The notes beneath the pieces were generated by a model that saw only the letters and a list, made by a program, of their open reading frames with translations, searched no databases and was not told where the DNA came from. 60,520 bases of DNA, taken from NCBI GenBank assembly GCA_021730945.1, contig JAKFYH010000036.1, positions 1-60,520 on the forward strand, written 5' to 3'. Made by a program: the position numbers and the translations under genes. This document shows, in pieces, positions 1 through 60,520 of the stretch (its first letter is position 1; each line of letters begins with the position of its first letter). The stretch is from Acidobacteriota bacterium. Lineage in GTDB: Bacteria; Acidobacteriota; Vicinamibacteria; Vicinamibacterales; UBA2999.

Positions 1-30
1 GGGTGGGCCAGGTGGGGCGAGGTGGGGCCG
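1..30. repeat. G-rich short repeat at window edge
   Basis: Three imperfect copies of GGTGGGGC with 9-10 base spacing. The same type of sequence lies inside nadB (about 26.78-26.88 kb) and at the opposite edge of the window (about 60.48-60.52 kb), so it looks like a dispersed low-complexity element. I see no function in it. Confidence 0.5.
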
Positions 31-76
31 GTGATTACGAGCCAGACGCCGCCCTACCAGCCGGAGGGCTTTCGGG

Positions 77-113
77 GTAACATAACGAGGTTACAGGCGA
101 TGCTGTTATCGCC
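77..113 (+). promoter_or_regulatory. Possible structured rpsO leader (two hairpins)
   Basis: Two small stems lie in the region before rpsO: GTAAC (77-81) pairs with GTTAC (90-94), and GGCGAT (96-101) pairs perfectly with ATCGCC (108-113). S15 is known to repress its own mRNA through structured leaders that differ between phyla, so a leader here would be expected. The sequence shows only the potential to fold; S15 binding is inference. Confidence 0.35.
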
Positions 114-162
114 ATATACGGCGGCTTGGTCGAAGCGACTGGGCCGTGCGTGGAGGTTAGAC

Positions 163-432
163 GTGGGAATGACGAAGGATAAGAAGTCCGCCATCATCGG
201 CGACTTCAAGAAGCACGATACCGACACTGGCTCACCGGAAGTTCAGGTCGCGATCCTCAGTGATCGCATCACTTACCTCACCGAACATTTCAAGACCCAC
301 GGGAAGGACCATCATTCCCGTCGCGGATTGCTCAAGCTCGTTGGCCAGCGCCGCCGCCTGCTCGATTACCTGAAGAGCAAGGACACCCAGCGCTACGCAG
401 AGGTCATCAAGCGCCTCGGCATCCGCAAGTAA
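163..432 (+). CDS. rpsO: 30S ribosomal protein S15
   Basis: S15 is a primary binder of 16S rRNA in the central domain of the 30S subunit and touches 23S rRNA in an intersubunit bridge. The family core is complete, including [10 protein letters not shown], the [20 protein letters not shown] stretch and the C-terminal IKRLGIRK. Two starts are possible. GTG at 163 lies 6 bases after a GGAGG at 152-156 and gives 89 residues, the usual family length. ATG at 169 gives 87 residues with a 12-base spacing. I chose GTG. pnp follows after 37 bases, the classic rpsO-pnp pair, and is probably co-transcribed. Identification is certain; only the start is open. Confidence 0.97.
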
Positions 433-469
433 CCGGGACGACGTCCCCATCATTTTTGCAGGTTCAGTT

Positions 470-2659
470 ATGCACAAGCGTGAACTATCTCTCGGCTCGC
501 AGACCCTGTCCATCGAGACAGGCCGCCTGGCGAAGCAGGCCGATGGCGCCGTGATCGTCCGGCTGGGCGACACCATGGTGCTCGTGTCAGCGTGCCACTC
601 GTCCAGCCCCCGCGAGGGCATCGACTTTCTGCCCCTCACGGTCGACTATCGTGAAAACACCTACGCTTCGGGACGCATCCCCGGCGGCTTCTTCAAGCGC
701 GAAGGCAAGGCCACTGAAAAAGAGACGCTGACCTGCCGGGTGATCGACCGCCCGGTGCGTCCGCTGTTCCCCACTGGCTGGGCGTACGAGACGCAGATCA
801 TCGCCTCGGTGATCTCGGCCGACACCGACAACGACGGCGACGTGCTGGCCCTCACCGGCGCCTCGGCTGCGCTGGCACTGTCGGAGATGCCCTTCGAGAA
901 GACGATCGCGGGCGTCCGCATCGGCCTGGTCAACGGCGAGTTCATCGTCAATCCGACCTGGCCGCAGCGCAAGGAAAGCCGTCTCGACCTGGTCGTGGCG
1001 GGCAGCAAGGACGGCATCGTGATGGTCGAAGCCGGCGCCACCGAGGTGTCGGAAGACGAAGTGGTGCAGGCGCTCGAGACCGCGCAGGCCGCCATCAAGC
1101 AGATCTGCGAGATGATCGACGCGCTCGCCAAGGAGGCCGGCCGCAAGAAGCTGCCCAAGCCCGAAGTCAAGAGCGACGAGCAGCTCGCCGCTCACGTCGA
1201 GAGCACGGCCTACGAGGCGCTCGGCAAGGCCATGCGCATCAAGGGCAAGATCGAGAACTACGGCACGGTCGGCAAGCTCGAGAAGGAGATTGTCGCCAAC
1301 CTGCCCGAGGAATTGGCGCCGCGCAAGTCGGCGGTCAAGGGCATCTTCCACGACCTGCAGGAAAAGACCCTGCGCGACTCGATTCTGAACCAGGGCATCC
1401 GCCTGGACGGCCGCAAGTTCGACGAGATCCGCAAGATCACGATCGAGAACACCGTGCTGCCGCGCGTGCACGGCTCGTGCGTCTTCACCCGCGGTGAAAC
1501 GCAGGCCCTGGTCACCGTGACCCTGGGCACCGCCGACGACCAGCAGAAGGTCGAAATGGTCGATGGCGAAACCTGGAAGCGCTTCATGCTCCACTACAAC
1601 TTCCCGCCCTTCTCGGTCGGCGAAGTCAAGCCGATGCGCGGCCCCGGCCGGCGTGAAATCGGCCACGGCGCCCTCGCCGAGCGCGCGCTCGCGCCGATGA
1701 TGCCGGCGGAAGCCGACTTCGCCTACACCGTCCGCGTGGTCTCCGACATTCTCGAAAGCAACGGCAGTTCGTCGATGGCGTCGGTGTGCGGCGGCTCGAT
1801 GGCGATGATGGACGCCGGCGTGCCGATCAAGGCAGCGGTGGCCGGCGTGGCGATGGGCCTGATCATGGACGAGGCCACCGGCAAGTACGCGGTGCTCAGC
1901 GACATTGCCGGCGCCGAAGATCACTACGGCGACATGGACTTCAAGGTGACCGGCACCGCGTCGGGCATCACCGCGCTGCAGATGGACATCAAGGTCAGCG
2001 GCATCTCGGCCGACGTGATGCGCGCCGCGCTCACCCAGGCCAAGGCCGGCCGCCTGCACATCCTCGGCATCATGAACGAGGCGCTCTCGGCCACTCGCGC
2101 CAACATGTCGGCCTACGCGCCACGCATCATCACCATCAAGATCCCGGTCGACAAGATTCGCGACGTCATCGGGCCGGGTGGCAAGATGATCCGCAGCATC
2201 ATCGAGAAGACCGGCGTCAAGATCGACGTCGAAGACAGCGGCCAGGTCAACGTCGCCTCCGCGGACGAAGCTGCCGCCTTGAAGGCGATCGGCATGATCC
2301 AGGAGCTGACCCAGACCGCCGAACTCGACAAGACCTACCTCGGCAAGGTGCAGCGCATCACCGACTTCGGTGCGTTCATCGAAATCATGCCGGGTACCGA
2401 CGGCCTCCTGCACGTCTCGGAAATCGCGCACTACCGTGTCAAGGACGTGCGCGACGAACTGAAGGAAGGCCAGCAGGTCCTGGTCAAGGTCATCAACATC
2501 GACCCGACCGGCAAGATTCGCCTGTCGCGCAAGGCGTTGATCACGCCGGAAGAAGGCGGCGCACCGCCGGCCAGCTCGAGTGGCGACGGTGCCGCATCGG
2601 CCGCGCCCGAGGGCGACCGTCCGCCGCGCGCCCCCCGCCGCGATCGCGGTCCGCGCTAG
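470..2659 (+). CDS. pnp: Polyribonucleotide nucleotidyltransferase (PNPase)
   Basis: PNPase degrades RNA from the 3' end with phosphate and can add tails in reverse; it works as a trimer and often sits in a degradosome. The 729 residues show the full architecture: a first RNase PH domain (about 10-145), a helical linker, and a second RNase PH domain (about 320-550) with the GPGRREIGHG signature near 391. The catalytic acidic cluster is D484, D488 and D490 in EDHYGDMD. A KH domain has its GPGGK loop at 568-572, and an S1 domain runs from about 624. A short Pro/Ala/Arg-rich tail ends the protein. The ribosome site before ATG 470 is weak (AGGTT). It follows rpsO and ends at a strong terminator. 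Length is close to the roughly 700-residue family norm. Confidence 0.98.
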   Translation: MHKRELSLGSQTLSIETGRLAKQADGAVIVRLGDTMVLVSACHSSSPREGIDFLPLTVDYRENTYASGRIPGGFFKREGKATEKETLTCRVIDRPVRPLFPTGWAYETQIIASVISADTDNDGDVLALTGASAALALSEMPFEKTIAGVRIGLVNGEFIVNPTWPQRKESRLDLVVAGSKDGIVMVEAGATEVSEDEVVQALETAQAAIKQICEMIDALAKEAGRKKLPKPEVKSDEQLAAHVESTAYEALGKAMRIKGKIENYGTVGKLEKEIVANLPEELAPRKSAVKGIFHDLQEKTLRDSILNQGIRLDGRKFDEIRKITIENTVLPRVHGSCVFTRGETQALVTVTLGTADDQQKVEMVDGETWKRFMLHYNFPPFSVGEVKPMRGPGRREIGHGALAERALAPMMPAEADFAYTVRVVSDILESNGSSSMASVCGGSMAMMDAGVPIKAAVAGVAMGLIMDEATGKYAVLSDIAGAEDHYGDMDFKVTGTASGITALQMDIKVSGISADVMRAALTQAKAGRLHILGIMNEALSATRANMSAYAPRIITIKIPVDKIRDVIGPGGKMIRSIIEKTGVKIDVEDSGQVNVASADEAAALKAIGMIQELTQTAELDKTYLGKVQRITDFGAFIEIMPGTDGLLHVSEIAHYRVKDVRDELKEGQQVLVKVINIDPTGKIRLSRKALITPEEGGAPPASSSGDGAASAAPEGDRPPRAPRRDRGPR

Positions 2660-2681
2660 TCGTTCGTCATGAAAGTGGAGA

Positions 2682-2706
2682 GCCGGGGCTTAGGCCCCGG
2701 CTTTTT
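2682..2706 (+). terminator. Rho-independent terminator of rpsO-pnp
   Basis: A perfect 8-bp stem, GCCGGGGC (2682-2689) with GCCCCGGC (2694-2701), closes a 4-base loop and is followed at once by five T. It lies 23 bases after the pnp stop codon and just before the convergent vapC end. Confidence 0.92.
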
Positions 2707-2716
2707 CCTTGTACGG

Positions 2717-3166
2717 CTAGGGCTCGATGACGTGCAGCAGTTCCGCCGTGCCACCACGCACCGCCTTGACCGGAATCGTTCGATCGAACGTCGCCAACCG
2801 CCCTCCCCTCTTCTTCGCCAAACCAAGCAAGTAAATATCGGTCACTTGCCGATGGCCGCTGATGAACTGCGGCGCGAACAGGGTGGCGTCGGTCAGGGCG
2901 ACCGAATCGGTCCACGCGCGGTGCAGCTTGTCTCGGCAGAATCGTTCGAGGTTCGCGATCACACCGGCGGGACGGACGAGCGCCTCGTCTGATGGTTGCT
3001 GGCAAGCGACGCGAATCAGGCCGTTCTCGGTGAGCGGACAGGTGGCCCAGCCCTCGTGTCGATGATCGGCAAACCAATCGTGAGCGAGGTCGTGGTGGAC
3101 GTGATCGGGGAAGAACAGCGCCACCAACACGTTCACATCCAGCAACGACACGCGCGCGGTGGCCAT
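2717..3166 (-). CDS. vapC: VapC-type PIN-domain ribonuclease toxin
   Basis: A 149-residue PIN-domain protein, a metal-dependent endoribonuclease expected to cut tRNA or other RNA when freed from its antitoxin. The acidic residues that bind metal in this fold are visible: the Asp of LLDVNVLVAL near residue 10, the Glu of LTENGLIRV, the Asp of TDIYLLGLA and the Asp of ATFDRT. The toxin therefore looks intact. The start lies 6 bases after the stop of the small upstream antitoxin gene, the usual antitoxin-first order. Its end faces the pnp terminator. The substrate cannot be read from sequence. Confidence 0.9.
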   Translation of the reverse strand: MATARVSLLDVNVLVALFFPDHVHHDLAHDWFADHRHEGWATCPLTENGLIRVACQQPSDEALVRPAGVIANLERFCRDKLHRAWTDSVALTDATLFAPQFISGHRQVTDIYLLGLAKKRGGRLATFDRTIPVKAVRGGTAELLHVIEP

Positions 3167-3172
3167 GACGCG

Positions 3173-3394
3173 CTACTCGTCGCGCAGCTGATTGACGGCC
3201 GCCATAGTCAGCGGCGGCGACCCGGCCTTGCGCGAGAACAGCGGCACACCGTTGCGTACCTTCGCCGTCGTGGGCGAGGCGAGCGCCTTGCGCACCAGTT
3301 CGGACACCACCTGACCGGCCGACATCCCACGAGCGGCGCCAATCTCTTTGGCGGCCTGCAACACGTCCAGCTCCAGGTCCAGGGTCGTCCTCAT
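3173..3394 (-). CDS. vapB: VapB-type ribbon-helix-helix antitoxin
   Basis: A 73-residue protein beginning MRTTLDLELDVLQAAKEIG, the pattern of a ribbon-helix-helix DNA-binding antitoxin: one strand, then two helices around SAGQVVSELVRKAL. The C-terminal part (about residues 40-73, with PLFSRKAG) would wrap the PIN toxin encoded 6 bases downstream. Such proteins usually repress their own operon, alone or with the toxin. Its start codon directly abuts a four-copy 7-base tandem repeat (3395-3422), which occupies the place where a ribosome-binding site and operator would be expected. Confidence 0.88.
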   Translation of the reverse strand: MRTTLDLELDVLQAAKEIGAARGMSAGQVVSELVRKALASPTTAKVRNGVPLFSRKAGSPPLTMAAVNQLRDE

Positions 3395-3422
3395 GCATCA
3401 AGCATCACGCATCAGGCATCGA
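3395..3422. repeat. 7-base tandem array (GCATCAN x4) touching the vapB start
   Basis: Four consecutive heptamers on the plus strand, GCATCAA, GCATCAC, GCATCAG and GCATCGA, lie immediately 5' of the vapB ATG (3392-3394, complement). The rest of the gap to the divergent cupredoxin gene (3423-3517) shows no clear element except a -10-like TAGAAT. Confidence 0.85.
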
Positions 3423-3505
3423 CTGTCAAGAAGGAAGGCCGGGAGGGAACTGTCTCCCCGTCCCGAAACACCATCCCGTCCGGCGGCCGGTGGGCGAGAA
3501 CTCGA

Positions 3506-3511
3506 TAGAAT
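3506..3511 (+). promoter_or_regulatory. -10 element of a likely leaderless cupredoxin transcript
   Basis: TAGAAT (five of six bases of TATAAT) ends 6 bases before the ATG at 3518, so a transcript would start at or next to the start codon. I see no good -35 hexamer 17 bases upstream. Confidence 0.4.
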
Positions 3512-3517
3512 GAGAGC

Positions 3518-3877
3518 ATGTTTCGAACGGCAGCGATGATCGCGACTGGGATCTTTATCGCCTCTGCCATGGCTGGCGCGCAGGAACAAGCCCCCAACCG
3601 GCGCGAATTCACCATCGTCGCCAAGGATCGCGCATTCACGCCAAACAAGGTGGAAGTGTCGCAGGACGACCTGGTCAAGATCACGCTGACAAGCGGCGAC
3701 CGCCCCGCCAGCTTCACCATCGACGCCTACCGCATCGCCAAGCGCGCCGCCGGCGGGCTGTCGACGACCTTCGAGTTCCGCGCCGACCAGGCCGGCACGT
3801 TCACCTTCTACTGCAACCTGACCAAGGAGCCTGGCTGCGCCGACATGAAGGGAACGCTGGTCGTCAAAGCGAAGTAG
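3518..3877 (+). CDS. Exported cupredoxin-like protein with degenerate copper site
   Basis: The 119-residue protein has a signal peptide (about 1-21, ending AMAGA) and one cupredoxin-fold domain. Family members are small periplasmic copper proteins or electron carriers. The C-terminal loop FYCNLTKEPGCADMKG aligns with the usual Cys/His/Met ligand loop: C99 and M110 are present, but the ligand His has no counterpart, with C107 nearby. The first ligand His, normally in an HSF-type motif, is replaced by Ala at position 64 (ASFTI). Both His ligands of a type 1 site therefore seem to be missing. It may bind copper differently or not at all. It is a single gene, divergent from vapBC and convergent with the glycerophosphodiesterase gene, whose stop codon abuts its own. 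Confidence 0.75.
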   Translation: MFRTAAMIATGIFIASAMAGAQEQAPNRREFTIVAKDRAFTPNKVEVSQDDLVKITLTSGDRPASFTIDAYRIAKRAAGGLSTTFEFRADQAGTFTFYCNLTKEPGCADMKGTLVVKAK

Positions 3878-4789
3878 TTATTTCCGCGGAAACTTATCAG
3901 GGTTGTCGGTGAACACCGCATCGACGCCGAGTGTGTGCAGGTAGTGCGACATCTCTGCCGTCACGTCCGTGAACCCACCGGGATCGGACGCGCGGAAGGT
4001 GTAGGGCGTCACCGTCAGGCCCTCGGCGTGCGCCCACGTCACGAAGTCTGGGTTCTTCAGCACGATCTGCTTGGCCGGGCCAAAGCCCTGCACAATGCCC
4101 TTCCACGACTTGACGCCATCGGCCGTCTCAAAACCCGCGGCACTACCGAGCAGCAGCACCACCGGCACGCCGATCCGAATCCCGGCCAGCTTGCGGGCAC
4201 TCGGCTGGCCAAACGTCTGCAGGATCACCGGCGTCGCGGGGTCGGCCTTCGGTCCGCGCAGGCCGTTTCGGTCGAGGGCCGCCGCCACCAGTTCTTCGAA
4301 CTGCACGTCGCGGCCGGCGTAAATCTCCGGGGTCTTCAATTCGGGAAAGATGCCGGCCTTGCCGCGGATCGCCGCAACGGCCTCGTCGAAGGTCGGCACC
4401 TTCTCGCCGGCAAATTTCTTGTCGAACCACGACCCGGCGTCGAGCGTCTTGATCTCGGCGAGCGTGAAGTCGTTCGCCAGCCAGGCTTTGCGCGTGCGGC
4501 CTTCGATGGTCTGGGTCGACACGCGGCCGGGGAACAGCGCCTCGACGTTGGTGGTGCGCTCGAGACTGGCGTCGTGCAGGCAAATCAACACGCCGTCCTT
4601 GGTGACGGCCAGGTCCTGCTCGACAAAGTCGGCGCCCTGCGCGATCGCCAGCCGGTAGGCGGCCAGGGTGTGTTCTGGCGCATAGGCCGACGCGCCGCGA
4701 TGGGCGACCAGGGTCTTTTTCGAGTACTGCGCCTCTCCCGTCATCGTCATGATCACCAGGGCAAGAAGGATTACGGCACTACGCAACAT
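3878..4789 (-). CDS. Periplasmic glycerophosphodiester phosphodiesterase
   Basis: A GlpQ/UgpQ-family enzyme that splits glycerophosphodiesters into glycerol-3-phosphate and an alcohol. The start at 4789 is favoured because AGGAG lies 6 bases upstream; an in-frame ATG at 4807 is less likely. The resulting 303 residues begin with a signal peptide (about 1-20), placing the enzyme in the periplasm. The TIM-barrel catalytic residues are visible: the AHRGAS motif, the EQDLAVTKDG metal site and the HD of CLHDASLERTT. The gene overlaps the end of the M48 protease gene by 11 bases, so the two are probably co-transcribed. Confidence 0.93.
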   Translation of the reverse strand: MLRSAVILLALVIMTMTGEAQYSKKTLVAHRGASAYAPEHTLAAYRLAIAQGADFVEQDLAVTKDGVLICLHDASLERTTNVEALFPGRVSTQTIEGRTRKAWLANDFTLAEIKTLDAGSWFDKKFAGEKVPTFDEAVAAIRGKAGIFPELKTPEIYAGRDVQFEELVAAALDRNGLRGPKADPATPVILQTFGQPSARKLAGIRIGVPVVLLLGSAAGFETADGVKSWKGIVQGFGPAKQIVLKNPDFVTWAHAEGLTVTPYTFRASDPGGFTDVTAEMSHYLHTLGVDAVFTDNPDKFPRK

Positions 4790-5915
4790 TCTGATCTCCT
4801 CGAGCAAACGCCCGCGCCGCCTCGATCCGCTCGCGAATGGGCGGGTGTGAATAGAAGAGCCATCGCACCAGCGGCGACGGATACTCCTCCGCCATATTCT
4901 GCTGCGACAGCCGCTTCATGGCGGTGACAAACGCGTCAACATTGCGTGTCGTGGCCAGCGCGTAGCGGTCGGCCGCCCGCTCCTGCCCGCGCGACAGGGC
5001 ATTCAGCAGCGGCAGCATCAGGAACGACCAGGCGCCCGCCACGAGCAGCAACACCGGCAGCGCCGCGGGATCGGACAGACCGCGTAACCCGGCGGCGTCC
5101 GCGACGCTTCGCAAGACGAGGTCGGCGACGAAGAAGCCGGCGAACAGGACCAGCGCCTGAACGGCCATGCCACGCCACAAGTCGAAGTGGACGTGATGGG
5201 CCAGTTCGTGGGCGAGGATCACCTCGATTTCATCTTCGGAATAGTCGGCCAGCAGGGTGTCTGACACCAGGATGCGCCGGGTCTGCCCCATGCCCGCCAA
5301 TGCGGCGTTGGCCTTCCTGGTGTGGCCGCTCAGCACCCATTCAAACACCCCGACCACGTCGGTCTGAGCCTTCGCCGCCAGCGCGAGCAGCCGCTCGGCG
5401 AGCGCGGGCCGCTCGAGGGGTTTGAACTTGTAGAACAGCGGCAACAGGACCACCGGCGCCAGCCGAGCCATCACCACCATCCCGGCCACGAAGATGCCGG
5501 CCGAGAGCCACCACCACTGGCTGGGCCACTGACGCAGCGCAAGGAAAACGACCGACGACCCGACCACCGCCAGCGCCAGGCCCAGGAGGACGCCCTTGCC
5601 CTGATCGGCGAGCCAGTGCCCGGCGGACTGCGTCGATAAGCCGTACTGGTGTTCGAGGAGATGCCCCTGGTAGAACGCAAACGGAAACTCGATGGCCTGC
5701 AAGGTCAGGATGACCACCGCCGTCAGCAGCGCCACCGTCACCCAATCGTCAAGTCCGCCAGGCAGGGCGCTCGCTACGGCAGCCGCCGACTCTCGCAGCC
5801 GCACAGCGGTGCCGCTTGCCACCAGTCCCCATAGCACGACGCCGGCGATGGCCGTCCCCAAGAGGTCGGCGCGCCGGCGCAGGCGGTGATAGCGGGTGGC
5901 CTTGTCCTCGTTCAC
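4779..5915 (-). CDS. M48-family membrane metalloprotease (Ste24-like)
   Basis: A 378-residue multi-spanning zinc protease. The HEXXH motif is HELAHH near residue 236, in transmembrane context (VILAHELAHHVHFD), and the third zinc ligand is likely the Glu of the later QERAADRYAL segment. Several hydrophobic segments lie before the motif (about 20-40, 60-85, 110-135, 140-165), which resembles the CAAX protease/Ste24 branch rather than the smaller HtpX. Such enzymes take part in membrane-protein quality control; the substrate is unknown here. The start codon is GTG at 5915. It is the first gene of a two-gene unit with the phosphodiesterase. Confidence 0.9.
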   Translation of the reverse strand: MNEDKATRYHRLRRRADLLGTAIAGVVLWGLVASGTAVRLRESAAAVASALPGGLDDWVTVALLTAVVILTLQAIEFPFAFYQGHLLEHQYGLSTQSAGHWLADQGKGVLLGLALAVVGSSVVFLALRQWPSQWWWLSAGIFVAGMVVMARLAPVVLLPLFYKFKPLERPALAERLLALAAKAQTDVVGVFEWVLSGHTRKANAALAGMGQTRRILVSDTLLADYSEDEIEVILAHELAHHVHFDLWRGMAVQALVLFAGFFVADLVLRSVADAAGLRGLSDPAALPVLLLVAGAWSFLMLPLLNALSRGQERAADRYALATTRNVDAFVTAMKRLSQQNMAEEYPSPLVRWLFYSHPPIRERIEAARAFARGDQNVA

Positions 5916-5919
5916 AAAA

Positions 5920-5947
5920 CAGCAGCCAGTGTAACCTGCGGCTGCTG
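5920..5947. promoter_or_regulatory. Inverted repeat before the M48 protease gene
   Basis: CAGCAGCC (5920-5927) and GGCTGCTG (5940-5947) form a perfect 8-bp dyad around 12 bases that hold a TACACT -10-like hexamer reading toward the protease. It could be an operator, or part of the terminator region of the upstream DUF4097 gene. Confidence 0.35.
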
Positions 5948-5954
5948 GACCCGG

Positions 5955-5989
5955 GGCCTGGGTCTTGGGACCTGGGCCTGGGGCCTGGG
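5955..5989. repeat. Imperfect 7-base tandem array (CCTGGG type)
   Basis: Five CCTG/CTTG cores at 5957, 5964, 5971, 5977 and 5984 are spaced 7, 7, 6 and 7 bases apart and fill the gap between the DUF4097 stop codon and the dyad before the protease gene. Confidence 0.7.
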
Positions 5990-6826
5990 TTAGGTCGTCG
6001 GCCGGCTTGACCCTGAGAGTCGTACGCCGCCGTTGGTGGTGCGGACGGTGACCTTGGCGCCACCGCCGTTCAAAGTGCCTTCGAGGCGGCGCTTCATGTC
6101 GAACGAAGTGCCCTGCTCCTGCTTCTGGATCTCGAGGCCACTGACCTGCACGCCGCCATTGACGGCGCGGGCCGAGATGGTGGCCTTGCTGTCGGCGGGC
6201 AGGCCAAGGGCGACGCCGCCATTGACGGTTTCGATGTCAATCGAGCCACCGGCCTCGACCGTGACCAGATCGATCTCGATACCACCGTTGACCGACGACG
6301 CCTCCAGAATGGTGGCGGCGATGTCGCGGCCCCTGACCCCCCCGTTGGTGGTCTTCGCGTGCACTTCACCGCGAACCCCGTTGAGCCGCACGCCGCCGTT
6401 GACGGTGCGCAAGTCGACAGCCACGCCCTTGGGAATCTTGACCGTCCATTCGATCTCGTGGCCGCTCAAGCCGCTGAAGCGCGGCGGACGCGACTCCACC
6501 CTGACCCGGTCGCCGCTGACCTCTTCGCGAATTTCCAGCTTGGCCAGGTTTTCCTTCGCCGCCTCGTCTGTCGAGCCCTTGGCCGTGCGGGCGCCTTCGA
6601 CGATGACCTGGTCGCCGTCAGTGGGTTCAGCAGTGATCCGGCCATTCACGTTGATGAGTTCCAGCCGGCCATTCGCCGCAACCGTATAGCTGCGGGTCCA
6701 GGTGTCCTGGGCTTTCCCGGATGCCACCCCGAAGGAGAACTCGCCATCGGCCGATGTTTTGATGTCGCAGGCCGAAACGGCCAGACCGGTGACGAGGACG
6801 ACCGAGAGCAATGACAGCTTGCGCAT
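5990..6826 (-). CDS. DUF4097-family lipoprotein with NGG repeats
   Basis: A 278-residue protein with a lipoprotein signal (lipobox LAVSAC, lipidated C20), so it is membrane-anchored and faces the periplasm or outer membrane. The body is a DUF4097-type repeat protein: short beta segments punctuated by VNGR, VNGGV, TNGGV, VNGGI, VNGGV, VNGGV, LNGGG and TNGGV, spaced mostly at 17-23 residues. Such regular turns suggest a beta-helix or solenoid. DUF4097 proteins are called putative adhesins, but their function is not established. It is divergent from the TPR gene and stands upstream of the protease unit on the same strand. Confidence 0.85.
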   Translation of the reverse strand: MRKLSLLSVVLVTGLAVSACDIKTSADGEFSFGVASGKAQDTWTRSYTVAANGRLELINVNGRITAEPTDGDQVIVEGARTAKGSTDEAAKENLAKLEIREEVSGDRVRVESRPPRFSGLSGHEIEWTVKIPKGVAVDLRTVNGGVRLNGVRGEVHAKTTNGGVRGRDIAATILEASSVNGGIEIDLVTVEAGGSIDIETVNGGVALGLPADSKATISARAVNGGVQVSGLEIQKQEQGTSFDMKRRLEGTLNGGGAKVTVRTTNGGVRLSGSSRPTT

Positions 6827-6924
6827 ACTGGTTCCAGACGTGGCCGGTCCCGCAAAGGTTCCGTGGCCGCGGCCCTGGCTGAGCTTACTCCTCCAGCCCC
6901 GTGGGATAATTGGAAATTCAAGAG

Positions 6925-8133
6925 ATGCCCGAGTCCCCTGGGCTATCGCCCTGCCCTGCTTGTGGTGCGCCCTGCACCGCTTTGACGTGTGACGCTTGCG
7001 ACCGCCGCAAGCAGCTCGGCCTCATCCGGCGCGAGATCATGGTGCTGGCCCTGCTGAGCGCCACGGCAGTCGGCGCCTTCTTCCTGACCCAATCGGTCGC
7101 GGCCGCGAACCGCGAGTTGCGGATGCGCGACGCGGCGACCTGGTATCACGAAGGCGAGGCTCGCCTGGCGGCGGGACGGGTTGACGACGCGGTGACGGCA
7201 CTGCGCCGCGCCTGCGCGATCGACCGCAACCAACCCGGTTACCGGCTGGCCCTCGCCTCGGCGCTCGACCAGCGCGGCGACGATGAACCCGCCCGGCAGT
7301 TGCTGCAGGGCCTTCGCCAGTTGACCCCTGAGAGCGTCCCGGTCAACCTGCAACTGGCCCGCATCGCCGCTCGGCGCAATGACGAAGCGCAGGCCGTCGG
7401 CTTTTACCAAAACGCCTTGTACGGACAGTGGGACGCCGACCAGCTGGACAACCGGCCGCAGATTCGCGTCGAGCTGATTCGCTACCTGCTTGATCACGAC
7501 CGGCAAGGCCAAGCGCTGCCAGAGCTGCTGGTGCTCAGCTCGAACCTGACCGACGCCGGCCCCTCCCACCTTGAGATCGGGCAACTGTTCGTCAAGGCCG
7601 GCGAGCCGCGCCGCGCCCTCGATCATTTCGAACGCGCCATCGCCGCAAATGCCACCGACGGCCCAGCGCTCTCGGCGGCGGGCGAAGCTGCCTTTGCCAT
7701 TGGTGACTACACCAAGGCTGACCGATACCTCCAGGCGGCGCCAGGAAACGACGGGACCGACCGCGTGCGAAGAGTCACCCGCCTGGTCCTGACCAAGGAT
7801 CCGCTGCTGCCGCGGCTGCCGACGCGTGAGCGTCGACTGCGGCTTCAAGAAGGCCTCACGCGGGCGCGAACCCGGCTTGCCGTCTGCGCGCCGCCGGCGG
7901 CGGTCGTGGCGGCGGATCAGCTCAGCAACCTGGCCGCCCTGGCGCTTGAGGCGCAGGCCTTCGACGAGAAGTGGCGAACGTTGGCGCCGGATCGGGTGCC
8001 GGACTGGCTCGACGATGGGTTTCGTCTCGCGTGGCGGGTCGAAAAGGCCACCGAAGGGATCTGCGGGCCGCCGGATGAGCTTGACCAGGCGCTGCTCCTG
8101 ATCGGACGTCGCTACGAGATGGATCGGCCATGA
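6925..8133 (+). CDS. Zinc-ribbon, membrane-anchored TPR protein
   Basis: A 402-residue protein with three parts. A short N-terminal zinc ribbon (CPACGAPC, then CDAC) comes first, then one transmembrane helix (MVLALLSATAVGAFFLTQSV). A long helical-repeat region follows, with TPR signatures such as WYHEGEARLAAGRVDDAVTA and PRRALDHFERAI. The layout suggests a cytoplasmic metal-binding knob and a periplasmic scaffold. Its role is unknown. The start is uncertain: ATG 6925 is used here, but a TTG five codons earlier (6910) is also open. Its stop overlaps the start of the ClC gene by four bases (ATGA), so translation is probably coupled and the two may work together. Confidence 0.8.
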   Translation: MPESPGLSPCPACGAPCTALTCDACDRRKQLGLIRREIMVLALLSATAVGAFFLTQSVAAANRELRMRDAATWYHEGEARLAAGRVDDAVTALRRACAIDRNQPGYRLALASALDQRGDDEPARQLLQGLRQLTPESVPVNLQLARIAARRNDEAQAVGFYQNALYGQWDADQLDNRPQIRVELIRYLLDHDRQGQALPELLVLSSNLTDAGPSHLEIGQLFVKAGEPRRALDHFERAIAANATDGPALSAAGEAAFAIGDYTKADRYLQAAPGNDGTDRVRRVTRLVLTKDPLLPRLPTRERRLRLQEGLTRARTRLAVCAPPAAVVAADQLSNLAALALEAQAFDEKWRTLAPDRVPDWLDDGFRLAWRVEKATEGICGPPDELDQALLLIGRRYEMDRP

Positions 8134-9509
8134 CACGCCCGGCCCTCTCACTATCGCGGCTGCGGCTGCGCGAGCATCAACTGTTCCTGGCGCTGACCAT
8201 CGGCGTCGGCGTGCTGGCGGGGCTGTCGGCGGTGTTGTTCAGTGTCGCAATCGACTGGACCTCGCGCGCCTTCTTCGGCCTCGATCCGTCCTGGGTGCGC
8301 CTGGCCGTGGTACCGGTCGTGGTCAGCCTGGTCACGGGCGTCCTGCTGGTGAAGGTCTTTCCCGACGTCCGCGGCAGCGGCGTGCCGCAGACCGTAGCCG
8401 CCTTTCGGCTGCAGGCCGGCGTGATTCCCTGGCGGGTGCCGCTCGGCAAGTTCATCACCGGGGTCTTGTGCATCGCGTCGGGTCACTCGATGGGGCGGGA
8501 AGGTCCCTCGGTCCAGATCGGCGCCGGCGTCGCATCGGCGGTGGGCCGGCTGCTGCCGTTGTCGCCGGCTCGGGCTCGCGAGCTGATACCGGTGGGCGCC
8601 GCCGCCGCGCTTGCGGCCGCGTTCAACACACCGATCGCGGCCGTGCTGTTCGCGCTCGAGGAGATCATCGGCGACTTGAACGCCGCGCTCCTCGGCTCGA
8701 CGGTGATCGCCTCGGTCGTGTCGGTGGTGGTCGCCCGTTCGATCCTGGGCAACGAGCCCCTGTTTCGAGTTCCGGCCTACCACCTTGAGCATCCAGCCGA
8801 GTTGCTGGCCTACGCGCTGTTGGGGGTGATGGGCGGACTCATCTCGCTGCTCTTCTGCAAAACGCTGCTGCGCGCGAGACAGATGTTCCTCGACCTGCCG
8901 GTCGCGACGCGGATGCTGCAACCGGCGATGGGCGGCCTGGTTATCGGCGGCATCCTGGTGGCGGTGCCGCAGGTGATGGGGGTGGGCTACGAGTCGGTGG
9001 ACCAGGCGCTCAACGGTGGCTTGCTGCTGCCCACCCTCGTGTTGTTGTGCGTGGTGAAAGCGGTCGCCACCATCGTGTCGTATTCGTCCGGCAATGCCGG
9101 CGGCATTTTCGCGCCGAGCCTCTTCATCGGGGCCATGGCGGGCGGCGCGCTCGGGACGCTGGTGCAGCAGTTTGCCCCTTTCCCCACGGCCGACCCCGGG
9201 GCCTATGCCCTGGTCGGAATGGGGGCCCTCTTTGCCGGTATCATCCGGGCGCCAATGACTTCGGTGTTCATGATCTTCGAGATCACGCAGGACTACGAGA
9301 TTGTCGTGCCGCTCATGGTGGCCAACCTGCTGAGCTTCCTGATCTCTCGACGCTATCAACCCACGCCGATCTATCACGCATTCCTGAAGCAGGACGGCAT
9401 CCATCTGCCGGCCGCTGTCGCCTTGCGCGACCCGGCGGACGAGGCCGTCGCCACCGCCGTGAGCGGAGGCCAGGCCGGCGGTCGAGCGGTCGAACAAGGT
9501 CCCGGCTGA
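8130..9509 (+). CDS. ClC-family chloride/proton transporter
   Basis: A 459-residue ClC membrane protein. The selectivity-filter motifs are present: GSGVP (82-86), GREGP (122-126) with the gating glutamate E124, and NAGGIFAPSLFIGA near 320. The internal proton glutamate of the exchangers is matched by E177/E178 in FALEEI, so it is more likely a chloride/proton antiporter than a channel. No CBS domains follow the membrane part. In bacteria such exchangers support acid resistance or charge balance. The start overlaps the upstream TPR gene by four bases. LKR follows after 30 bases. Confidence 0.93.
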   Translation: MTRPALSLSRLRLREHQLFLALTIGVGVLAGLSAVLFSVAIDWTSRAFFGLDPSWVRLAVVPVVVSLVTGVLLVKVFPDVRGSGVPQTVAAFRLQAGVIPWRVPLGKFITGVLCIASGHSMGREGPSVQIGAGVASAVGRLLPLSPARARELIPVGAAAALAAAFNTPIAAVLFALEEIIGDLNAALLGSTVIASVVSVVVARSILGNEPLFRVPAYHLEHPAELLAYALLGVMGGLISLLFCKTLLRARQMFLDLPVATRMLQPAMGGLVIGGILVAVPQVMGVGYESVDQALNGGLLLPTLVLLCVVKAVATIVSYSSGNAGGIFAPSLFIGAMAGGALGTLVQQFAPFPTADPGAYALVGMGALFAGIIRAPMTSVFMIFEITQDYEIVVPLMVANLLSFLISRRYQPTPIYHAFLKQDGIHLPAAVALRDPADEAVATAVSGGQAGGRAVEQGPG

Positions 9510-9539
9510 TGCGGTATCCACTGTTACTCTAGGAGGCAC

Positions 9540-10853
9540 ATGCCACCGATCGCCCTGCGCCGCGAGGACAAGAATCAGTGGGAGCGCCGCACACCGCTGA
9601 CGCCGGACCACGTCGCGGAGCTGTCCCGCGAGCACGGGGTCGACGTGCGGGTGGAGCCGTCGCCGATCAGGGTATTCGCCGATCACGAATACCTCGGCGC
9701 CGGCGCCGAGGTTTCGAGCGACTTGTCCGGATGCCGGGTGATTATCGGCGTGAAGGAGATCCCGGTGTCGCGGGTGGACCGGGCGCGCACCTACGTCTGT
9801 TTCTCGCACGTGATCAAGGGCCAGGCCTCCAGCATGCCGCTGCTGCAGCGCATGCTGGATCAGCAGTGCACGCTCATCGACTACGAACCGATCGTCGACG
9901 ACCGCGGCCGGCGGCTGATCTTCTTCGGCCGCCACGCCGGTTACGCCGGCATGCTCGACACCCTGTGGGCGCTCGGTCAACGGCTGGCCCACGAGGGCTT
10001 CCGCACGCCGTTTGAAGACCTGCAGCCGGCACTGCACTACGCATCGCTTTCTGACGCACTCGACCATGTGGCACGCATCGGCGAGCGGATCAGGCATGCC
10101 GGCCTGCCAACCGGGCTGCGTCCGGTGGCCTTCGGCTTTACCGGGTCGGGCAACGTCGCGCAGGGCGCTCACGAGGTGTTCGAGCGGCTGCCGTTCGAAA
10201 CAGTGTCGCCGGCCGAACTGCTCTCGCTGCCCGAAGATCGGGACCGGTCTCGGCACGTGGTGTTCCGCACCGACTTCGCGCGCGACCAACGCGTGGCTCG
10301 AACCGAAACCGGCGGCTTCGACGCGGCCGAGTTCGCGAGCAATCCAGGGGCCTACAGCAGCGCCCTCGGTCAATACCTGCCCCACTTGACCGTGTTTGTG
10401 AACTGCATCTACTGGGACCCCGGCCAGCCGCGCGCGATAACGATCGATGAAGTGCGCCGATTGTGGGAGACATCGGCACAGCCCAAGTTGCGGGTCATCG
10501 GCGACATCACCTGCGATGTCGGCGGCTCGATCGAGGTCAATCTGCGGGCCACCGACTCCGGCGATCCGATCTATGTCTACGACGTCGCCACTGGCGCGGC
10601 GGTGTCGGGGGCGGCCGGCCGCGGGCCGGTGGTGATGGCGGTCGATAACCTGCCGTGCGAACTGCCCCGCGAGGCATCTGAGCACTTTGGCGACAGCTTC
10701 CTGCGCTACGTGCCGAAGCTCGCCCGGTGCAACTGGGATGTGCCATTCGAACAGCTCGACTTGCCGGCCGAAATCAAGCGGGCCGTCATCACTCACCGGG
10801 GCGAACTGACGCCCGCCTATCGACACCTCGACGCGGCGTTAGGCCACCGCTGA
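9540..10853 (+). CDS. Lysine-ketoglutarate reductase (saccharopine-forming) domain protein
   Basis: A 437-residue protein of the AlaDH/PNT-type fold matching the N-terminal half of the bifunctional alpha-aminoadipic semialdehyde synthase of animals and plants. That half joins lysine and 2-oxoglutarate to saccharopine with NADPH. The N terminus (ALRREDKNQWERRTPLTP) carries the family RRE..WERR..L pattern, and a nucleotide-binding loop GFTGSGNVAQGA lies near residue 200. AGGAGG sits just before ATG 9540. Its stop and the start of the saccharopine dehydrogenase gene share one base (TGATG), so the two halves of the pathway are tightly coupled. The substrate is inferred from family and pairing; a related opine-type dehydrogenase cannot be excluded. 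Confidence 0.85.
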   Translation: MPPIALRREDKNQWERRTPLTPDHVAELSREHGVDVRVEPSPIRVFADHEYLGAGAEVSSDLSGCRVIIGVKEIPVSRVDRARTYVCFSHVIKGQASSMPLLQRMLDQQCTLIDYEPIVDDRGRRLIFFGRHAGYAGMLDTLWALGQRLAHEGFRTPFEDLQPALHYASLSDALDHVARIGERIRHAGLPTGLRPVAFGFTGSGNVAQGAHEVFERLPFETVSPAELLSLPEDRDRSRHVVFRTDFARDQRVARTETGGFDAAEFASNPGAYSSALGQYLPHLTVFVNCIYWDPGQPRAITIDEVRRLWETSAQPKLRVIGDITCDVGGSIEVNLRATDSGDPIYVYDVATGAAVSGAAGRGPVVMAVDNLPCELPREASEHFGDSFLRYVPKLARCNWDVPFEQLDLPAEIKRAVITHRGELTPAYRHLDAALGHR

Positions 10854-12181
10854 TGCCACCGCGGGTGCTGGTGCTTGGGGCGGGTCTCATCTCGCCGCCG
10901 CTGCTGCGCTACCTGCTGTCGCACACCGACTACCAGCTCACGGTCGGCGCCCTCGACGTGACCAAGGCCACGGCGATTCTGGCCGGCCAACCGCGCGGGC
11001 GCGTCGTCCAGATCGACATCGACGATCTCGCCGCGCTCGCGCCGCTGGTCGACGAGGCCGATGTGGTGGTAAGCCTGCTGCCGGCGGGCTTCAACCCCCG
11101 GATCGCCGAACTGGCCATCGCCCGGCGGATTCCGATGTTGAACACTTCGTACGTGTCGCCGGCGCTTGCCGCGCTCGACCAGCCGGCGCGTGACGCCGGG
11201 GTGCTGTTGCTGTGCGAGATCGGCCTCGACCCTGGCATCGATCACATGTCGGCCGTGCGCGTGGTGCGGCAGGTGCAGGCGGAAGGTGGCGCGGTCGAGC
11301 AGTTTGTCAGTTGCTGCGGTGGCTTTCCGGCGCCCGATGCCAACACCAATCCGTGGGGCTACAAATTCTCGTGGTTCCCGCGGCAGGTATTGCTGTCGGC
11401 GCGCAACCCGGCCCGTTACCTCCAGTGCGGACAGGTGGTCGACGTGCCTGGCGCCGAACTCTTCGCGCATGTGCGGCCGCATGCGATCGAGGGGCTCGGC
11501 GTGTTTGAGATCTATCCCAACCGCGACAGCCTGGCCTACCGCGACCTCTACGGCCTGACCGGCGCCACCGACATGTTGCGTGCGACCCTTCGCTATCCCG
11601 GCTGGTGCGACACCTTGCGGGCGGCCGCTAACCTTGGTCTGCTCGATGTCGACGTGCACGATTGGCCGGCCGGCACCGACTACGCCGCCGTGACCACCCG
11701 CCGGCTCTCGCCGGGCGGTGGCACCACGATCGATCGGCTCGCCGCCCACCTCGGCGTCGGGACCGATGCGAGCGTACTGGCGCGGTTCGAGTGGGCAGGA
11801 CTGCTGTCGGATCGCAAGCTGCCGGTTCGGCAGGCGGCGCCGCTCGACCTGTTCGTCGGCCGGCTCGCCGAGCTCATGACCTACCAGCCGGGCGAACGCG
11901 ACATGGTGGTGATGGAACATCGCCTGACGGCATCGTTCCCGGACGGCCATCGCGAGATCATCACCTCTACGCTCGAAGCGACCGGCGAACCATTCGGCGA
12001 CTCCGCCATGTCGCGGGCGGTTTCCCTGCCCCTCGCGATCGCCACCCGCCTCGTATTGGCCGGCGCGATCAACACCGCTGGCGTGCAGATTCCGGTGCAA
12101 CCCGAAATCTACCAGCCCGTACTCGACGAACTTGCCACACTGGGCCTGGCCCTGCACGAACGAAGGAAGGCAGCAAATTGA
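10853..12181 (+). CDS. Saccharopine dehydrogenase
   Basis: A 442-residue NAD(P)-dependent enzyme that splits saccharopine into glutamate and alpha-aminoadipic semialdehyde, matching the C-terminal half of eukaryotic AASS. The N-terminal Rossmann motif is VLVLGAGLISPPLL, followed by VSLLPAGFNPRIAELAI. The family substrate region includes CEIGLDPGIDHMSA and GGFPAPDANTNPWGYKFSWFP split across the middle. The start is ATG 10853, overlapping the reductase stop by one base; an upstream in-frame start would lie inside that gene. With the previous gene it forms a split two-enzyme lysine catabolism unit. No aminoadipate semialdehyde dehydrogenase is seen nearby. Confidence 0.92.
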   Translation: MPPRVLVLGAGLISPPLLRYLLSHTDYQLTVGALDVTKATAILAGQPRGRVVQIDIDDLAALAPLVDEADVVVSLLPAGFNPRIAELAIARRIPMLNTSYVSPALAALDQPARDAGVLLLCEIGLDPGIDHMSAVRVVRQVQAEGGAVEQFVSCCGGFPAPDANTNPWGYKFSWFPRQVLLSARNPARYLQCGQVVDVPGAELFAHVRPHAIEGLGVFEIYPNRDSLAYRDLYGLTGATDMLRATLRYPGWCDTLRAAANLGLLDVDVHDWPAGTDYAAVTTRRLSPGGGTTIDRLAAHLGVGTDASVLARFEWAGLLSDRKLPVRQAAPLDLFVGRLAELMTYQPGERDMVVMEHRLTASFPDGHREIITSTLEATGEPFGDSAMSRAVSLPLAIATRLVLAGAINTAGVQIPVQPEIYQPVLDELATLGLALHERRKAAN

Positions 12182-12183
12182 AT

Positions 12184-13995
12184 ATGGTTCGGGCGTTGGC
12201 GCGAAACGCACTGTTCACGATGGCCGCTCTTGTGAGCGCTCTTGGCGGCCCGGCGTTTGCGCAAGGCATCACGCCGCCTGGCACCAGGGTGGAGTTGCCA
12301 TCGATCACTGCTGCGGAAGCCAACTCGCGGCTCGGCCTCCCGGCGACGCCGCCGTTTCTGACCGGCACCCAGGTCGATCGCCTGATTACGACCGCGCCAC
12401 TCCTGGTCAGCCGCGCGTTCGTCTTCAATCCCGGCAGCACGGCCCGTGGGTCGCTCGGCAGCTGGATGTTGCCGATTGCGCAACTGCGCCGGCTGAGCCG
12501 CGCACAGTACCTGGATCGCTGGGCCATGCCGATCGGTGCGGATGGTGTGCGCAATGATTCGGTCGCGTTTGTCATCCTGCCGGCCGGCACGCACCTCTGG
12601 TCTGGCGTGGCCGGACCCATCGCCGACAACAACGGGCTGTGGGGAAACGGCGGCGGCACGCAGTACTACCTGGGCCCCGACGCGAATGTCCCCTCGGGCG
12701 GTTTCCAGACCCGGGCGGAGATGTTCTTCACCACGCCCCAGCCGCTGGCGACGCTCGAAAGCTACGGCACGCGGGTGGCCGGCGCAACCGCCGCAGTCGG
12801 CCACTATCTCGACAGCCTCGCGGTGACGCCGTTCTCTGATCTGGACGACGTCCTGGTGCAATTGGACGTCCTGCCGTTGATCGATACCGCAGGCTCGCCG
12901 ATGTTGACGCGCGCGCTGCAGAATATTGGCCCCGAGCGGCACGCGGCCACGGCGCTGACCGGCCTGCGAGCCACGGCGTTTCACCTTGACCTGTTTGCGA
13001 GGCGCGGCAGCGCTACGGCGGGCGGGATCGTCACGCCGGCCGGCAGCTCGGGTTCGGCACAGACCGGTCGCGGACCGATCGTCGTCCAACCCCTCAGCTA
13101 CGTGGCCGGTCTGCTCTCGCAAGCGGGCCAGCTGTCAGCCGGGTCAGACAAAGTGCGCGCCTGGTTGGGCGGGAACAGTTCGTTCGATCGGCAGGCAGAC
13201 CGCCAGGACCTGACCGGGTTTTCGTCGCGGACGTTCAGCGGCGTCGGCGGCATGGACGCGAAGTTCGGCCGCCGCTGGGCGATGGGCATCGGCGGCGGAA
13301 TCATCGAGACGCCGCTCACGTGGAATCATGGCGGCGGCGACGCCGGCACCACCATGGGGTTGGTCGCCGGTTACTCCGGCTACCGCCGGGGCCGTATCTT
13401 TGCCGACGGAGCGGTGGTCGCCGGACGCGGCCGGGTTGCGGCGCATCGGCGCCTGGCCATTCCCGGAGTGGTGGGCCTGACGCCGGACCTGGCGCGAACA
13501 GCTGACAGCCGGCAGACGGCGTGGACCGCCGGTGCTCAAGCCGACGCGGGTCTGGACTTCACGGCCGGCGTGGTGCTGCTCCAGCCGGTGGCCGGGCTGG
13601 CCTACTCACGGTTCTCGCACGCGGGGTTCAGCGAGGGCGGCGCCGATAGCCTGAATCTTGTCGTGAGCGGGTACGACGCCGGCTCTGTACGAGTTCGCGC
13701 AGGTTTCCGGGTCGAGAGCGCGAGGGCCGGAGCCGGTGCACGATGGCAACCTGAGGGGCAGTTGCTGTGGACGCACGCGCTCTCCTCCGCCTCGCCGGAA
13801 TTGCTCGCACGGCTGGCCGGCGGGTCCGGCGGCTTCACGTTCCAGGTGGCACCCGATGCGCCCAACGGCTTTGCCGCCGGCATTGGCCTCTCGGGTCGCT
13901 TCAACCGCGGATCGGTTCGCCTGCGCTACGACGGCGACTTCAGCCGCCATCGACGCAGTCACGCCGTCGGTGTCGCCGCCAGCACGGCCTTCTAG
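12184..13995 (+). CDS. Autotransporter-like outer-membrane beta-barrel protein
   Basis: A 603-residue exported protein. A signal peptide (about 1-25, ending GPAFAQ) is followed by a passenger region of about 300 residues with a possible helical stretch (about 200-265). The C-terminal 270 or so residues alternate Gly/aromatic strands (GGMDAKFGRRWAMGIGGGI, GLVAGYSGYRRGRIFADGAV) and end in ...STAF. The terminal Phe and strand pattern fit an autotransporter beta-domain inserted by BAM. Passenger function is unknown. ATG 12184 was chosen; a TTG at 12178 overlaps the upstream stop. It follows saccharopine dehydrogenase closely but is probably functionally unrelated. Confidence 0.75.
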   Translation: MVRALARNALFTMAALVSALGGPAFAQGITPPGTRVELPSITAAEANSRLGLPATPPFLTGTQVDRLITTAPLLVSRAFVFNPGSTARGSLGSWMLPIAQLRRLSRAQYLDRWAMPIGADGVRNDSVAFVILPAGTHLWSGVAGPIADNNGLWGNGGGTQYYLGPDANVPSGGFQTRAEMFFTTPQPLATLESYGTRVAGATAAVGHYLDSLAVTPFSDLDDVLVQLDVLPLIDTAGSPMLTRALQNIGPERHAATALTGLRATAFHLDLFARRGSATAGGIVTPAGSSGSAQTGRGPIVVQPLSYVAGLLSQAGQLSAGSDKVRAWLGGNSSFDRQADRQDLTGFSSRTFSGVGGMDAKFGRRWAMGIGGGIIETPLTWNHGGGDAGTTMGLVAGYSGYRRGRIFADGAVVAGRGRVAAHRRLAIPGVVGLTPDLARTADSRQTAWTAGAQADAGLDFTAGVVLLQPVAGLAYSRFSHAGFSEGGADSLNLVVSGYDAGSVRVRAGFRVESARAGAGARWQPEGQLLWTHALSSASPELLARLAGGSGGFTFQVAPDAPNGFAAGIGLSGRFNRGSVRLRYDGDFSRHRRSHAVGVAASTAF

Positions 13996-14012
13996 CCCCG
14001 GCCGTGCTGTCG

Positions 14013-14168
14013 CTACTCTGCGCGCAGGGTCGTCGCCGGGTCGATGCGGGTCGCGCGCCAGGCCGGTAACAGGCACGCCGCCGACACACAGGCAACGAGG
14101 AGCGCCGGCAACAGACCCACCTCCAGCACCATGCTGCGAATGGCAGCCGCCCGTGCACCGAGGGGTCG
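14013..14168 (-). pseudogene. Relic of an FtsX/MacB-type ABC permease (C-terminal end only)
   Basis: The last 51 codons before the stop at 14013-14015 (complement) read as the end of a MacB/ADOP-type permease: a hydrophobic helix (LLPALLVACVSAACLLPA) followed by the typical end motif WRATRIDPATTLRAE. Intact permeases elsewhere in this window end comparably (ARRAASLDPIEALRRE, AWRASRLDPIEALRYE). Upstream the frame runs into the amidase gene in another frame, so the rest of the permease is gone. This is a truncated remnant, lying 4 bases from the amidase stop. Confidence 0.8.
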
Positions 14169-14172
14169 TTGA

Positions 14173-15879
14173 TCAGTGATTCGTCCGGCTGATCGGCGGC
14201 GGTACGCGCTTCCGGGTCGCCTGCTCGAAGGCATAGGCGATGCCGACGATCTTCGGATCCTCGCAGTGCCCGCCGACGAAGCTGACGCCGTAGGGACGCA
14301 CCCTGTCCGGCGACCCCTTGGCGCCATCGGCGTAGTTGGCCACCATCGCGAACGGGACAACGACAATCGGGTAGCCGGCCTTGGTGGCGTAGTTGGCGCC
14401 GCCCGACTCCGGGAACATCAACGCATCGAGCTTGTGGGCGGTGATCACCGCATCGAGTCCCTCCTGCCGCGTCAACTGCAGGTCCTCCGACCGGTTGCGC
14501 TCGTAGCGCGCCCTGCCCTTTTCGAGATCGACCGCGTCGGCGGTGTCGAGCCGCCCCTGGCCATAGCGCATGGCCCCGTGGGCCTCGTGCGCGGCGTTCC
14601 ACTGCCGCAGTTCGCCCAGCGTCTTCACCGGCGCCGAGTTTCCGAGAGTAGCCAGCCACAGGTTGAAGTCGCGCTTCATGCCGTATCGCAACACATTCGA
14701 GCAGAGGTCGTCGGCGGCAGTGCCGTCGCTTGCCAGCTGGCAGATGTTATGGGACGTCAGGTTCTTCGCCGCGTCGGTCGCGATCATGCTCGGCAGATCG
14801 GCGGGGTCCACCACCTCCGCGCCGGCGGCCGTGAGCGCGGCGATCGCATCGGCCATGGACTGCGCCTCGTCTGGCTTCAGCCCCGCGAACGGCCGGGCAC
14901 GTCCGGGAAACTGGCGCGCCTCGTAAATACCCGCGCGCGGAATGCCGATGCGCATGCCCTTGAGCGCATCGGCTTTCAGGAACGGCGTGTAGTCGCGATT
15001 GGGGGGCGCCACGCACTCGCTGGTGCGCGGATCGAGAGGGTCGACCGCCGCCCCCTCCATGGCGCCCAGCATGATGGCCGCATCCGTGACGGTCTTGGCC
15101 ATGGGACCGGCCGTGTCCTGATCCAGGGTGAGCGGGACGATGCCGTAGCGGCTGATCCGTCCGGTCGAAGGGCGGATGCCGACCAGCATGTTGGCGTTGG
15201 ACGGCCCTTCGATGGAGCCGCCGGTGGAGGTGCCGACGTTGGCGGACCACAGGTTGGCCGCGACCCCCACGCCGGAACTGGACCCTGACACTTCCAGCAC
15301 CGGCGTGCCATCGTCGTTGGCGCGCGGGTCGTACGGGTTGTAGCTTTGTCCGGCCGATGCGCTGTAGCCGCCGGGCCGCCGGTCAGAGCCGAACCAGCCA
15401 GCCAATTCGCTCAGGTTCGACTTGGCAAGGATGATCGCGCCGGCGTTCCTGAGATTGGTCACCAGCGTCGCGTCGTACGGCGCCATGAAGTGCTTGAAGG
15501 CGAGCATCCCACCGGAGGTCGGCAAGTCGTCCTTGGTGAGGATGTTGTCTTTGAGCGCGACCGGCACTCCATGTAGCGGACCGCGGATGCGCCCCGCCGC
15601 TCGTTCCTGGTCGAGCACTTCGGCCTGCGCGAGCGCGCTGGCATTGATCGACACGGCGGCGTTCAGTGCGTCTTCGTAGAGACCGATCCGCGTAAGGTAT
15701 TGGGTGACGATTTCGCGCGAGGTGGTCCGGCCCTCCGCCATCGCCCGCTGCATCTCGGGAATCGACGCCTCGACAACGGTGAAGGGTGGGCGGGTGTCCG
15801 GTGCCGGCCTGGCGCAGGCCGCCACCATCACCACGAACACCGACGGCGCAAGAACAGCGACAGCCCGCAGCAGTTTCAC
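14173..15879 (-). CDS. Amidase-signature family lipoprotein
   Basis: A 568-residue amidase (amidase signature family) that hydrolyses a carbon-nitrogen bond. The Ser-cisSer-Lys triad is visible: K110 in PVALKDNIL, the cis-Ser in the GSSSG run (about 200-203), and the nucleophile S222 in GTSTGGSIEGP. GTG 15879 is preferred because GGGAG lies 9 bases upstream and the product then opens with a lipoprotein signal (VVMVAAC, lipidated C22). The enzyme is thus exported and membrane-anchored. An in-frame ATG at 15915 would add 12 residues. The natural substrate is unknown. It ends next to a permease relic. Confidence 0.9.
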   Translation of the reverse strand: MKLLRAVAVLAPSVFVVMVAACARPAPDTRPPFTVVEASIPEMQRAMAEGRTTSREIVTQYLTRIGLYEDALNAAVSINASALAQAEVLDQERAAGRIRGPLHGVPVALKDNILTKDDLPTSGGMLAFKHFMAPYDATLVTNLRNAGAIILAKSNLSELAGWFGSDRRPGGYSASAGQSYNPYDPRANDDGTPVLEVSGSSSGVGVAANLWSANVGTSTGGSIEGPSNANMLVGIRPSTGRISRYGIVPLTLDQDTAGPMAKTVTDAAIMLGAMEGAAVDPLDPRTSECVAPPNRDYTPFLKADALKGMRIGIPRAGIYEARQFPGRARPFAGLKPDEAQSMADAIAALTAAGAEVVDPADLPSMIATDAAKNLTSHNICQLASDGTAADDLCSNVLRYGMKRDFNLWLATLGNSAPVKTLGELRQWNAAHEAHGAMRYGQGRLDTADAVDLEKGRARYERNRSEDLQLTRQEGLDAVITAHKLDALMFPESGGANYATKAGYPIVVVPFAMVANYADGAKGSPDRVRPYGVSFVGGHCEDPKIVGIAYAFEQATRKRVPPPISRTNH

Positions 15880-15971
15880 GCCGACATTCTCCCGTCCCGG
15901 CCGGTGAATGTCCACTCCCAGCGCCCGCGGACGGAACCCTGGGCCGCGCGCGGCGTGGCTATCCCGTGTGT

Positions 15972-15998
15972 CGAAGGCGGGCCCGCTGCCCGCCTTCG
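15972..15998. terminator. Strong hairpin between smc and the amidase gene
   Basis: An 11-bp perfect stem, CGAAGGCGGGC (15972-15982) with GCCCGCCTTCG (15988-15998), closes a 5-base loop. On the plus strand it is followed by TTT, but both neighbours are on the minus strand, where no T-run follows. It probably ends or insulates smc transcription. A second small stem (GGCGCG/CGCGCC) lies near 16019-16033. Confidence 0.5.
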
Positions 15999-16047
15999 TT
16001 TCCCGGCTGTGCCTGTCCTGGCGCGCTCGCGCCGGGCGGAGGTGAAT

Positions 16048-19000
16048 CTAGTTGAGCTGAATGGAAATCAGCTTCGACACACCCGGCTCTTCCATGGTCA
16101 CGCCGTAGAGCCGATCGGCGATCTCCATGGTCTTGCGGCTGTGGGTGATGATGATGAACTGGGTTCGATCCATCATCGACTTCAGCATGTCGATGAACCG
16201 CCCGATGTTGGCATCGTCCAGCGGCGCGTCGATTTCGTCGAGCAGGCAGAAGGGGCTCGGCTTGTAGCGGAAGATCGCGAACATCAGGGCGATCGCGGTC
16301 AACGCCTTTTCGCCGCCGGACAGCAGCATCACGCTCTGCAGTCGCTTGCCCGGGGGCGAGGCGACGATGTCGATGCCGCTTTCGAGCGGATCGTTCTCGT
16401 CGAGCAGCGTGATGCCGGCCTTGCCGCCGCCGAACAGCGTGGCGAAGGTGACCTGGAAGTTGTCGTTGATGGCGGAGAAGGCTTCGCGGAAGCGGGCGTG
16501 AGTGGTTTCGTCGATCTTGCTGATCGCTTCGTTGGTCTGCGCGATCGAGTCGATCAGGTCCTGGCGCTGGGTCGACAGGAACAGGTGCCGCTCCTCGAGC
16601 TCTTTCGATTGCTCGATCGCCATCATGTTGACCGGCCCCATGCGCTCGATCTTGTCGCGCAGCTCGGCAATGGCCTGCTCGGCAGTCATGCGCTCCGCCG
16701 GCGCACCGTCGCTGCCGGCGGCCGCGTCGGCCGGCGTGGAAGCGTCGGCCGACAGGTCGGCGAGGTCTTCTTCGTCGGGCTCGGCGGCCTCGGCCGCGCG
16801 AATCGCGCGCACGTCGGGTTCAATCTGCCCCGCCGCTTCCATCTCGGCCACCTGCTCGCGAATCTCATCGAGGGTGGCGTTAACCGCGTCCATCGACTGC
16901 TGGGCCAGGTGGGTCAGGTCGGATTCGGCGGTCGCGCGCTGCACGTCCACTTCGGCGGCCAGGGCGCGCAACGCATCGACCGCGCGGCGGGCGTCGCGAA
17001 TGACCTCTTCCTGCTTCTCGGCCGACTGCTTGATGGTGAGCGCGAGCTCATCGGCAACGAGCATGTCCTCGCGCAAGCCGTGGAGCCGGCCCACGTCTTC
17101 GTCCATCAGGCGCTGGCCGTCGGCGATCGCATTGATCAGGCGCTCGCGCTGTTCGCGCATCAAGGCGACATCGCGGGTGCAGGCCTGGACGCGGCGTTCG
17201 AGTTCGGCCGCGGCCTCTTCCATCCGCGCCACCTCGGCGAGGGCGCCGGCGCAGCGTTCGACCAGGCCGGCATGAGCGGCGCGGGCTTCGGCCGCCTTCA
17301 GGCTCAGGCCTTCGGCGGTCTCGCGCGCGTCGGAGAGCTTGCGCTGCGACTCGGACAGCGCCTGATCGGCTTCCCCCCGTTGCTCGGTGAGCCGCGCAAT
17401 CGATTCGCGGGCCTCAGCCTGGCGGGCATCAAGGCCCGCCACTTCCTCGCGGACGCGGCTGACCTCGGTCTGCACCAGCTCGGTGCGTTGCTGGACGCGG
17501 TACTCGTCTTCGGCGGCGCGCTGGCTCTGCCCTTCCACGCCGACGATGGCTTTTTCCTGGCGATGGAACTCGGCTGACAGCCCCGCGATCGCGGCGGTCG
17601 CATGCGCAATGATCTGCTCGAAACCGGCGGTGTCGGCCAGCAGTTGTTCGAGGGCAACCTTCGACGCCGCCAGCTTCTCGCGCAGTTCCTTGATCTCGCG
17701 CTTGGTCGCCAGGATGCCGCGCGACTCGGCCTTGTCGCCGCCGGTCACCACGTGACGGCCGCGGAACACGTCGCCTTCGAGCGTCGCCACTGGATAGGGT
17801 ACGGTCGGTGCGATCCGCGCGGCCGTCTCGAACGACTCCGCGACGATCGCCCCGCCCATCACCGCCTGAATCGCCTGCGGGAACGGACCACCGATGCGCA
17901 CGACCGAGGTCAGCGCGACCGCGCCCGATGGCACCGGCGACAACTCGAGCGCGCCACCGAAGGTGCCGGCCGGCGTCTCCACCAATGTCCCTTCGGCCGT
18001 GCCCGCGTAGGTGGCCACCGCCGAGCCATCATCCGGACGGCCGACAATAAAGCCGCAGCGGCCGGCGTTCTCCTGGCGAATCAGCTTCAGCCCGGCCGAG
18101 ACGTGATCGAGCCGCTCCACCACGACGTGTTGCAGCAGGTCGCCGAGACAGGCCTCCACCGCCCGCTCGTACTTCGGCTCCACCTCGAGAAAATCGGCCA
18201 GGGCGCCCATCTGGCCGACCTTGCCGTTGGCGTTCACCAGCACCATGCGCGCGGCATCGGCAAAGCCCGAACGATGGGTGTCGATTTCCTCGAGCGAGTG
18301 CAGGCGGGCCGTCATGGCCGCCACCTCCTGCTCACGCGAGCGCACGTCGCGAGCGCGCCACTCATGTTCGATGCGGGCGCTGGCCAATTCCGATTCGCGG
18401 GCCGCGCGCGACACCTTCGCGGTATCGAGGCCATCCTGGGCGCGACGCAGCGCCTCGGCGGCCATCTGGCGCTCGGCCCGGGCCTTTTCGAGTTCGGCCG
18501 CCAGCTCGCTGGCTTCCTGTTCGAGCCGGCCCGAAGTCGCCATCGCGCGCTCGCGCTGGGCGCCGGCATTGTCGTGGGCGGCGTTGAGTGCGGTGATGGT
18601 GTTGAGCACCGCGTAGACGTCGGCCCGCGCGCGCTCGACATCCTGCTCGAGCGATTCAATCGCCTGCTGGGCCCGCGCGTACTCGTCGCCGGCTTCTGCC
18701 GCCAGCGCCGCCGCTTCATCGCGTGCCGCGGCCGCGTCGCTGGCCGCCAGGCGCCGGCCCTCGAGCGCCAGTTGCTCGGGCTCGCGGCGCGCTTCCAGTT
18801 GCTGGCGCTCGGTCTCGAGCTCATCGGCCCGGGCCTGCAGCATCTCGGACTGCTGGGTATCGAGCGCGATCTGCTGCTGGCGCCGGTTGATCTCCAGTTC
18901 GTGGCCATGCACCGCCTCGCGGGCACTGGTCGCGGTATGGTCGGCCGACGCCAGCTCGATGCGAATGCGCGCCAGGTCGTTTTCGACTTCGGCGAGCCGG

Positions 19001-19860
19001 GCCGCGGCGGTGCCTTCGTTGGTGCGCGCTTCCTGCAGCCGGGCGCGAGCCGTCTCGATCGCATCCGACAGCGAGCGGTAGCGCCGGGCAAACAGCACCT
19101 TCTCCCAGCGCCGCATCTCGTCGCGCAGGCGGGTGTAACGGCGGGCCTTGGCGGCCTGGCGCTTGAGCGAGCCGCGCTGCTTGTCGATTTCGTAGACGAT
19201 GTCGTCCAGGCGGGTGAGGTTTTGCTGCGCGGCTTCCAGCTTCAACTCGGCCGAACGGCGCCGCGCCTTGTACTTGGTGATGCCGGCGGCCTCTTCGATC
19301 AGTTGCCGGCGATCGGTGGGGCGCGAACTCAGGATCATCCCGATCTTGCCCTGCTCGATGATGGCGTAGGCCTTCTGGCCGAGCCCCGTATCCATCAGCA
19401 GTTCGTGGATGTCCTTGAGGCGGCACGACTGGCCGTCAATCAGGTATTCGCTTTCCCCCGATCGATACAGCCGGCGTGTGACTTCGACTTCGCGGGTGGT
19501 CGGCTCAATCAGCTCGGCGATGCCGCCGTGGTGACCGTTGCCGTTGGCCTCGAGCGCGACGTCCTCGCCCATCTCCTTCAACAGGGATGGCGGGACGATG
19601 ACGTTGCCGAAACGGAGACGCACTTCGGCGGCGCCGGTGGGCTTGCGCGCATCGGAGCCGTTGAAGATGACGTCTTCCATCTTGTCGCCGCGCAGGCTCT
19701 TGGCGCTTTGCTCGCCGAGCACCCACGTGAGCGCGTCGGCCACGTTGGACTTACCGCAGCCGTTGGGTCCGACAATGGCGGTCACGCCACGGTCGAATGC
19801 CAGCTCGGACCGATCCGAGAAGGACTTGAAACCTGAGATTTCTAAGCGTTCGAGATGCAT
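16048..19860 (-). CDS. smc: Chromosome segregation protein SMC
   Basis: A 1270-residue SMC ATPase, the core of bacterial condensin; it dimerises at a hinge, forms two long coiled-coil arms and loops DNA. ATG 19860 is clear: the product begins MHLERLEISGFKSFSDRSEL, the SMC N terminus. Walker A is GPNGCGKSN (31-39), followed by a coiled coil, a hinge around 510-680 (GALADFLEVEPKYERAVEA opens it) and a second coiled coil. The C-terminal head holds the signature LLSGGEKALTAIA and Walker B CLLDEIDAPLDD. It exceeds the usual 1150-1200 residues, partly because of an acidic Ala/Asp/Glu-rich insert near the end of the second coiled coil (about 1030-1075). No scpA or scpB lies nearby. Confidence 0.97.
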   Translation of the reverse strand: MHLERLEISGFKSFSDRSELAFDRGVTAIVGPNGCGKSNVADALTWVLGEQSAKSLRGDKMEDVIFNGSDARKPTGAAEVRLRFGNVIVPPSLLKEMGEDVALEANGNGHHGGIAELIEPTTREVEVTRRLYRSGESEYLIDGQSCRLKDIHELLMDTGLGQKAYAIIEQGKIGMILSSRPTDRRQLIEEAAGITKYKARRRSAELKLEAAQQNLTRLDDIVYEIDKQRGSLKRQAAKARRYTRLRDEMRRWEKVLFARRYRSLSDAIETARARLQEARTNEGTAAARLAEVENDLARIRIELASADHTATSAREAVHGHELEINRRQQQIALDTQQSEMLQARADELETERQQLEARREPEQLALEGRRLAASDAAAARDEAAALAAEAGDEYARAQQAIESLEQDVERARADVYAVLNTITALNAAHDNAGAQRERAMATSGRLEQEASELAAELEKARAERQMAAEALRRAQDGLDTAKVSRAARESELASARIEHEWRARDVRSREQEVAAMTARLHSLEEIDTHRSGFADAARMVLVNANGKVGQMGALADFLEVEPKYERAVEACLGDLLQHVVVERLDHVSAGLKLIRQENAGRCGFIVGRPDDGSAVATYAGTAEGTLVETPAGTFGGALELSPVPSGAVALTSVVRIGGPFPQAIQAVMGGAIVAESFETAARIAPTVPYPVATLEGDVFRGRHVVTGGDKAESRGILATKREIKELREKLAASKVALEQLLADTAGFEQIIAHATAAIAGLSAEFHRQEKAIVGVEGQSQRAAEDEYRVQQRTELVQTEVSRVREEVAGLDARQAEARESIARLTEQRGEADQALSESQRKLSDARETAEGLSLKAAEARAAHAGLVERCAGALAEVARMEEAAAELERRVQACTRDVALMREQRERLINAIADGQRLMDEDVGRLHGLREDMLVADELALTIKQSAEKQEEVIRDARRAVDALRALAAEVDVQRATAESDLTHLAQQSMDAVNATLDEIREQVAEMEAAGQIEPDVRAIRAAEAAEPDEEDLADLSADASTPADAAAGSDGAPAERMTAEQAIAELRDKIERMGPVNMMAIEQSKELEERHLFLSTQRQDLIDSIAQTNEAISKIDETTHARFREAFSAINDNFQVTFATLFGGGKAGITLLDENDPLESGIDIVASPPGKRLQSVMLLSGGEKALTAIALMFAIFRYKPSPFCLLDEIDAPLDDANIGRFIDMLKSMMDRTQFIIITHSRKTMEIADRLYGVTMEEPGVSKLISIQLN

Positions 19861-19889
19861 TGCAGGGTAACTGGAAGGAAACGAGCGCA

Positions 19890-19918
19890 AGTCTAACAAG
19901 CCCTGCCGGTTGTGGCAA
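19890..19918 (-). promoter_or_regulatory. Sigma-70-type promoter of smc
   Basis: On the minus strand, TTGCCA (19918-19913), a 17-base spacer and TAGACT (19895-19890) form a good housekeeping promoter. Transcription would start near 19883, leaving a leader of about 23 bases. No clear ribosome site precedes the ATG. Confidence 0.55.
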
Positions 19919-19958
19919 GGCTGATCATAGACCCCATATTTAGGGGGCTTGCCCCTTG

Positions 19959-21569
19959 CTAGGGCCGGGCCGTCGGGGACTTCGGCAGGTCCCGGAGCTT
20001 CTCGGCGTCCGGGAAGTGGGAGATGGCGAACCGGGCCTGGGGATCGACCGTTACCAGGCGCTGGCGGGCCGTCGCCACGTCGAACACGGCCTCGTCGATG
20101 TTGTAGCGAAGCATGGCGCGGATGAAGTCCAGGTCCTTGGCCCAATCCGCCTCGTCGATCTTCACGTTGCGGCCCGCGAGGTAGGCCCGGAAGTCGGCAA
20201 TCATCGCCTCGTCGGCCTCAAATCCCCTGGCGACAATCTTTCGCGACGGGCCGGAGTGTCCAATCCGGGCATCGCCGTCGGCACTGAACTTCTCGGCGTA
20301 GCCGGCAAACAGGCCCCGGCCCTGGAGCGCGCGGCCAAAGCGCGTCGGCGAGAAGCCCTCGACCGGTCCATCGAAACGCAAGTCGGGCTCGATGCCGCCG
20401 CCCGAAAACACCTTGCGGCCGCCGGTGGTGAACTTCAACTGGTCGGGCGTCTTCGCCCGCTCGCTCTGATCCTTCAGCGTGTAGGTGAGGTATTCGTCGA
20501 AGGTGCCATCCCACGGACGCTGGATCAGCCGGCCGCTCGGTGTGTAGTAGCGGGCGGTGGTCAGCGCGAGGCCGGCGCCGCCGCTGATCTTGTAGACCGA
20601 CTGGACCAGCGCCTTGCCGAACGTGGTCTCGCCGACCACCAGGGAGCGGTCGTAATCCTGCAGCGCCCCCGAGACGATCTCCGAGGCGCTCGCGCTGTTG
20701 CGATTGACCAGCGTGATCATCGGGATGTTGGTGTAGCCCGGGGTGTCGGTCGCGCGATAGTCGGCGTCGGAGTTGGCGACGCGGCCGCGCGTGTAGACGA
20801 CCATCGACCCCTTGGGGACGAAGCGATTGGTGATGCGGATGGCCTGGTCGAGTTGGCCGCCGGGGTTGCTGCGCAGGTCGAGCACCAGGCGCTTCATGCC
20901 TTTCTTGGTGAGCGCGTCGAGCGCCAGGCCGAGGTCCTCGTCAGTGTGCTCGGCGAAATCGGTGATGCCCACGTAGCCGGTGGTGGCGTCGATCATGAAC
21001 GACGCCGACAGGCTGGGGATGCTGACCTGGTCGCGCATGACCCGCATTTCCAGCAGGCGCTCAAACCCCTTGCGGCGCACGCCGATGTTGACGAACGTGC
21101 CCTTCGGCCCCTTCAACTTGTTGACGGTCGCCTCGGTCGTCCAGCCCTTGGTGTTGGTGCCCTCGACGTCGGCAATCACGTCACCGCGGCGGATGCCGTT
21201 GGTGAAGGCCGGCGAGCCCTCAAAGACGCGGACCGCGGTGATGTCGCCATCCACCGACTGAATCGTCAGCCCCAGGCCGTAGTAACGGCCCTCCTGCCGC
21301 TCGCGCATCTGCGCGTAGCTGCGCGGGTCCATGAAGCTGGAGTGCGGGTCGAGGGTCTGGAGCATGCCGTTGATGGCGCCGTAGACCATGCGGTCGGACT
21401 CCACCGGTTGCGAATACTGCGTCTGGATGGCACTGAGCGCCGCCGTGAAGGTGCGGTAGTGTTCCGGCACCGTGTTGGTGGTGGCCTGCGCGCCCTTCCC
21501 GTAGACCCCGCCGGCGACCGCGGAGACCAGGATAGCAACTAAAGCGGCGACGATCGAGCGGTGACGCAT
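19959..21569 (-). CDS. CtpA/Prc-type S41 carboxy-terminal processing protease
   Basis: A 536-residue periplasmic serine protease. A signal peptide or N-terminal anchor (1-24) is followed by a PDZ domain (about 95-180, with YYGLGLTIQSVDG and GSPAFTNGIRRGDVI). The S41 core follows, with the Ser/Lys dyad S294 (NSASASEI) and K319 (TTFGKALVQ), 25 residues apart as in E. coli Prc. About 160 extra C-terminal residues follow the core. Family members trim the C termini of periplasmic proteins or cell-wall enzymes. It is a single gene with its own promoter, and its -10 ends only 6 bases before the ATG. Confidence 0.94.
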   Translation of the reverse strand: MRHRSIVAALVAILVSAVAGGVYGKGAQATTNTVPEHYRTFTAALSAIQTQYSQPVESDRMVYGAINGMLQTLDPHSSFMDPRSYAQMRERQEGRYYGLGLTIQSVDGDITAVRVFEGSPAFTNGIRRGDVIADVEGTNTKGWTTEATVNKLKGPKGTFVNIGVRRKGFERLLEMRVMRDQVSIPSLSASFMIDATTGYVGITDFAEHTDEDLGLALDALTKKGMKRLVLDLRSNPGGQLDQAIRITNRFVPKGSMVVYTRGRVANSDADYRATDTPGYTNIPMITLVNRNSASASEIVSGALQDYDRSLVVGETTFGKALVQSVYKISGGAGLALTTARYYTPSGRLIQRPWDGTFDEYLTYTLKDQSERAKTPDQLKFTTGGRKVFSGGGIEPDLRFDGPVEGFSPTRFGRALQGRGLFAGYAEKFSADGDARIGHSGPSRKIVARGFEADEAMIADFRAYLAGRNVKIDEADWAKDLDFIRAMLRYNIDEAVFDVATARQRLVTVDPQARFAISHFPDAEKLRDLPKSPTARP

Positions 21570-21575
21570 AGGGCG

Positions 21576-21604
21576 ATGCTAGCTGACTACCAGGGTGTCC
21601 GCAA
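21576..21604 (-). promoter_or_regulatory. Promoter of the S41 protease, likely leaderless
   Basis: On the minus strand, TTGCGG (21604-21599), a 17-base spacer and TAGCAT (21581-21576) end 6 bases before the ATG at 21569. Transcription should start at or next to the start codon. Confidence 0.45.
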
Positions 21605-21739
21605 GGACTCCCGGTGAGGTTTCGGGGGCCGGCCGCGCCAACGGCCCGGGCTGCCCGGGGGGCGAAGGCGGGTATACTGCCTTATTGGACGTCCGGGCCC
21701 CGGAAAGGGCCGGTCCCGTCCTGGCAAGGGAGCTCTCAT

Positions 21740-22015
21740 ATGTTTGGTTCAATTGGAATGCCCGAGCTCATCATCATCCTGGTGATCGCGCTCATCATTT
21801 TTGGCCCCCGCAAGCTCCCGGAGCTGGGCAAGTCGCTCGGCCGCAGCCTGAACGAGTTCAAGAAGGCGTCCACCGACCTTCAGAACACCCTCGAGCAGGA
21901 AATCAAGATCGAGGAGCAGAAAGAGACGGCGGCCAAGGCGCCGGCCCCCGCTCCCACCGCCGAGGTAATGCCCGACGACCACGACGCGGCGCCTCGCGAA
22001 ACCGTCTCGCGCTAA
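21740..22015 (+). CDS. tatA: Sec-independent translocase subunit TatA
   Basis: A 91-residue TatA/E protein that oligomerises to let folded twin-arginine substrates cross the inner membrane. It shows one N-terminal membrane helix (MPELIIILVIALIIFGP), the conserved FGPRKLPELGKSLGRSL hinge and amphipathic helix, and a charged flexible tail. AAGGGAG lies 7 bases before ATG 21740; longer upstream readings are not supported. A -10-like TATACT lies at 21673-21678. tatC follows after 3 bases. No tatB is present here, so TatA may serve both roles, as in minimal TatAC systems. Confidence 0.95.
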   Translation: MFGSIGMPELIIILVIALIIFGPRKLPELGKSLGRSLNEFKKASTDLQNTLEQEIKIEEQKETAAKAPAPAPTAEVMPDDHDAAPRETVSR

Positions 22016-22018
22016 GCC

Positions 22019-22855
22019 GTGGCGCTCGTTCCCTTTCCCAGTCAGCAGCACGACGAGGATCTGCCGGCCCCGAAGCCCGGATCCTCGCCGTTCGATGAAC
22101 CCGAGGAACCGGCCGAAGGCCGGATGACGTTCCTCGAGCATCTCGATGAACTGCGCAAGCGGATCACGCACGCCGTCAGCGCCCTGTTCGTCGGCTTCCT
22201 GGTTGCGCTCGCCTTCATCAACCAGGTCGTGCAGTTTGTCTATCAGCGCCTCACGACCGACATTCCCGGCGGCCACCTGATCTATACCGAGCCCGGCGAA
22301 GCCTTCATCCTGCTGCTGAAGATCGCCGCGCTGTGCGGGGTCTTGATCGCCTCGCCGTACATCATGTGGCAGGTGTGGCTCTTCATCGCGCCGGGGCTCT
22401 ACTCGAAGGAAAAAAAGCTGGCCATCCCCTTCGTGGTGGCCTCGTCGTCGCTGTTCATCGGCGGCGCCGCGTTCGCGCACTACATCGTCTTTCCCGCGGC
22501 CTGGAAGTTCTTCGCCTCGTTTTCGAATGACTTCATCACGTTCACGCCACGCATGGAGCCGGTCTTCAGCCTCTATGTGAAGCTGATGCTCGGCATGGGC
22601 CTGGTCTTCCAGATGCCTGTGCTGATGTTCGTGCTGGCGCGACTGGGCATTGTCACCGCCGGGTTCCTGGCCAAGAACTTCAAGTTCGCCGTGCTGCTGA
22701 TCTTCGTGGTCGCCGCGGTGATTACGCCCGACAGCAGCCCGGTAAGCCAGGTGCTGGTCGCTGGCCCCATGGTCGGGCTCTACGTGATTGGCATAGGCGT
22801 CGCTTGGGCTTTCGGAAAATCCAAGAAACCAGATCAAGACGACGAACAGCCCTAA
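22019..22855 (+). CDS. tatC: Sec-independent translocase subunit TatC
   Basis: A 278-residue TatC, the six-helix receptor for twin-arginine signal peptides. The conserved N-terminal segment MTFLEHLDELRKRI lies at about 36-49. The signature Y-IMWQVWLFIAPGLYSKEKK loop and the periplasmic and membrane elements FLIGG-type and VITPDSSPVSQ follow. About 35 N-terminal acidic/Pro-rich residues precede the core, which is longer than usual. The start is GTG 22019, three bases after tatA. tatA-tatC form an operon. Confidence 0.97.
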   Translation: MALVPFPSQQHDEDLPAPKPGSSPFDEPEEPAEGRMTFLEHLDELRKRITHAVSALFVGFLVALAFINQVVQFVYQRLTTDIPGGHLIYTEPGEAFILLLKIAALCGVLIASPYIMWQVWLFIAPGLYSKEKKLAIPFVVASSSLFIGGAAFAHYIVFPAAWKFFASFSNDFITFTPRMEPVFSLYVKLMLGMGLVFQMPVLMFVLARLGIVTAGFLAKNFKFAVLLIFVVAAVITPDSSPVSQVLVAGPMVGLYVIGIGVAWAFGKSKKPDQDDEQP

Positions 22856-22869
22856 AGCCCAAGGTACGT

Positions 22870-22898
22870 TTGACTTCCGGGGTTTTCAGCCGTAAACT
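22870..22898 (+). promoter_or_regulatory. Strong sigma-70 promoter of the OmpA-like gene, likely leaderless
   Basis: TTGACT (22870-22875), a 17-base spacer and TAAACT (22893-22898) end 7 bases before the ATG at 22906. The expected transcription start falls on or within two bases of the start codon. Confidence 0.65.
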
Positions 22899-22905
22899 GT
22901 AGGGT

Positions 22906-24534
22906 ATGAAAATCATTCGCCAAGTGGCGTTTGGGCTGTCCTTCTGTGCTTTGGCCGCTAGCGGGGCCTGGGCCCAGGAAACGCGGCCCGGTAGCAGCAC
23001 GATCATGGGCGACACCGGTCTCTGGTTTGTCCCCATCGCCGAGACGCTGCCCAAGGGGCAGTGGAGCGGCGGCCTCAGCCGGGTCAACTTCGACCGGAGC
23101 GAGGGCTTCATCGACGTATCCGACCTCGGCGGCATGTTCGGCTTTGGCGTCACCGATCGTATCGAGTTGTTCGGTGCCCTCGGCGTGCGCCGCATCGATG
23201 CCGACCTGGTGCCGGTCGCGCTGAACGGACAGCAGCAGGATTACCTGATCAACAAGGGTTGGAGCACGGGCCTCGGCGATGTCACCGTGGGCGCCAAGTT
23301 CAACCTGCTGTCGCAGGCCACGAGCAACGGCATCGCGGCCGCGCTGCGCGTCTCGGTGAAAGTGCCCACGGCCAGCGCCGACGACGGCCTGGGCACCGGC
23401 AAGCCCGATTTCCAGTTCGACCTGATCGGCTCGCGCGAGTTCAACCAGCGGGTTGACCTCACCGCCTCGGCCGGCTACAAGGTGCGGGGCCAGCCCGACG
23501 GCTACAACCTCACCCAGGGCTTCAAGTGGGGCATCGGCGCGGGCTTCCCCAGCCGCTCGAAGTTCAAGGTCATTGCCGAGATGTACGGCGAGGCGCTGGT
23601 CGACCAGTCGCAGACCTACACCGGCCCGTCGCTCGCCAGCATCGGGATGCCCTCGGAATGGGATCCGGATGCCACCCGCGACCTGTTCGGTGGCTTCCAG
23701 TTCCGCGCCGACAACGGCTTCTACTTCGGCAGCGGCATCAGCTACACCGCTTCGTATGGCCGCCACCGCCGCGACTTCACGGTCTCGGAAGACAGCGACT
23801 TCGACCGTCTCGGCCTGCAGGTTCGCCTGGGCTACAGCCCGGCGGGTGTGCGTAACTACGCGCCGTCGGTCACCGTGCAGCCGGCGGCACCGACCGCGCC
23901 GCCGATGCCGGCCAACCGTCCGCCGGCCGTGAAGGCTCGTTGCGAACCCTGCACGGTCGAAGTGGGCCGCCAGCTGACCGCCTCAGCCGACGCACAGGAT
24001 CCCGACGGCGATACGCTGCGCTACCGTTGGTCGAGCCCCACCGGTTCGTTCGGCAACGCCGGCGACCGCCAGACGCCGTGGACCGCTCCCGGCCAGGTCG
24101 GCGCCGTGCCGCTCACCGTCACCGTGGACGACGGCAAGGGCATGACGGCGACCGATACCATCACGGTGCAGGTCATCGCGCCGGCCGCCAAGAAGGAAAT
24201 CGTGTTCGAGGACGTGCACTTCGACTTCGACCGCTACTCGCTGCGCGCTGAGGCCACCCGGATCCTCGACGAAGCGATCAAGGCGATGACCGAGGACCCG
24301 AACCTGCGCATCATGGTGGAAGGTCACACCTGCAACATCGGCACGACCGAATACAACCTGGCCCTGGGCGAGCGCCGCTCCAGCGCCGTGCGCGAGTATC
24401 TTGTCAGCCGCGGTGTGGCAGCCACCCGCCTGCAGACCGTGAGCTACGGCGAGGAACGTCCGAAGCACGACAACTCGCGCGAAGAGACGCGCCGGCTCAA
24501 CCGCCGCGCGGCCATGACGATTCGGATGCAGTAA
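22906..24534 (+). CDS. OmpA-family outer-membrane protein with barrel, Ig-like and peptidoglycan-binding domains
   Basis: A 542-residue secreted protein. A signal peptide (about 1-23, ending GAWAQ) precedes a beta-barrel region (about 30-310) with alternating strands and amphipathic turns. A Pro-rich linker (APTAPPMPANRPPAV) follows, then a PKD/Ig-like domain (about 340-425, with DAQDPDGDTLRYRW). A C-terminal OmpA domain (about 430-542) carries the motif VHFDFDRYSLR and the peptidoglycan-contact residues in NLALGERRSSAVREYL and RLNRRA. It should anchor the outer membrane to peptidoglycan. It has its own strong promoter and a terminator shared with the convergent gene. Confidence 0.92.
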   Translation: MKIIRQVAFGLSFCALAASGAWAQETRPGSSTIMGDTGLWFVPIAETLPKGQWSGGLSRVNFDRSEGFIDVSDLGGMFGFGVTDRIELFGALGVRRIDADLVPVALNGQQQDYLINKGWSTGLGDVTVGAKFNLLSQATSNGIAAALRVSVKVPTASADDGLGTGKPDFQFDLIGSREFNQRVDLTASAGYKVRGQPDGYNLTQGFKWGIGAGFPSRSKFKVIAEMYGEALVDQSQTYTGPSLASIGMPSEWDPDATRDLFGGFQFRADNGFYFGSGISYTASYGRHRRDFTVSEDSDFDRLGLQVRLGYSPAGVRNYAPSVTVQPAAPTAPPMPANRPPAVKARCEPCTVEVGRQLTASADAQDPDGDTLRYRWSSPTGSFGNAGDRQTPWTAPGQVGAVPLTVTVDDGKGMTATDTITVQVIAPAAKKEIVFEDVHFDFDRYSLRAEATRILDEAIKAMTEDPNLRIMVEGHTCNIGTTEYNLALGERRSSAVREYLVSRGVAATRLQTVSYGEERPKHDNSREETRRLNRRAAMTIRMQ

Positions 24535-24563
24535 GCACGAACCGGAACGAATCAAGCAATAGC

Positions 24564-24604
24564 AAAGGGCGGGTGGCCGAGAGGCTCACCCGCCCTTTTG
24601 CTTT
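24564..24604. terminator. Bidirectional terminator between the OmpA-like gene and DUF1428
   Basis: A 12-bp stem, AAAGGGCGGGTG (24564-24575) with CACCCGCCCTTT (24587-24598), is followed by TGCTTTG on the plus strand and by T-containing sequence on the minus strand. It lies between two convergent genes and can serve both. Confidence 0.85.
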
Positions 24605-24627
24605 GTCCGCCAGCGACCGGTGACTGT

Positions 24628-24990
24628 CTAGGCGTCGACCAGGACCTTGAAGCCGCCCATGCTCATGCGCTTGGTGTCGAATGGCATCGCGCCGGGCGCC
24701 ATCATCGCCTCCAGTCGGGGATCCTTCATCACCTTCTTGTTCACGGCGTCGCGGTGGCTCCGTGACTTGTAGATGATCCACGAGAAGACCACCGCCTCCC
24801 CCGCCTTCGCCTTGGCGAGCTTCGGAAATGGCAGCCCGAACTTCTGGTTCAGGTCGTCGCCGACGCACTCGACATAGTCAAGCGCGCCGTGGTCCTTCCA
24901 TACCTTTGCCGCCTTGCGGGCAATGGCGACGTACTGCGGCAACCGCTTCTTCGGAACCACGAGCACGAACCCGTCTACGTATCGAGGCAT
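24628..24990 (-). CDS. DUF1428 (YbaA-like) protein
   Basis: A 120-residue small soluble protein beginning MPRYVDGFVLVVPKKRL, the pattern of the DUF1428/YbaA family, a dimeric alpha-beta barrel fold. The conserved stretches VWKDHGALDYVECVGDD, VVFSWIIYKSR and MPFDTKRMSMGGFKVLV are present. Function is not established for the family. ATG 24990 is chosen because GGAAGGA lies just upstream; it begins 17 bases after the proS stop, so it is the last gene of nadB-proS-DUF1428. Confidence 0.9.
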   Translation of the reverse strand: MPRYVDGFVLVVPKKRLPQYVAIARKAAKVWKDHGALDYVECVGDDLNQKFGLPFPKLAKAKAGEAVVFSWIIYKSRSHRDAVNKKVMKDPRLEAMMAPGAMPFDTKRMSMGGFKVLVDA

Positions 24991-25007
24991 GTAATCCTTC
25001 CTTCCTG

Positions 25008-26471
25008 TTAGTACGCCTTGGCGAACCAGGCGCTGACCTTCGCGGGCTTGCCGCACTTGATGCACGGCTGGCCCGGGGCCTGGTCATAGCCCACCGGGAT
25101 GTTGCGGATGGTCGCCTGCGTCTCCGCCTTGATGTCGGCCTCGCACGGCGCCTCTTCGCACCACGGCGCGATCACGAACCCGGGACGGCCCTCCATCGCG
25201 GCCTTGAAGCCGTCGTAGGTATCGGCGGTGGTCGTGTGCTCCTCGCGGAAGGCGCGGGCGCGGTCGAGCAGGTTCTTCTGGATGTCGGCCAGCAGCGCCG
25301 TGATGGCGCCGGCCAGGCCTGCCATCGGAATCGAGGCCTTCACGCGCGTGTCGCGGCGGGCGGCAAATACCGCCGACTTCTCAATGTCCTTGGGGCCAAT
25401 TTCGAGGCGTAATGGCACGCCGCGCATTTCGTACTCGGCAAACTTCCAGCCGGGTGTCTGGCTTTCATCGGCGTCCAGCTTCACGCGAATACCCGCTGCC
25501 CGTAATTGGGCGGCAATCTCCTCGCACTTGGGCAGCACCGTTTCCTTCCAGGTGCCGCGCGGAATCGGCACGATGACCACCTGGTAGGGCGCCACGGCGG
25601 GCGGCAGAATAAGGCCGCTGTCGTCGCCGTGCGTCATGATCACGCCGCCAATCAATCGCGTGGATACCCCCCACGACGTGGTCCACGCGTGCTGCAAGGT
25701 CTTGTCGCGGCCCTGAAACTGGATTTCGAAGGCCTTGGCGAAGTTCTGCCCCAGGTTGTGGGACGTGCCGGCCTGCAACGCACGGCCATCGCCCATCAGC
25801 GCTTCGATCGAGTAGGTCTTCGACGCGCCGGCGAACTTCTCACTGTCGCTCTTTTGGCCGTCAATGACCGGCATGGCCAGGACATTCTCGGCAAACTCCT
25901 TGTAGATGCCCAGAATCAGCATGGTCTCGGCCTGCGCCTCGTCCGCGGTTTCATGGGCGGTGTGGCCTTCCTGCCAGAGAAACTCGGTGGTGCGCAGGAA
26001 CGGACGGGTCACCTTCTCCCACCGGACCACGTTGGCCCACTGGTTGATGAGCACCGGCAGGTCGCGCCACGACTGGATCCACTTTTGGTACATCACGCCA
26101 AAGATGGTTTCCGAGGTCGGGCGCACGACCAGCTTCTCTTCCAGCTCCTCGCCGCCGCCGTGCGTGACGTAGGCCACCTGGGGCGCGAAGCCCTCGACGT
26201 GCTGGGCTTCCTTGAGCAGCAGGCTTTCGGGAATCAGCAGGGGGAAGTAGGCATTCACGTGGCCGGTGGCTTTGAAGCGCTGGTCGAGCTGTTGCTGGAT
26301 TAATTCCCAGATGGCATAGCCGTATGGCCGGATGACCATGAAGCCCTTGACCGGCGAGTAGTCAACCAGTTCGGCTTTGCGGACGACATCGAGATACCAC
26401 TTCGAGAAGTCGACCGATTGCTTGGTAATTTCCGTCACGAAGGCGTCGTCTTGATTAGGTTTCGCGGCCAT
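25008..26471 (-). CDS. proS: Prolyl-tRNA synthetase, archaeal/eukaryal type (ProS type 3)
   Basis: A 487-residue class II synthetase that charges tRNA-Pro. It lacks the large editing insertion of the E. coli-type enzyme and has the short eukaryal/archaeal form. Motif 2 lies around NVVRWEKVTRPFLRTTEFLWQ (split here over 125-150), and motif 3 in the TSWGVSTRLIGGVIMTHGDD region (about 275). The anticodon-binding domain follows, then a C-terminal zinc-binding domain with Cys pairs in CEEAPC and CIKC, ending in ...AKAY as type 3 enzymes do. Its start overlaps the nadB end by 17 bases. Confidence 0.96.
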   Translation of the reverse strand: MAAKPNQDDAFVTEITKQSVDFSKWYLDVVRKAELVDYSPVKGFMVIRPYGYAIWELIQQQLDQRFKATGHVNAYFPLLIPESLLLKEAQHVEGFAPQVAYVTHGGGEELEEKLVVRPTSETIFGVMYQKWIQSWRDLPVLINQWANVVRWEKVTRPFLRTTEFLWQEGHTAHETADEAQAETMLILGIYKEFAENVLAMPVIDGQKSDSEKFAGASKTYSIEALMGDGRALQAGTSHNLGQNFAKAFEIQFQGRDKTLQHAWTTSWGVSTRLIGGVIMTHGDDSGLILPPAVAPYQVVIVPIPRGTWKETVLPKCEEIAAQLRAAGIRVKLDADESQTPGWKFAEYEMRGVPLRLEIGPKDIEKSAVFAARRDTRVKASIPMAGLAGAITALLADIQKNLLDRARAFREEHTTTADTYDGFKAAMEGRPGFVIAPWCEEAPCEADIKAETQATIRNIPVGYDQAPGQPCIKCGKPAKVSAWFAKAY

Positions 26472-28056
26472 GGGCTCCTGGGATTCTTTCGCCGATATGA
26501 ACCTTAAAGTTTACGTCATCTCGAGCCGGGAAGTCGGTGCGGGCGTGGCCGCCGCGGGTTTCCTCGCGTCGCAAAGCCGCGCGCGCCATCAGCCGGCCCA
26601 CGGTGACGATCGAGGCCAGGCGCCAGTCGGCCGCCGACAGGCCGCCGGCGGCAATGCCAGGCGCCACAGCGGCGTACCACGCGTCCAACTGACTGATGGC
26701 CGTTTCGAGCGAGGCGCGTTCCCGCGACAAGCCAACCGAGTTCCACATCAGATCCCGTACGTCGATTTCGCTGGGGGCTCTGGCAGGTAGGGCGGGTCTG
26801 GCAGGCGGGGAAGAAGTGACCTCCTTACCAGCCCAACCAGCCCAACCAGCCCCACCAGCCCCACCAGCCGCACCAGCCTCACCGGGCCCGAGCATCACTT
26901 GCGCCGCGCGAGCGCCAAACACCAGGCCCTCGAGCAGGGAGTTGCTGGCCAACCGATTGGCGCCGTGGACGCCGGTGCAGGCGACCTCGCCCGCCGCCAG
27001 CAGTCCCGGCACGGTTGTCCGGCCCCACAAGTCGGTCTCGACGCCACCCATCACGTAGTGGGCAGCGGGACCGACCGGGACCGGATCGGTGGCCAGGTCG
27101 AAACCGGCGACGCGGCACGCGGCGGCGATGGTCGGAAAGCGGGCGCGGACCCACGTGGCATCGAGATGCCGCATGGTCAAGTAGACCGGCCGGCCGGTCC
27201 GCTGCTGCTCCGCCAGCATGGCGCGAGACACCAGATCGCGCGAGGCCAGCTCGCCGGCGGCCTCGTAGCGCGTCATGAATCGCTCGCCTGCCTCGTTGAC
27301 CAGGTACGCTCCCTCACCGCGCATTGCCTCCGATAGCAGGAAGCGTGGGGCGCCCGGAGCGCTGAGCGCCGTCGGGTGAAACTGGGTGAATTCGAGGTCC
27401 GTAACCTGGGCGCCGGCGTGCCACGCCAGGGTGACACCGTCGCCCGTGGCGATCGACGGGTTGGTGGTCTCGCGAAACACCTGGCCGGCGCCGCCGGTGG
27501 CCAGCAGGACGGCTGCGGCTTCGACCTCATGCGTGCCCTGGTCGTCCTCATAGGCCACGCCGTGGCAACGCCGGCCTCGAATCAGCAGCCGGGTGACCCG
27601 TGCATTCCGCTCGACGCGCACCCGCGCCTGCTCGGCCACCTGGCTCCACAGTGCCCGGCCGATCTCGCGGCCGGTCGCGTCGGCTGCGTGCATGACCCGG
27701 CGCACACCATGCGCGCCCTCGCGGCCAAACGACAGCTCGCCGGACGCGTCGCGATCGAAGCGTGCCCCGTTGGCGACGAGCTCACGCGTATAGCGCACGC
27801 CGTCTTCCACCAGCACGCGCACCGCCGCCTCCACGCACAGGCCATCGCCGGCGGCAAGGGTATCGGCGGCATGCAAGGCCGGCGAGTCACCGGGACCGAG
27901 CGCCGCGGCGATGCCCCCCTGGGCATAGCCGGTGTTGCTTTCATCGGGATCGGCCTTCGTCAGAATCAACACGCTGCCGGCTGCTGCAAGATCGGTGGCC
28001 GCCCGCAGGCCGGCGATACCACTGCCGATGACGAGGAAATCCGTGCGGCGTTGCAC
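26455..28056 (-). CDS. nadB: L-aspartate oxidase
   Basis: A 533-residue flavoenzyme that oxidises L-aspartate to iminoaspartate, the first step of NAD synthesis. The FAD-binding N terminus FLVIGSGIAGLRAA and the SNTGYAQGGIAAAL motif are clear. Substrate-site segments LEFTQFHPTAL, GVHGANRLASNSLLEGLVFG and the C-terminal helical domain (DLMWNSVGLSRER) are intact. Between the last two, residues about 391-430 are a low-complexity Gly/Ala/Trp then Pro/Ala linker encoded by a 9-base DNA repeat. The start is GTG 28056, facing aroB across 24 bases. nadA and nadC are not nearby. proS follows with a 17-base overlap. Confidence 0.95.
   Translation of the reverse strand: MQRRTDFLVIGSGIAGLRAATDLAAAGSVLILTKADPDESNTGYAQGGIAAALGPGDSPALHAADTLAAGDGLCVEAAVRVLVEDGVRYTRELVANGARFDRDASGELSFGREGAHGVRRVMHAADATGREIGRALWSQVAEQARVRVERNARVTRLLIRGRRCHGVAYEDDQGTHEVEAAAVLLATGGAGQVFRETTNPSIATGDGVTLAWHAGAQVTDLEFTQFHPTALSAPGAPRFLLSEAMRGEGAYLVNEAGERFMTRYEAAGELASRDLVSRAMLAEQQRTGRPVYLTMRHLDATWVRARFPTIAAACRVAGFDLATDPVPVGPAAHYVMGGVETDLWGRTTVPGLLAAGEVACTGVHGANRLASNSLLEGLVFGARAAQVMLGPGEAGAAGGAGGAGWAGWAGKEVTSSPPARPALPARAPSEIDVRDLMWNSVGLSRERASLETAISQLDAWYAAVAPGIAAGGLSAADWRLASIVTVGRLMARAALRREETRGGHARTDFPARDDVNFKVHIGERIPGAHGRET
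26776..26880. repeat. In-frame 9-base tandem array and related G-rich repeat inside nadB
   Basis: From about 26828 to 26880 the plus strand reads as about six copies of CCMACCAGC-type 9-mers, encoding GWA, GGA, GAA tripeptides on the minus strand. The adjoining 26776-26810 segment contains GGCAGGTAGGGCGGGTCTGG, close to the sequence at the 3' edge of the window. The reading frame of nadB stays open throughout. Confidence 0.85.
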
Positions 28057-28057
28057 T

Positions 28058-28076
28058 GAATGCTATCGTAGCATTC
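28058..28076. promoter_or_regulatory. Perfect palindrome filling the nadB-aroB divergent gap
   Basis: GAATGCTA (28058-28065), TCG, TAGCATTC (28069-28076) is an exact 8-bp inverted repeat. The whole gap between the two start codons is 24 bases, so it must hold both promoters. Each strand carries an extended -10-like string (TGCTATCGT on plus, TGCTACGAT on minus) placed about 8-11 bases before its start codon. Confidence 0.75.
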
Positions 28077-28080
28077 GTAC

Positions 28081-29166
28081 ATGCCACCCACCCGCATCGG
28101 GGTGACCGCCGCCGCGGGCGCCTATTCCGTCTTGATCGGCGAAGACACCATTGCCACGCTCGGTCACGAACTGGACGAGGCCCGCCTCGGCCCGCGCCGC
28201 ATAATCGTGTCGAGTCCGCGGGTCTGGGACCTCCACCGCGCCCGCTTCCGCAAGCTCGGTGCCGACCGCACGCCGGTGTTGGTCGACGACGGCGAGCGCA
28301 GCAAGACAATGGCGACGGTGGCACGCGTCCACGACGCGTTGGTGAAGGCGAAGGCCGACCGCTCGACGGTCGTGATCGCCGTGGGCGGCGGCGTCATTGG
28401 CGATCTGGTGGGCTTCGCCGCCGCCACCTACCTCCGCGGCATTCGCATCGTCCACGTGCCGACGACCCTACTGGCGCAGGTGGACAGCGCGATTGGCGGC
28501 AAGACCGGAGTAAACCATGCGCTCGGCAAGAACCTGATCGGCTCGTTTCACGCCCCGAGCCTGGTCGTGGCCGATCCGGTGGTGCTCGACACGCTGCCCC
28601 GTCGCGAGTTTCGCGCCGGCCTCTACGAAGTGATCAAGTACGGCGTGATCGCCGAACCCGGGCTGCTCGACCGCCTGCGCACGACGCTGCCGGCGATCTT
28701 CGCCCGCGAGCCCGGCGCGGTGGCGCCGCTGGTAGCCGACTCGTGCCGCATCAAGGCTCGCGTGGTGTCGGCCGACGAGCGCGAAGGCGGCCTGCGCCGC
28801 ATCCTCAACTTCGGCCACACCATGGGGCATGCGCTCGAGGCGGCGACCAAGTTCAAGCGCTTCCGTCACGGCGAAGCGGTGGGTTACGGCATGTTGGCGG
28901 CGTTGTCGCTAGGGGTGGCGCGTGGCGTCACGCCGCCGGCCCTCTACGAGGAGGTCCACGAATTGATCACGCACTTGGGGCCCTTGCCTCCGGTGTCGGA
29001 TATCTCCGCGCGTGAGGCGATGGCTGCGATTGGCCGCGACAAGAAGATGGTGGCCGGCACCCTGCACTTTGTGGGTGCCACCGGCCGCGGCGCCACGGCG
29101 ACGCTGACCGACGTGACGGCCACGGAGATGAGAAACGCCCTCAAGCGCCTCGGCCTGCGCCCCTGA
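28081..29166 (+). CDS. aroB: 3-dehydroquinate synthase
   Basis: A 361-residue enzyme of the shikimate pathway that converts DAHP to 3-dehydroquinate with NAD and a divalent metal. The dinucleotide site GGGVIGDLVGFAAATYLRG, the substrate and metal region KYGVI and the metal His residues in LNFGHTMGHALE and RHGEAVGYG are all present. Length is typical. ATG 28081 starts 24 bases from the nadB GTG, so the two genes share a very short divergent regulatory region. It ends 36 bases from the convergent response-regulator gene, with no obvious terminator between. Confidence 0.97.
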   Translation: MPPTRIGVTAAAGAYSVLIGEDTIATLGHELDEARLGPRRIIVSSPRVWDLHRARFRKLGADRTPVLVDDGERSKTMATVARVHDALVKAKADRSTVVIAVGGGVIGDLVGFAAATYLRGIRIVHVPTTLLAQVDSAIGGKTGVNHALGKNLIGSFHAPSLVVADPVVLDTLPRREFRAGLYEVIKYGVIAEPGLLDRLRTTLPAIFAREPGAVAPLVADSCRIKARVVSADEREGGLRRILNFGHTMGHALEAATKFKRFRHGEAVGYGMLAALSLGVARGVTPPALYEEVHELITHLGPLPPVSDISAREAMAAIGRDKKMVAGTLHFVGATGRGATATLTDVTATEMRNALKRLGLRP

Positions 29167-29202
29167 CCCCCGGTCTGCGCCACCAGTAAAACACCCGCCG
29201 CG

Positions 29203-30597
29203 CTAAAGCTTGTGTTCGCGCAGCTTGGCTTCGAGGGCCTTGAAGTTGATCTGCAGCAGATCGGCGGCGCGGCCGCGATCGCCGTCGGCATCGGCGAGTG
29301 CCTTGTGAATCTTCCGGCGTTCCAGCTCGGCGACGGTGCGAGCGGTCGCCTCGGCCAGGCTGCCGGCCAGGTCGATGCGGTCCCACGGATCCACGGACGA
29401 GCCGCTGCGCGGCACCGGCGACAGGCTGAAATGGCGCGGCCGCAGGGTGTCGCCATCAGCCAGGATGACCGCCCGCTCGATCGCATTCTGCAGTTCACGG
29501 ATGTTGCCGGGCCAGTCGTGCATCATCAGTTCGGCCACCGCTTCCGGTGACAGCGTCATCTGCTTGCCGACGTCGCGCGACACCCGCTCGACGAAATGGT
29601 GGGCCAGTCTGGGGATGTCGTCGCGCCGCTCGCGCAAGGCCGGCACCTCCACCGGGAACACCGACAAGCGGAAGTACAGGTCTTCCCGGAACTGCCGCGC
29701 CGCCACGGCCTGCCGCAGCCCGCGGTTGGTCGCCGCCACGATGCGCACGTCGAGCTGGATCGACGCGCCGCCGCCCAGGCGTTCGATCTTGTGCGTCTCG
29801 ATGGCGCGCAGCAACTTGGCCTGCACCGTCATCGGCATCTCGCCAATTTCATCAAGGAAGAGCGTGCCGCGCTGGGCCAGCTCGAACCGCCCGAGCTTGC
29901 GTTGGTTCGCGCCGGTAAACGCGCCGCGCTCGTAGCCGAACAGTTCGGCTTCGAGCAGGGTGTCGGGAATGGCGGCGCAGTTGATGGCGACAAACGGCCC
30001 GCCCGACCGCGGGCTGCGATCGTGCAAAGCGCGCGCGCACAACTCCTTGCCGGTGCCGCTCTCGCCTTCCAGCAACACCGTAGTGTCACTGCCGGCGGCG
30101 CGGTCGATGGCGGTCATCGCCTGGCGCAGCGCCAGCGAGTCGCCGATAATGTGGGGCCCGCCGCGACGAGCCGCCGCCTCTTCCTTCAGCAGCCGGTATT
30201 CGCCGAGCAGCCGCCGCTGCGCCAGCGCGCGCTCCACCATCAGCAGGAGGTGCTCGGGATCGACCGGCTTGGGCAGGAAGTCGAGGGCGCCTTGCCGCAT
30301 CGCCGCCACCGCATCCTGGATGCTGCCGTAGGCAGTCATCACAATCACCGGCAGCTCGGCGTCGCTCTCCTTGGCAGCGCGCAACACGCCCAGGCCATCG
30401 CCGCTGGGCAGGCGGAGGTCCGACAAGACAATGGCGGGCTGGGAATCACGAAGCGCCGCCTCGGCTTCCGGCTGATCGCGGGCCTCGATTACCGAATAGC
30501 CTTGCGCCTCAAGAGCCAGGCGCAGCATGGCGCGCAACGAGTCCTTGTCTTCAACCAGCAGGACCGACGCCGCGGGCGCGGCAGCCTGGGCACTCAC
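29203..30597 (-). CDS. NtrC-family sigma-54 response regulator
   Basis: A 464-residue regulator. A receiver domain (about 10-125; acidic pocket VEDKDS, phospho-acceptor D60 in IVLSDLRLP) is followed by an AAA+ domain (about 145-380) with Walker A GESGTGKE and the sigma-54 contact loop GAFTGA. Walker B is LFLDEIGE. A Fis-type helix-turn-helix (about 420-464, AADLLQINFKALEAKLREH) ends the protein. It should activate sigma-54 promoters. GTG 30597 overlaps the upstream stop by four bases (GTGA). It ends the unit hypothetical-regulator; the likely partner is the orphan NtrB-like kinase at 33.4-34.7 kb. Confidence 0.93.
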   Translation of the reverse strand: MSAQAAAPAASVLLVEDKDSLRAMLRLALEAQGYSVIEARDQPEAEAALRDSQPAIVLSDLRLPSGDGLGVLRAAKESDAELPVIVMTAYGSIQDAVAAMRQGALDFLPKPVDPEHLLLMVERALAQRRLLGEYRLLKEEAAARRGGPHIIGDSLALRQAMTAIDRAAGSDTTVLLEGESGTGKELCARALHDRSPRSGGPFVAINCAAIPDTLLEAELFGYERGAFTGANQRKLGRFELAQRGTLFLDEIGEMPMTVQAKLLRAIETHKIERLGGGASIQLDVRIVAATNRGLRQAVAARQFREDLYFRLSVFPVEVPALRERRDDIPRLAHHFVERVSRDVGKQMTLSPEAVAELMMHDWPGNIRELQNAIERAVILADGDTLRPRHFSLSPVPRSGSSVDPWDRIDLAGSLAEATARTVAELERRKIHKALADADGDRGRAADLLQINFKALEAKLREHKL

Positions 30598-31193
30598 ACG
30601 CCTGGCCGCAGCCAGCTCGCAGGCACGCCGGCGCGGCGGCCTTCGTCCTGGATGGCGGTGATCTCCTTCTGCTGCGCCTCCATCTCTTTCTGCACTTTCG
30701 CGAGCTCGGACAGGGCGGACTTGAGATTCGTGTCGATCACGGCGCGCTGCGCCGGGTCGTCGCGGTTGACGAAGTCGGTTCGCAAGGCATTGATGCGGCT
30801 CTGCAGAGAATCGGCAAACAGTCGCGACCGATCCAGCGCTCCCTGCGCGGCAGTGACTCTGCCGCTCCAGTACGCCTGGCCACGAACCTCCGTGGCATCG
30901 GCCGCCGGGGGATCGGCCGGCGGGACATCGGCGACCGCGCCACCCGGCAAGTTGACCTCGGGCACCACCGTGCTTGGCCGGGCGGACGCGTCCGGCGCCG
31001 TGGGGTCGGGCTTCAAGTCGGTGTTGGTGTAGACCTTCGCCGACTTGCCAACCTTCTTGCGCCGGGCCTCTTCGGCGCGAGCGACATCGGCCAGCGTTTG
31101 TGGCGTCGTCGTTGGCACTGTTTGGGTCTGGGCCCGTGCCACAGCCGGCCCAATCAGGATGCTGACGGCGAGGATGGCAATTGCGCGTGTCAT
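30594..31193 (-). CDS. Exported coiled-coil protein of unknown function
   Basis: A 199-residue protein that I cannot assign to a family. It has a signal peptide (about 1-21, ending AVARAQ) and a charged segment (LADVARAEEARRKKVGKSAK). A Pro/Ala-rich middle (about 60-100) leads to a C-terminal coiled coil (about 125-185) rich in Ala, Leu, Glu and Gln. It is presumably periplasmic. It is translationally coupled to the sigma-54 regulator and lies downstream of the minor pseudopilins, so a role in pilus assembly or signal sensing is possible but only inferred from position. A promoter of its own lies at 31235-31263. Confidence 0.7.
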   Translation of the reverse strand: MTRAIAILAVSILIGPAVARAQTQTVPTTTPQTLADVARAEEARRKKVGKSAKVYTNTDLKPDPTAPDASARPSTVVPEVNLPGGAVADVPPADPPAADATEVRGQAYWSGRVTAAQGALDRSRLFADSLQSRINALRTDFVNRDDPAQRAVIDTNLKSALSELAKVQKEMEAQQKEITAIQDEGRRAGVPASWLRPGV

Positions 31194-31234
31194 GTTCGTT
31201 GTATCGGCCGGACGGCCGGTTTCCCCTTGCCGTG

Positions 31235-31263
31235 ATCGTACGACTCGCGTGGCGGCGGGTCAA
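31235..31263 (-). promoter_or_regulatory. Sigma-70-type promoter for the coiled-coil/regulator pair
   Basis: On the minus strand, TTGACC (31263-31258), a 17-base spacer and TACGAT (31240-31235) form a good promoter, overlapping the stop codon of the pilX-like gene. Transcription would start near 31228, about 35 bases before the ATG at 31193. Confidence 0.6.
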
Positions 31264-31958
31264 GGAAGCAGCTGGCGCACCTCCAGCCACGATTGCACAC
31301 GAATGCCTGGCTGGCAGAGCTCCTCGTCGCCGACAGTGGCGCAGATCCGGGCCAGTTCGGCTTCCAGGGCGTGACGCCCGCCGACCGGCCCGAACGCCAC
31401 GGCCCTCACCCGCAGGACACCGCGCCCCTCGCCGTCGCCGTCGGCCAGTGGGTCGCCGTCCCGTTCGCCGGTGTCGTCGGCGACCCAGACGGCCAGGTAA
31501 CACGGCGCCGGCCGCGCCAACGCGGCGAGACTCTCAAGCGGGCCGTAGGCGTAGAGCTGCCACCTGGGATTGTTCGCGCCCCACGGACGCTCGCTCGAAT
31601 TGGCGTCCATCTCGGCGGCCGTGCACGTCGTGGCTTTACCGCAGTTGAGCGCATTGGTTTCGGCGGTGAGGTTGATGGCGCCGCCGCCCGGAATCGCTCG
31701 CACGCCAACGGGATCGCCATCGGCAAAGGTCGAGCGCCGGGCGCCGGCCAGCACCTCGGTCCAGTCGGCGCGCGCCAGGTCGTGGGCGGCCAGCTCAATG
31801 CCCGCCTCGACCGCATGAAAGAGTCCGGCCGAAGTCCTGACGCTGCCCGAGGCCAGGCGGTCCATGAAGACAACGACGGCCAGTCCGAGGCCGACGGCCG
31901 ACAAGAAGCTGGTGACGAGCAAGGCTAACGTGAGAGCGATACCGGGTGGATGCTTCAT
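31260..31958 (-). CDS. PilX-like minor pilus assembly protein
   Basis: A 232-residue protein with one N-terminal hydrophobic helix (about 7-32, GIALTLALLVTSFLSAVGLGL) and a soluble periplasmic domain with several Cys. It lacks the G/FTLxE prepilin site of its two upstream neighbours, and the position as the third gene after PilV- and PilW-like pseudopilins fits a PilX/GspK-type tip component. Sequence similarity is weak, so this is mainly a call from context and topology. Its ATG overlaps the pilW-like stop by four bases. Confidence 0.6.
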   Translation of the reverse strand: MKHPPGIALTLALLVTSFLSAVGLGLAVVVFMDRLASGSVRTSAGLFHAVEAGIELAAHDLARADWTEVLAGARRSTFADGDPVGVRAIPGGGAINLTAETNALNCGKATTCTAAEMDANSSERPWGANNPRWQLYAYGPLESLAALARPAPCYLAVWVADDTGERDGDPLADGDGEGRGVLRVRAVAFGPVGGRHALEAELARICATVGDEELCQPGIRVQSWLEVRQLLP

Positions 31959-32788
31959 GACGGGTTCCTCAGTGCAACTGTCAGGTGCCGGGTCCGGCTG
32001 GCAATCCGCCGATGCCGGTCAGGAGACCTTCCGACGACGCGGACAACGATGTCGACGCGCCGAAGCGTGCCGGCCAGTCGCCATGGCGCGAACCTCAGCT
32101 CGGCGACATCCTCAACGATCGGTTGCACCGCCCCGGCGGCGGTTTCGCGCACGAGCGTGAACGACGCGTCGGGCTGGGTTTGCAGATAGTAGGCGTCCGC
32201 CGACACGTCGAACACGGCCGAACCGGCTGGATAGATAGTGCTCAGGGCGCGCGACGGTGTCAGCGAGCGCGCGCCGGGATGGGCCGACGCGACGGTGAAG
32301 AGATCAAATCGTCCGGCGACATCCACCACCGCTACCAGCGCGCCCCTTGAGAACCCGCAGACGTCGCCGGTGGACGGACAGTGCGGCTGCAGGCGTAGCG
32401 GGCCGGACTCGCTGGACTGATCAGCGGCCAGCACGCCGCGGCCGGGGCCGGCCGCCGCCATGACCCGAACCGATCCGAACCAGTCGCCTTCCTCGGCCGG
32501 GTCGAGCAACTCCACAGCCGGCACCACGGTGCCGGCCGCACCATCCGAGGTGGTGGCGGCCAGGTGCAAGGCCGAGTGAACGGCCACTGCGAGCACATGA
32601 ACCGCCGTGCGTTCGCGCTGCTGGAGGTCGAGAATATCGGGCGTCGTATCGAACGCGGCCCGCGCCCCAGGCGTGACCGCGGCAATCGCCGCGGACAGCA
32701 AGGCGCAAATGGCGGTCGCGACCAGCAGTTCGACCAGGGAGAATCCTGGTGAAGCAGCACGCGGATCCGGACGTTCCCGCCTGGTCAT
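31955..32788 (-). CDS. PilW-like minor pseudopilin
   Basis: A 277-residue prepilin-type protein. The leader ends at the PilD cleavage site before FSLVELLVATAICALLSAA, with Glu at mature position 5, followed by the usual hydrophobic helix. The long soluble C-terminal domain (about 240 residues) fits PilW/PulJ-type minor pilins that prime pilus assembly. ATG 32788 overlaps the pilV-like stop (ATGA), and its own stop overlaps the pilX-like start, so the three are one translationally coupled unit. Confidence 0.82.
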   Translation of the reverse strand: MTRRERPDPRAASPGFSLVELLVATAICALLSAAIAAVTPGARAAFDTTPDILDLQQRERTAVHVLAVAVHSALHLAATTSDGAAGTVVPAVELLDPAEEGDWFGSVRVMAAAGPGRGVLAADQSSESGPLRLQPHCPSTGDVCGFSRGALVAVVDVAGRFDLFTVASAHPGARSLTPSRALSTIYPAGSAVFDVSADAYYLQTQPDASFTLVRETAAGAVQPIVEDVAELRFAPWRLAGTLRRVDIVVRVVGRSPDRHRRIASRTRHLTVALRNPS

Positions 32789-33285
32789 GGCTGCCTGACC
32801 CGTACTGTCGCCAGGCACGCTTCCGCCGATCGGGCCGGCTTACCCTCGGCAGGCGAGCGGAAGACGCACACTTCGATGGCCACTGCTTCCGGCAAATAGT
32901 GATCAAGGCGAGTCAGGCGCCATCGCCTGGTGAAGACGGCGCCGTTCGCGCCAGTGCCTGGCCCCACCACCGCGCCGTGGGCGTCGAGCTGATCCACGAA
33001 GCCGTCAAGGTCTTGGTCAAGACTGGCGCCGCCAGGCCAGACCAACTCCGGATCGGTCACCGGCTCGCCGAGTGGCCCGTAGCCAAAATCGAGGGCCCGC
33101 AACCATTCGATCTTGTCCTGCGCTGCGATCAAGGCGGCGCTCCCGGCGCCGGCCTCCTGGGTGGCGCGCACGCTCAGGGCGAGGAGTTGCGCGATCCCGG
33201 CGAGCGCCGTGACCAGGATGCCGGTGGCGACCAGCGTCTCGAGCAACGTGAATCCATTTGGGGCGGAGCCCGGGATGCGAGGCAT
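32785..33285 (-). CDS. PilV-like minor pseudopilin
   Basis: A 166-residue prepilin-type protein with the PilD site NG before FTLLETLVATGILVTALAG, Glu at mature position 5, and a soluble domain that includes a DQDLDGFVDQLD segment, possibly calcium-binding. Length and position fit PilV/PulI. ATG 33285 gives a 10-residue leader; a GTG at 33327 would add 14 residues and is less likely. It heads the pilV-pilW-pilX-like unit, 144 bases after the kinase gene. Confidence 0.82.
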   Translation of the reverse strand: MPRIPGSAPNGFTLLETLVATGILVTALAGIAQLLALSVRATQEAGAGSAALIAAQDKIEWLRALDFGYGPLGEPVTDPELVWPGGASLDQDLDGFVDQLDAHGAVVGPGTGANGAVFTRRWRLTRLDHYLPEAVAIEVCVFRSPAEGKPARSAEACLATVRVRQP

Positions 33286-33367
33286 GCCGAGGGATAGTGC
33301 AATCGGCCTGCCCGGCGGTGCGGGCACCCGGTTGAGCGATTGCCGGCGGGATTGGGGCCGGTCGCAA

Positions 33368-33384
33368 TTGGCACGACACCTGCC
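33368..33384 (+). promoter_or_regulatory. Sigma-54-like site on the antisense strand
   Basis: TTGGCACG, four bases, then CTGCC: the GG and GC doublets are exactly 10 bases apart as sigma-54 requires, and the -24 half is perfect. It reads on the plus strand toward the 3' end of the kinase gene, against all neighbouring genes. Confidence 0.35.
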
Positions 33385-33404
33385 GCGATCAGTTTCTGAT
33401 CGCG
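33384..33404. promoter_or_regulatory. Perfect palindrome between the kinase and pilV-like genes
   Basis: CGCGATCAG (33384-33392), TTT, CTGATCGCG (33396-33404) is an exact 9-bp inverted repeat. It lies 26 bases after the kinase stop and about 100 bases before the pilV-like start. No T-run follows on the minus strand, so an operator or processing hairpin is as likely as a terminator. Confidence 0.6.
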
Positions 33405-33429
33405 AGTGGGTTGCCGGAGATCGCAGTTT

Positions 33430-34677
33430 CTAGGAGGCGCGCTGAATCGGCAGCCGCACCTGGAAGCGCGCGCCGCCGGCCGGGCTGCCGCCGGCGACGA
33501 TCACGCCGTTGTGCGACACAATCACCTTCTGCACGATCGCGAGTCCGAGGCCGGTGCCGGCCGCCTTGGTGGTCGCAAAGGGCTGGAACAGGCGGCTGAC
33601 CGCGGCGGGCGCCAGGCCAGGGCCGTTGTCATCGACGGTGACCAACACGTCGCCACCGTCCACTTCGCCGCGGACAATGACCTGGGCGGTCCCGTTCCCG
33701 CTCGCGCAGGCCTCGAGGCTGTTGCGCAGCAGGTTACTAAACGCCTGCCGCAACAGCACATCGTCCCCGTTCACGGTCGCGAAGGTGCCGCTGATGGTGG
33801 TCGCCTCGGCCGCGCCGGGCAAGTCGTCCACGGCGCGCATGACAATGGCGTGAAGATCGACCGGGGCCATGGCGAACTGTTCGGGCTTGGCGAAGCGCAG
33901 GAAGTTGGTGACCACTTCGCCAAGCGCCGCGGTCTCGGACCGAATGCCATCAACGTAGGTGCGGGCTGGTTCGGGCAAGGAGCCAGGATCCAGCAGGCGG
34001 CCGTAGCCGTGGATGGTGGCGAGACCGTTGCGAAACTCGTGGGCGAGGCCGGCGGTCAGTTCGCCGAGACGGGCGAGAGCCTCCTTCAGGCGAAGGCGCT
34101 CCTCGAGTTCCACTACGGCGGTGAGGTCGGTGAACAAGCACACCACTGCCTGCATCTCGTCACTGGCGCCGCTGATGGGTGACACCGTCACACCCAGGTG
34201 CGACGGCTTGCCGCCGCCCTCGAGCATCACCGTGCGTCGCACGATGGGCGCCGACGTCTGCAGCGCCTCGCCAATGACCTGGGCCAGCGCCGGCACTTGC
34301 CGCAAGACATCGGCCACCGGGCCGCCATTGACGTCAGCGTCAAGACCGAGAATGCGCCGAGCCGCGGGATTGACGGTCTGCACCTCGCCCGCGCGGTCGA
34401 CGACCACCAGGCCCGAGTTCAACCCGGCCACGATCTGACCGGCGAGCCGCTCCGATGCTTCGGCCCGCGCCGCCATCTGGCGCTCCTGCGCCTTGAGCTT
34501 GCCCACGGCTTCCTGCAGAGCCATCGACAGCAGCATCGTGTCACCGCCATCGGCCTTGCGCCCGCGCTTGCGGCCACTGGCTCCGCGCACGACCATGATC
34601 AAGGCCACGATCATCAGCAGGGCAAACATCAGCGCCAAGCCAAGTAGCGCCGGGCCGGCCGTGGTCAGTCTGTCCAT
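33430..34677 (-). CDS. NtrB-like membrane sensor histidine kinase
   Basis: A 415-residue kinase. One N-terminal membrane helix (about 9-31) is followed by a PAS domain (about 75-195, with NSGLVVVDRAGEVQTVNPAA). The HisKA region has phospho-acceptor H213 (TAGLAHEFRNGLATI), and the HATPase domain carries an N box (FSNLLRNSLEA), DDNGPGL and GTGLGLAIVQ. The form fits NtrB/PilS-type partners of sigma-54 regulators. No regulator is adjacent; the nearest unpaired one lies four genes downstream (29.2-30.6 kb). It stands between pilD and the minor pseudopilins, which suggests control of pilus genes. Confidence 0.92.
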   Translation of the reverse strand: MDRLTTAGPALLGLALMFALLMIVALIMVVRGASGRKRGRKADGGDTMLLSMALQEAVGKLKAQERQMAARAEASERLAGQIVAGLNSGLVVVDRAGEVQTVNPAARRILGLDADVNGGPVADVLRQVPALAQVIGEALQTSAPIVRRTVMLEGGGKPSHLGVTVSPISGASDEMQAVVCLFTDLTAVVELEERLRLKEALARLGELTAGLAHEFRNGLATIHGYGRLLDPGSLPEPARTYVDGIRSETAALGEVVTNFLRFAKPEQFAMAPVDLHAIVMRAVDDLPGAAEATTISGTFATVNGDDVLLRQAFSNLLRNSLEACASGNGTAQVIVRGEVDGGDVLVTVDDNGPGLAPAAVSRLFQPFATTKAAGTGLGLAIVQKVIVSHNGVIVAGGSPAGGARFQVRLPIQRAS

Positions 34678-34750
34678 ATTCTGAAAGTATCCCCCCGGTC
34701 CTAATCCGCGCCGATCGGCATCAAAGCCTGCGACTTGCCTCGACCCAGGT

Positions 34751-34782
34751 CGAATCGGCGGCTTCTGACCGAATCGGCGGCT
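34751..34782. repeat. 13-base direct repeat upstream of the kinase gene
   Basis: CGAATCGGCGGCT occurs at 34751-34763 and again at 34770-34782, 19 bases apart, in the 132-base gap between pilD and the kinase. Two equally oriented copies close to two helical turns apart could be regulator sites; nothing else stands out in this gap. Confidence 0.6.
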
Positions 34783-34809
34783 GGCCGCGGCTGACAGCCC
34801 TTCGGTGGT

Positions 34810-35580
34810 CTAGAAAAATCCGGCATACCAGGCAATCAGCGGCTCGCCCACCAGCATGGCCGCCAGTGCGCCCACCGCGAGGAACGTGCCGAACGGCAGC
34901 GCCAGCTTCATGCCGCCCCTCTGCGCGGCTATCAGGGCCATGCCGACGGCGGCCCCCGAAAACGACGACAGCACCAGTGTCACCAGCACGGCCTTCCACC
35001 CCAGGAACGCGCCGATCATCGCCAGCATCTTGACGTCGCCCATCCCGAGCCCATCCTCGCGCCGCACGGCGTAGTAGGCGGCGGCAATGGCGTAAAGGAC
35101 ACCGGCCCCAAGCGCGGCGCCCAGAAGCGACGCCTGCCAGCCCGGCGGCGCCATGAAGCTGAAGATCACGCCCACGGCGATGCCCGGAAGGGTGATCACA
35201 TTGGGCAGAATCTGGTGCTCCAGGTCAATTCCGAATAGCGCCACCAGGATGGCCACGAGGACCAGGCGGCTGACCAGCAACGGCCCGATCGGTGTGAGCC
35301 AGACGACCAGGACGAACAACAAACCCGTCACCAGTTCCACGATCGGGTATTGCGCCGAGATCGGCGAACGGCACTGGCGGCACTTGCCGCCCAGCACGGC
35401 CCAGCTCACGACCGGCACATTGTCGGCGGCCCGCAACTGATAGCCGCAATTCGGACAGCGCGACCGCGGCGACACCAGCGACTGGCCCCGCGGCAGGCGA
35501 TAGATCACGACGTTGAGAAAACTGCCGATGCACAGCCCTACGGCCATCACCCACAGCAAGAGCGGTGTGTTCACCATCAT
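34810..35580 (-). CDS. pilD: Prepilin leader peptidase/N-methyltransferase
   Basis: A 256-residue bifunctional inner-membrane enzyme that cleaves prepilin leaders and methylates the new N terminus. The N-terminal methyltransferase domain has four zinc-binding Cys (C42, C45, C67, C70). The catalytic aspartates of the protease are D119 (FGID) and D182 (GMGD). Multiple membrane helices fill the rest. ATG 35580 overlaps the stop of the TPR gene by four bases. Its substrates in this window are PilA and at least the PilV- and PilW-like proteins. Confidence 0.96.
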   Translation of the reverse strand: MMVNTPLLLWVMAVGLCIGSFLNVVIYRLPRGQSLVSPRSRCPNCGYQLRAADNVPVVSWAVLGGKCRQCRSPISAQYPIVELVTGLLFVLVVWLTPIGPLLVSRLVLVAILVALFGIDLEHQILPNVITLPGIAVGVIFSFMAPPGWQASLLGAALGAGVLYAIAAAYYAVRREDGLGMGDVKMLAMIGAFLGWKAVLVTLVLSSFSGAAVGMALIAAQRGGMKLALPFGTFLAVGALAAMLVGEPLIAWYAGFF

Positions 35581-36518
35581 GGCGTCGCGGGTCCCGTTCC
35601 TTCCCGTGGCCACGGCAGCGGCCACAGAGTCGATTGTGGCGACACGTCAATGCGGCCGGTCAGCGGATCCAGCGCGTAGGGCTGACCGGTGGCATCAAGC
35701 GGCAGCCCGCGCAGCCGCTCACTCGCAATCAGCTCGCGCCACTCGCGGGGCGGGCGCCCCTCCCGGCTGGTGAAGCGTTGGACGAGGCGATTCAGTTCAT
35801 CCACGACGTCCATCGCATCCAACTGCAGCAACCGGTGCTGGGCACTGCGCCGCAACCAGTCGATGTCGGTGTCGCCGAGCTGGCGCCACAACTGGCGTGA
35901 CGACTGCCGGTCGCCGCCGGTGGCGAGCGTGGTCGCGGCCAGCGGCTTCAGCCACACCGGCGCACCGGGCAACTGCGCGCTGCGTTCAAACCAGCGCGCG
36001 GCGGCCTTGTAGTCGTGCAGCCACCAGTAATACACGAAGCCAATGTCGTGAGAGTACTCCCAGGTGGCCGGGCTGGCCTCAAGGCCCCGCTGCAGCAACG
36101 CGATCGCACGGTCGGGCCGGCCCGGGCCGTTCGGGTAGGCTTCGGTCAGGAAGATGGCGCCGAAACGATAGGCCACCTTGAAATGCGGGTCGAGCGTGGT
36201 CACGAAGGTGAGCAGCGGATCGAGCAAGCCAAAATCGCGATTCTTCTCGACCGACCGGCGAATGCCCCCGTAGTAAACCACGGCGCGAATCCAATAGGTG
36301 TCGGCCATCAGGTTCTGGAAACCGAGCGACACGCGCTTGAGCAGGGGCCCAGATTGAAACCACAGGAGCGCCGTTTGCGGCTGATACGGCTGCCAGCCCC
36401 GGTCACGCACCACCTGGACGCCGATCGACACCGTCAACAGCGCGGCGATCGCAGCCAGCAACCACCGGCTCGCTGGACGTTGGCCCGAGGCACCTGGTAC
36501 CGCAAGGGGGATGGCCAT
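35577..36518 (-). CDS. Membrane-anchored TPR-like protein of the pil cluster
   Basis: A 313-residue protein with one N-terminal membrane helix (about 18-38) and a helical repeat domain. It includes the conserved-looking stretches LMADTYWIRAVVYYG, TLDPHFKVAYRFGAIFL and YSHDIGFVYYWWLHDYKAAA, which read as TPR-type helix pairs. I do not recognise a named family. It is wedged between the pilI-like permease gene (3-base gap) and pilD (4-base overlap), so a role in pilus assembly is likely. Tgl, the myxobacterial TPR pilotin, is a possible analogue but is a lipoprotein, whereas no lipobox is seen here. Confidence 0.75.
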   Translation of the reverse strand: MAIPLAVPGASGQRPASRWLLAAIAALLTVSIGVQVVRDRGWQPYQPQTALLWFQSGPLLKRVSLGFQNLMADTYWIRAVVYYGGIRRSVEKNRDFGLLDPLLTFVTTLDPHFKVAYRFGAIFLTEAYPNGPGRPDRAIALLQRGLEASPATWEYSHDIGFVYYWWLHDYKAAARWFERSAQLPGAPVWLKPLAATTLATGGDRQSSRQLWRQLGDTDIDWLRRSAQHRLLQLDAMDVVDELNRLVQRFTSREGRPPREWRELIASERLRGLPLDATGQPYALDPLTGRIDVSPQSTLWPLPWPREGTGPATP

Positions 36519-36521
36519 CGG

Positions 36522-37328
36522 TTACTTGAAGTCGCGGCGGCGAAAGATCGCGATGGCGGCCACCAGCAAGGCGGCAACGTATGCCGCGGCATAGAGCAGG
36601 GTCAGACCCACATGGGAGGCCGCCACGGGTATGCCGTACACCACTTCAGCCCTGACGTTGAACGGCGCGAGGTTCGGCAGCAGGTAATAGAGGCCGCGGG
36701 CCAGGGCGGCCACCGCGCGCGAGTCCACGACCTGTTCGAACTGTCGCAGGTCGTGGTTGAAATGACCGGCCACCCATAGGCCCAACGTCAGCAACGCCGC
36801 CAGCAGCGGGCTGGAAAAGGTGGAGAACAACAGCGCCACTGCCGTGACCAGGGCCAACTCACCCATGATCAAGACGATCGCGATCAGCTGGCGGGGATCG
36901 AGGGCCGGAGCGGCCCAGCTCGCGCGCATGGTGGCGGTGGCCGTCGTTTCCATGTAGAACAGCACCAGGTAATACGCGACGGTCATCACCGACAGGTTGA
37001 CCACCAGGGTCACCAACAATCCCAGGTACTTGCCCAGGATGAACTGCGGGCGCGTAATGGGTTTGGTGAGCAGAGCGAACACGCTCTTGCGCTCGACCTC
37101 CTTGGACACCAGCCCGATGCCGATGAACACCGCGATGACCAGGCCAAAGATCGACATCGCCGCCAGGCCCAGGTCCTTGATGATCTTGAGATCCTGGCCG
37201 GCCGTGAGTTCGCTGATCAGGTATGACGCCGCGATCATCATCACCGCGAACACCACCATGGTGTACGGCACCCGATCGCGCACCGACTCCTTGAAGGCGG
37301 CGCCGGCGACGAACCAGATCGCCCTCAT
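36522..37328 (-). CDS. pilI: PilI-like ABC transporter permease
   Basis: A 268-residue ABC-2 type permease with about six membrane helices, an N-terminal amphipathic segment (AAFKESVRDRVPYTMVVF) and the cytoplasmic loop VSKEVERKSVFALLTKPITR typical of these subunits. With the ATPase gene upstream (4-base overlap) it forms one transporter. In Myxococcus xanthus the corresponding PilG-PilH-PilI proteins are needed for pilus assembly, though the cargo is not known. The gene symbol rests on locus order and family type rather than on strong similarity. Confidence 0.75.
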   Translation of the reverse strand: MRAIWFVAGAAFKESVRDRVPYTMVVFAVMMIAASYLISELTAGQDLKIIKDLGLAAMSIFGLVIAVFIGIGLVSKEVERKSVFALLTKPITRPQFILGKYLGLLVTLVVNLSVMTVAYYLVLFYMETTATATMRASWAAPALDPRQLIAIVLIMGELALVTAVALLFSTFSSPLLAALLTLGLWVAGHFNHDLRQFEQVVDSRAVAALARGLYYLLPNLAPFNVRAEVVYGIPVAASHVGLTLLYAAAYVAALLVAAIAIFRRRDFK

Positions 37329-38287
37329 GCGCCGACGCCTCGCTCGTCGCGGGCCACCGTGGCGCCGACCACCTGCACGAAGTAGTCCTCGAGCGTCTCG
37401 CGCACGGGGTTGAGCGACACGATATGCGCGCCGCGCCGCGTCAGCTCGCCGAGCAGGCGATCGGGTTCAGCGTCCGCTGCCAGGTGCAGCAGCATGTGGC
37501 CATCGCCGAACGGCGTGACCGATCGTGCCAGCCGCGCAAGCTCGGGGCGCAACGCGTCGCTGACGCCGGCGACCACCAGCTCCCAGCCCTTCAACTCGAA
37601 AGCCAGCACCTCGGACAAGCGCCCCGATGACACCAGGCGGCCCTGCACCAGCACGCCGACCCGGCTGCACAGCGCCTCGGCGTCCGACAGGATGTGTGAA
37701 CTGAAGAACACCGTGCAGCCGCGCTGGCGCAGCCCGAGGATCAGGTCGCGCACATGACGACGACCCAGCGGGTCGAGGCCCGACATGGGCTCGTCGAGGA
37801 AGACCACTTCGGGATCGTTGAGCAAGGCCTGCGCCAGGCCCACCCGCTGGATCATGCCCTTCGAAAAGCGCCGCAAGCGCAGCCGTCGCTCCTTGCCGAT
37901 GCCGACCTCGTCGAGCACGCGCGACACCCGGGTGGTGATGTCGGCGCCACGATAGCCGAACAACCGGGCGAAGTACGCCAACAGCTCTTCAGCGGTCAGG
38001 TAGTCGTAGTAGTAGGGGTTCTCAGCCAGAAAGCCGATGCGCTGGCGGACGCCGGTATCCCCCACCGGCTGCCCCAGGATTCGGGCAGCGCCGGCGGTCG
38101 GATACAGCAATTGCATCAACAGCTTGAGCGTGGTGCTCTTGCCGGCGCCGTTGGGGCCGAGAAATCCGAAGACCTCACCCGCTTCGACGGAGAGGGTGAG
38201 GCTGTCGAGTGCCCGATAGGGGCGAGGCCGCCAGAAACCGACGGCGAAGTCCTTGGTCAGCCCCTCAGCCTCGATCGCAAGCACCAT
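37325..38287 (-). CDS. pilH: PilH-like ABC transporter ATPase
   Basis: A 320-residue ATP-binding subunit. Walker A is GPNGAGKST, the signature is FSKGMIQRVGLAQAL, and Walker B is VVFLDEPMSGLDP; a C-terminal extension of about 90 residues follows. ATG 38287 shares one base with the stop of the VKOR-DsbA gene (TAATG). It pairs with the permease encoded next. The position (after pilA, before pilD) matches pilH of the myxobacterial pil locus. Confidence 0.82.
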   Translation of the reverse strand: MVLAIEAEGLTKDFAVGFWRPRPYRALDSLTLSVEAGEVFGFLGPNGAGKSTTLKLLMQLLYPTAGAARILGQPVGDTGVRQRIGFLAENPYYYDYLTAEELLAYFARLFGYRGADITTRVSRVLDEVGIGKERRLRLRRFSKGMIQRVGLAQALLNDPEVVFLDEPMSGLDPLGRRHVRDLILGLRQRGCTVFFSSHILSDAEALCSRVGVLVQGRLVSSGRLSEVLAFELKGWELVVAGVSDALRPELARLARSVTPFGDGHMLLHLAADAEPDRLLGELTRRGAHIVSLNPVRETLEDYFVQVVGATVARDERGVGA

Positions 38288-39540
38288 TACTTCCCGCTGG
38301 TGACCCGCCGCAACTCCCATGCGATCGCCGCGTCGAAATACTCGGCGCGCAGCCCCGGGAGGCGCAGGCCGTTCATGAAGAAGGTCGGCGTGCCCTGCAC
38401 CTGGAGCGAGGAGCCCTGTGCGATATCGGCCTTCACCAGTTCGAGCGTCTTGTCAAACCGCGCGTCAAAGTCGGTGACGCCGGCGACCGTCTGCACCGCC
38501 GCCTTGACGCTGGCCGGCGTCAGCGAGGGCTGGTTGGCAAAGATCCACTCTTCCATCGCCTCGGCCTTGCCCTTCTCGCGGGCCAGGCGAACGGCCACCG
38601 CCGCCTCGCACGCCGCCGGGTGCAAGTCCTGGGCGACAAACCCGTTGCACTGGCGCTCGAGCGGGTAATCGCGGGTCACGTAGCGCACCTTGCCGGGCTG
38701 CTGCTTGGCCCACTTGGCAAACACCGGCTTGTAGTCCATGTACGTCTGGCGGCACGGCGGGCACTGGTAATCGTTGAACTTGACGACCACGACCGCCGCC
38801 CCTTCAGCCGGCACAATCATCGGCACGCGCGGCTGCTGCGCCAGGTAGGCCTCGAACTGCGTGATCTGATCGGCAGACAGGGACGGCGTGGCCGGCGCCT
38901 GCTCGCCTTCGGCGGCGCCGGCCTCAGCCGAGACGGTGGCAACCGTCTCCGCCGGAAACCAGGCCACCGCCGCGCCCGCGGCGATCACGAAGGCTACCGC
39001 GGCGGCCAGCGCCGTAGGGGTACGAAACAAGAGCCGGAGGTCAGCAAGGGCACGATTCGGGAGACTGGTCATGGGATACCTGGTGGCCGATCCCGACAGC
39101 AGGAACAGCCCGATGACGGCCACGTATGTGCCGGCGCACAGCACGCAGACCGCTTTGAGAATCACGAACGACGCATAGGCAAGATACAGCACCACCGCCA
39201 ATCCAATCGTCGACGATGCAAACACGTAGCCGGCGAGATTGGCCGCCGCCGTCGCCGACGCCGCACACAGCGCCACCAGACCAAGCACGAACGCGAAAAA
39301 GATGACACCAAACACCGCCACCGGCACGCCGGCGATGCTGCCGTACTGGCTCGAGTAGGCTTCGGTGCAACTGAACGTGGCATTCACGTCACAGAAGCTG
39401 GCATAGGCCGGGTCGTTGAGGATCTGGTAGTGCACGTAGGCTGATGCCGATGAGGCCGCCAGGCCGAGCGCGGCAAAGGCAGCGAGCCAGGCGATCCTGG
39501 CCGGCGGGTCGCTGGACTGGGAGGCGGCAGGACGGGACAT
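38287..39540 (-). CDS. VKOR-DsbA fusion, periplasmic disulfide-forming enzyme
   Basis: A 417-residue fusion. The N-terminal VKOR membrane domain (about 15-150) carries the loop Cys C50 and C58 and the active CVLC pair C132/C135, and reoxidises thiol oxidases using quinone. A further membrane helix (about 178-195) leads to a periplasmic DsbA-type thioredoxin domain with the CPPC active site (C260/C263) and the cis-Pro loop QGTPTFF. One protein can thus form disulfides and recycle itself. It lies between pilA and the pilHI-like genes. PilA (C62, C121) and Cys-bearing minor pilins are natural candidate substrates. Confidence 0.92.
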   Translation of the reverse strand: MSRPAASQSSDPPARIAWLAAFAALGLAASSASAYVHYQILNDPAYASFCDVNATFSCTEAYSSQYGSIAGVPVAVFGVIFFAFVLGLVALCAASATAAANLAGYVFASSTIGLAVVLYLAYASFVILKAVCVLCAGTYVAVIGLFLLSGSATRYPMTSLPNRALADLRLLFRTPTALAAAVAFVIAAGAAVAWFPAETVATVSAEAGAAEGEQAPATPSLSADQITQFEAYLAQQPRVPMIVPAEGAAVVVVKFNDYQCPPCRQTYMDYKPVFAKWAKQQPGKVRYVTRDYPLERQCNGFVAQDLHPAACEAAVAVRLAREKGKAEAMEEWIFANQPSLTPASVKAAVQTVAGVTDFDARFDKTLELVKADIAQGSSLQVQGTPTFFMNGLRLPGLRAEYFDAAIAWELRRVTSGK

Positions 39541-39568
39541 AGGGTCAGATTCTACCGCGTACAGACAA

Positions 39569-39594
39569 CGGGGTGCGGCTCTCGCCGCACCCCG
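39569..39594 (-). terminator. Strong hairpin after pilA
   Basis: CGGGGTGCGG (39569-39578) pairs with CCGCACCCCG (39585-39594), a 10-bp stem with a 6-base loop. It lies 28 bases after the pilA stop and 29 bases before the next start. No long T-run follows on the minus strand, so it may protect or partly attenuate the abundant pilA transcript. Confidence 0.6.
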
Positions 39595-39621
39595 CGTCCG
39601 GTTGTTGAAGCTGACGAAGCC

Positions 39622-40170
39622 TTACTGCAGGACCGCGCCGCTGCCGGGGGCCGCGTTGCCCGCGTCTTCACCGCTCATCGTGGCGGTGTTGGTGTAGATG
39701 GTGCCGAGGGTGTTGGTCCAGAAGAAGCGGACGCCGGTCGAGTTCGGGGTGACCGGGTCGGCATACACGAAGTAGGTGCTCACGAGGTCAGCCGCCGCCG
39801 TGCCGTTGCAGGCCGCCAGGGTCCCGGCGTTGGCGCCGTTGCCGCCGGCCATTTCAAGCATGTAGCCGCTCTTCTCGATGGTCGCGCCGAGCGCCTGACC
39901 CGACAGGTCGGGCGAAATGAAGGGCGCGCCGCCACCCGAGGGGGCCACCAGGTCGTCGGTCGAGGCCGCGTAGAAGCCGTTGGCGCAGCTGGACGAGAAG
40001 GCCTGCTGTGAGCTGTTGATGGCGCGAAGCGAGCCAATGGCTGACGCTTCATTGCCAGACATCCTTGCGCGGAGCAACCCGGGCACCGCGATGGCGGCAA
40101 TGATGCCGATGATCGCCACAACGATCAGAAGTTCGATGAGCGTGAAGCCCTTGTTGCTACGAATACGCAT
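39622..40170 (-). CDS. pilA: Type IVa major pilin
   Basis: A 182-residue prepilin. The short leader MRIRSNKG ends at the PilD site before FTLIELLIVVAIIGIIAAIA, with E13 as Glu5 of the mature protein. ATG 40170 is supported by a GAGGAG 9 bases upstream; a longer open frame reaching 40269 crosses the sigma-54 promoter and is not used. The mature protein (174 residues) has two Cys, C62 and C121, that could form one disulfide, and Gly/Ser/Thr-rich loops. The gene has its own sigma-54 promoter, upstream of which lie pilS-pilR and a glycosyltransferase gene. Confidence 0.95.
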   Translation of the reverse strand: MRIRSNKGFTLIELLIVVAIIGIIAAIAVPGLLRARMSGNEASAIGSLRAINSSQQAFSSSCANGFYAASTDDLVAPSGGGAPFISPDLSGQALGATIEKSGYMLEMAGGNGANAGTLAACNGTAAADLVSTYFVYADPVTPNSTGVRFFWTNTLGTIYTNTATMSGEDAGNAAPGSGAVLQ

Positions 40171-40264
40171 GATGTCTCTCCTCAAAAACTGCCAGGTTAC
40201 CGTCGGTTGATTCGTCTGTGTCAACGCCGCCCGCACTGGAGCGGCCTCGTCTGGCTCGTCTAAG

Positions 40265-40281
40265 AGCAACAGCCATGCCAG
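40265..40281 (-). promoter_or_regulatory. Sigma-54 promoter of pilA
   Basis: On the minus strand the site reads CTGGCATGGCTGTTGCT, with one mismatch to the consensus YTGGCACGNNNNTTGCW and exactly 10 bases between GG and GC. Transcription would begin near 40254, about 84 bases before the pilA ATG. Activation by PilR, encoded two genes upstream, is expected from known systems. Confidence 0.88.
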
Positions 40282-40388
40282 AACGAACGCCCCGCCCGCC
40301 TACGCGGTTCAACTCGCTGTTCCAGATGGGGTTATCGGATAGTCGCGGCTGAGAAACAGGGCTCAGCACTAGCTTGAAGGACCTGAAA

Positions 40389-40405
40389 CTGACAAATCCT
40401 GTCAG
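40389..40405. promoter_or_regulatory. Inverted repeat upstream of the pilA promoter, candidate PilR site
   Basis: CTGACA, five bases, TGTCAG form a perfect dyad centred about 143 bases before the predicted pilA transcription start. PilR in Pseudomonas recognises TGTC-containing sites, so this is a fitting enhancer. It also overlaps the glycosyltransferase stop codon and could instead be a weak terminator stem. Confidence 0.45.
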
Positions 40406-41951
40406 GAACCGGTGGCAGGAATTGTCACGTCGACCACCCACAGCCGATCGGAGTCGTAGAGGCGCCTGTAGCCCGAGAGCGCCCGTGGAATGGATGCGGG
40501 CTGCAAGGCAACAAGAAAGCGAATGCCGGCCGCCCGCCAGGCATCGAGGTTCGCCCCCACGTCGGCGGCCATCACGGCCCGCCGGCCGGTCCGGAGATAA
40601 ACCAGGCCGGGATTGGTCGCGGCCACCGGCGCACCCGGGGGCAGGTGCTCGTCCATCCACGCCAGCAGGTTGTCGATGGCCCTTGCCTCTGACAGCCATT
40701 CGGCTACGGGTGGTGTGGACGCCTTGAGAGAAATGTACTGGAGGTGCTCCTGGACCTGCAGGCCAATCAGCAACAGCAGGGCGACTCGCACCACCGCCGC
40801 GCGCATCAAAGCGCGAATGCCCAGTCCGAGGTAAAGCCACAGGAAGGGCGCCAGCGGCAACAAATAGCGGAATGTGCGGGTGGGCACCAACAGAATCATC
40901 GCCATCGAGACCACGACCAGGGCATCGGCCGCGCTTGGCGGTGACCCTCGCCGAATCACGAGCCCAAGCAGCACCAGTCCGGTCAGCGCGAACGACAACA
41001 CCATCGTTGCCGGTGCCGCCCCCATGCTTGCGCCTGGCCCGCCCAGACCGACCGTCTCCTGGCCGCTTTCGAGTGGACCGCGGTAGAAGGCCGGCACGAA
41101 CACGCCACCCAGATCGCGGCCCAACACGTTCACCAGATTGCGGCCAACGCGTGCGGGTAACTCCCCGAGCCCGGTGCGCCCGGCCGTGGTGTCACCGGCT
41201 CGGCGCATGGCGAGCAGGTCCGCATAGGAGTAGGCGATCGTGCCACCGTGGCTGGCAGACTGCTGCGGCGACGGCGCATGGGAAGTAGCGTAGGCCAGCC
41301 AGGGCAGCAGGCATAGCGCGACGGTGCCGGCGAAGATCGCGGCGCTGCGCCACCTGCGCGTCGCGACCAGATACACCAGGCCCGCCACCGCCATGGCGAC
41401 GCCGGCCGAACGGAGCAAGACCGCGATCGCTGTCACCAGGCCGGCCGCCGCCGTCCACTGCCCATCACGCTGGTCGGCGCGCCCGCGATCGAGCAGGATG
41501 ACGGCGCTCAACTGCGCGAGTGTGAACGCCGCCTCGGCCATCAGCGTGGAGGTGGCGAGGAAAACCAGGGCCGGTGTGAGCACGGTCGCCACGGCCACCG
41601 CCGTCGCCAGCCACGGCTCCACGTGCCGAACGGCGACCAGATAGTAGTAGGTGGCGGCACCGGCACCGGCCATGGCCAACACCGAAATCAACTTCAGCAA
41701 CAGCAAGTTGGCCGGGAAGCTGGGAGCGACGGTGAACACGGCTGCGAGCAGCGCCGGGAAGCCGGGCGGCACGGCGGGCTGAATCGGCACGGTGGCCGAG
41801 CTGATTAACCGGTAGCCTTCGCCCGACGCCAGTGCCTTCGCCAGCACCACGTACCAGGCGTCGTCAATCATGAGGCCGGCGACGTGATCGAGGCGCAACA
41901 GGTAGACGATCGCGATCCCCGTCACGACCAGCACCGTCCCCACCCGGCCGG

Positions 41952-41955
<4 letters not shown>
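40402..41955 (-). CDS. GT-C membrane glycosyltransferase (PMT/ArnT-like)
   Basis: A 517-residue protein with about 11 hydrophobic helices and the GT-C hallmark acidic pair in the first periplasmic loop (MIDDAWY near residue 31), followed by a soluble C-terminal domain (about 420-517). Such enzymes use lipid-linked sugars outside the inner membrane. ATG 41955 overlaps the pilR stop by four bases, so it is made with the pilus regulators, and pilA follows downstream. Pilin glycosylation is therefore a reasonable guess, as with other transferases encoded beside pilA. The acceptor is not shown by the sequence. Confidence 0.85.
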
Positions 41956-43387
<1,432 letters not shown>

Positions 43388-43391
<4 letters not shown>

Positions 43392-45085
43392 GAGACCCCC
43401 CGGCCTTCCATGACCGGCGACCCCGGCGCGACGGCCGGGCGCACGGCCGGAAAGATCACGCGAAACGCGGTGCCGCCGCCGGGACGCGACCGCACGTCGA
43501 TGTGGCCGTCGTAATCGGTGACAATGCGATGAACGATGGCCAGGCCGAGACCGGTGCCCTTGCCGAAGGAGCCGCGAAATGGCTGGAAGATGGCCTCGAC
43601 TTCGTCGGGCGCGATGCCGACGCCTTCGTCCTCGATCAGCAGCACCGACGTGCCCTGGCCGGCGGCCTGCTCGCCGGTCGCGCTCAACGTCAGGGTCCCG
43701 CCGCCGGGCATGGCGCGCAGGCCGTTGGTGGCCAGGTTCCAGATAATCTGCCGTATCTGGCCTTCGTCGGCATCGATCACGACCGGGTGGTCGGGCAACC
43801 GCACGTCGATCGTGTGACGCTCCTCCACTTCCGTACTGTTGCGCAGCAGCATGGCGGTCTCCTGAATCACGGGGCGGAGGTCCATGGGTTGCATCTGGAA
43901 CCGCTGCGGACGCGCATAGGCAAGAAACGACTTGATGGTCTGGTTGAGGCGCTCGGACTCGCGCAGGACGATGTCCATCAACTGCGCCTGGTCGGCCGAC
44001 AGCGGCAACTCCTGCTTCAGCATCTGCATCGATCCTGACATCGACGCGAGCGGGTTGCGAATTTCGTGGGCAATGCCGGCCGCCATCTCGCCGACCGCCG
44101 CCAGCCGCTGCTGCACGCGGGCGCTCTGCTCGAAGCGCTTCACATCGGTGACGTCCTGGAAGGTATAGAGATAGCCGCGCGAGCCGTCGGGCAGTGGCAG
44201 CGCGGCCACACTCACTCCCAGGTCGATGACCTGGCCGTCGGACCGGCGGAACTGGTAGTCGGTGCGCTTGCTGCGCACCCGCGCCAGGTCCGGCGCGATG
44301 GTGGCGGCAAAGGCCGCCGGCAATTGCAGCACGGCTCCGGCCGGCTCGCCGAGGGGCAGCCGGCCGGTCAGGCCGAGAATCTGCATCGCCGACCGGTTGA
44401 ACGTCACCAACTGGTTGCGGGCATCGGCGGTCGCCAGCCCGCTCAGCAGGTTGTCGAGGACGTATTGGTTGAAGGCCTGCAAGTCGGCAATCTCTTCGGT
44501 GGCCTGCTCGAGTCGTGCTTCGCCCTTGCGGGCCCGTTCGGCCAGCGATCCACTGAGCAGGGCCACCGCAAAGAAGCCGAAAGAGTTGAGCGCTACGGTG
44601 TATTGGGCGACGCTGACGGCGGGCAGGGTCGCGAACGGCAGCTGGAACGGCACGGTGATATTGCCCGACGCATCGAGATACTGCATCAGCACCAGGCCGA
44701 CGAAGAGGATGGAGCTGAGCGCCGCCAGTTGCAGGCCGCCACGGCGAAACTGCACCGAGGCCGCGGCCACGATTGGGAGCATGTAGAGAATGGTAAACAG
44801 GCTCTCGACGCCGCCGCTCAACATGATCGCCGCCGAGATGATGACGGCGTCAATCGCGAAGTGCACGTCGGTGAGCCAGGGCCAACGGTCGACGAACCGC
44901 AGCGAACCGATGAAGCCCAGGCTCACCGCATAGGTGAGGCCGATCAGGAAGAAGAACGGGTTGATCGCCCAGGCCCCCGGGTCGCGCAGTTCCATCACCA
45001 GGGCCGATCCGAGCAGCACGGTCGCCACCACCAGGCGGACGGCGATGTGCGCCGCCAGCCGCTGCCGGAGGGTCCGCTCCTTCAT
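43388..45085 (-). CDS. pilS: PilS, membrane sensor histidine kinase
   Basis: A 565-residue kinase. The first 170 or so residues hold about six membrane helices, the arrangement by which PilS of Pseudomonas senses pilin in the membrane. A PAS domain (about 205-320) follows, then HisKA with phospho-acceptor H340 (GIAHEIRNPLASMSGS) and an HATPase domain (IIWNLATNGLRA, DEGVGI, GTGLGLAIVHRI). ATG 45085 shares one base with the pilC stop (TGATG); the frame continues further upstream but only as a shadow of pilC. It is coupled to pilR by a 4-base overlap. Confidence 0.95.
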
Positions 45086-46299
45086 CAGGTCAACTGGCTG
45101 ATCAGGTCGAAGATCGGCATGTACATCGCGATCACGATGCCGCCGACCGCGCCACCGAGCAACGCAATCATGAGCGGCTCGAGCAAGGTCAACAAGCCCT
45201 CGACCGCGACGTCGACTTCCTCCTCGTAGAAGTCGGCAATCTTGCCCAACATGGTATCCAGCGCGCCGGTCGCCTCGCCGACGCTGATCATCTGGCAGAC
45301 CATGCCGGGAAACACGCCGGTGTCCTTCAGCGGCGCCGAGATGGTCTCGCCGCGCTCGATGCTCTTGCGCGTCATCAGGATGGCATCCTCGATAATGGCG
45401 TTTCCCGACGTCCGCGCGGTAATGTCCAGCCCATCGAGAATCGGCACGCCCGAGGCCATCAGCGTCGACAGCGTGCGGCAGAACCGGGCGACGGCGATCT
45501 TTCTCAGGATCGGACCGAGAATCGGCATCGCCAGCGAGATGCGATCGATCACCCGCCGGCCTTTCTCGGTCGCATAGTAGGTGCGGAATCCCCAGCCGCC
45601 CGCGAAGAACACCACAAACAGCACCGGCATGAACCGAATCAGGTTGTTGCTGAGGGCAATCACCACGCGGGTCGGCAGCGGCAGGGTCGCGCCCAGCCCG
45701 GCAAACAGCGAGGCGAAGGTCGGAATCACCTTCCACAAGATCACGCCAATGACGACGGCGGCAATGACGATGACGGCAATCGGGTAGATCATCGCCGACT
45801 GCACCTGGCTCTTCAGCTTGACGGCCTTTTCGATGTAGACGGCCAGGCGCTTCAGAATGGTATCCAGGATGCCACCGGCCTCGCCGGCGGCAATCATGTT
45901 GCAGAACAGCGCGTCGAACACCCGCGGGTGCCGCTTCATGGCGTCGGCCAGCGACATGCCGCCCTCGACGTCCGAGCGCGTGGCCAGGATCACCTGTGAG
46001 AAGTACTTGTGTTCTTCCTGGTTGCCGAGAATATCGAGGCACTGCACCAGCGGCAGGCCGGCATCGATCATCACCGAGAACTGGCGGGTGAACACCGCCA
46101 GGTTCTTGGCTGGCACGCTGCGCGCCTTCAGCGGCTTGACGGGCTTGGCCGCATCCTTGGCCTTGGCCGGCTGGATGCGCGTGACCTGGATCTGCTCGCG
46201 CCGCAGCGCCGACACCACGGCGTCCATGGTATCGCCGACACGCTCACCCGATACCGTCTCGCCGGTGCGGGTGCGTCCTGAGAATGCGAAAGTGGCCAT
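45085..46299 (-). CDS. pilC: Type IV pilus inner-membrane platform protein PilC
   Basis: A 404-residue GspF-family protein, the platform on which the PilB and PilT motors act. The N-terminal cytoplasmic segment (MATFAFSGRTRTGETVSGE) precedes two repeated GspF domains and three membrane segments (about 165-190, 215-240, 375-395). The repeats read FTRQFSVMIDAGLPLVQCL and FCRTLSTLMASGVPILDGL. ATG 46299 has GGAG 7 bases upstream; an in-frame TTG at 46305 is less likely. It overlaps pilS by one base. Confidence 0.97.
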   Translation of the reverse strand: MATFAFSGRTRTGETVSGERVGDTMDAVVSALRREQIQVTRIQPAKAKDAAKPVKPLKARSVPAKNLAVFTRQFSVMIDAGLPLVQCLDILGNQEEHKYFSQVILATRSDVEGGMSLADAMKRHPRVFDALFCNMIAAGEAGGILDTILKRLAVYIEKAVKLKSQVQSAMIYPIAVIVIAAVVIGVILWKVIPTFASLFAGLGATLPLPTRVVIALSNNLIRFMPVLFVVFFAGGWGFRTYYATEKGRRVIDRISLAMPILGPILRKIAVARFCRTLSTLMASGVPILDGLDITARTSGNAIIEDAILMTRKSIERGETISAPLKDTGVFPGMVCQMISVGEATGALDTMLGKIADFYEEEVDVAVEGLLTLLEPLMIALLGGAVGGIVIAMYMPIFDLISQLT

Positions 46300-46360
46300 A
46301 ATCAATCTCCGATATCAGTGTCCCGATCGTCGATTGGGGGAGGCACTGACATACTACTCG

Positions 46361-47506
46361 CTACGACCCGGGCCGCATCGGCGGCCGCGGCCCGGCACCC
46401 GGTCCGCCCGGCCGCCCCAATCCGGCTCCGGCCACGACACCGGCGCCACGATTGATCATTTCCTGCAGCTCCTCGCGGTTGGACGAGGCGGTCATCGCCG
46501 TCTCGACGGTGATCAGGCGCCGGAAGTAGAGCGTCGCCAGTGACTGGTTCATCGTCTGCATGCCCAGTTTTTCCTGGCCGGTCTGCATCGCCGAGTAGAT
46601 CTGGTGGACCTTGTCCTCGCGGATCAGGTTGCGGATGCCCGGCGTCGGCACCAGGATCTCGAGCGACACCACCCGGCCCTTGCCGTCGGCGCGCGGCAGC
46701 AGCGCCTGGCAGACGATGCCCTCGATCACGAGCGACAACTGGGTGCGAATCTGCGACTGCTGGTGCGACGGGAACACGTCAATGATGCGGTTGATGGTGG
46801 ACGCCGCCGAGTTGGTGTGCAGGGTGCCGAAGGTGAGGTGGCCGGTTTCGGCGATGCGCAGCGCCGACTCGACCGTCTCGAGGTCGCGCATTTCGCCGAT
46901 CAGCACCACATCGGGATCCTCGCGCAGCGCCGCGCGCAGCGCCGCGGTAAAGCTCTGGGTGTCGCTGTGCAGCTCGCGCTGGTTGATCAGGCAGTTCTTG
47001 TGCGTGTGCAGGTACTCGATCGGGTCCTCGACGGTCAGGATGTGGCCATGCCGTTCGGTGTTGATCTTGTCGATCATCGCCGCCAGCGTCGTCGACTTGC
47101 CGCTGCCGGTCGGGCCGGTGACCAGCACCAGGCCGCGCGGCCGTTCGGACATCTTGGCCAGCACCGCCGGCAGCCCCAACTCCTCGAACGGCCGGATGCG
47201 TTCGGGAATCTGCCGGTAGACGGCGCCGACCGCGCCCTTCTGGTTGAACATGTTGCAGCGGAAGCGCGCCACGCCGCGGATGCCGAACGAGAAGTCGAGT
47301 TCGAGTGTCTCCTCGAAACGCTTCTTCTGGGCGTCGGTGAGCACCGCGTAGGCCAGCGCCTTGGTGTCGGTCGGCGTCAGTTCGGGATACTCGAGCCGCT
47401 GTAATTCGCCGTGCACGCGCACCTGCGGCGGCGAGCCGATCGACAGGTGCAAGTCCGACCCGGACAGCTCGACAGTCTGCTTGAGGAGATCAGGTAGCGT
47501 GGCCAT
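46361..47506 (-). CDS. pilT: Twitching motility retraction ATPase PilT
   Basis: A 381-residue hexameric AAA-type ATPase that disassembles pili to drive twitching. Walker A is GPTGSGKST; the Asp box (LTVEDPIEYLH), Walker B (VVLIGEMRDLETV) and His box (HLTFGTLHTNSA) are intact. The PilT-specific retraction motif is present as GIRNLIRED. A Gly/Pro-rich tail of about 25 residues (GLGRPGGPGAGPRPPMRP) is added at the end. It lies between pilB and pilC; a 7-base tandem repeat sits about 12 bases before its start codon. Confidence 0.97.
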   Translation of the reverse strand: MATLPDLLKQTVELSGSDLHLSIGSPPQVRVHGELQRLEYPELTPTDTKALAYAVLTDAQKKRFEETLELDFSFGIRGVARFRCNMFNQKGAVGAVYRQIPERIRPFEELGLPAVLAKMSERPRGLVLVTGPTGSGKSTTLAAMIDKINTERHGHILTVEDPIEYLHTHKNCLINQRELHSDTQSFTAALRAALREDPDVVLIGEMRDLETVESALRIAETGHLTFGTLHTNSAASTINRIIDVFPSHQQSQIRTQLSLVIEGIVCQALLPRADGKGRVVSLEILVPTPGIRNLIREDKVHQIYSAMQTGQEKLGMQTMNQSLATLYFRRLITVETAMTASSNREELQEMINRGAGVVAGAGLGRPGGPGAGPRPPMRPGS

Positions 47507-47517
47507 TAGTTGTGCCT

Positions 47518-47548
47518 AACTTTCAACTTTCAACTTTCAACTTTCAAC
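47518..47548. repeat. 7-base tandem array (TTTCAAC x4) in front of pilT
   Basis: Four exact TTTCAAC units (47521-47548), preceded by AAC, fill most of the 47-base gap between pilB and pilT. On the minus strand they read GTTGAAA repeats ending about 12 bases before the pilT ATG, where a ribosome-binding site would lie. Confidence 0.9.
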
Positions 47549-47553
47549 GCTGG

Positions 47554-49341
47554 TTACTTGACGGTCTCGCGCAGCACTTCTTCGATTGTCGTCACGCCGT
47601 CCTTGACCTTGCGCAGCCCGCTGCCGCGCAGGGTAATCATGCCCTCTTCGATCGCCTTGCGGCGAATCTCGAGCGCCGAGGCGCCGACCAGGATCAATTC
47701 CCGCAACTCGTCGGTGACTTCCATCACCTCGTAGAGACCGACCCGGCCCTTGTAGCCGGTCTTCAGGCACTTCTCGCAGCCGGTGCCCTTCTTGGGTTTG
47801 ACCGAGGCGGCATCGGCCGCCGAGAAGCCGGCGTGCTCCATCGCCGCCGGCGGCACCTCGTCTTCGACCTTGCAGTTGACGCACACCCGGCGCACCAGGC
47901 GCTGCGCACAGACCAGGTTGAGCGAGCTGGCGACCAGGAACGGCTCGATGCCCATGTTCATCAAGCGGCTGATGGTGCTGGGCGCGTCGTTGGTGTGCAG
48001 GGTTGACAGCACCAGGTGGCCGGTCAGCGCGGCCTTGACCGCGATTTCCGCCGTTTCAAAGTCACGAATTTCGCCGACCAGGATGATGTTGGGATCCTGG
48101 CGGAGGAAGCTGCGCAGCGCCGCCGCGAAGTTCAGGCCGATGTTCTCGCGCACCTGCACCTGGTTGACCCCAAGCAGGTTGAACTCGACCGGATCCTCGG
48201 CGGTCATGATGTTGGTTTCCGGCGTGTTCAGCTTGGAGATCGAGGAATACAGCGTGTTGGTCTTGCCGCTGCCGGTCGGGCCGGTCACCAGCACCATGCC
48301 CCACGGCTTCTGGATCTGGGTCTCGAGTTTGGTCAGCGACTCCTGCTCGAAACCGAGCTTGGTCATGTCAAGCATCAGCTTGCCCTTGTCGAGCAGACGC
48401 ATGACGATCTTTTCGCCGAACAGTGTCGGCAGGCACGAGACACGGAAGTCGATGTCTTTCTGCTGGCCGTTGTCGCTGAAGCGAATCTTGATGCGGCCGT
48501 CCTGCGGCAGCCGCTTTTCGGCGATGTCGAGCTTCGCCATGATCTTGATGCGCGAGGTGATGGCATCGCGCATCTTGAGCGGCGGCGCCATGATGTTGTA
48601 GAGAATGCCGTCCATGCGGTAGCGGACGCGAAACTCCTTCTCGTACGGCTCAATGTGGATGTCGCTGGCGCCCTTGGAGATGGCCGACATCAGGATCACG
48701 TTGACCAGCTTGATGACCGGCGCCTCTTCACCCTGGCGGGTGAGCATCTCGGCGCTGATCTCCTCGAGGTCTTCCATGACCTCGACGTCGCCGCCGACGT
48801 CGGCGAGCATGGTCGGCATCTCAGTGAGCGAGCGGGTCGCCATGTCGAGCGCGCTTTCGCCGCTCTGCTCGACCATCTGGTTCGCCTGGTTGCCGCCCTT
48901 GCCGGCCGGCGCGCTGCCGACGCCGTAGTACTTGTCAATCGAATCAAGCACCGCCGTTTCCGACGCCACCACCGGCTCGACGTTGTAGCCGGTCATGAAC
49001 TTGACGTCGTCCATCGCGAAGACGTTGGTGGGGTCGGTCATCGCGATCGTCAGCGTGGCGCCGGCGCGGCTGAGCGGGACGATTTGATACTTGCGCGCGG
49101 TCTCGGCGGGGACCAGCTTGATGACCGCGGCGTCGATCTCGAACTGGTTCAGGGCGATCGAGGGCACGCCGTACTGCTTGGACAGCAGCGCGGTAATTTC
49201 CTCGTCCTTCACGAAGCCCATCTTCACGAGGTTGGCGCCGAGCTTGCCCCCGTGCTGCTTCTGGTAGTTCAGCGCTTCCTGAAGCTGGACCGCCGTGATG
49301 CGCTTCTCCTTGAGAAGCAGTTCACCAATCCTGACCGCCAT
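47554..49341 (-). CDS. pilB: Type IV pilus extension ATPase PilB
   Basis: A 595-residue assembly ATPase. An N-terminal MshEN/GspE-N domain (MAVRIGELLLKEKRITAVQL onward, about 1-140) is followed by the ATPase core with Walker A GPTGSGKTN, Asp box MTAEDPVEFNLLG and Walker B IILVGEIRDFETAE. A zinc-binding tetracysteine region follows (CVNCK and CEKCLKTGY). MshEN domains bind cyclic di-GMP in several PilB proteins. ATG 49341 is chosen; an open frame extends to 49392 into the upstream gene. It starts 20 bases after the outer-membrane protein gene. Confidence 0.97.
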   Translation of the reverse strand: MAVRIGELLLKEKRITAVQLQEALNYQKQHGGKLGANLVKMGFVKDEEITALLSKQYGVPSIALNQFEIDAAVIKLVPAETARKYQIVPLSRAGATLTIAMTDPTNVFAMDDVKFMTGYNVEPVVASETAVLDSIDKYYGVGSAPAGKGGNQANQMVEQSGESALDMATRSLTEMPTMLADVGGDVEVMEDLEEISAEMLTRQGEEAPVIKLVNVILMSAISKGASDIHIEPYEKEFRVRYRMDGILYNIMAPPLKMRDAITSRIKIMAKLDIAEKRLPQDGRIKIRFSDNGQQKDIDFRVSCLPTLFGEKIVMRLLDKGKLMLDMTKLGFEQESLTKLETQIQKPWGMVLVTGPTGSGKTNTLYSSISKLNTPETNIMTAEDPVEFNLLGVNQVQVRENIGLNFAAALRSFLRQDPNIILVGEIRDFETAEIAVKAALTGHLVLSTLHTNDAPSTISRLMNMGIEPFLVASSLNLVCAQRLVRRVCVNCKVEDEVPPAAMEHAGFSAADAASVKPKKGTGCEKCLKTGYKGRVGLYEVMEVTDELRELILVGASALEIRRKAIEEGMITLRGSGLRKVKDGVTTIEEVLRETVK

Positions 49342-49361
49342 GACCTGCTGACGAACCCTCC

Positions 49362-50285
49362 CTAGAATGAATAGCGCAACCCCAGGCTCCACGACCGCTG
49401 GTCGTCGCCCGAGGCAAGAAATCCTTCAACGTAGAATCCAGCCACCAGCGCCGAGGCGCCGGCCGACACGATCGCCCGCGATGGCCCCAGCGTGCTGCCG
49501 CGAACACCACCGCGCACACCAAGACGCCGCGCCAGCCACCACGTCTCCACCCCGGCGGCCAGGTCGCGCCGCGCACCGCTCGGTGTCTCGCGGTCGGCAA
49601 GGTCGCTGTCCACCGCCACCACCACGCGCGAGTGCCCCGGCCAGCCCGACCCCCATCCGCCACCAATTCGCACCTGTCGCTCGACCGCAACGACCTCGCC
49701 GCCGGCATCATCGAGTGCGAACGTCGGCCGGGCCAGATTCCGGCCAACCACTCCAAGCCGGAAGCGATTGGCCGCCGCCATCAAGCTGGCGTCCACGTCG
49801 GGCCTGGTCGAATCGCCCCCCCACACCACTTTCGGCGTCGCCGAGACGACGAGGTGCTCGGTCACCGAGTGCAGCAAGCTCACGGCGATCGTGGAGATCG
49901 CGATCGTATGCACACTGCTCCGCACTTCTTCTCGGCTTGGAGCGCCCATCACTGCAGGCCCCACCGCCGCGATACCATACGCCCCCTGCCGGTAGTAGGC
50001 CAGACCAATCGGCGGGAGCGAAAATGCCACTAATGCCTGGCGTTTCCCTGACCCGCCCGAGTTTGGCTCGACGCCGCCAAACTCGGCGTTGAAACTGACC
50101 AACGCGCCGGTAGCCAGCCCGGCCGGGTTCCAATACACTGCTGTAGCGTCATCCGCCACACCGACAAACGCCCCACCCATTCCGTTGGCACGGACCCCAA
50201 CCGCGGTCTGGGCATCAGCCTGCGTGACGGCCAACAGGGACAGAATCGCCGTCAGGGCGGTTAGGCTGCGAAAATTTGGTAACAT
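49362..50285 (-). CDS. PorV/FadL-like outer-membrane barrel protein
   Basis: A 307-residue protein with a signal peptide (about 1-25, ending TQADAQ) and the N-terminal motif RANGMGGAFVGVADDATAVYWNPAGL, typical of PorV/UPF0164/FadL-type barrels. The rest is alternating beta strands, and the C terminus ends in Phe (SLGLRYSF), the BAM recognition signal. It is the first gene of the pilB-pilT-pilC-pilS-pilR run. Its role in pili is unknown; it may assist surface export or simply share the promoter. No ribosome site is visible; a 7-bp hairpin lies just before its ATG. Confidence 0.8.
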   Translation of the reverse strand: MLPNFRSLTALTAILSLLAVTQADAQTAVGVRANGMGGAFVGVADDATAVYWNPAGLATGALVSFNAEFGGVEPNSGGSGKRQALVAFSLPPIGLAYYRQGAYGIAAVGPAVMGAPSREEVRSSVHTIAISTIAVSLLHSVTEHLVVSATPKVVWGGDSTRPDVDASLMAAANRFRLGVVGRNLARPTFALDDAGGEVVAVERQVRIGGGWGSGWPGHSRVVVAVDSDLADRETPSGARRDLAAGVETWWLARRLGVRGGVRGSTLGPSRAIVSAGASALVAGFYVEGFLASGDDQRSWSLGLRYSF

Positions 50286-50294
50286 TGAAACTTA

Positions 50295-50312
50295 GTTTTG
50301 AGTCTTCAAAAC
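50295..50312. promoter_or_regulatory. Hairpin just before the outer-membrane protein start
   Basis: GTTTTGA (50295-50301), four bases, TCAAAAC (50306-50312) form a perfect 7-bp dyad whose near edge is 9 bases from the ATG at 50285. In the mRNA it would occupy the ribosome-docking region. Confidence 0.45.
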
Positions 50313-50378
50313 GCCCAGACTACGGCAGGGGATACGACGAAAGCCCGGCGACCCGAGGCGCTTCGGCGTGGCAAGTCC

Positions 50379-50408
50379 ATCGTATTCAGCGGTTTGGAGG
50401 CCTGTCAA
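50379..50408 (-). promoter_or_regulatory. Sigma-70 promoter of the pilB-pilR operon
   Basis: On the minus strand, TTGACA (50408-50403), an 18-base spacer and TACGAT (50384-50379) form a strong housekeeping promoter. Transcription would start near 50372, giving an 85-90 base leader before the outer-membrane protein gene and then pilB, T, C, S and R. Confidence 0.65.
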
Positions 50409-50457
50409 GGAAACCAATGCGCCGCGAAATTCGTATCAGACAGCAAGGAACGGGTCA

Positions 50458-51135
50458 ATGCGGTTGATCGGAGTGCTGTGGCATCCTCGGCGAACCATGG
50501 CCGAGGTGGTGCTCCACCCCAAGTTTCTGACCGCTTGGGTGATTGTGCTGGCCATTCTGGCGATCTGCGCGGTGGCGCTGCTGCCGACCGGGGTGGGCCG
50601 GCAGGCCGTTGTCGATGAGCAGGTGCGGGTGGTCGAAGCACTCGGTGGCCGCGTGGACGATGCCGCGTACGCCGCCTTCCAGGCAAATCCTCCCTGGCTG
50701 GTGTATTTGACGAGCGGCGGGCGGTTACCGTTGACGCCGGCCGTCACCCTGCTCGTCGCGGCCGGCCTGATGGGCCTGGCGGCGATCGACGGTGTCAAAG
50801 TTCGCTACGGGGTGGCGCTGGCGATTTCGGTGTACGCGAGCGCGGCGCTGGTGCTGCAGCAGGTGGTGGCGACACCGCTGCATTTCGTTCGTGAGTCGCT
50901 GACCAGCCCCACCAACATCGCGGGCGTGTTGCCGATGCTCGAGGAAAGCAGCCTGCCGGCGCGGTGGCTTGGCGCGATTGATGTTTTCGGGCTGTGGTGG
51001 GTGTGGCTGCTGGCCGTGGGCCTGGCGGCGGCGACCGGCCAGCCGGCACGGCGATACGCGGCGCGGCTGCTGGTGGCATACGTAGGAGTTGCGGCGATAG
51101 TCGCCGCGGTGTTTGCGGTTCTTGGGGCTGAGTAA
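50458..51135 (+). CDS. Yip1-domain integral membrane protein
   Basis: A 225-residue membrane protein with about five hydrophobic helices (about 22-43, 90-108, 115-135, 175-195, 200-222). The N terminus (MRLIGVLWHPRRTMAEVVLHP) is typical of bacterial Yip1-domain proteins. Family function is not settled. ATG 50458 has AAGGAA 7 bases upstream. It is the first gene of an operon with a periplasmic adaptor and two FtsX-type permeases (9-base gap), so it likely assists that transporter. Confidence 0.78.
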   Translation: MRLIGVLWHPRRTMAEVVLHPKFLTAWVIVLAILAICAVALLPTGVGRQAVVDEQVRVVEALGGRVDDAAYAAFQANPPWLVYLTSGGRLPLTPAVTLLVAAGLMGLAAIDGVKVRYGVALAISVYASAALVLQQVVATPLHFVRESLTSPTNIAGVLPMLEESSLPARWLGAIDVFGLWWVWLLAVGLAAATGQPARRYAARLLVAYVGVAAIVAAVFAVLGAE

Positions 51136-51144
51136 GGGGGACAC

Positions 51145-52530
51145 GTGTTTCGCAGGAAGTGGCTTCTCGTCGTTATCGTGCTGCTCATCGTTGGCGCCGG
51201 CGCCGGCGCGTTCTTCGCCAACCGGGGCGAAACCGGCGTCGCCGTGACGGCCGAAACCATTCAGAAGCGCGATCTCCAGGCGATCGTCTCGGCGTCCGGG
51301 AAGATCGATCCCAAGAAGACGGTCAACATCAGCGCCCAGACGATGGGCCGGGTCACCCGTCTCGGGGTCAAGGAAGGCGACCACGTCAAGGCCGGCCAGT
51401 TCCTGCTCCAGATCGATCCGGTCAATGCCGAAGCCGCCGTGCGGCGCGACGAGGCCTCGGTGGCCGGCGCCATGACCGCTCTCGAACAGTCGAAGGCTTC
51501 GCTGCTCAGCAGCCGAGCCAACCTCGACAGCGCCCGCCAGTCGCTGCGTCGCCAGCAGGAACTGTCGGCCGCCGGCCTGACCACCAAGGAAAACCTCGAA
51601 CGGGCGCAGACCGACGTCGACGTGCGCGAAAGCGACCTCAAGGCCCGCGAGCAGGAAATCAAGAACCGCGAGACGCAGCTCAACCAGCAGCGAGCCGGCC
51701 TGGCCAGCAGCCGCCACAGCCTCGCCCAGGTCCGTTTCGAAGCGCCGTTTGACGGCATCGTCACCCGCCGCAACATCGAAGAGGGCGAGAACGTGATGGT
51801 CGGCACCATGAACAACGCCGGCACCGTGCTCCTGACTGTCGCCGACATGTCGGTGATCGAGGCGGAGGTTGAAGTGGACGAAACCGACATTCCCTTCGTC
51901 CAGATGGGCCAGAAGGCCAAGGTCACCATCGACGCCATTCCCGACCAGGAATTCATTGGCACGGTGACCGAGATCGGCAACAGCCCGATTCAGACCGCCG
52001 GCGCCGGCACCACGCGGACGGCCACCAACTTCAAGGTGGTGGTCACCATTGAGGGCCAGATTCCCGACGTGCGCCCCGGCTTCACCTGCACGGCGGAGAT
52101 CACGACGGCAACGCGGCAGCAGGCGCTCTCGGTGCCGATCCAGTCGCTGACCGTGCGCGAACAGGTCTACGACGCGCAGGGCAACATCATCCACGAGCCG
52201 CGTCCGCCCAAGGCCCGCTTCCAGTTCGGCCCGGCCGCGGCGCCGGTGGCCGCCCCGGCGCGCGTGCTCGAACCCGGCCAGAAGCGCGAGGAAGTGGAGG
52301 GCGTGTTCGTCATCCGCGACAGCAAGGCCACCTTCACCAAGGTCAAGCTCGGCATCGCCGGTGAACGCTACCTCGAAGTCCTGGGCGGATTGAAGGAAGG
52401 CGACCGCGTGATTACCGGGCCGTTCGATTCGGTGCGCACGCTTTACGAGAACGACCTGGTGAAGGAAGCCAGTGCGCCGGGCAGCGCCGCGGCCGGTGGC
52501 AGCGGCGTGGCCGTGCGCGTCGGCGGGTAA
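51145..52530 (+). CDS. HlyD/MacA-type periplasmic adaptor protein
   Basis: A 461-residue membrane fusion protein. An N-terminal anchor (about 5-25) precedes a lipoyl/barrel-sandwich half (GKIDPKKTVNISAQTMGRV), a long helical hairpin (about 100-200, Gln/Ala/Arg-rich), the second lipoyl half (FEAPFDGIVTRRNIEEGE) and a beta-barrel and membrane-proximal part. It would bridge inner-membrane permeases to an outer-membrane channel, as MacA does. A Pro/Ala-rich insertion (about 345-380) interrupts the last domain. The start is GTG 51145 after AAGGGGG. Two permease genes follow. Confidence 0.93.
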   Translation: MFRRKWLLVVIVLLIVGAGAGAFFANRGETGVAVTAETIQKRDLQAIVSASGKIDPKKTVNISAQTMGRVTRLGVKEGDHVKAGQFLLQIDPVNAEAAVRRDEASVAGAMTALEQSKASLLSSRANLDSARQSLRRQQELSAAGLTTKENLERAQTDVDVRESDLKAREQEIKNRETQLNQQRAGLASSRHSLAQVRFEAPFDGIVTRRNIEEGENVMVGTMNNAGTVLLTVADMSVIEAEVEVDETDIPFVQMGQKAKVTIDAIPDQEFIGTVTEIGNSPIQTAGAGTTRTATNFKVVVTIEGQIPDVRPGFTCTAEITTATRQQALSVPIQSLTVREQVYDAQGNIIHEPRPPKARFQFGPAAAPVAAPARVLEPGQKREEVEGVFVIRDSKATFTKVKLGIAGERYLEVLGGLKEGDRVITGPFDSVRTLYENDLVKEASAPGSAAAGGSGVAVRVGG

Positions 52531-52539
52531 CCACCGTCC

Positions 52540-53763
<1,224 letters not shown>

Positions 53764-53765
53764 TT

Positions 53766-55070
53766 GTGGCCACCTTCACCAAACAGATGGCGCTGATGCG
53801 CGAGACGGCCGAAATGGCCATGAGCACGCTGCGCACCAACAAGATGCGCTCGGCGCTGACGGTGCTCGGCGTGGTCATCGGCGTGACCTCGATCGTCGGG
53901 ATGACCTCGCTGATCCGCGGCTTCGACACCTCGCTGCGCGACTCGATCAACTCGCTCGGCCCCAACACCGTCTACGTGCAGCGGTTTGGCGGGCTGAGCT
54001 TCGCCTCGGGCGCCTCGTTCCAGACCCTGATGCGCCGCCCGGGCATCACCGTCGCCGACATGGAGGCGATCGAGCGCCTGGTGCCGTCGGCGGGCATCGT
54101 CGACATCTGGCTCGGCGCCGGACCGCCGCAGCCGTCGATGGAACGGATCTTCTACCGGGGTGAACGCACGCGGCCGTCGCCAATCATGGGCACGACCGAA
54201 CGCTACGTCGAGGTGAACTTCGCCACCATGTTTGCCGGACGGTCGTTCACCGAGCAGGAAGTCCTGCGCAACCGCGCGGTCGCGGTGATCGGCTACGGCC
54301 CCTTCCAGGCGCTGTTTGAAAAGCGCGGCATCGATCCGATCGGCAAGCCGGTGCGCATCGGTGCCATCGAATACACCGTGATCGGGGTCGTCGGGCCGCG
54401 GCCGGCCGCCGGCGGATTCAGCCTCGGCCAGGACGACTTCGCGATCGTCCCCTACACGGCGTATCGCAAGCAGTTCGGCAACGAGCGCGTGCGGCAGGGC
54501 CCCTTCGGCGGCATGCCGGCGATGATCGTGGTGGTCCCGCGCGCCGACGCGTCACGCGCCGACACCATGCAGGAAGTCGAAACCGTGATGCGGATTCGCC
54601 ACGGCCTGACGCTCGATCAGCCCAACGACTTCGATTTGGTCACCTCGGACGCCATCCTGGCCGTCTGGGACCAGATCTCGGCCGCCATTCTGTTGTCACT
54701 GGTCGTGATCTCGTCGATCGCCTTGATGGTGGGCGGTATCGGTGTGATGGCCATCATGACCATCTCGGTGACCGAGCGCACCCGCGAGATCGGCGTCCGT
54801 AAGGCGATCGGCGCCCGGCGGCGCGAGATCCTGGTGCAGTTCCTGATCGAGGCGGCGGTGCTGACCTCGGTGGGCGGGATTCTCGGCGTGCTGATGGGCA
54901 GCGCCATCGGCCTGTCGGTCAACCTGATTTCGGGCTTCCCGGTCTCCCTGCCGTGGTGGTCGTTCGCGCTTGGGCTGGGTTTCTCGGCCTCGATCGGCAT
55001 CTTCTTCGGCATGCTTCCCGCCTGGCGCGCCTCCCGGCTCGACCCGATCGAAGCACTGCGCTACGAATAG
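53766..55070 (+). CDS. MacB/FtsX-type ABC permease (second copy)
   Basis: A 434-residue permease of the same design as its upstream neighbour. It has an N-terminal helix (about 30-50), a periplasmic domain (about 55-310), three FtsX helices with VTERTREIGVRKAIGARRREI, and the end motif AWRASRLDPIEALRYE. The start is GTG 53766 with GGGAG just upstream. It is the last gene of the Yip1-adaptor-permease-permease operon; no ATP-binding subunit is encoded here, so an ATPase from elsewhere must serve it. A heptamer-repeat hairpin follows the stop. Confidence 0.92.
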   Translation: MATFTKQMALMRETAEMAMSTLRTNKMRSALTVLGVVIGVTSIVGMTSLIRGFDTSLRDSINSLGPNTVYVQRFGGLSFASGASFQTLMRRPGITVADMEAIERLVPSAGIVDIWLGAGPPQPSMERIFYRGERTRPSPIMGTTERYVEVNFATMFAGRSFTEQEVLRNRAVAVIGYGPFQALFEKRGIDPIGKPVRIGAIEYTVIGVVGPRPAAGGFSLGQDDFAIVPYTAYRKQFGNERVRQGPFGGMPAMIVVVPRADASRADTMQEVETVMRIRHGLTLDQPNDFDLVTSDAILAVWDQISAAILLSLVVISSIALMVGGIGVMAIMTISVTERTREIGVRKAIGARRREILVQFLIEAAVLTSVGGILGVLMGSAIGLSVNLISGFPVSLPWWSFALGLGFSASIGIFFGMLPAWRASRLDPIEALRYE

Positions 55071-55071
55071 G

Positions 55072-55172
55072 CCGGGATCCGGGATCCCGGGCTCCGGGAT
55101 CCGGCCTGAACCAAGCCACCTGAGCACTTCGGATCCCGGGCCCCGGGCCCCGGATCCCGGATCCCGGATCCC
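55072..55172. repeat. Two inverted 7-base tandem arrays (CCGGGAT / GGATCCC)
   Basis: CCGGGAT units at 55072-55104 (three plus one variant) face six units at 55131-55172 (GGATCCC, GGGCCCC, GGGCCCC, then GGATCCC three times). The two arrays are reverse complements and could fold into a very strong hairpin around a 26-base loop, directly after the permease stop. A TAATAT -10-like string for the next gene lies at 55184-55189. Confidence 0.88.
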
Positions 55173-55228
55173 GGGTCTCGATCTAATATCCCCCTTTCGG
55201 GCGTCGGCCGCCCGGGAGGGTATCCGCT

Positions 55229-57322
55229 ATGAAGGTCTACGACGCTGCCAGCATCCGCAACGTGGCTGTAGTCGGGCACGGCGGTTCTGGCAAGACCCAG
55301 TTGGTGTCGGCCCTGCTGTTCGACACCGGAATGGTGAACCGCCTGGGCCTGGTGGACGAGGGGACCACGGTCACCGACTACGACGAAGAAGAAATCACCC
55401 GCAAGCACACACTCTCGGCCAGCCTCGCCTACGCCGAGTGGAACCAGACCAAGATCAACCTCATCGATACGCCCGGCTTCGGCAACTTCTTCAGCGATGC
55501 GCGGGCCGCATTGCGCGTGGCGGACGCCGCGGTGGTGGTCGTCGATGGCGTCGCCGGCGCGGAAGTGCAGACCGAAAAGGCCTGGGCCGTGGCCGACGAG
55601 TGGAACCTGCCCCGCCTGGTCGTCGTCAACCGGCTCGACCGCGACCGCGCGTCGCTTGAGCGCACGCTTGACTCGGTGCGGCAGACGCTGGGCCGGGCGA
55701 TCATCCCCATCCAGCTCCCCATCGGCGAGGAGAAGGCCTTTACCGGCGTGGTGGATTTGGTGGCCATGAAGGCGCTGACCTTTGCCACCGACGGCTCCGG
55801 CAAGATGACCGAAGGTGCCGTGCCGGCCGCGCTGGCCGACGCCGCCGCCTCGGCACGCGAGGCGCTGATCGAAATGGTGGCCGAGGCAGACGAATCGCTG
55901 ATGGAGCAGTTCTTCGACGCCGGCACGCTCACCCAGGAAGAACTGCTGAAGGGCCTGGCCGCGGCGACCAGGGCCGGCAAGCTGTTCCCGCTGGTCTGCA
56001 CCTCCGGCCGCCACAACATCGGGGTCCAGCCGCTGCTCGATGCCATCCTGGCCTACCTGCCGTCACCGGCGGAACGGCCGTTCTCGGCGACCGTCAACGG
56101 CGGCGCCGAGGTTCGCCCGGCCGACGAGAAGGCCCCTTATGCCGCCTTTGTCTGGAAGACGGTTGCCGACCAGTTCGCCGGGCGCATCACCATGTTTCGC
56201 GTCTACCAGGGCGTGCTGAAGGCCGACTCCACCATCACCAATGCGTCGCAGGACAAGCCCGAACGGCTCGGCCACCTGATTGTCATGCAAGGCAAGACCG
56301 CGACCAACGTGCCCGAGTTGAAGGCCGGCGACCTCGGCGCGGTTGCCAAGTTGAAAGACACCCGCACCAACGACACCCTGGCCGACAAGGCGGCCGGACT
56401 CACCTTCGCACCCATCGTGTTCCCGGAGCCGGTGCTGTCGTACGCGATCGAACCCAAGAGCCGCGGCGACGAGGACAAGATCAGCACGGCCATGCATCGG
56501 CTGGAGGAAGAAGACGGGACGGTCCGCTACCAGCGTGACCCGCAAACCCACGAACTGCTGCTGGCCGGCCAGGGGCAGTTACACATCGAGGTAACGGTCG
56601 CCAAGTTGAAGCGGCGCTTCAGCGTGGATGTGCTGCTGAAGCCGCCCCGCATCCCCTACCGCGAGACCATCACCGCGCGCGTCGAGGCGCACGGCCGCCA
56701 CAAGAAGCAGACCGGCGGCCATGGCCAGTTCGGCGACTGCAAGATCCGCATGGAGCCGCTGCCACGCGGCAGCGAGTTCGAGTTCGTCAACGACACCTTC
56801 GGCGGATCGATTCCGCGGCAGTTCATTCCGGCCGTGGAAAAAGGGATCCAGGAGTCACGGTTACGCGGTTACCTGGCCGGCTACCCGGTGGTCGACTTCC
56901 GCGTGGTGCTCTATGACGGCTCGTATCACGACGTCGATTCGAACGAGCTGTCGTTCAAGACCGCCGGCTGGCTGGCGTTCAAGGACGCCATGTCAAAGGC
57001 GCACCCGGTACTCCTCGAACCGATCATGAACGTCGAGATCTACTCGCCCGGCGATCACGCTGGCGACCTGATGGGCGACCTCAACGGGCGTCGCGGCCGC
57101 ATTTCGGGCATGGAGGCCAAGGGCCAGACCACCGTGATCAAGGCGCAGGTGCCGATGGCGGAGATGCTCACCTACGAGCAGCACCTGACGTCGGTGACCG
57201 GCGGCCGCGGCTCGTACCACATGGAATACTCGCATTACGACGAGGTGCCGGCAGTGATGCAGCAGAAGATTGTCGCCACCGCCAAGGCGGCCGGGCACCA
57301 TGTCGCCGACGAACCGGCCTAG
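55229..57322 (+). CDS. Elongation factor G-like GTPase
   Basis: A 697-residue translational-GTPase homologue of the EF-G-like (EF-G II/FusA2) branch, not the main fusA. The P-loop is GHGGSGKT (16-23) instead of the AHIDAGKTT of canonical EF-G. The G3 motif is DTPGF (80-84), so the catalytic His of DTPGH is replaced by F84, and G4 reads NRLD. Domains II-V follow, including GQGQLHIEV and the domain IV stretch KQTGGHGQFGDC. Members of this branch have uncertain roles and may have weak or altered GTPase activity. It stands alone, with GGGAGG about 10 bases before ATG 55229. Confidence 0.9.
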   Translation: MKVYDAASIRNVAVVGHGGSGKTQLVSALLFDTGMVNRLGLVDEGTTVTDYDEEEITRKHTLSASLAYAEWNQTKINLIDTPGFGNFFSDARAALRVADAAVVVVDGVAGAEVQTEKAWAVADEWNLPRLVVVNRLDRDRASLERTLDSVRQTLGRAIIPIQLPIGEEKAFTGVVDLVAMKALTFATDGSGKMTEGAVPAALADAAASAREALIEMVAEADESLMEQFFDAGTLTQEELLKGLAAATRAGKLFPLVCTSGRHNIGVQPLLDAILAYLPSPAERPFSATVNGGAEVRPADEKAPYAAFVWKTVADQFAGRITMFRVYQGVLKADSTITNASQDKPERLGHLIVMQGKTATNVPELKAGDLGAVAKLKDTRTNDTLADKAAGLTFAPIVFPEPVLSYAIEPKSRGDEDKISTAMHRLEEEDGTVRYQRDPQTHELLLAGQGQLHIEVTVAKLKRRFSVDVLLKPPRIPYRETITARVEAHGRHKKQTGGHGQFGDCKIRMEPLPRGSEFEFVNDTFGGSIPRQFIPAVEKGIQESRLRGYLAGYPVVDFRVVLYDGSYHDVDSNELSFKTAGWLAFKDAMSKAHPVLLEPIMNVEIYSPGDHAGDLMGDLNGRRGRISGMEAKGQTTVIKAQVPMAEMLTYEQHLTSVTGGRGSYHMEYSHYDEVPAVMQQKIVATAKAAGHHVADEPA

Positions 57323-57915
57323 GCCTTGAGCGACACGCCGAGATCCTGGATCAGACCGTCCCTGAGCCCGTAGATCCAGCCGTGCAGTTGCAACGGCTGG
57401 TCGCGGCGCCATGCGTCCTGTACGATCGTGGTGCGGGCGAGGTTACGTACCTGCTCGGTGACGTTCAGCTCGGCCAGGCGATCGACCCGCGCGTCCACGT
57501 CGGCCAGGCCCAGCAGCTCGGCCTGGTGCGCCTCCTTCACGTCCTGCACGTGCTGCAGCCAGTTGTCGATCAGCCCGTGGGCGGTGCCGTCGAGCGCAGC
57601 GCGGATGCCGCCGCAGCCGTAGTGGCCGCAGACGATCACGTGCCTGACCTTCAGCACGTCCACCGCGAACTGCAGCACCGACAGGCAGTTGACGTCGGTG
57701 TGGACGACGACGTTGGCGACGTTGCGGTGCACGAACAGCTCGCCGGGGTCGAGGCCGACGATCTCGTTCGCCGGCACCCGGCTATCGGAACAGCCGATCC
57801 ACAGAAATTGCGGCGCCTGTTGGCCGGCCAGCCGCGTGAAGAATGTGGGGTCCTGCTTGACCCGGTTGGCGGCCCAGGCGCGATTGTTGGAAAGGAGCTT
57901 GGTCGGCGAATCCAT
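57319..57915 (-). CDS. Beta-class carbonic anhydrase
   Basis: A 198-residue enzyme that interconverts carbon dioxide and bicarbonate. Zinc ligands are C42, H98 and C101 (GCSDSRVP and CGHYGCGG), and the D44/R46 dyad is present, so the site is complete. The N terminus (LLSNNRAWAANRVKQDPTFF) and end match the Can type. ATG 57915 is chosen; longer upstream frames run into the methyltransferase. It overlaps the end of the convergent EF-G-like gene by four bases and follows the methyltransferase gene by 11 bases. Confidence 0.95.
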   Translation of the reverse strand: MDSPTKLLSNNRAWAANRVKQDPTFFTRLAGQQAPQFLWIGCSDSRVPANEIVGLDPGELFVHRNVANVVVHTDVNCLSVLQFAVDVLKVRHVIVCGHYGCGGIRAALDGTAHGLIDNWLQHVQDVKEAHQAELLGLADVDARVDRLAELNVTEQVRNLARTTIVQDAWRRDQPLQLHGWIYGLRDGLIQDLGVSLKA

Positions 57916-57926
57916 CGGCCCACAGT

Positions 57927-58601
57927 TTACCGTCGTCTTGCCACCCACGTCGTCATCGACCGCTGATCGTGGACGACGGTCGTCTTGATGGGATCCAGCA
58001 GCTCCCCGCCCAGGCGGGCGGTCCATTCGAGAACGGTGGCGGCGTCCACCAGGTAGCGATCCGAGCCGTCCGGAAGCCGGTAGCGCCCGCCTCCGCTCGC
58101 CTGTTCCACTGGCGCGAGCTGCGGCGTGGCAGGCCCGCTGTCGAGGGCGCGCACCTGGTCCTCGATGCCAATCGTGGACGCCAGCCGGGCGAAGAACAGA
58201 CCGCCCGGTTTCAGCACCCGCCACAGCGCCTGCACCATGGCCGCGAAGTGCTGATCGTCACGGGCAAAGTGCAACACGGCGCTCGCCAGGACGACATCCG
58301 CACTGGCCTCTGGAAACGACGTGTCTTCAATCGCCTCGACGCGCAAGTCTGCGGCCACGCCCAGGCCGGCCGCCAGCGCCTGGACCTTGGCGATCGCGTC
58401 GGGACTCCGGTCGTTCCCGCACACCGTGTACCCCTGGCGCAGCAGGTAGACCAGGTTGCGGCCGCCGCCGCAGCCGGCATCAAACACGCGGACAGGCTCG
58501 GCGTCGCGGCCAGCGGCCGCGGAGGCGGACGTAAAGCGCCCGCGCAGCAACTGGTCGAAGACGTAGATGTCGATGTCGCCGAATTCAGCTTGGAGGTTCA
58601 T
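57927..58601 (-). CDS. Class I SAM-dependent methyltransferase
   Basis: A 224-residue methyltransferase with the SAM-binding motif VFDAGCGGGRNLVYLL, the acidic loop CGNDRSPDAI and the later VLASAVLHFARDD and WRVLKPGGLFFARL segments. The substrate cannot be deduced; tellurite-resistance TehB-like proteins and small-molecule methylases share this form. ATG 58601 is preferred to a TTG at 58622. It lies 11 bases upstream of the carbonic anhydrase gene and may be co-transcribed with it. Confidence 0.88.
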   Translation of the reverse strand: MNLQAEFGDIDIYVFDQLLRGRFTSASAAAGRDAEPVRVFDAGCGGGRNLVYLLRQGYTVCGNDRSPDAIAKVQALAAGLGVAADLRVEAIEDTSFPEASADVVLASAVLHFARDDQHFAAMVQALWRVLKPGGLFFARLASTIGIEDQVRALDSGPATPQLAPVEQASGGGRYRLPDGSDRYLVDAATVLEWTARLGGELLDPIKTTVVHDQRSMTTWVARRR

Positions 58602-58660
58602 TGTCGGGCGCGAGCGCGCCAACCGGAGGCGGGGAGAACGAGAGGAATGCCAGAATGAAA

Positions 58661-58720
58661 CAGGAGGTCAAGAGACCAGGAAAGAACCATTTGAGTTTCT
58701 CCTGACCTCCTGACCTCCTG
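58661..58720 (-). terminator. Dyad with duplicated octamer after rplQ
   Basis: CAGGAGGTCA (58661-58670) is complementary to TGACCTCCTG (58711-58720), and the latter is partly duplicated (TGACCTCC at 58703-58710). On the minus strand the stem is followed by TTTCATT, so it may end the rpoA-rplQ transcript. Confidence 0.5.
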
Positions 58721-58728
58721 TTGATGCG

Positions 58729-59343
58729 TTAGGCGCCGCCGGCCTTGCGCGGCGTTGAGGTCTGCTTCGAGGCGCCACGCGCGGGCTTGCTGGCCTTGGT
58801 CTTGGGACCGCCGTCGCCCTTGCTCTTCTGGCCGCCGCGGATGCTCTTGGCCGCCGCCTTGAGGCGCTCGCCGACGCTCTTCTGCGTCTTCGGCTTCTCG
58901 CCGGCTGCCGCCGCTTCCTCGGCTGCCTTCTTCTCGGCCTCAGCCTTCGCCGGGTCGAACTCGCTGCCGATGAGCTCGATCAGGGCCATCTCGGCGGCAT
59001 CACCACGACGGTGACCGATCTTGAGGATGCGGGTGTAGCCGCCCGGGCGCTCCATGAAGCGGGGGGCCAGCTCGTCGAACAGCTTGGTGACCACCGTTTC
59101 GTTCAGCACGTCACGCATCACGAGCCGGCGCGCCGAGAGCGTGACGCCCTTCGGATCGCTGGCCTTGACGCCGCGCTTGGCGATGGTGATCAGGCGCTCG
59201 ACGTACGGGCGCAGTTCCTTGGCCTTGGGCACGGTCGTCTCGATGTGCTCGTGACGAAGCAGGGCCTCGGCCTGGTTGCGCAGCAGGGCCGTACGGTGCT
59301 CGGACTTGCGGCCGAGCTTGCGGTGTGCATTTCGATGACGCAT
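58729..59343 (-). CDS. rplQ: 50S ribosomal protein L17 with long C-terminal tail
   Basis: A 204-residue L17, a core 50S protein. The conserved part (about 1-130) begins [20 protein letters not shown] and contains the [15 protein letters not shown] and [20 protein letters not shown] stretches. The last 75 or so residues are an Ala/Lys/Gly-rich low-complexity tail that most L17 proteins lack. It starts 6 bases after the rpoA stop, the usual rpoA-rplQ end of the alpha operon. Confidence 0.97.
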
Positions 59344-59349
59344 GACTGT

Positions 59350-60330
59350 TTATTCCGCCGTCGAGGGCGAGTCGAGCTTCATGCCGAGGCTCAACCCCAT
59401 CGACGTCAGGATCTCCTTGATCTCGTTGAGCGACTTGCGCCCAAAATTCTTGGTCTTCAACATCTCGGTTTCGGTCTTGCCCACCAGCTCGCGGATGGTC
59501 CGGATGTTGGCGTTCTTCAGGCAGTTGTACGACCGCACCGACAACTCCAGCTCTTCGACGCTCTTGTCGAGGTGCTCGTTGGTGATGCCGGCGCGCGGCG
59601 TCTCGGCACCGGCCTCGGCCATCTCATCGTCGGCCTCATCCAGGCTGACGAAGATGTTCAGGTGGTCGCGGATCAGCTTGGCCGACAGCGAGACGGCGTC
59701 GCGCGGCGTCACCGAGCCGTTGGTCCACACTTCGATGGTCAGCTTGTCGTAGTCGGTGGTCTGGCCGATGCGGGCGCCTTCCACCAGGTAGTTGACCTTC
59801 TTGACCGGCGAGTGCACCGAGTCGATCGGGATCCAGCCGATGCCGAGATCTTCGTCGAAGTTGCGATCGGCCGAGACGTAGCCGCGGCCGCGCTTGACCC
59901 GCAGCTGCATGTGCAGCTTGCCGCCCTCGGCGATGGTCGCAATCACCGCATCCGGTTCCAGGATTTCGACGTCGGCATCGGGTTCGATATCCGAGGCGCG
60001 CACCGGGCCCGCCTTGTCTTTGCGCAGCGTCAGCGTCTTGGTGTAGTCGACGTGACAGGTCAGCGGCAACTGCTTGAGGTTGAGGATGATGTCGGTGGCG
60101 TCTTCGACCACGCCCTTGATCGGCGAGAACTCGTGCAGCACGCCGTCAATCTGCACCGCGGTGATGGCGGCGCCTTCGATCGACGACAACAGCACGCGGC
60201 GCAGGGCGTTACCGACCGTGGTGCCGAAACCGCGCTCGAAGGGCTGGGCGTAGAAGCGGCCGAAACGGTCGGTCAGCGTCTCGCGCTCGAAGTCGAGGCG
60301 CTTGGGCCTCTGAAAACCTTTCCACAACAT
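59350..60330 (-). CDS. rpoA: RNA polymerase subunit alpha
   Basis: A 326-residue alpha subunit, which dimerises to start core assembly and contacts promoter UP elements and activators. The N-terminal domain contains [19 protein letters not shown] and the [17 protein letters not shown] region. An acidic linker ([14 protein letters not shown]) leads to the C-terminal domain with [17 protein letters not shown] and [25 protein letters not shown] precedes the ATG at 60330. It is followed by rplQ after 6 bases. Confidence 0.98.
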
Positions 60331-60370
60331 GGGATCTCTTCCTTTTCGCTACGGGCCAATCTCCCGGGGT

Positions 60371-60399
60371 CCCCGGCACGCGTTCTTCGCGTGCTGGGG
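60371..60399 (-). promoter_or_regulatory. Strong hairpin in the rpoA leader
   Basis: CCCCGGCACGCG (60371-60382) pairs with CGCGTGCTGGGG (60388-60399) through 12 pairs, one a wobble, around a 5-base loop, 40 bases before the rpoA ATG. A second dyad, CAGGCCTGC (60415-60423) with GCAGGCCTG (60448-60456), lies further upstream. They may separate rpoA from the preceding gene or regulate it. Confidence 0.5.
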
Positions 60400-60482
60400 C
60401 GGAGACTTGGCCACCAGGCCTGCGGGTAATGACCACGCTCGCTCGCTGCAGGCCTGAAAAGCTGCTGGAGCGCGGCTTGCGA

Positions 60483-60520
60483 TAGGGCAGGTGGGGCGGG
60501 TCAGGCTGGCAGGGCGGCGT
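60483..60520. repeat. G-rich short repeat at window edge
   Basis: The segment contains GGCAGGTGGGGCGGGTCAGG, nearly the same as a stretch inside nadB (about 26780) and similar in type to the first 30 bases of the window. Confidence 0.55.

Follow-up and report, generated by a model that had tools for sequence, protein, structure and literature searches.

This analysis revealed that the 24-base gap (28057-28080) between the divergent genes nadB and aroB is probably a minimal bidirectional promoter, from which both genes would be transcribed as near-leaderless mRNAs. The evidence comprises the geometry of the sequence, its conservation among relatives and its recurrence in the genome, and from these we infer the use of the sigma factor, the transcription starts, the two transcripts and their leaderless translation. 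The window, i.e. the whole stretch of DNA that was analysed (60,520 nucleotides), was re-read, and the sequence and coordinates of the gap and of its palindrome were found to be exactly as given in the preliminary description. The identities of nadB, aroB and proS were assigned with NCBIfam models. The genes and elements are as follows.

25008-26471, minus strand: proS, proline--tRNA ligase, downstream of nadB (TIGR00408)
26455-28056, minus strand: nadB, L-aspartate oxidase, GTG start at 28056-28054 (TIGR00551, above cut-off)
28057-28058, minus strand: predicted nadB transcription start, leader of 1-2 nt
28058-28076, no strand: perfect 8-3-8 palindrome, GAATGCTA-TCG-TAGCATTC, read in the sequence
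28061-28069, plus strand: predicted extended -10 element for aroB, TGC-TATCGT (hexamer 28064-28069)
28064-28070, no strand: shared symmetrical heptamer, TATCGTA
28065-28073, minus strand: predicted extended -10 element for nadB, TGC-TACGAT (hexamer 28065-28070)
28069-28074, plus strand: alternative -10-like string, TAGCAT, exactly 6 nt before the aroB ATG
28076-28077, plus strand: predicted aroB transcription start, leader of 4-5 nt
28081-29166, plus strand: aroB, 3-dehydroquinate synthase, ATG start at 28081-28083 (TIGR01357, above cut-off)

Within nadB, a CCAGCC-rich short tandem repeat was observed at positions 26820-26880 of the window. Parts of a query covering this repeat matched 13 further places in the genome, several of them at contig ends, and this suggests a repeat dispersed through the genome at which the assembly breaks.

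With regard to the geometry of the gap, the heptamer TATCGTA comprises two putative -10 hexamers, TATCGT towards aroB and TACGAT towards nadB, which lie on opposite strands, overlap by five bases, share reciprocal -11A/-7T pairs and each follow an extended -10 TG. The housekeeping sigma factor would bind in either orientation via these pairs, and RNA would start about 7 nt to either side of the element, about 18 bp apart. The predicted starts were placed from this geometry; a distance of 7 nt beyond each hexamer would put them at 28076 and 28058, exactly 18 bp apart. The products would be the two mRNAs with the short leaders given above, both translated without a Shine-Dalgarno sequence, and polymerase binding in the two orientations would be mutually exclusive. 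No Shine-Dalgarno-like string was found in the window before the start of either gene. No -35-like hexamer was found at spacings of 15-19 on either strand, the best having 2 of 6 matches to TTGACA, which is fitting for an extended -10 promoter. As the predicted starts lie at the ends of the palindrome, no more than its last base would be transcribed, and the palindrome therefore cannot be a hairpin of either predicted transcript.

The -10-like strings had been described as lying 8-11 bases before the start codons; the exact values are 11 bases from the end of TATCGT to the ATG and 8 bases from the end of TACGAT to the GTG. nadB displays the sequence features of a leaderless gene, with the first base of TACGAT at -14 and no AGGAG-like string. 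For aroB, the conserved TATCGT begins at -17. The alternative TAGCAT, at -12, would make aroB strictly leaderless if it served as the -10 element, but it is missing in three of the compared loci (L104, L004 and L002).

The comparison with relatives was based on aroB loci retrieved by protein search, including at least 80 from named records, many of them outside Acidobacteriota. Together with the family genomes, 39 of 43 of which gave an aroB match, and nine further regions, this resulted in 94 distinct aroB loci among the matches listed. In 45 of these, or 46 loci with the window, nadB and aroB are divergent, and the pair is common among acidobacterial relatives. Within 260 nt upstream of aroB, TGnTATnnT was present in 55 of 57 loci (the window and 56 loci with an aroB identity of at least 53%), a count which, like the other locus counts, is not one of independent cases because the loci are related by descent. 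The two loci without this anchor word, L018 and L019, were left out of the anchored counts (n=55). TGnTATnnT is followed by the seventh base of the heptamer, A7, in all 39 loci that have a divergent start at a distance of 3-16 nt versus 13 of the 16 others (Fisher p=0.02). As A7 is needed only for the reverse hexamer, its retention counts towards two-way use. Nevertheless, most loci that have no divergent gene close by also keep A7, and the conservation of the heptamer could therefore stem largely from the aroB promoter.

For the spacing of the start codons, the closest start in frame was taken, a choice biased towards short distances. Counted in this way, 33 of 46 loci have the nadB start, always GTG, at 6-9 nt from the reverse hexamer, and seven more, three of which have TTG, have it at 10-24 nt. 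The heptamer is out of reach of nadB in six of the 46 (L002, L035, L018, L032, L052 and L041). For aroB, 29 of 55 loci have the start 8-12 nt away from the forward hexamer and the others have it 4 to 98 nt away; within the genus, the ATG is 10-11 nt from its own hexamer in eight of nine genomes, the exception being L109. The earlier proposal that both genes are read leaderless or near-leaderless from one symmetrical element is thus supported by the comparison for the core and for the GTG spacing of nadB in many divergent relatives, and the near-leaderless spacing to the aroB ATG is supported as well, being kept in most genomes of the genus, with the layout recurring at other divergent pairs. 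The bases of the reverse TG element were also considered as evidence of two-way use and were dropped, linked and unlinked loci being alike: its C was found in 36 of 39 linked and 14 of 16 unlinked loci and its A in 28 of 39 and 10 of 16, respectively (33 and 26 in a set of 36 loci).

The main rival to a bidirectional promoter is a one-way promoter, in which TGCTATCGT serves aroB alone and nadB relies on a promoter within aroB, the nadB GTG abutting the element by happenstance. We regard this as unlikely, although several observations agree with it. TGnTATnnT stays at aroB where no nadB is close, including in relatives devoid of nadB. A nadB match (E<=1e-60) is absent from 10 of the 43 family genomes, four of which are also without aroB; this cut-off hides cut genes, as G022 was counted as being without nadB, yet the edge of its contig holds part of the gene. 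The aroB-bearing genomes without such a match are G001, G002, G004, G018 and G038 (the same contigs as L009, L003, L005, L027 and L012), and all five have kept the forward word at aroB. The A of the reverse TG element is present in one of these five (L027) and lost in L003, L005, L009 and L012, a post hoc comparison of tiny numbers. In addition, TATCCT is a better -10 hexamer than its complement TAGGAT, and the AGGA contained in the TAGGAT of many relatives stands 7-10 nt before the GTG, where it could serve as a Shine-Dalgarno sequence for nadB.

In contrast, TACGAT or TAGAAT, neither of which contains AGGA, stands at the same 8-nt spacing in the window and in several relatives, and A7 is invariant in the linked loci. 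In L002, where the gap is widened to 95 bp, each gene has a separate -10-like word, nadB as TGATACGAT-6 nt-GTG and aroB as TGCTATTCT-10 nt-ATG; the former speaks against a one-way aroB promoter, as does the recurrence of the layout at unrelated gene pairs. Other loci show altered arrangements. L019 has the asymmetric part of the core inverted (TAGGATA on the plus strand), with the nadB TTG 10 nt away. In relatives that lost nadB, proS is the divergent neighbour of aroB, and in L027 its start lies 8 nt from the reverse hexamer. At about 2617-2980 of L005 (the same contig as G004:C7), the first codons of nadB appear to stand beside the element, with only a C-terminal match beyond it, and this nadB seems to be internally deleted. 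L030 exhibits an inverted repeat, GTAATTGTTTACCG / CGGTAAACAATTAC, between the promoter core and aroB.

The preliminary description had also considered the palindrome to be a possible operator, through which a regulator would control NAD and aromatic synthesis together. Palindrome arms of eight bases suit a dimeric regulator. The perfect 8-3-8 symmetry agrees with an operator, and no positive evidence was found beyond it; we consider this explanation very improbable. The palindrome is the sole match in the window at up to three mismatches (0.03 expected), and the genome search that had been proposed gave no second copy at this threshold in the 4.73-Mb genome, whereas 4+4 were obtained with a reversed control pattern; plasmids, searched with the gap plus flanking sequence, gave no match. 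Neither NiaR (PF02829) nor NrtR (PF21906), the only two regulators sought, had a domain match in the genome at E<=0.001, the controls being positive. Furthermore, loci without nadB keep the forward core at aroB.

The outer arms of the palindrome were compared in 36 loci with a start no more than 12 nt from the heptamer, a selection that by itself fixes T1, A2, T6 and A7. All six outer base pairs were found in the window only, and in none of the 35 other loci. An arm matched its own partner at 3.19 of 6 positions on average versus 3.01 with arms from different loci (permutation p=0.07, and p=0.14 without the window). The conservation asked for in the preliminary description therefore holds for the nadB-aroB pair and for the core TGnTATnnTA and fails for the perfect palindrome, which is not supported as the functional unit; its loss in relatives with the same pair, named in advance as an outcome that would speak against the proposal, was observed for the palindrome and not for the core. 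Perfect 8-3-8 palindromes of any sequence were counted 77 times in a 1.26-Mb genome sample, 22 times in the 118 kb of intergenic DNA of this sample and four times within the window. By simple arithmetic, the chance of one per 24-base gap is about 0.1%, so that the palindrome is above chance for one named gap and unremarkable over many scanned gaps. The perfect outer arms thus appear incidental, and the perfect palindrome is probably mostly an accident of this genome. That the whole gap is a chance spacer, with both genes expressed from elsewhere, agrees with the abundance of such palindromes but hardly with TGnTATnnT being kept upstream of aroB while the flanks vary, and it is just as improbable as an operator.

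The layout of a bidirectional promoter with near-leaderless starts was also sought elsewhere in the genome. The sample of 1.26 Mb of 4.73 Mb contained 1038 genes by a simple codon-usage gene caller; it is not random, the 20-kb stretches C3 and C29 having been chosen for TGnTATnCTA matches and the others being contig starts. TAnnnT was found at -15 to -12 of candidate starts 185 times versus 66 expected from -60 to -20, with a peak at -12/-13, and the excess of 119 corresponds to about 11% of the called genes. No such peak was found in the same sample for ATnnnA, TTnnnA, AAnnnT or ATnnnT. Shine-Dalgarno-like words are also enriched, at -13 to -9 of candidate starts, and since both word classes are enriched, both the leaderless and the Shine-Dalgarno modes exist in this genome.

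TAnnnTA was found 3-12 nt from both starts in five of 149 divergent pairs, the gaps of all five being 19-24 bp, whereas each of the control words ATnnnAT, AAnnnTT and TTnnnAA was found in none of the 149, even though all three are commoner AT palindromes between genes (154-170 versus 72 for TAnnnTA). In the congener G007, the shared TAnnnTA was found in four of 68 divergent pairs versus 0, 1 and 1 for the controls, and in G010 in none of 24, likewise for each control word. A looser test, which required for each start its own TAnnnT at 6-9 nt in gaps of 8-60 bp, gave 6 versus 3, 2 and 0 for the controls in this genome, 8 versus 2, 2 and 1 in G007, and 0 in G010. An A follows TAnnnT at leaderless distance in 9 of 22 cases where a divergent gene lies no more than 60 bp away versus 27 of 156 beside tandem or farther divergent genes (Fisher p=0.02), a comparison in which 7 matches without a called neighbour were left out and both members of a pair could be counted. 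The pairs other than nadB-aroB in the G000 sample are listed below; the gaps of all five measure 19-32 bp.

C2, 47631-47650: divergent pair with a shared heptamer
C5, 23159-23180: divergent pair with a shared heptamer
C18, 32244-32268: divergent pair with a shared heptamer
C26, 23171-23192: divergent pair with a shared heptamer
C22, 20631-20663: divergent pair with -10-like words near both starts

By their translations, read by eye, the other four pairs with a shared heptamer look like a transporter and a small protein, two membrane proteins, purA and hutH, and a methyltransferase-like protein and a ketosynthase. Two more shared sites were noticed by eye, at about 17.88 kb of L082 and about 14.35 kb of L086; they fail the shared-heptamer test and were not counted. 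The longer word TGnTATnCTA was tried as a genome-wide promoter word and rejected, with 2 occurrences in this genome versus 7 for the reversed control. TGYTATCCTA occurs 0-4 times per genome across the 43 family genomes, and these counts suggest an individual promoter at aroB rather than a high-copy motif.

It is tentatively proposed that, in the genus and perhaps in the family, a symmetrical -10 heptamer with a start codon about 6-12 nt to each side may form a standing unit of leaderless or near-leaderless divergent expression. There may be about 20 such units per genome (scaled from the 5 found in 1.26 Mb of 4.73 Mb), each pair sharing one polymerase landing site, and they may survive the exchange of a partner, such as proS for nadB, and the flipping of the stronger side. 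If the nadB-aroB gap is indeed a bidirectional promoter, it represents a natural minimal two-way promoter of 24 bp with both leaders, in which geometry locks together the points where transcription and translation of two biosynthetic genes begin, and nadB and aroB must compete for polymerase. The gap also offers a simple test of the combination of bidirectional promoters and leaderless translation in this phylum, and the case warns against taking such palindromes for operators.

Among known systems, promoters that work in both directions from a symmetrical -10 element were reportedly described by Warman in 2021. No description of a divergent nadB-aroB pair was found among the accessible papers. 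Literature on bidirectional or overlapping promoters combined with leaderless genes gave no case of two leaderless genes sharing one -10 element in the accessible text of the sources covered. For Acidobacteria, the search gave only one sequence-based study of leaderless starts. In the work of Zheng, as far as its accessible text goes, leaderless genes have TANNNT about 12 bp upstream, and the leaderless average for three Acidobacteria is 13.3% (Zheng 2011, PMC3160421). The TAnnnT peak of this genome is alike, and its excess of about 11% is close to that average, whereas the aroB hexamer of the window, at -17, points to a short leader rather than none. The word "divergent" is absent from the text of that paper.

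Divergent genes with overlapping promoters, as predicted for the gap, are found in the EcoRV restriction-modification system (PMC5333194) and in a Mesoplasma florum gene pair (PMC7745072). The accessible portions of these descriptions make no mention of a single shared -10 element or of both mRNAs being leaderless, and EcoRV, unlike the gap, is controlled by a C protein. A TATA-based bidirectional promoter of Pyrococcus furiosus also yields both transcripts from one symmetrical element but, according to the available text, differs from the gap in its TATA/TBP machinery, in starts 49 bp apart and in an antisense product (PMC6640164).

The closest likeness is to the symmetrical -10 promoters themselves. 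According to the accessible parts of two reports, a near-symmetric -10 element lets polymerase bind either way, and 18 bp is the commonest distance between the starts, since -7T and -11A fall on each other reciprocally at this spacing (PMC12825309, PMC10268837); no discussion of leader length was found in these parts. The gap shares with these promoters one -10 element on both strands, the reciprocal -7T/-11A pairs and a predicted spacing of 18 bp. It differs from those described in these parts in that two metabolic genes would both yield mRNAs with hardly any leader, owing to which the whole intergenic region would be promoter core. The mechanism is thus probably of an already known kind, to which the nadB-aroB gap adds a case.
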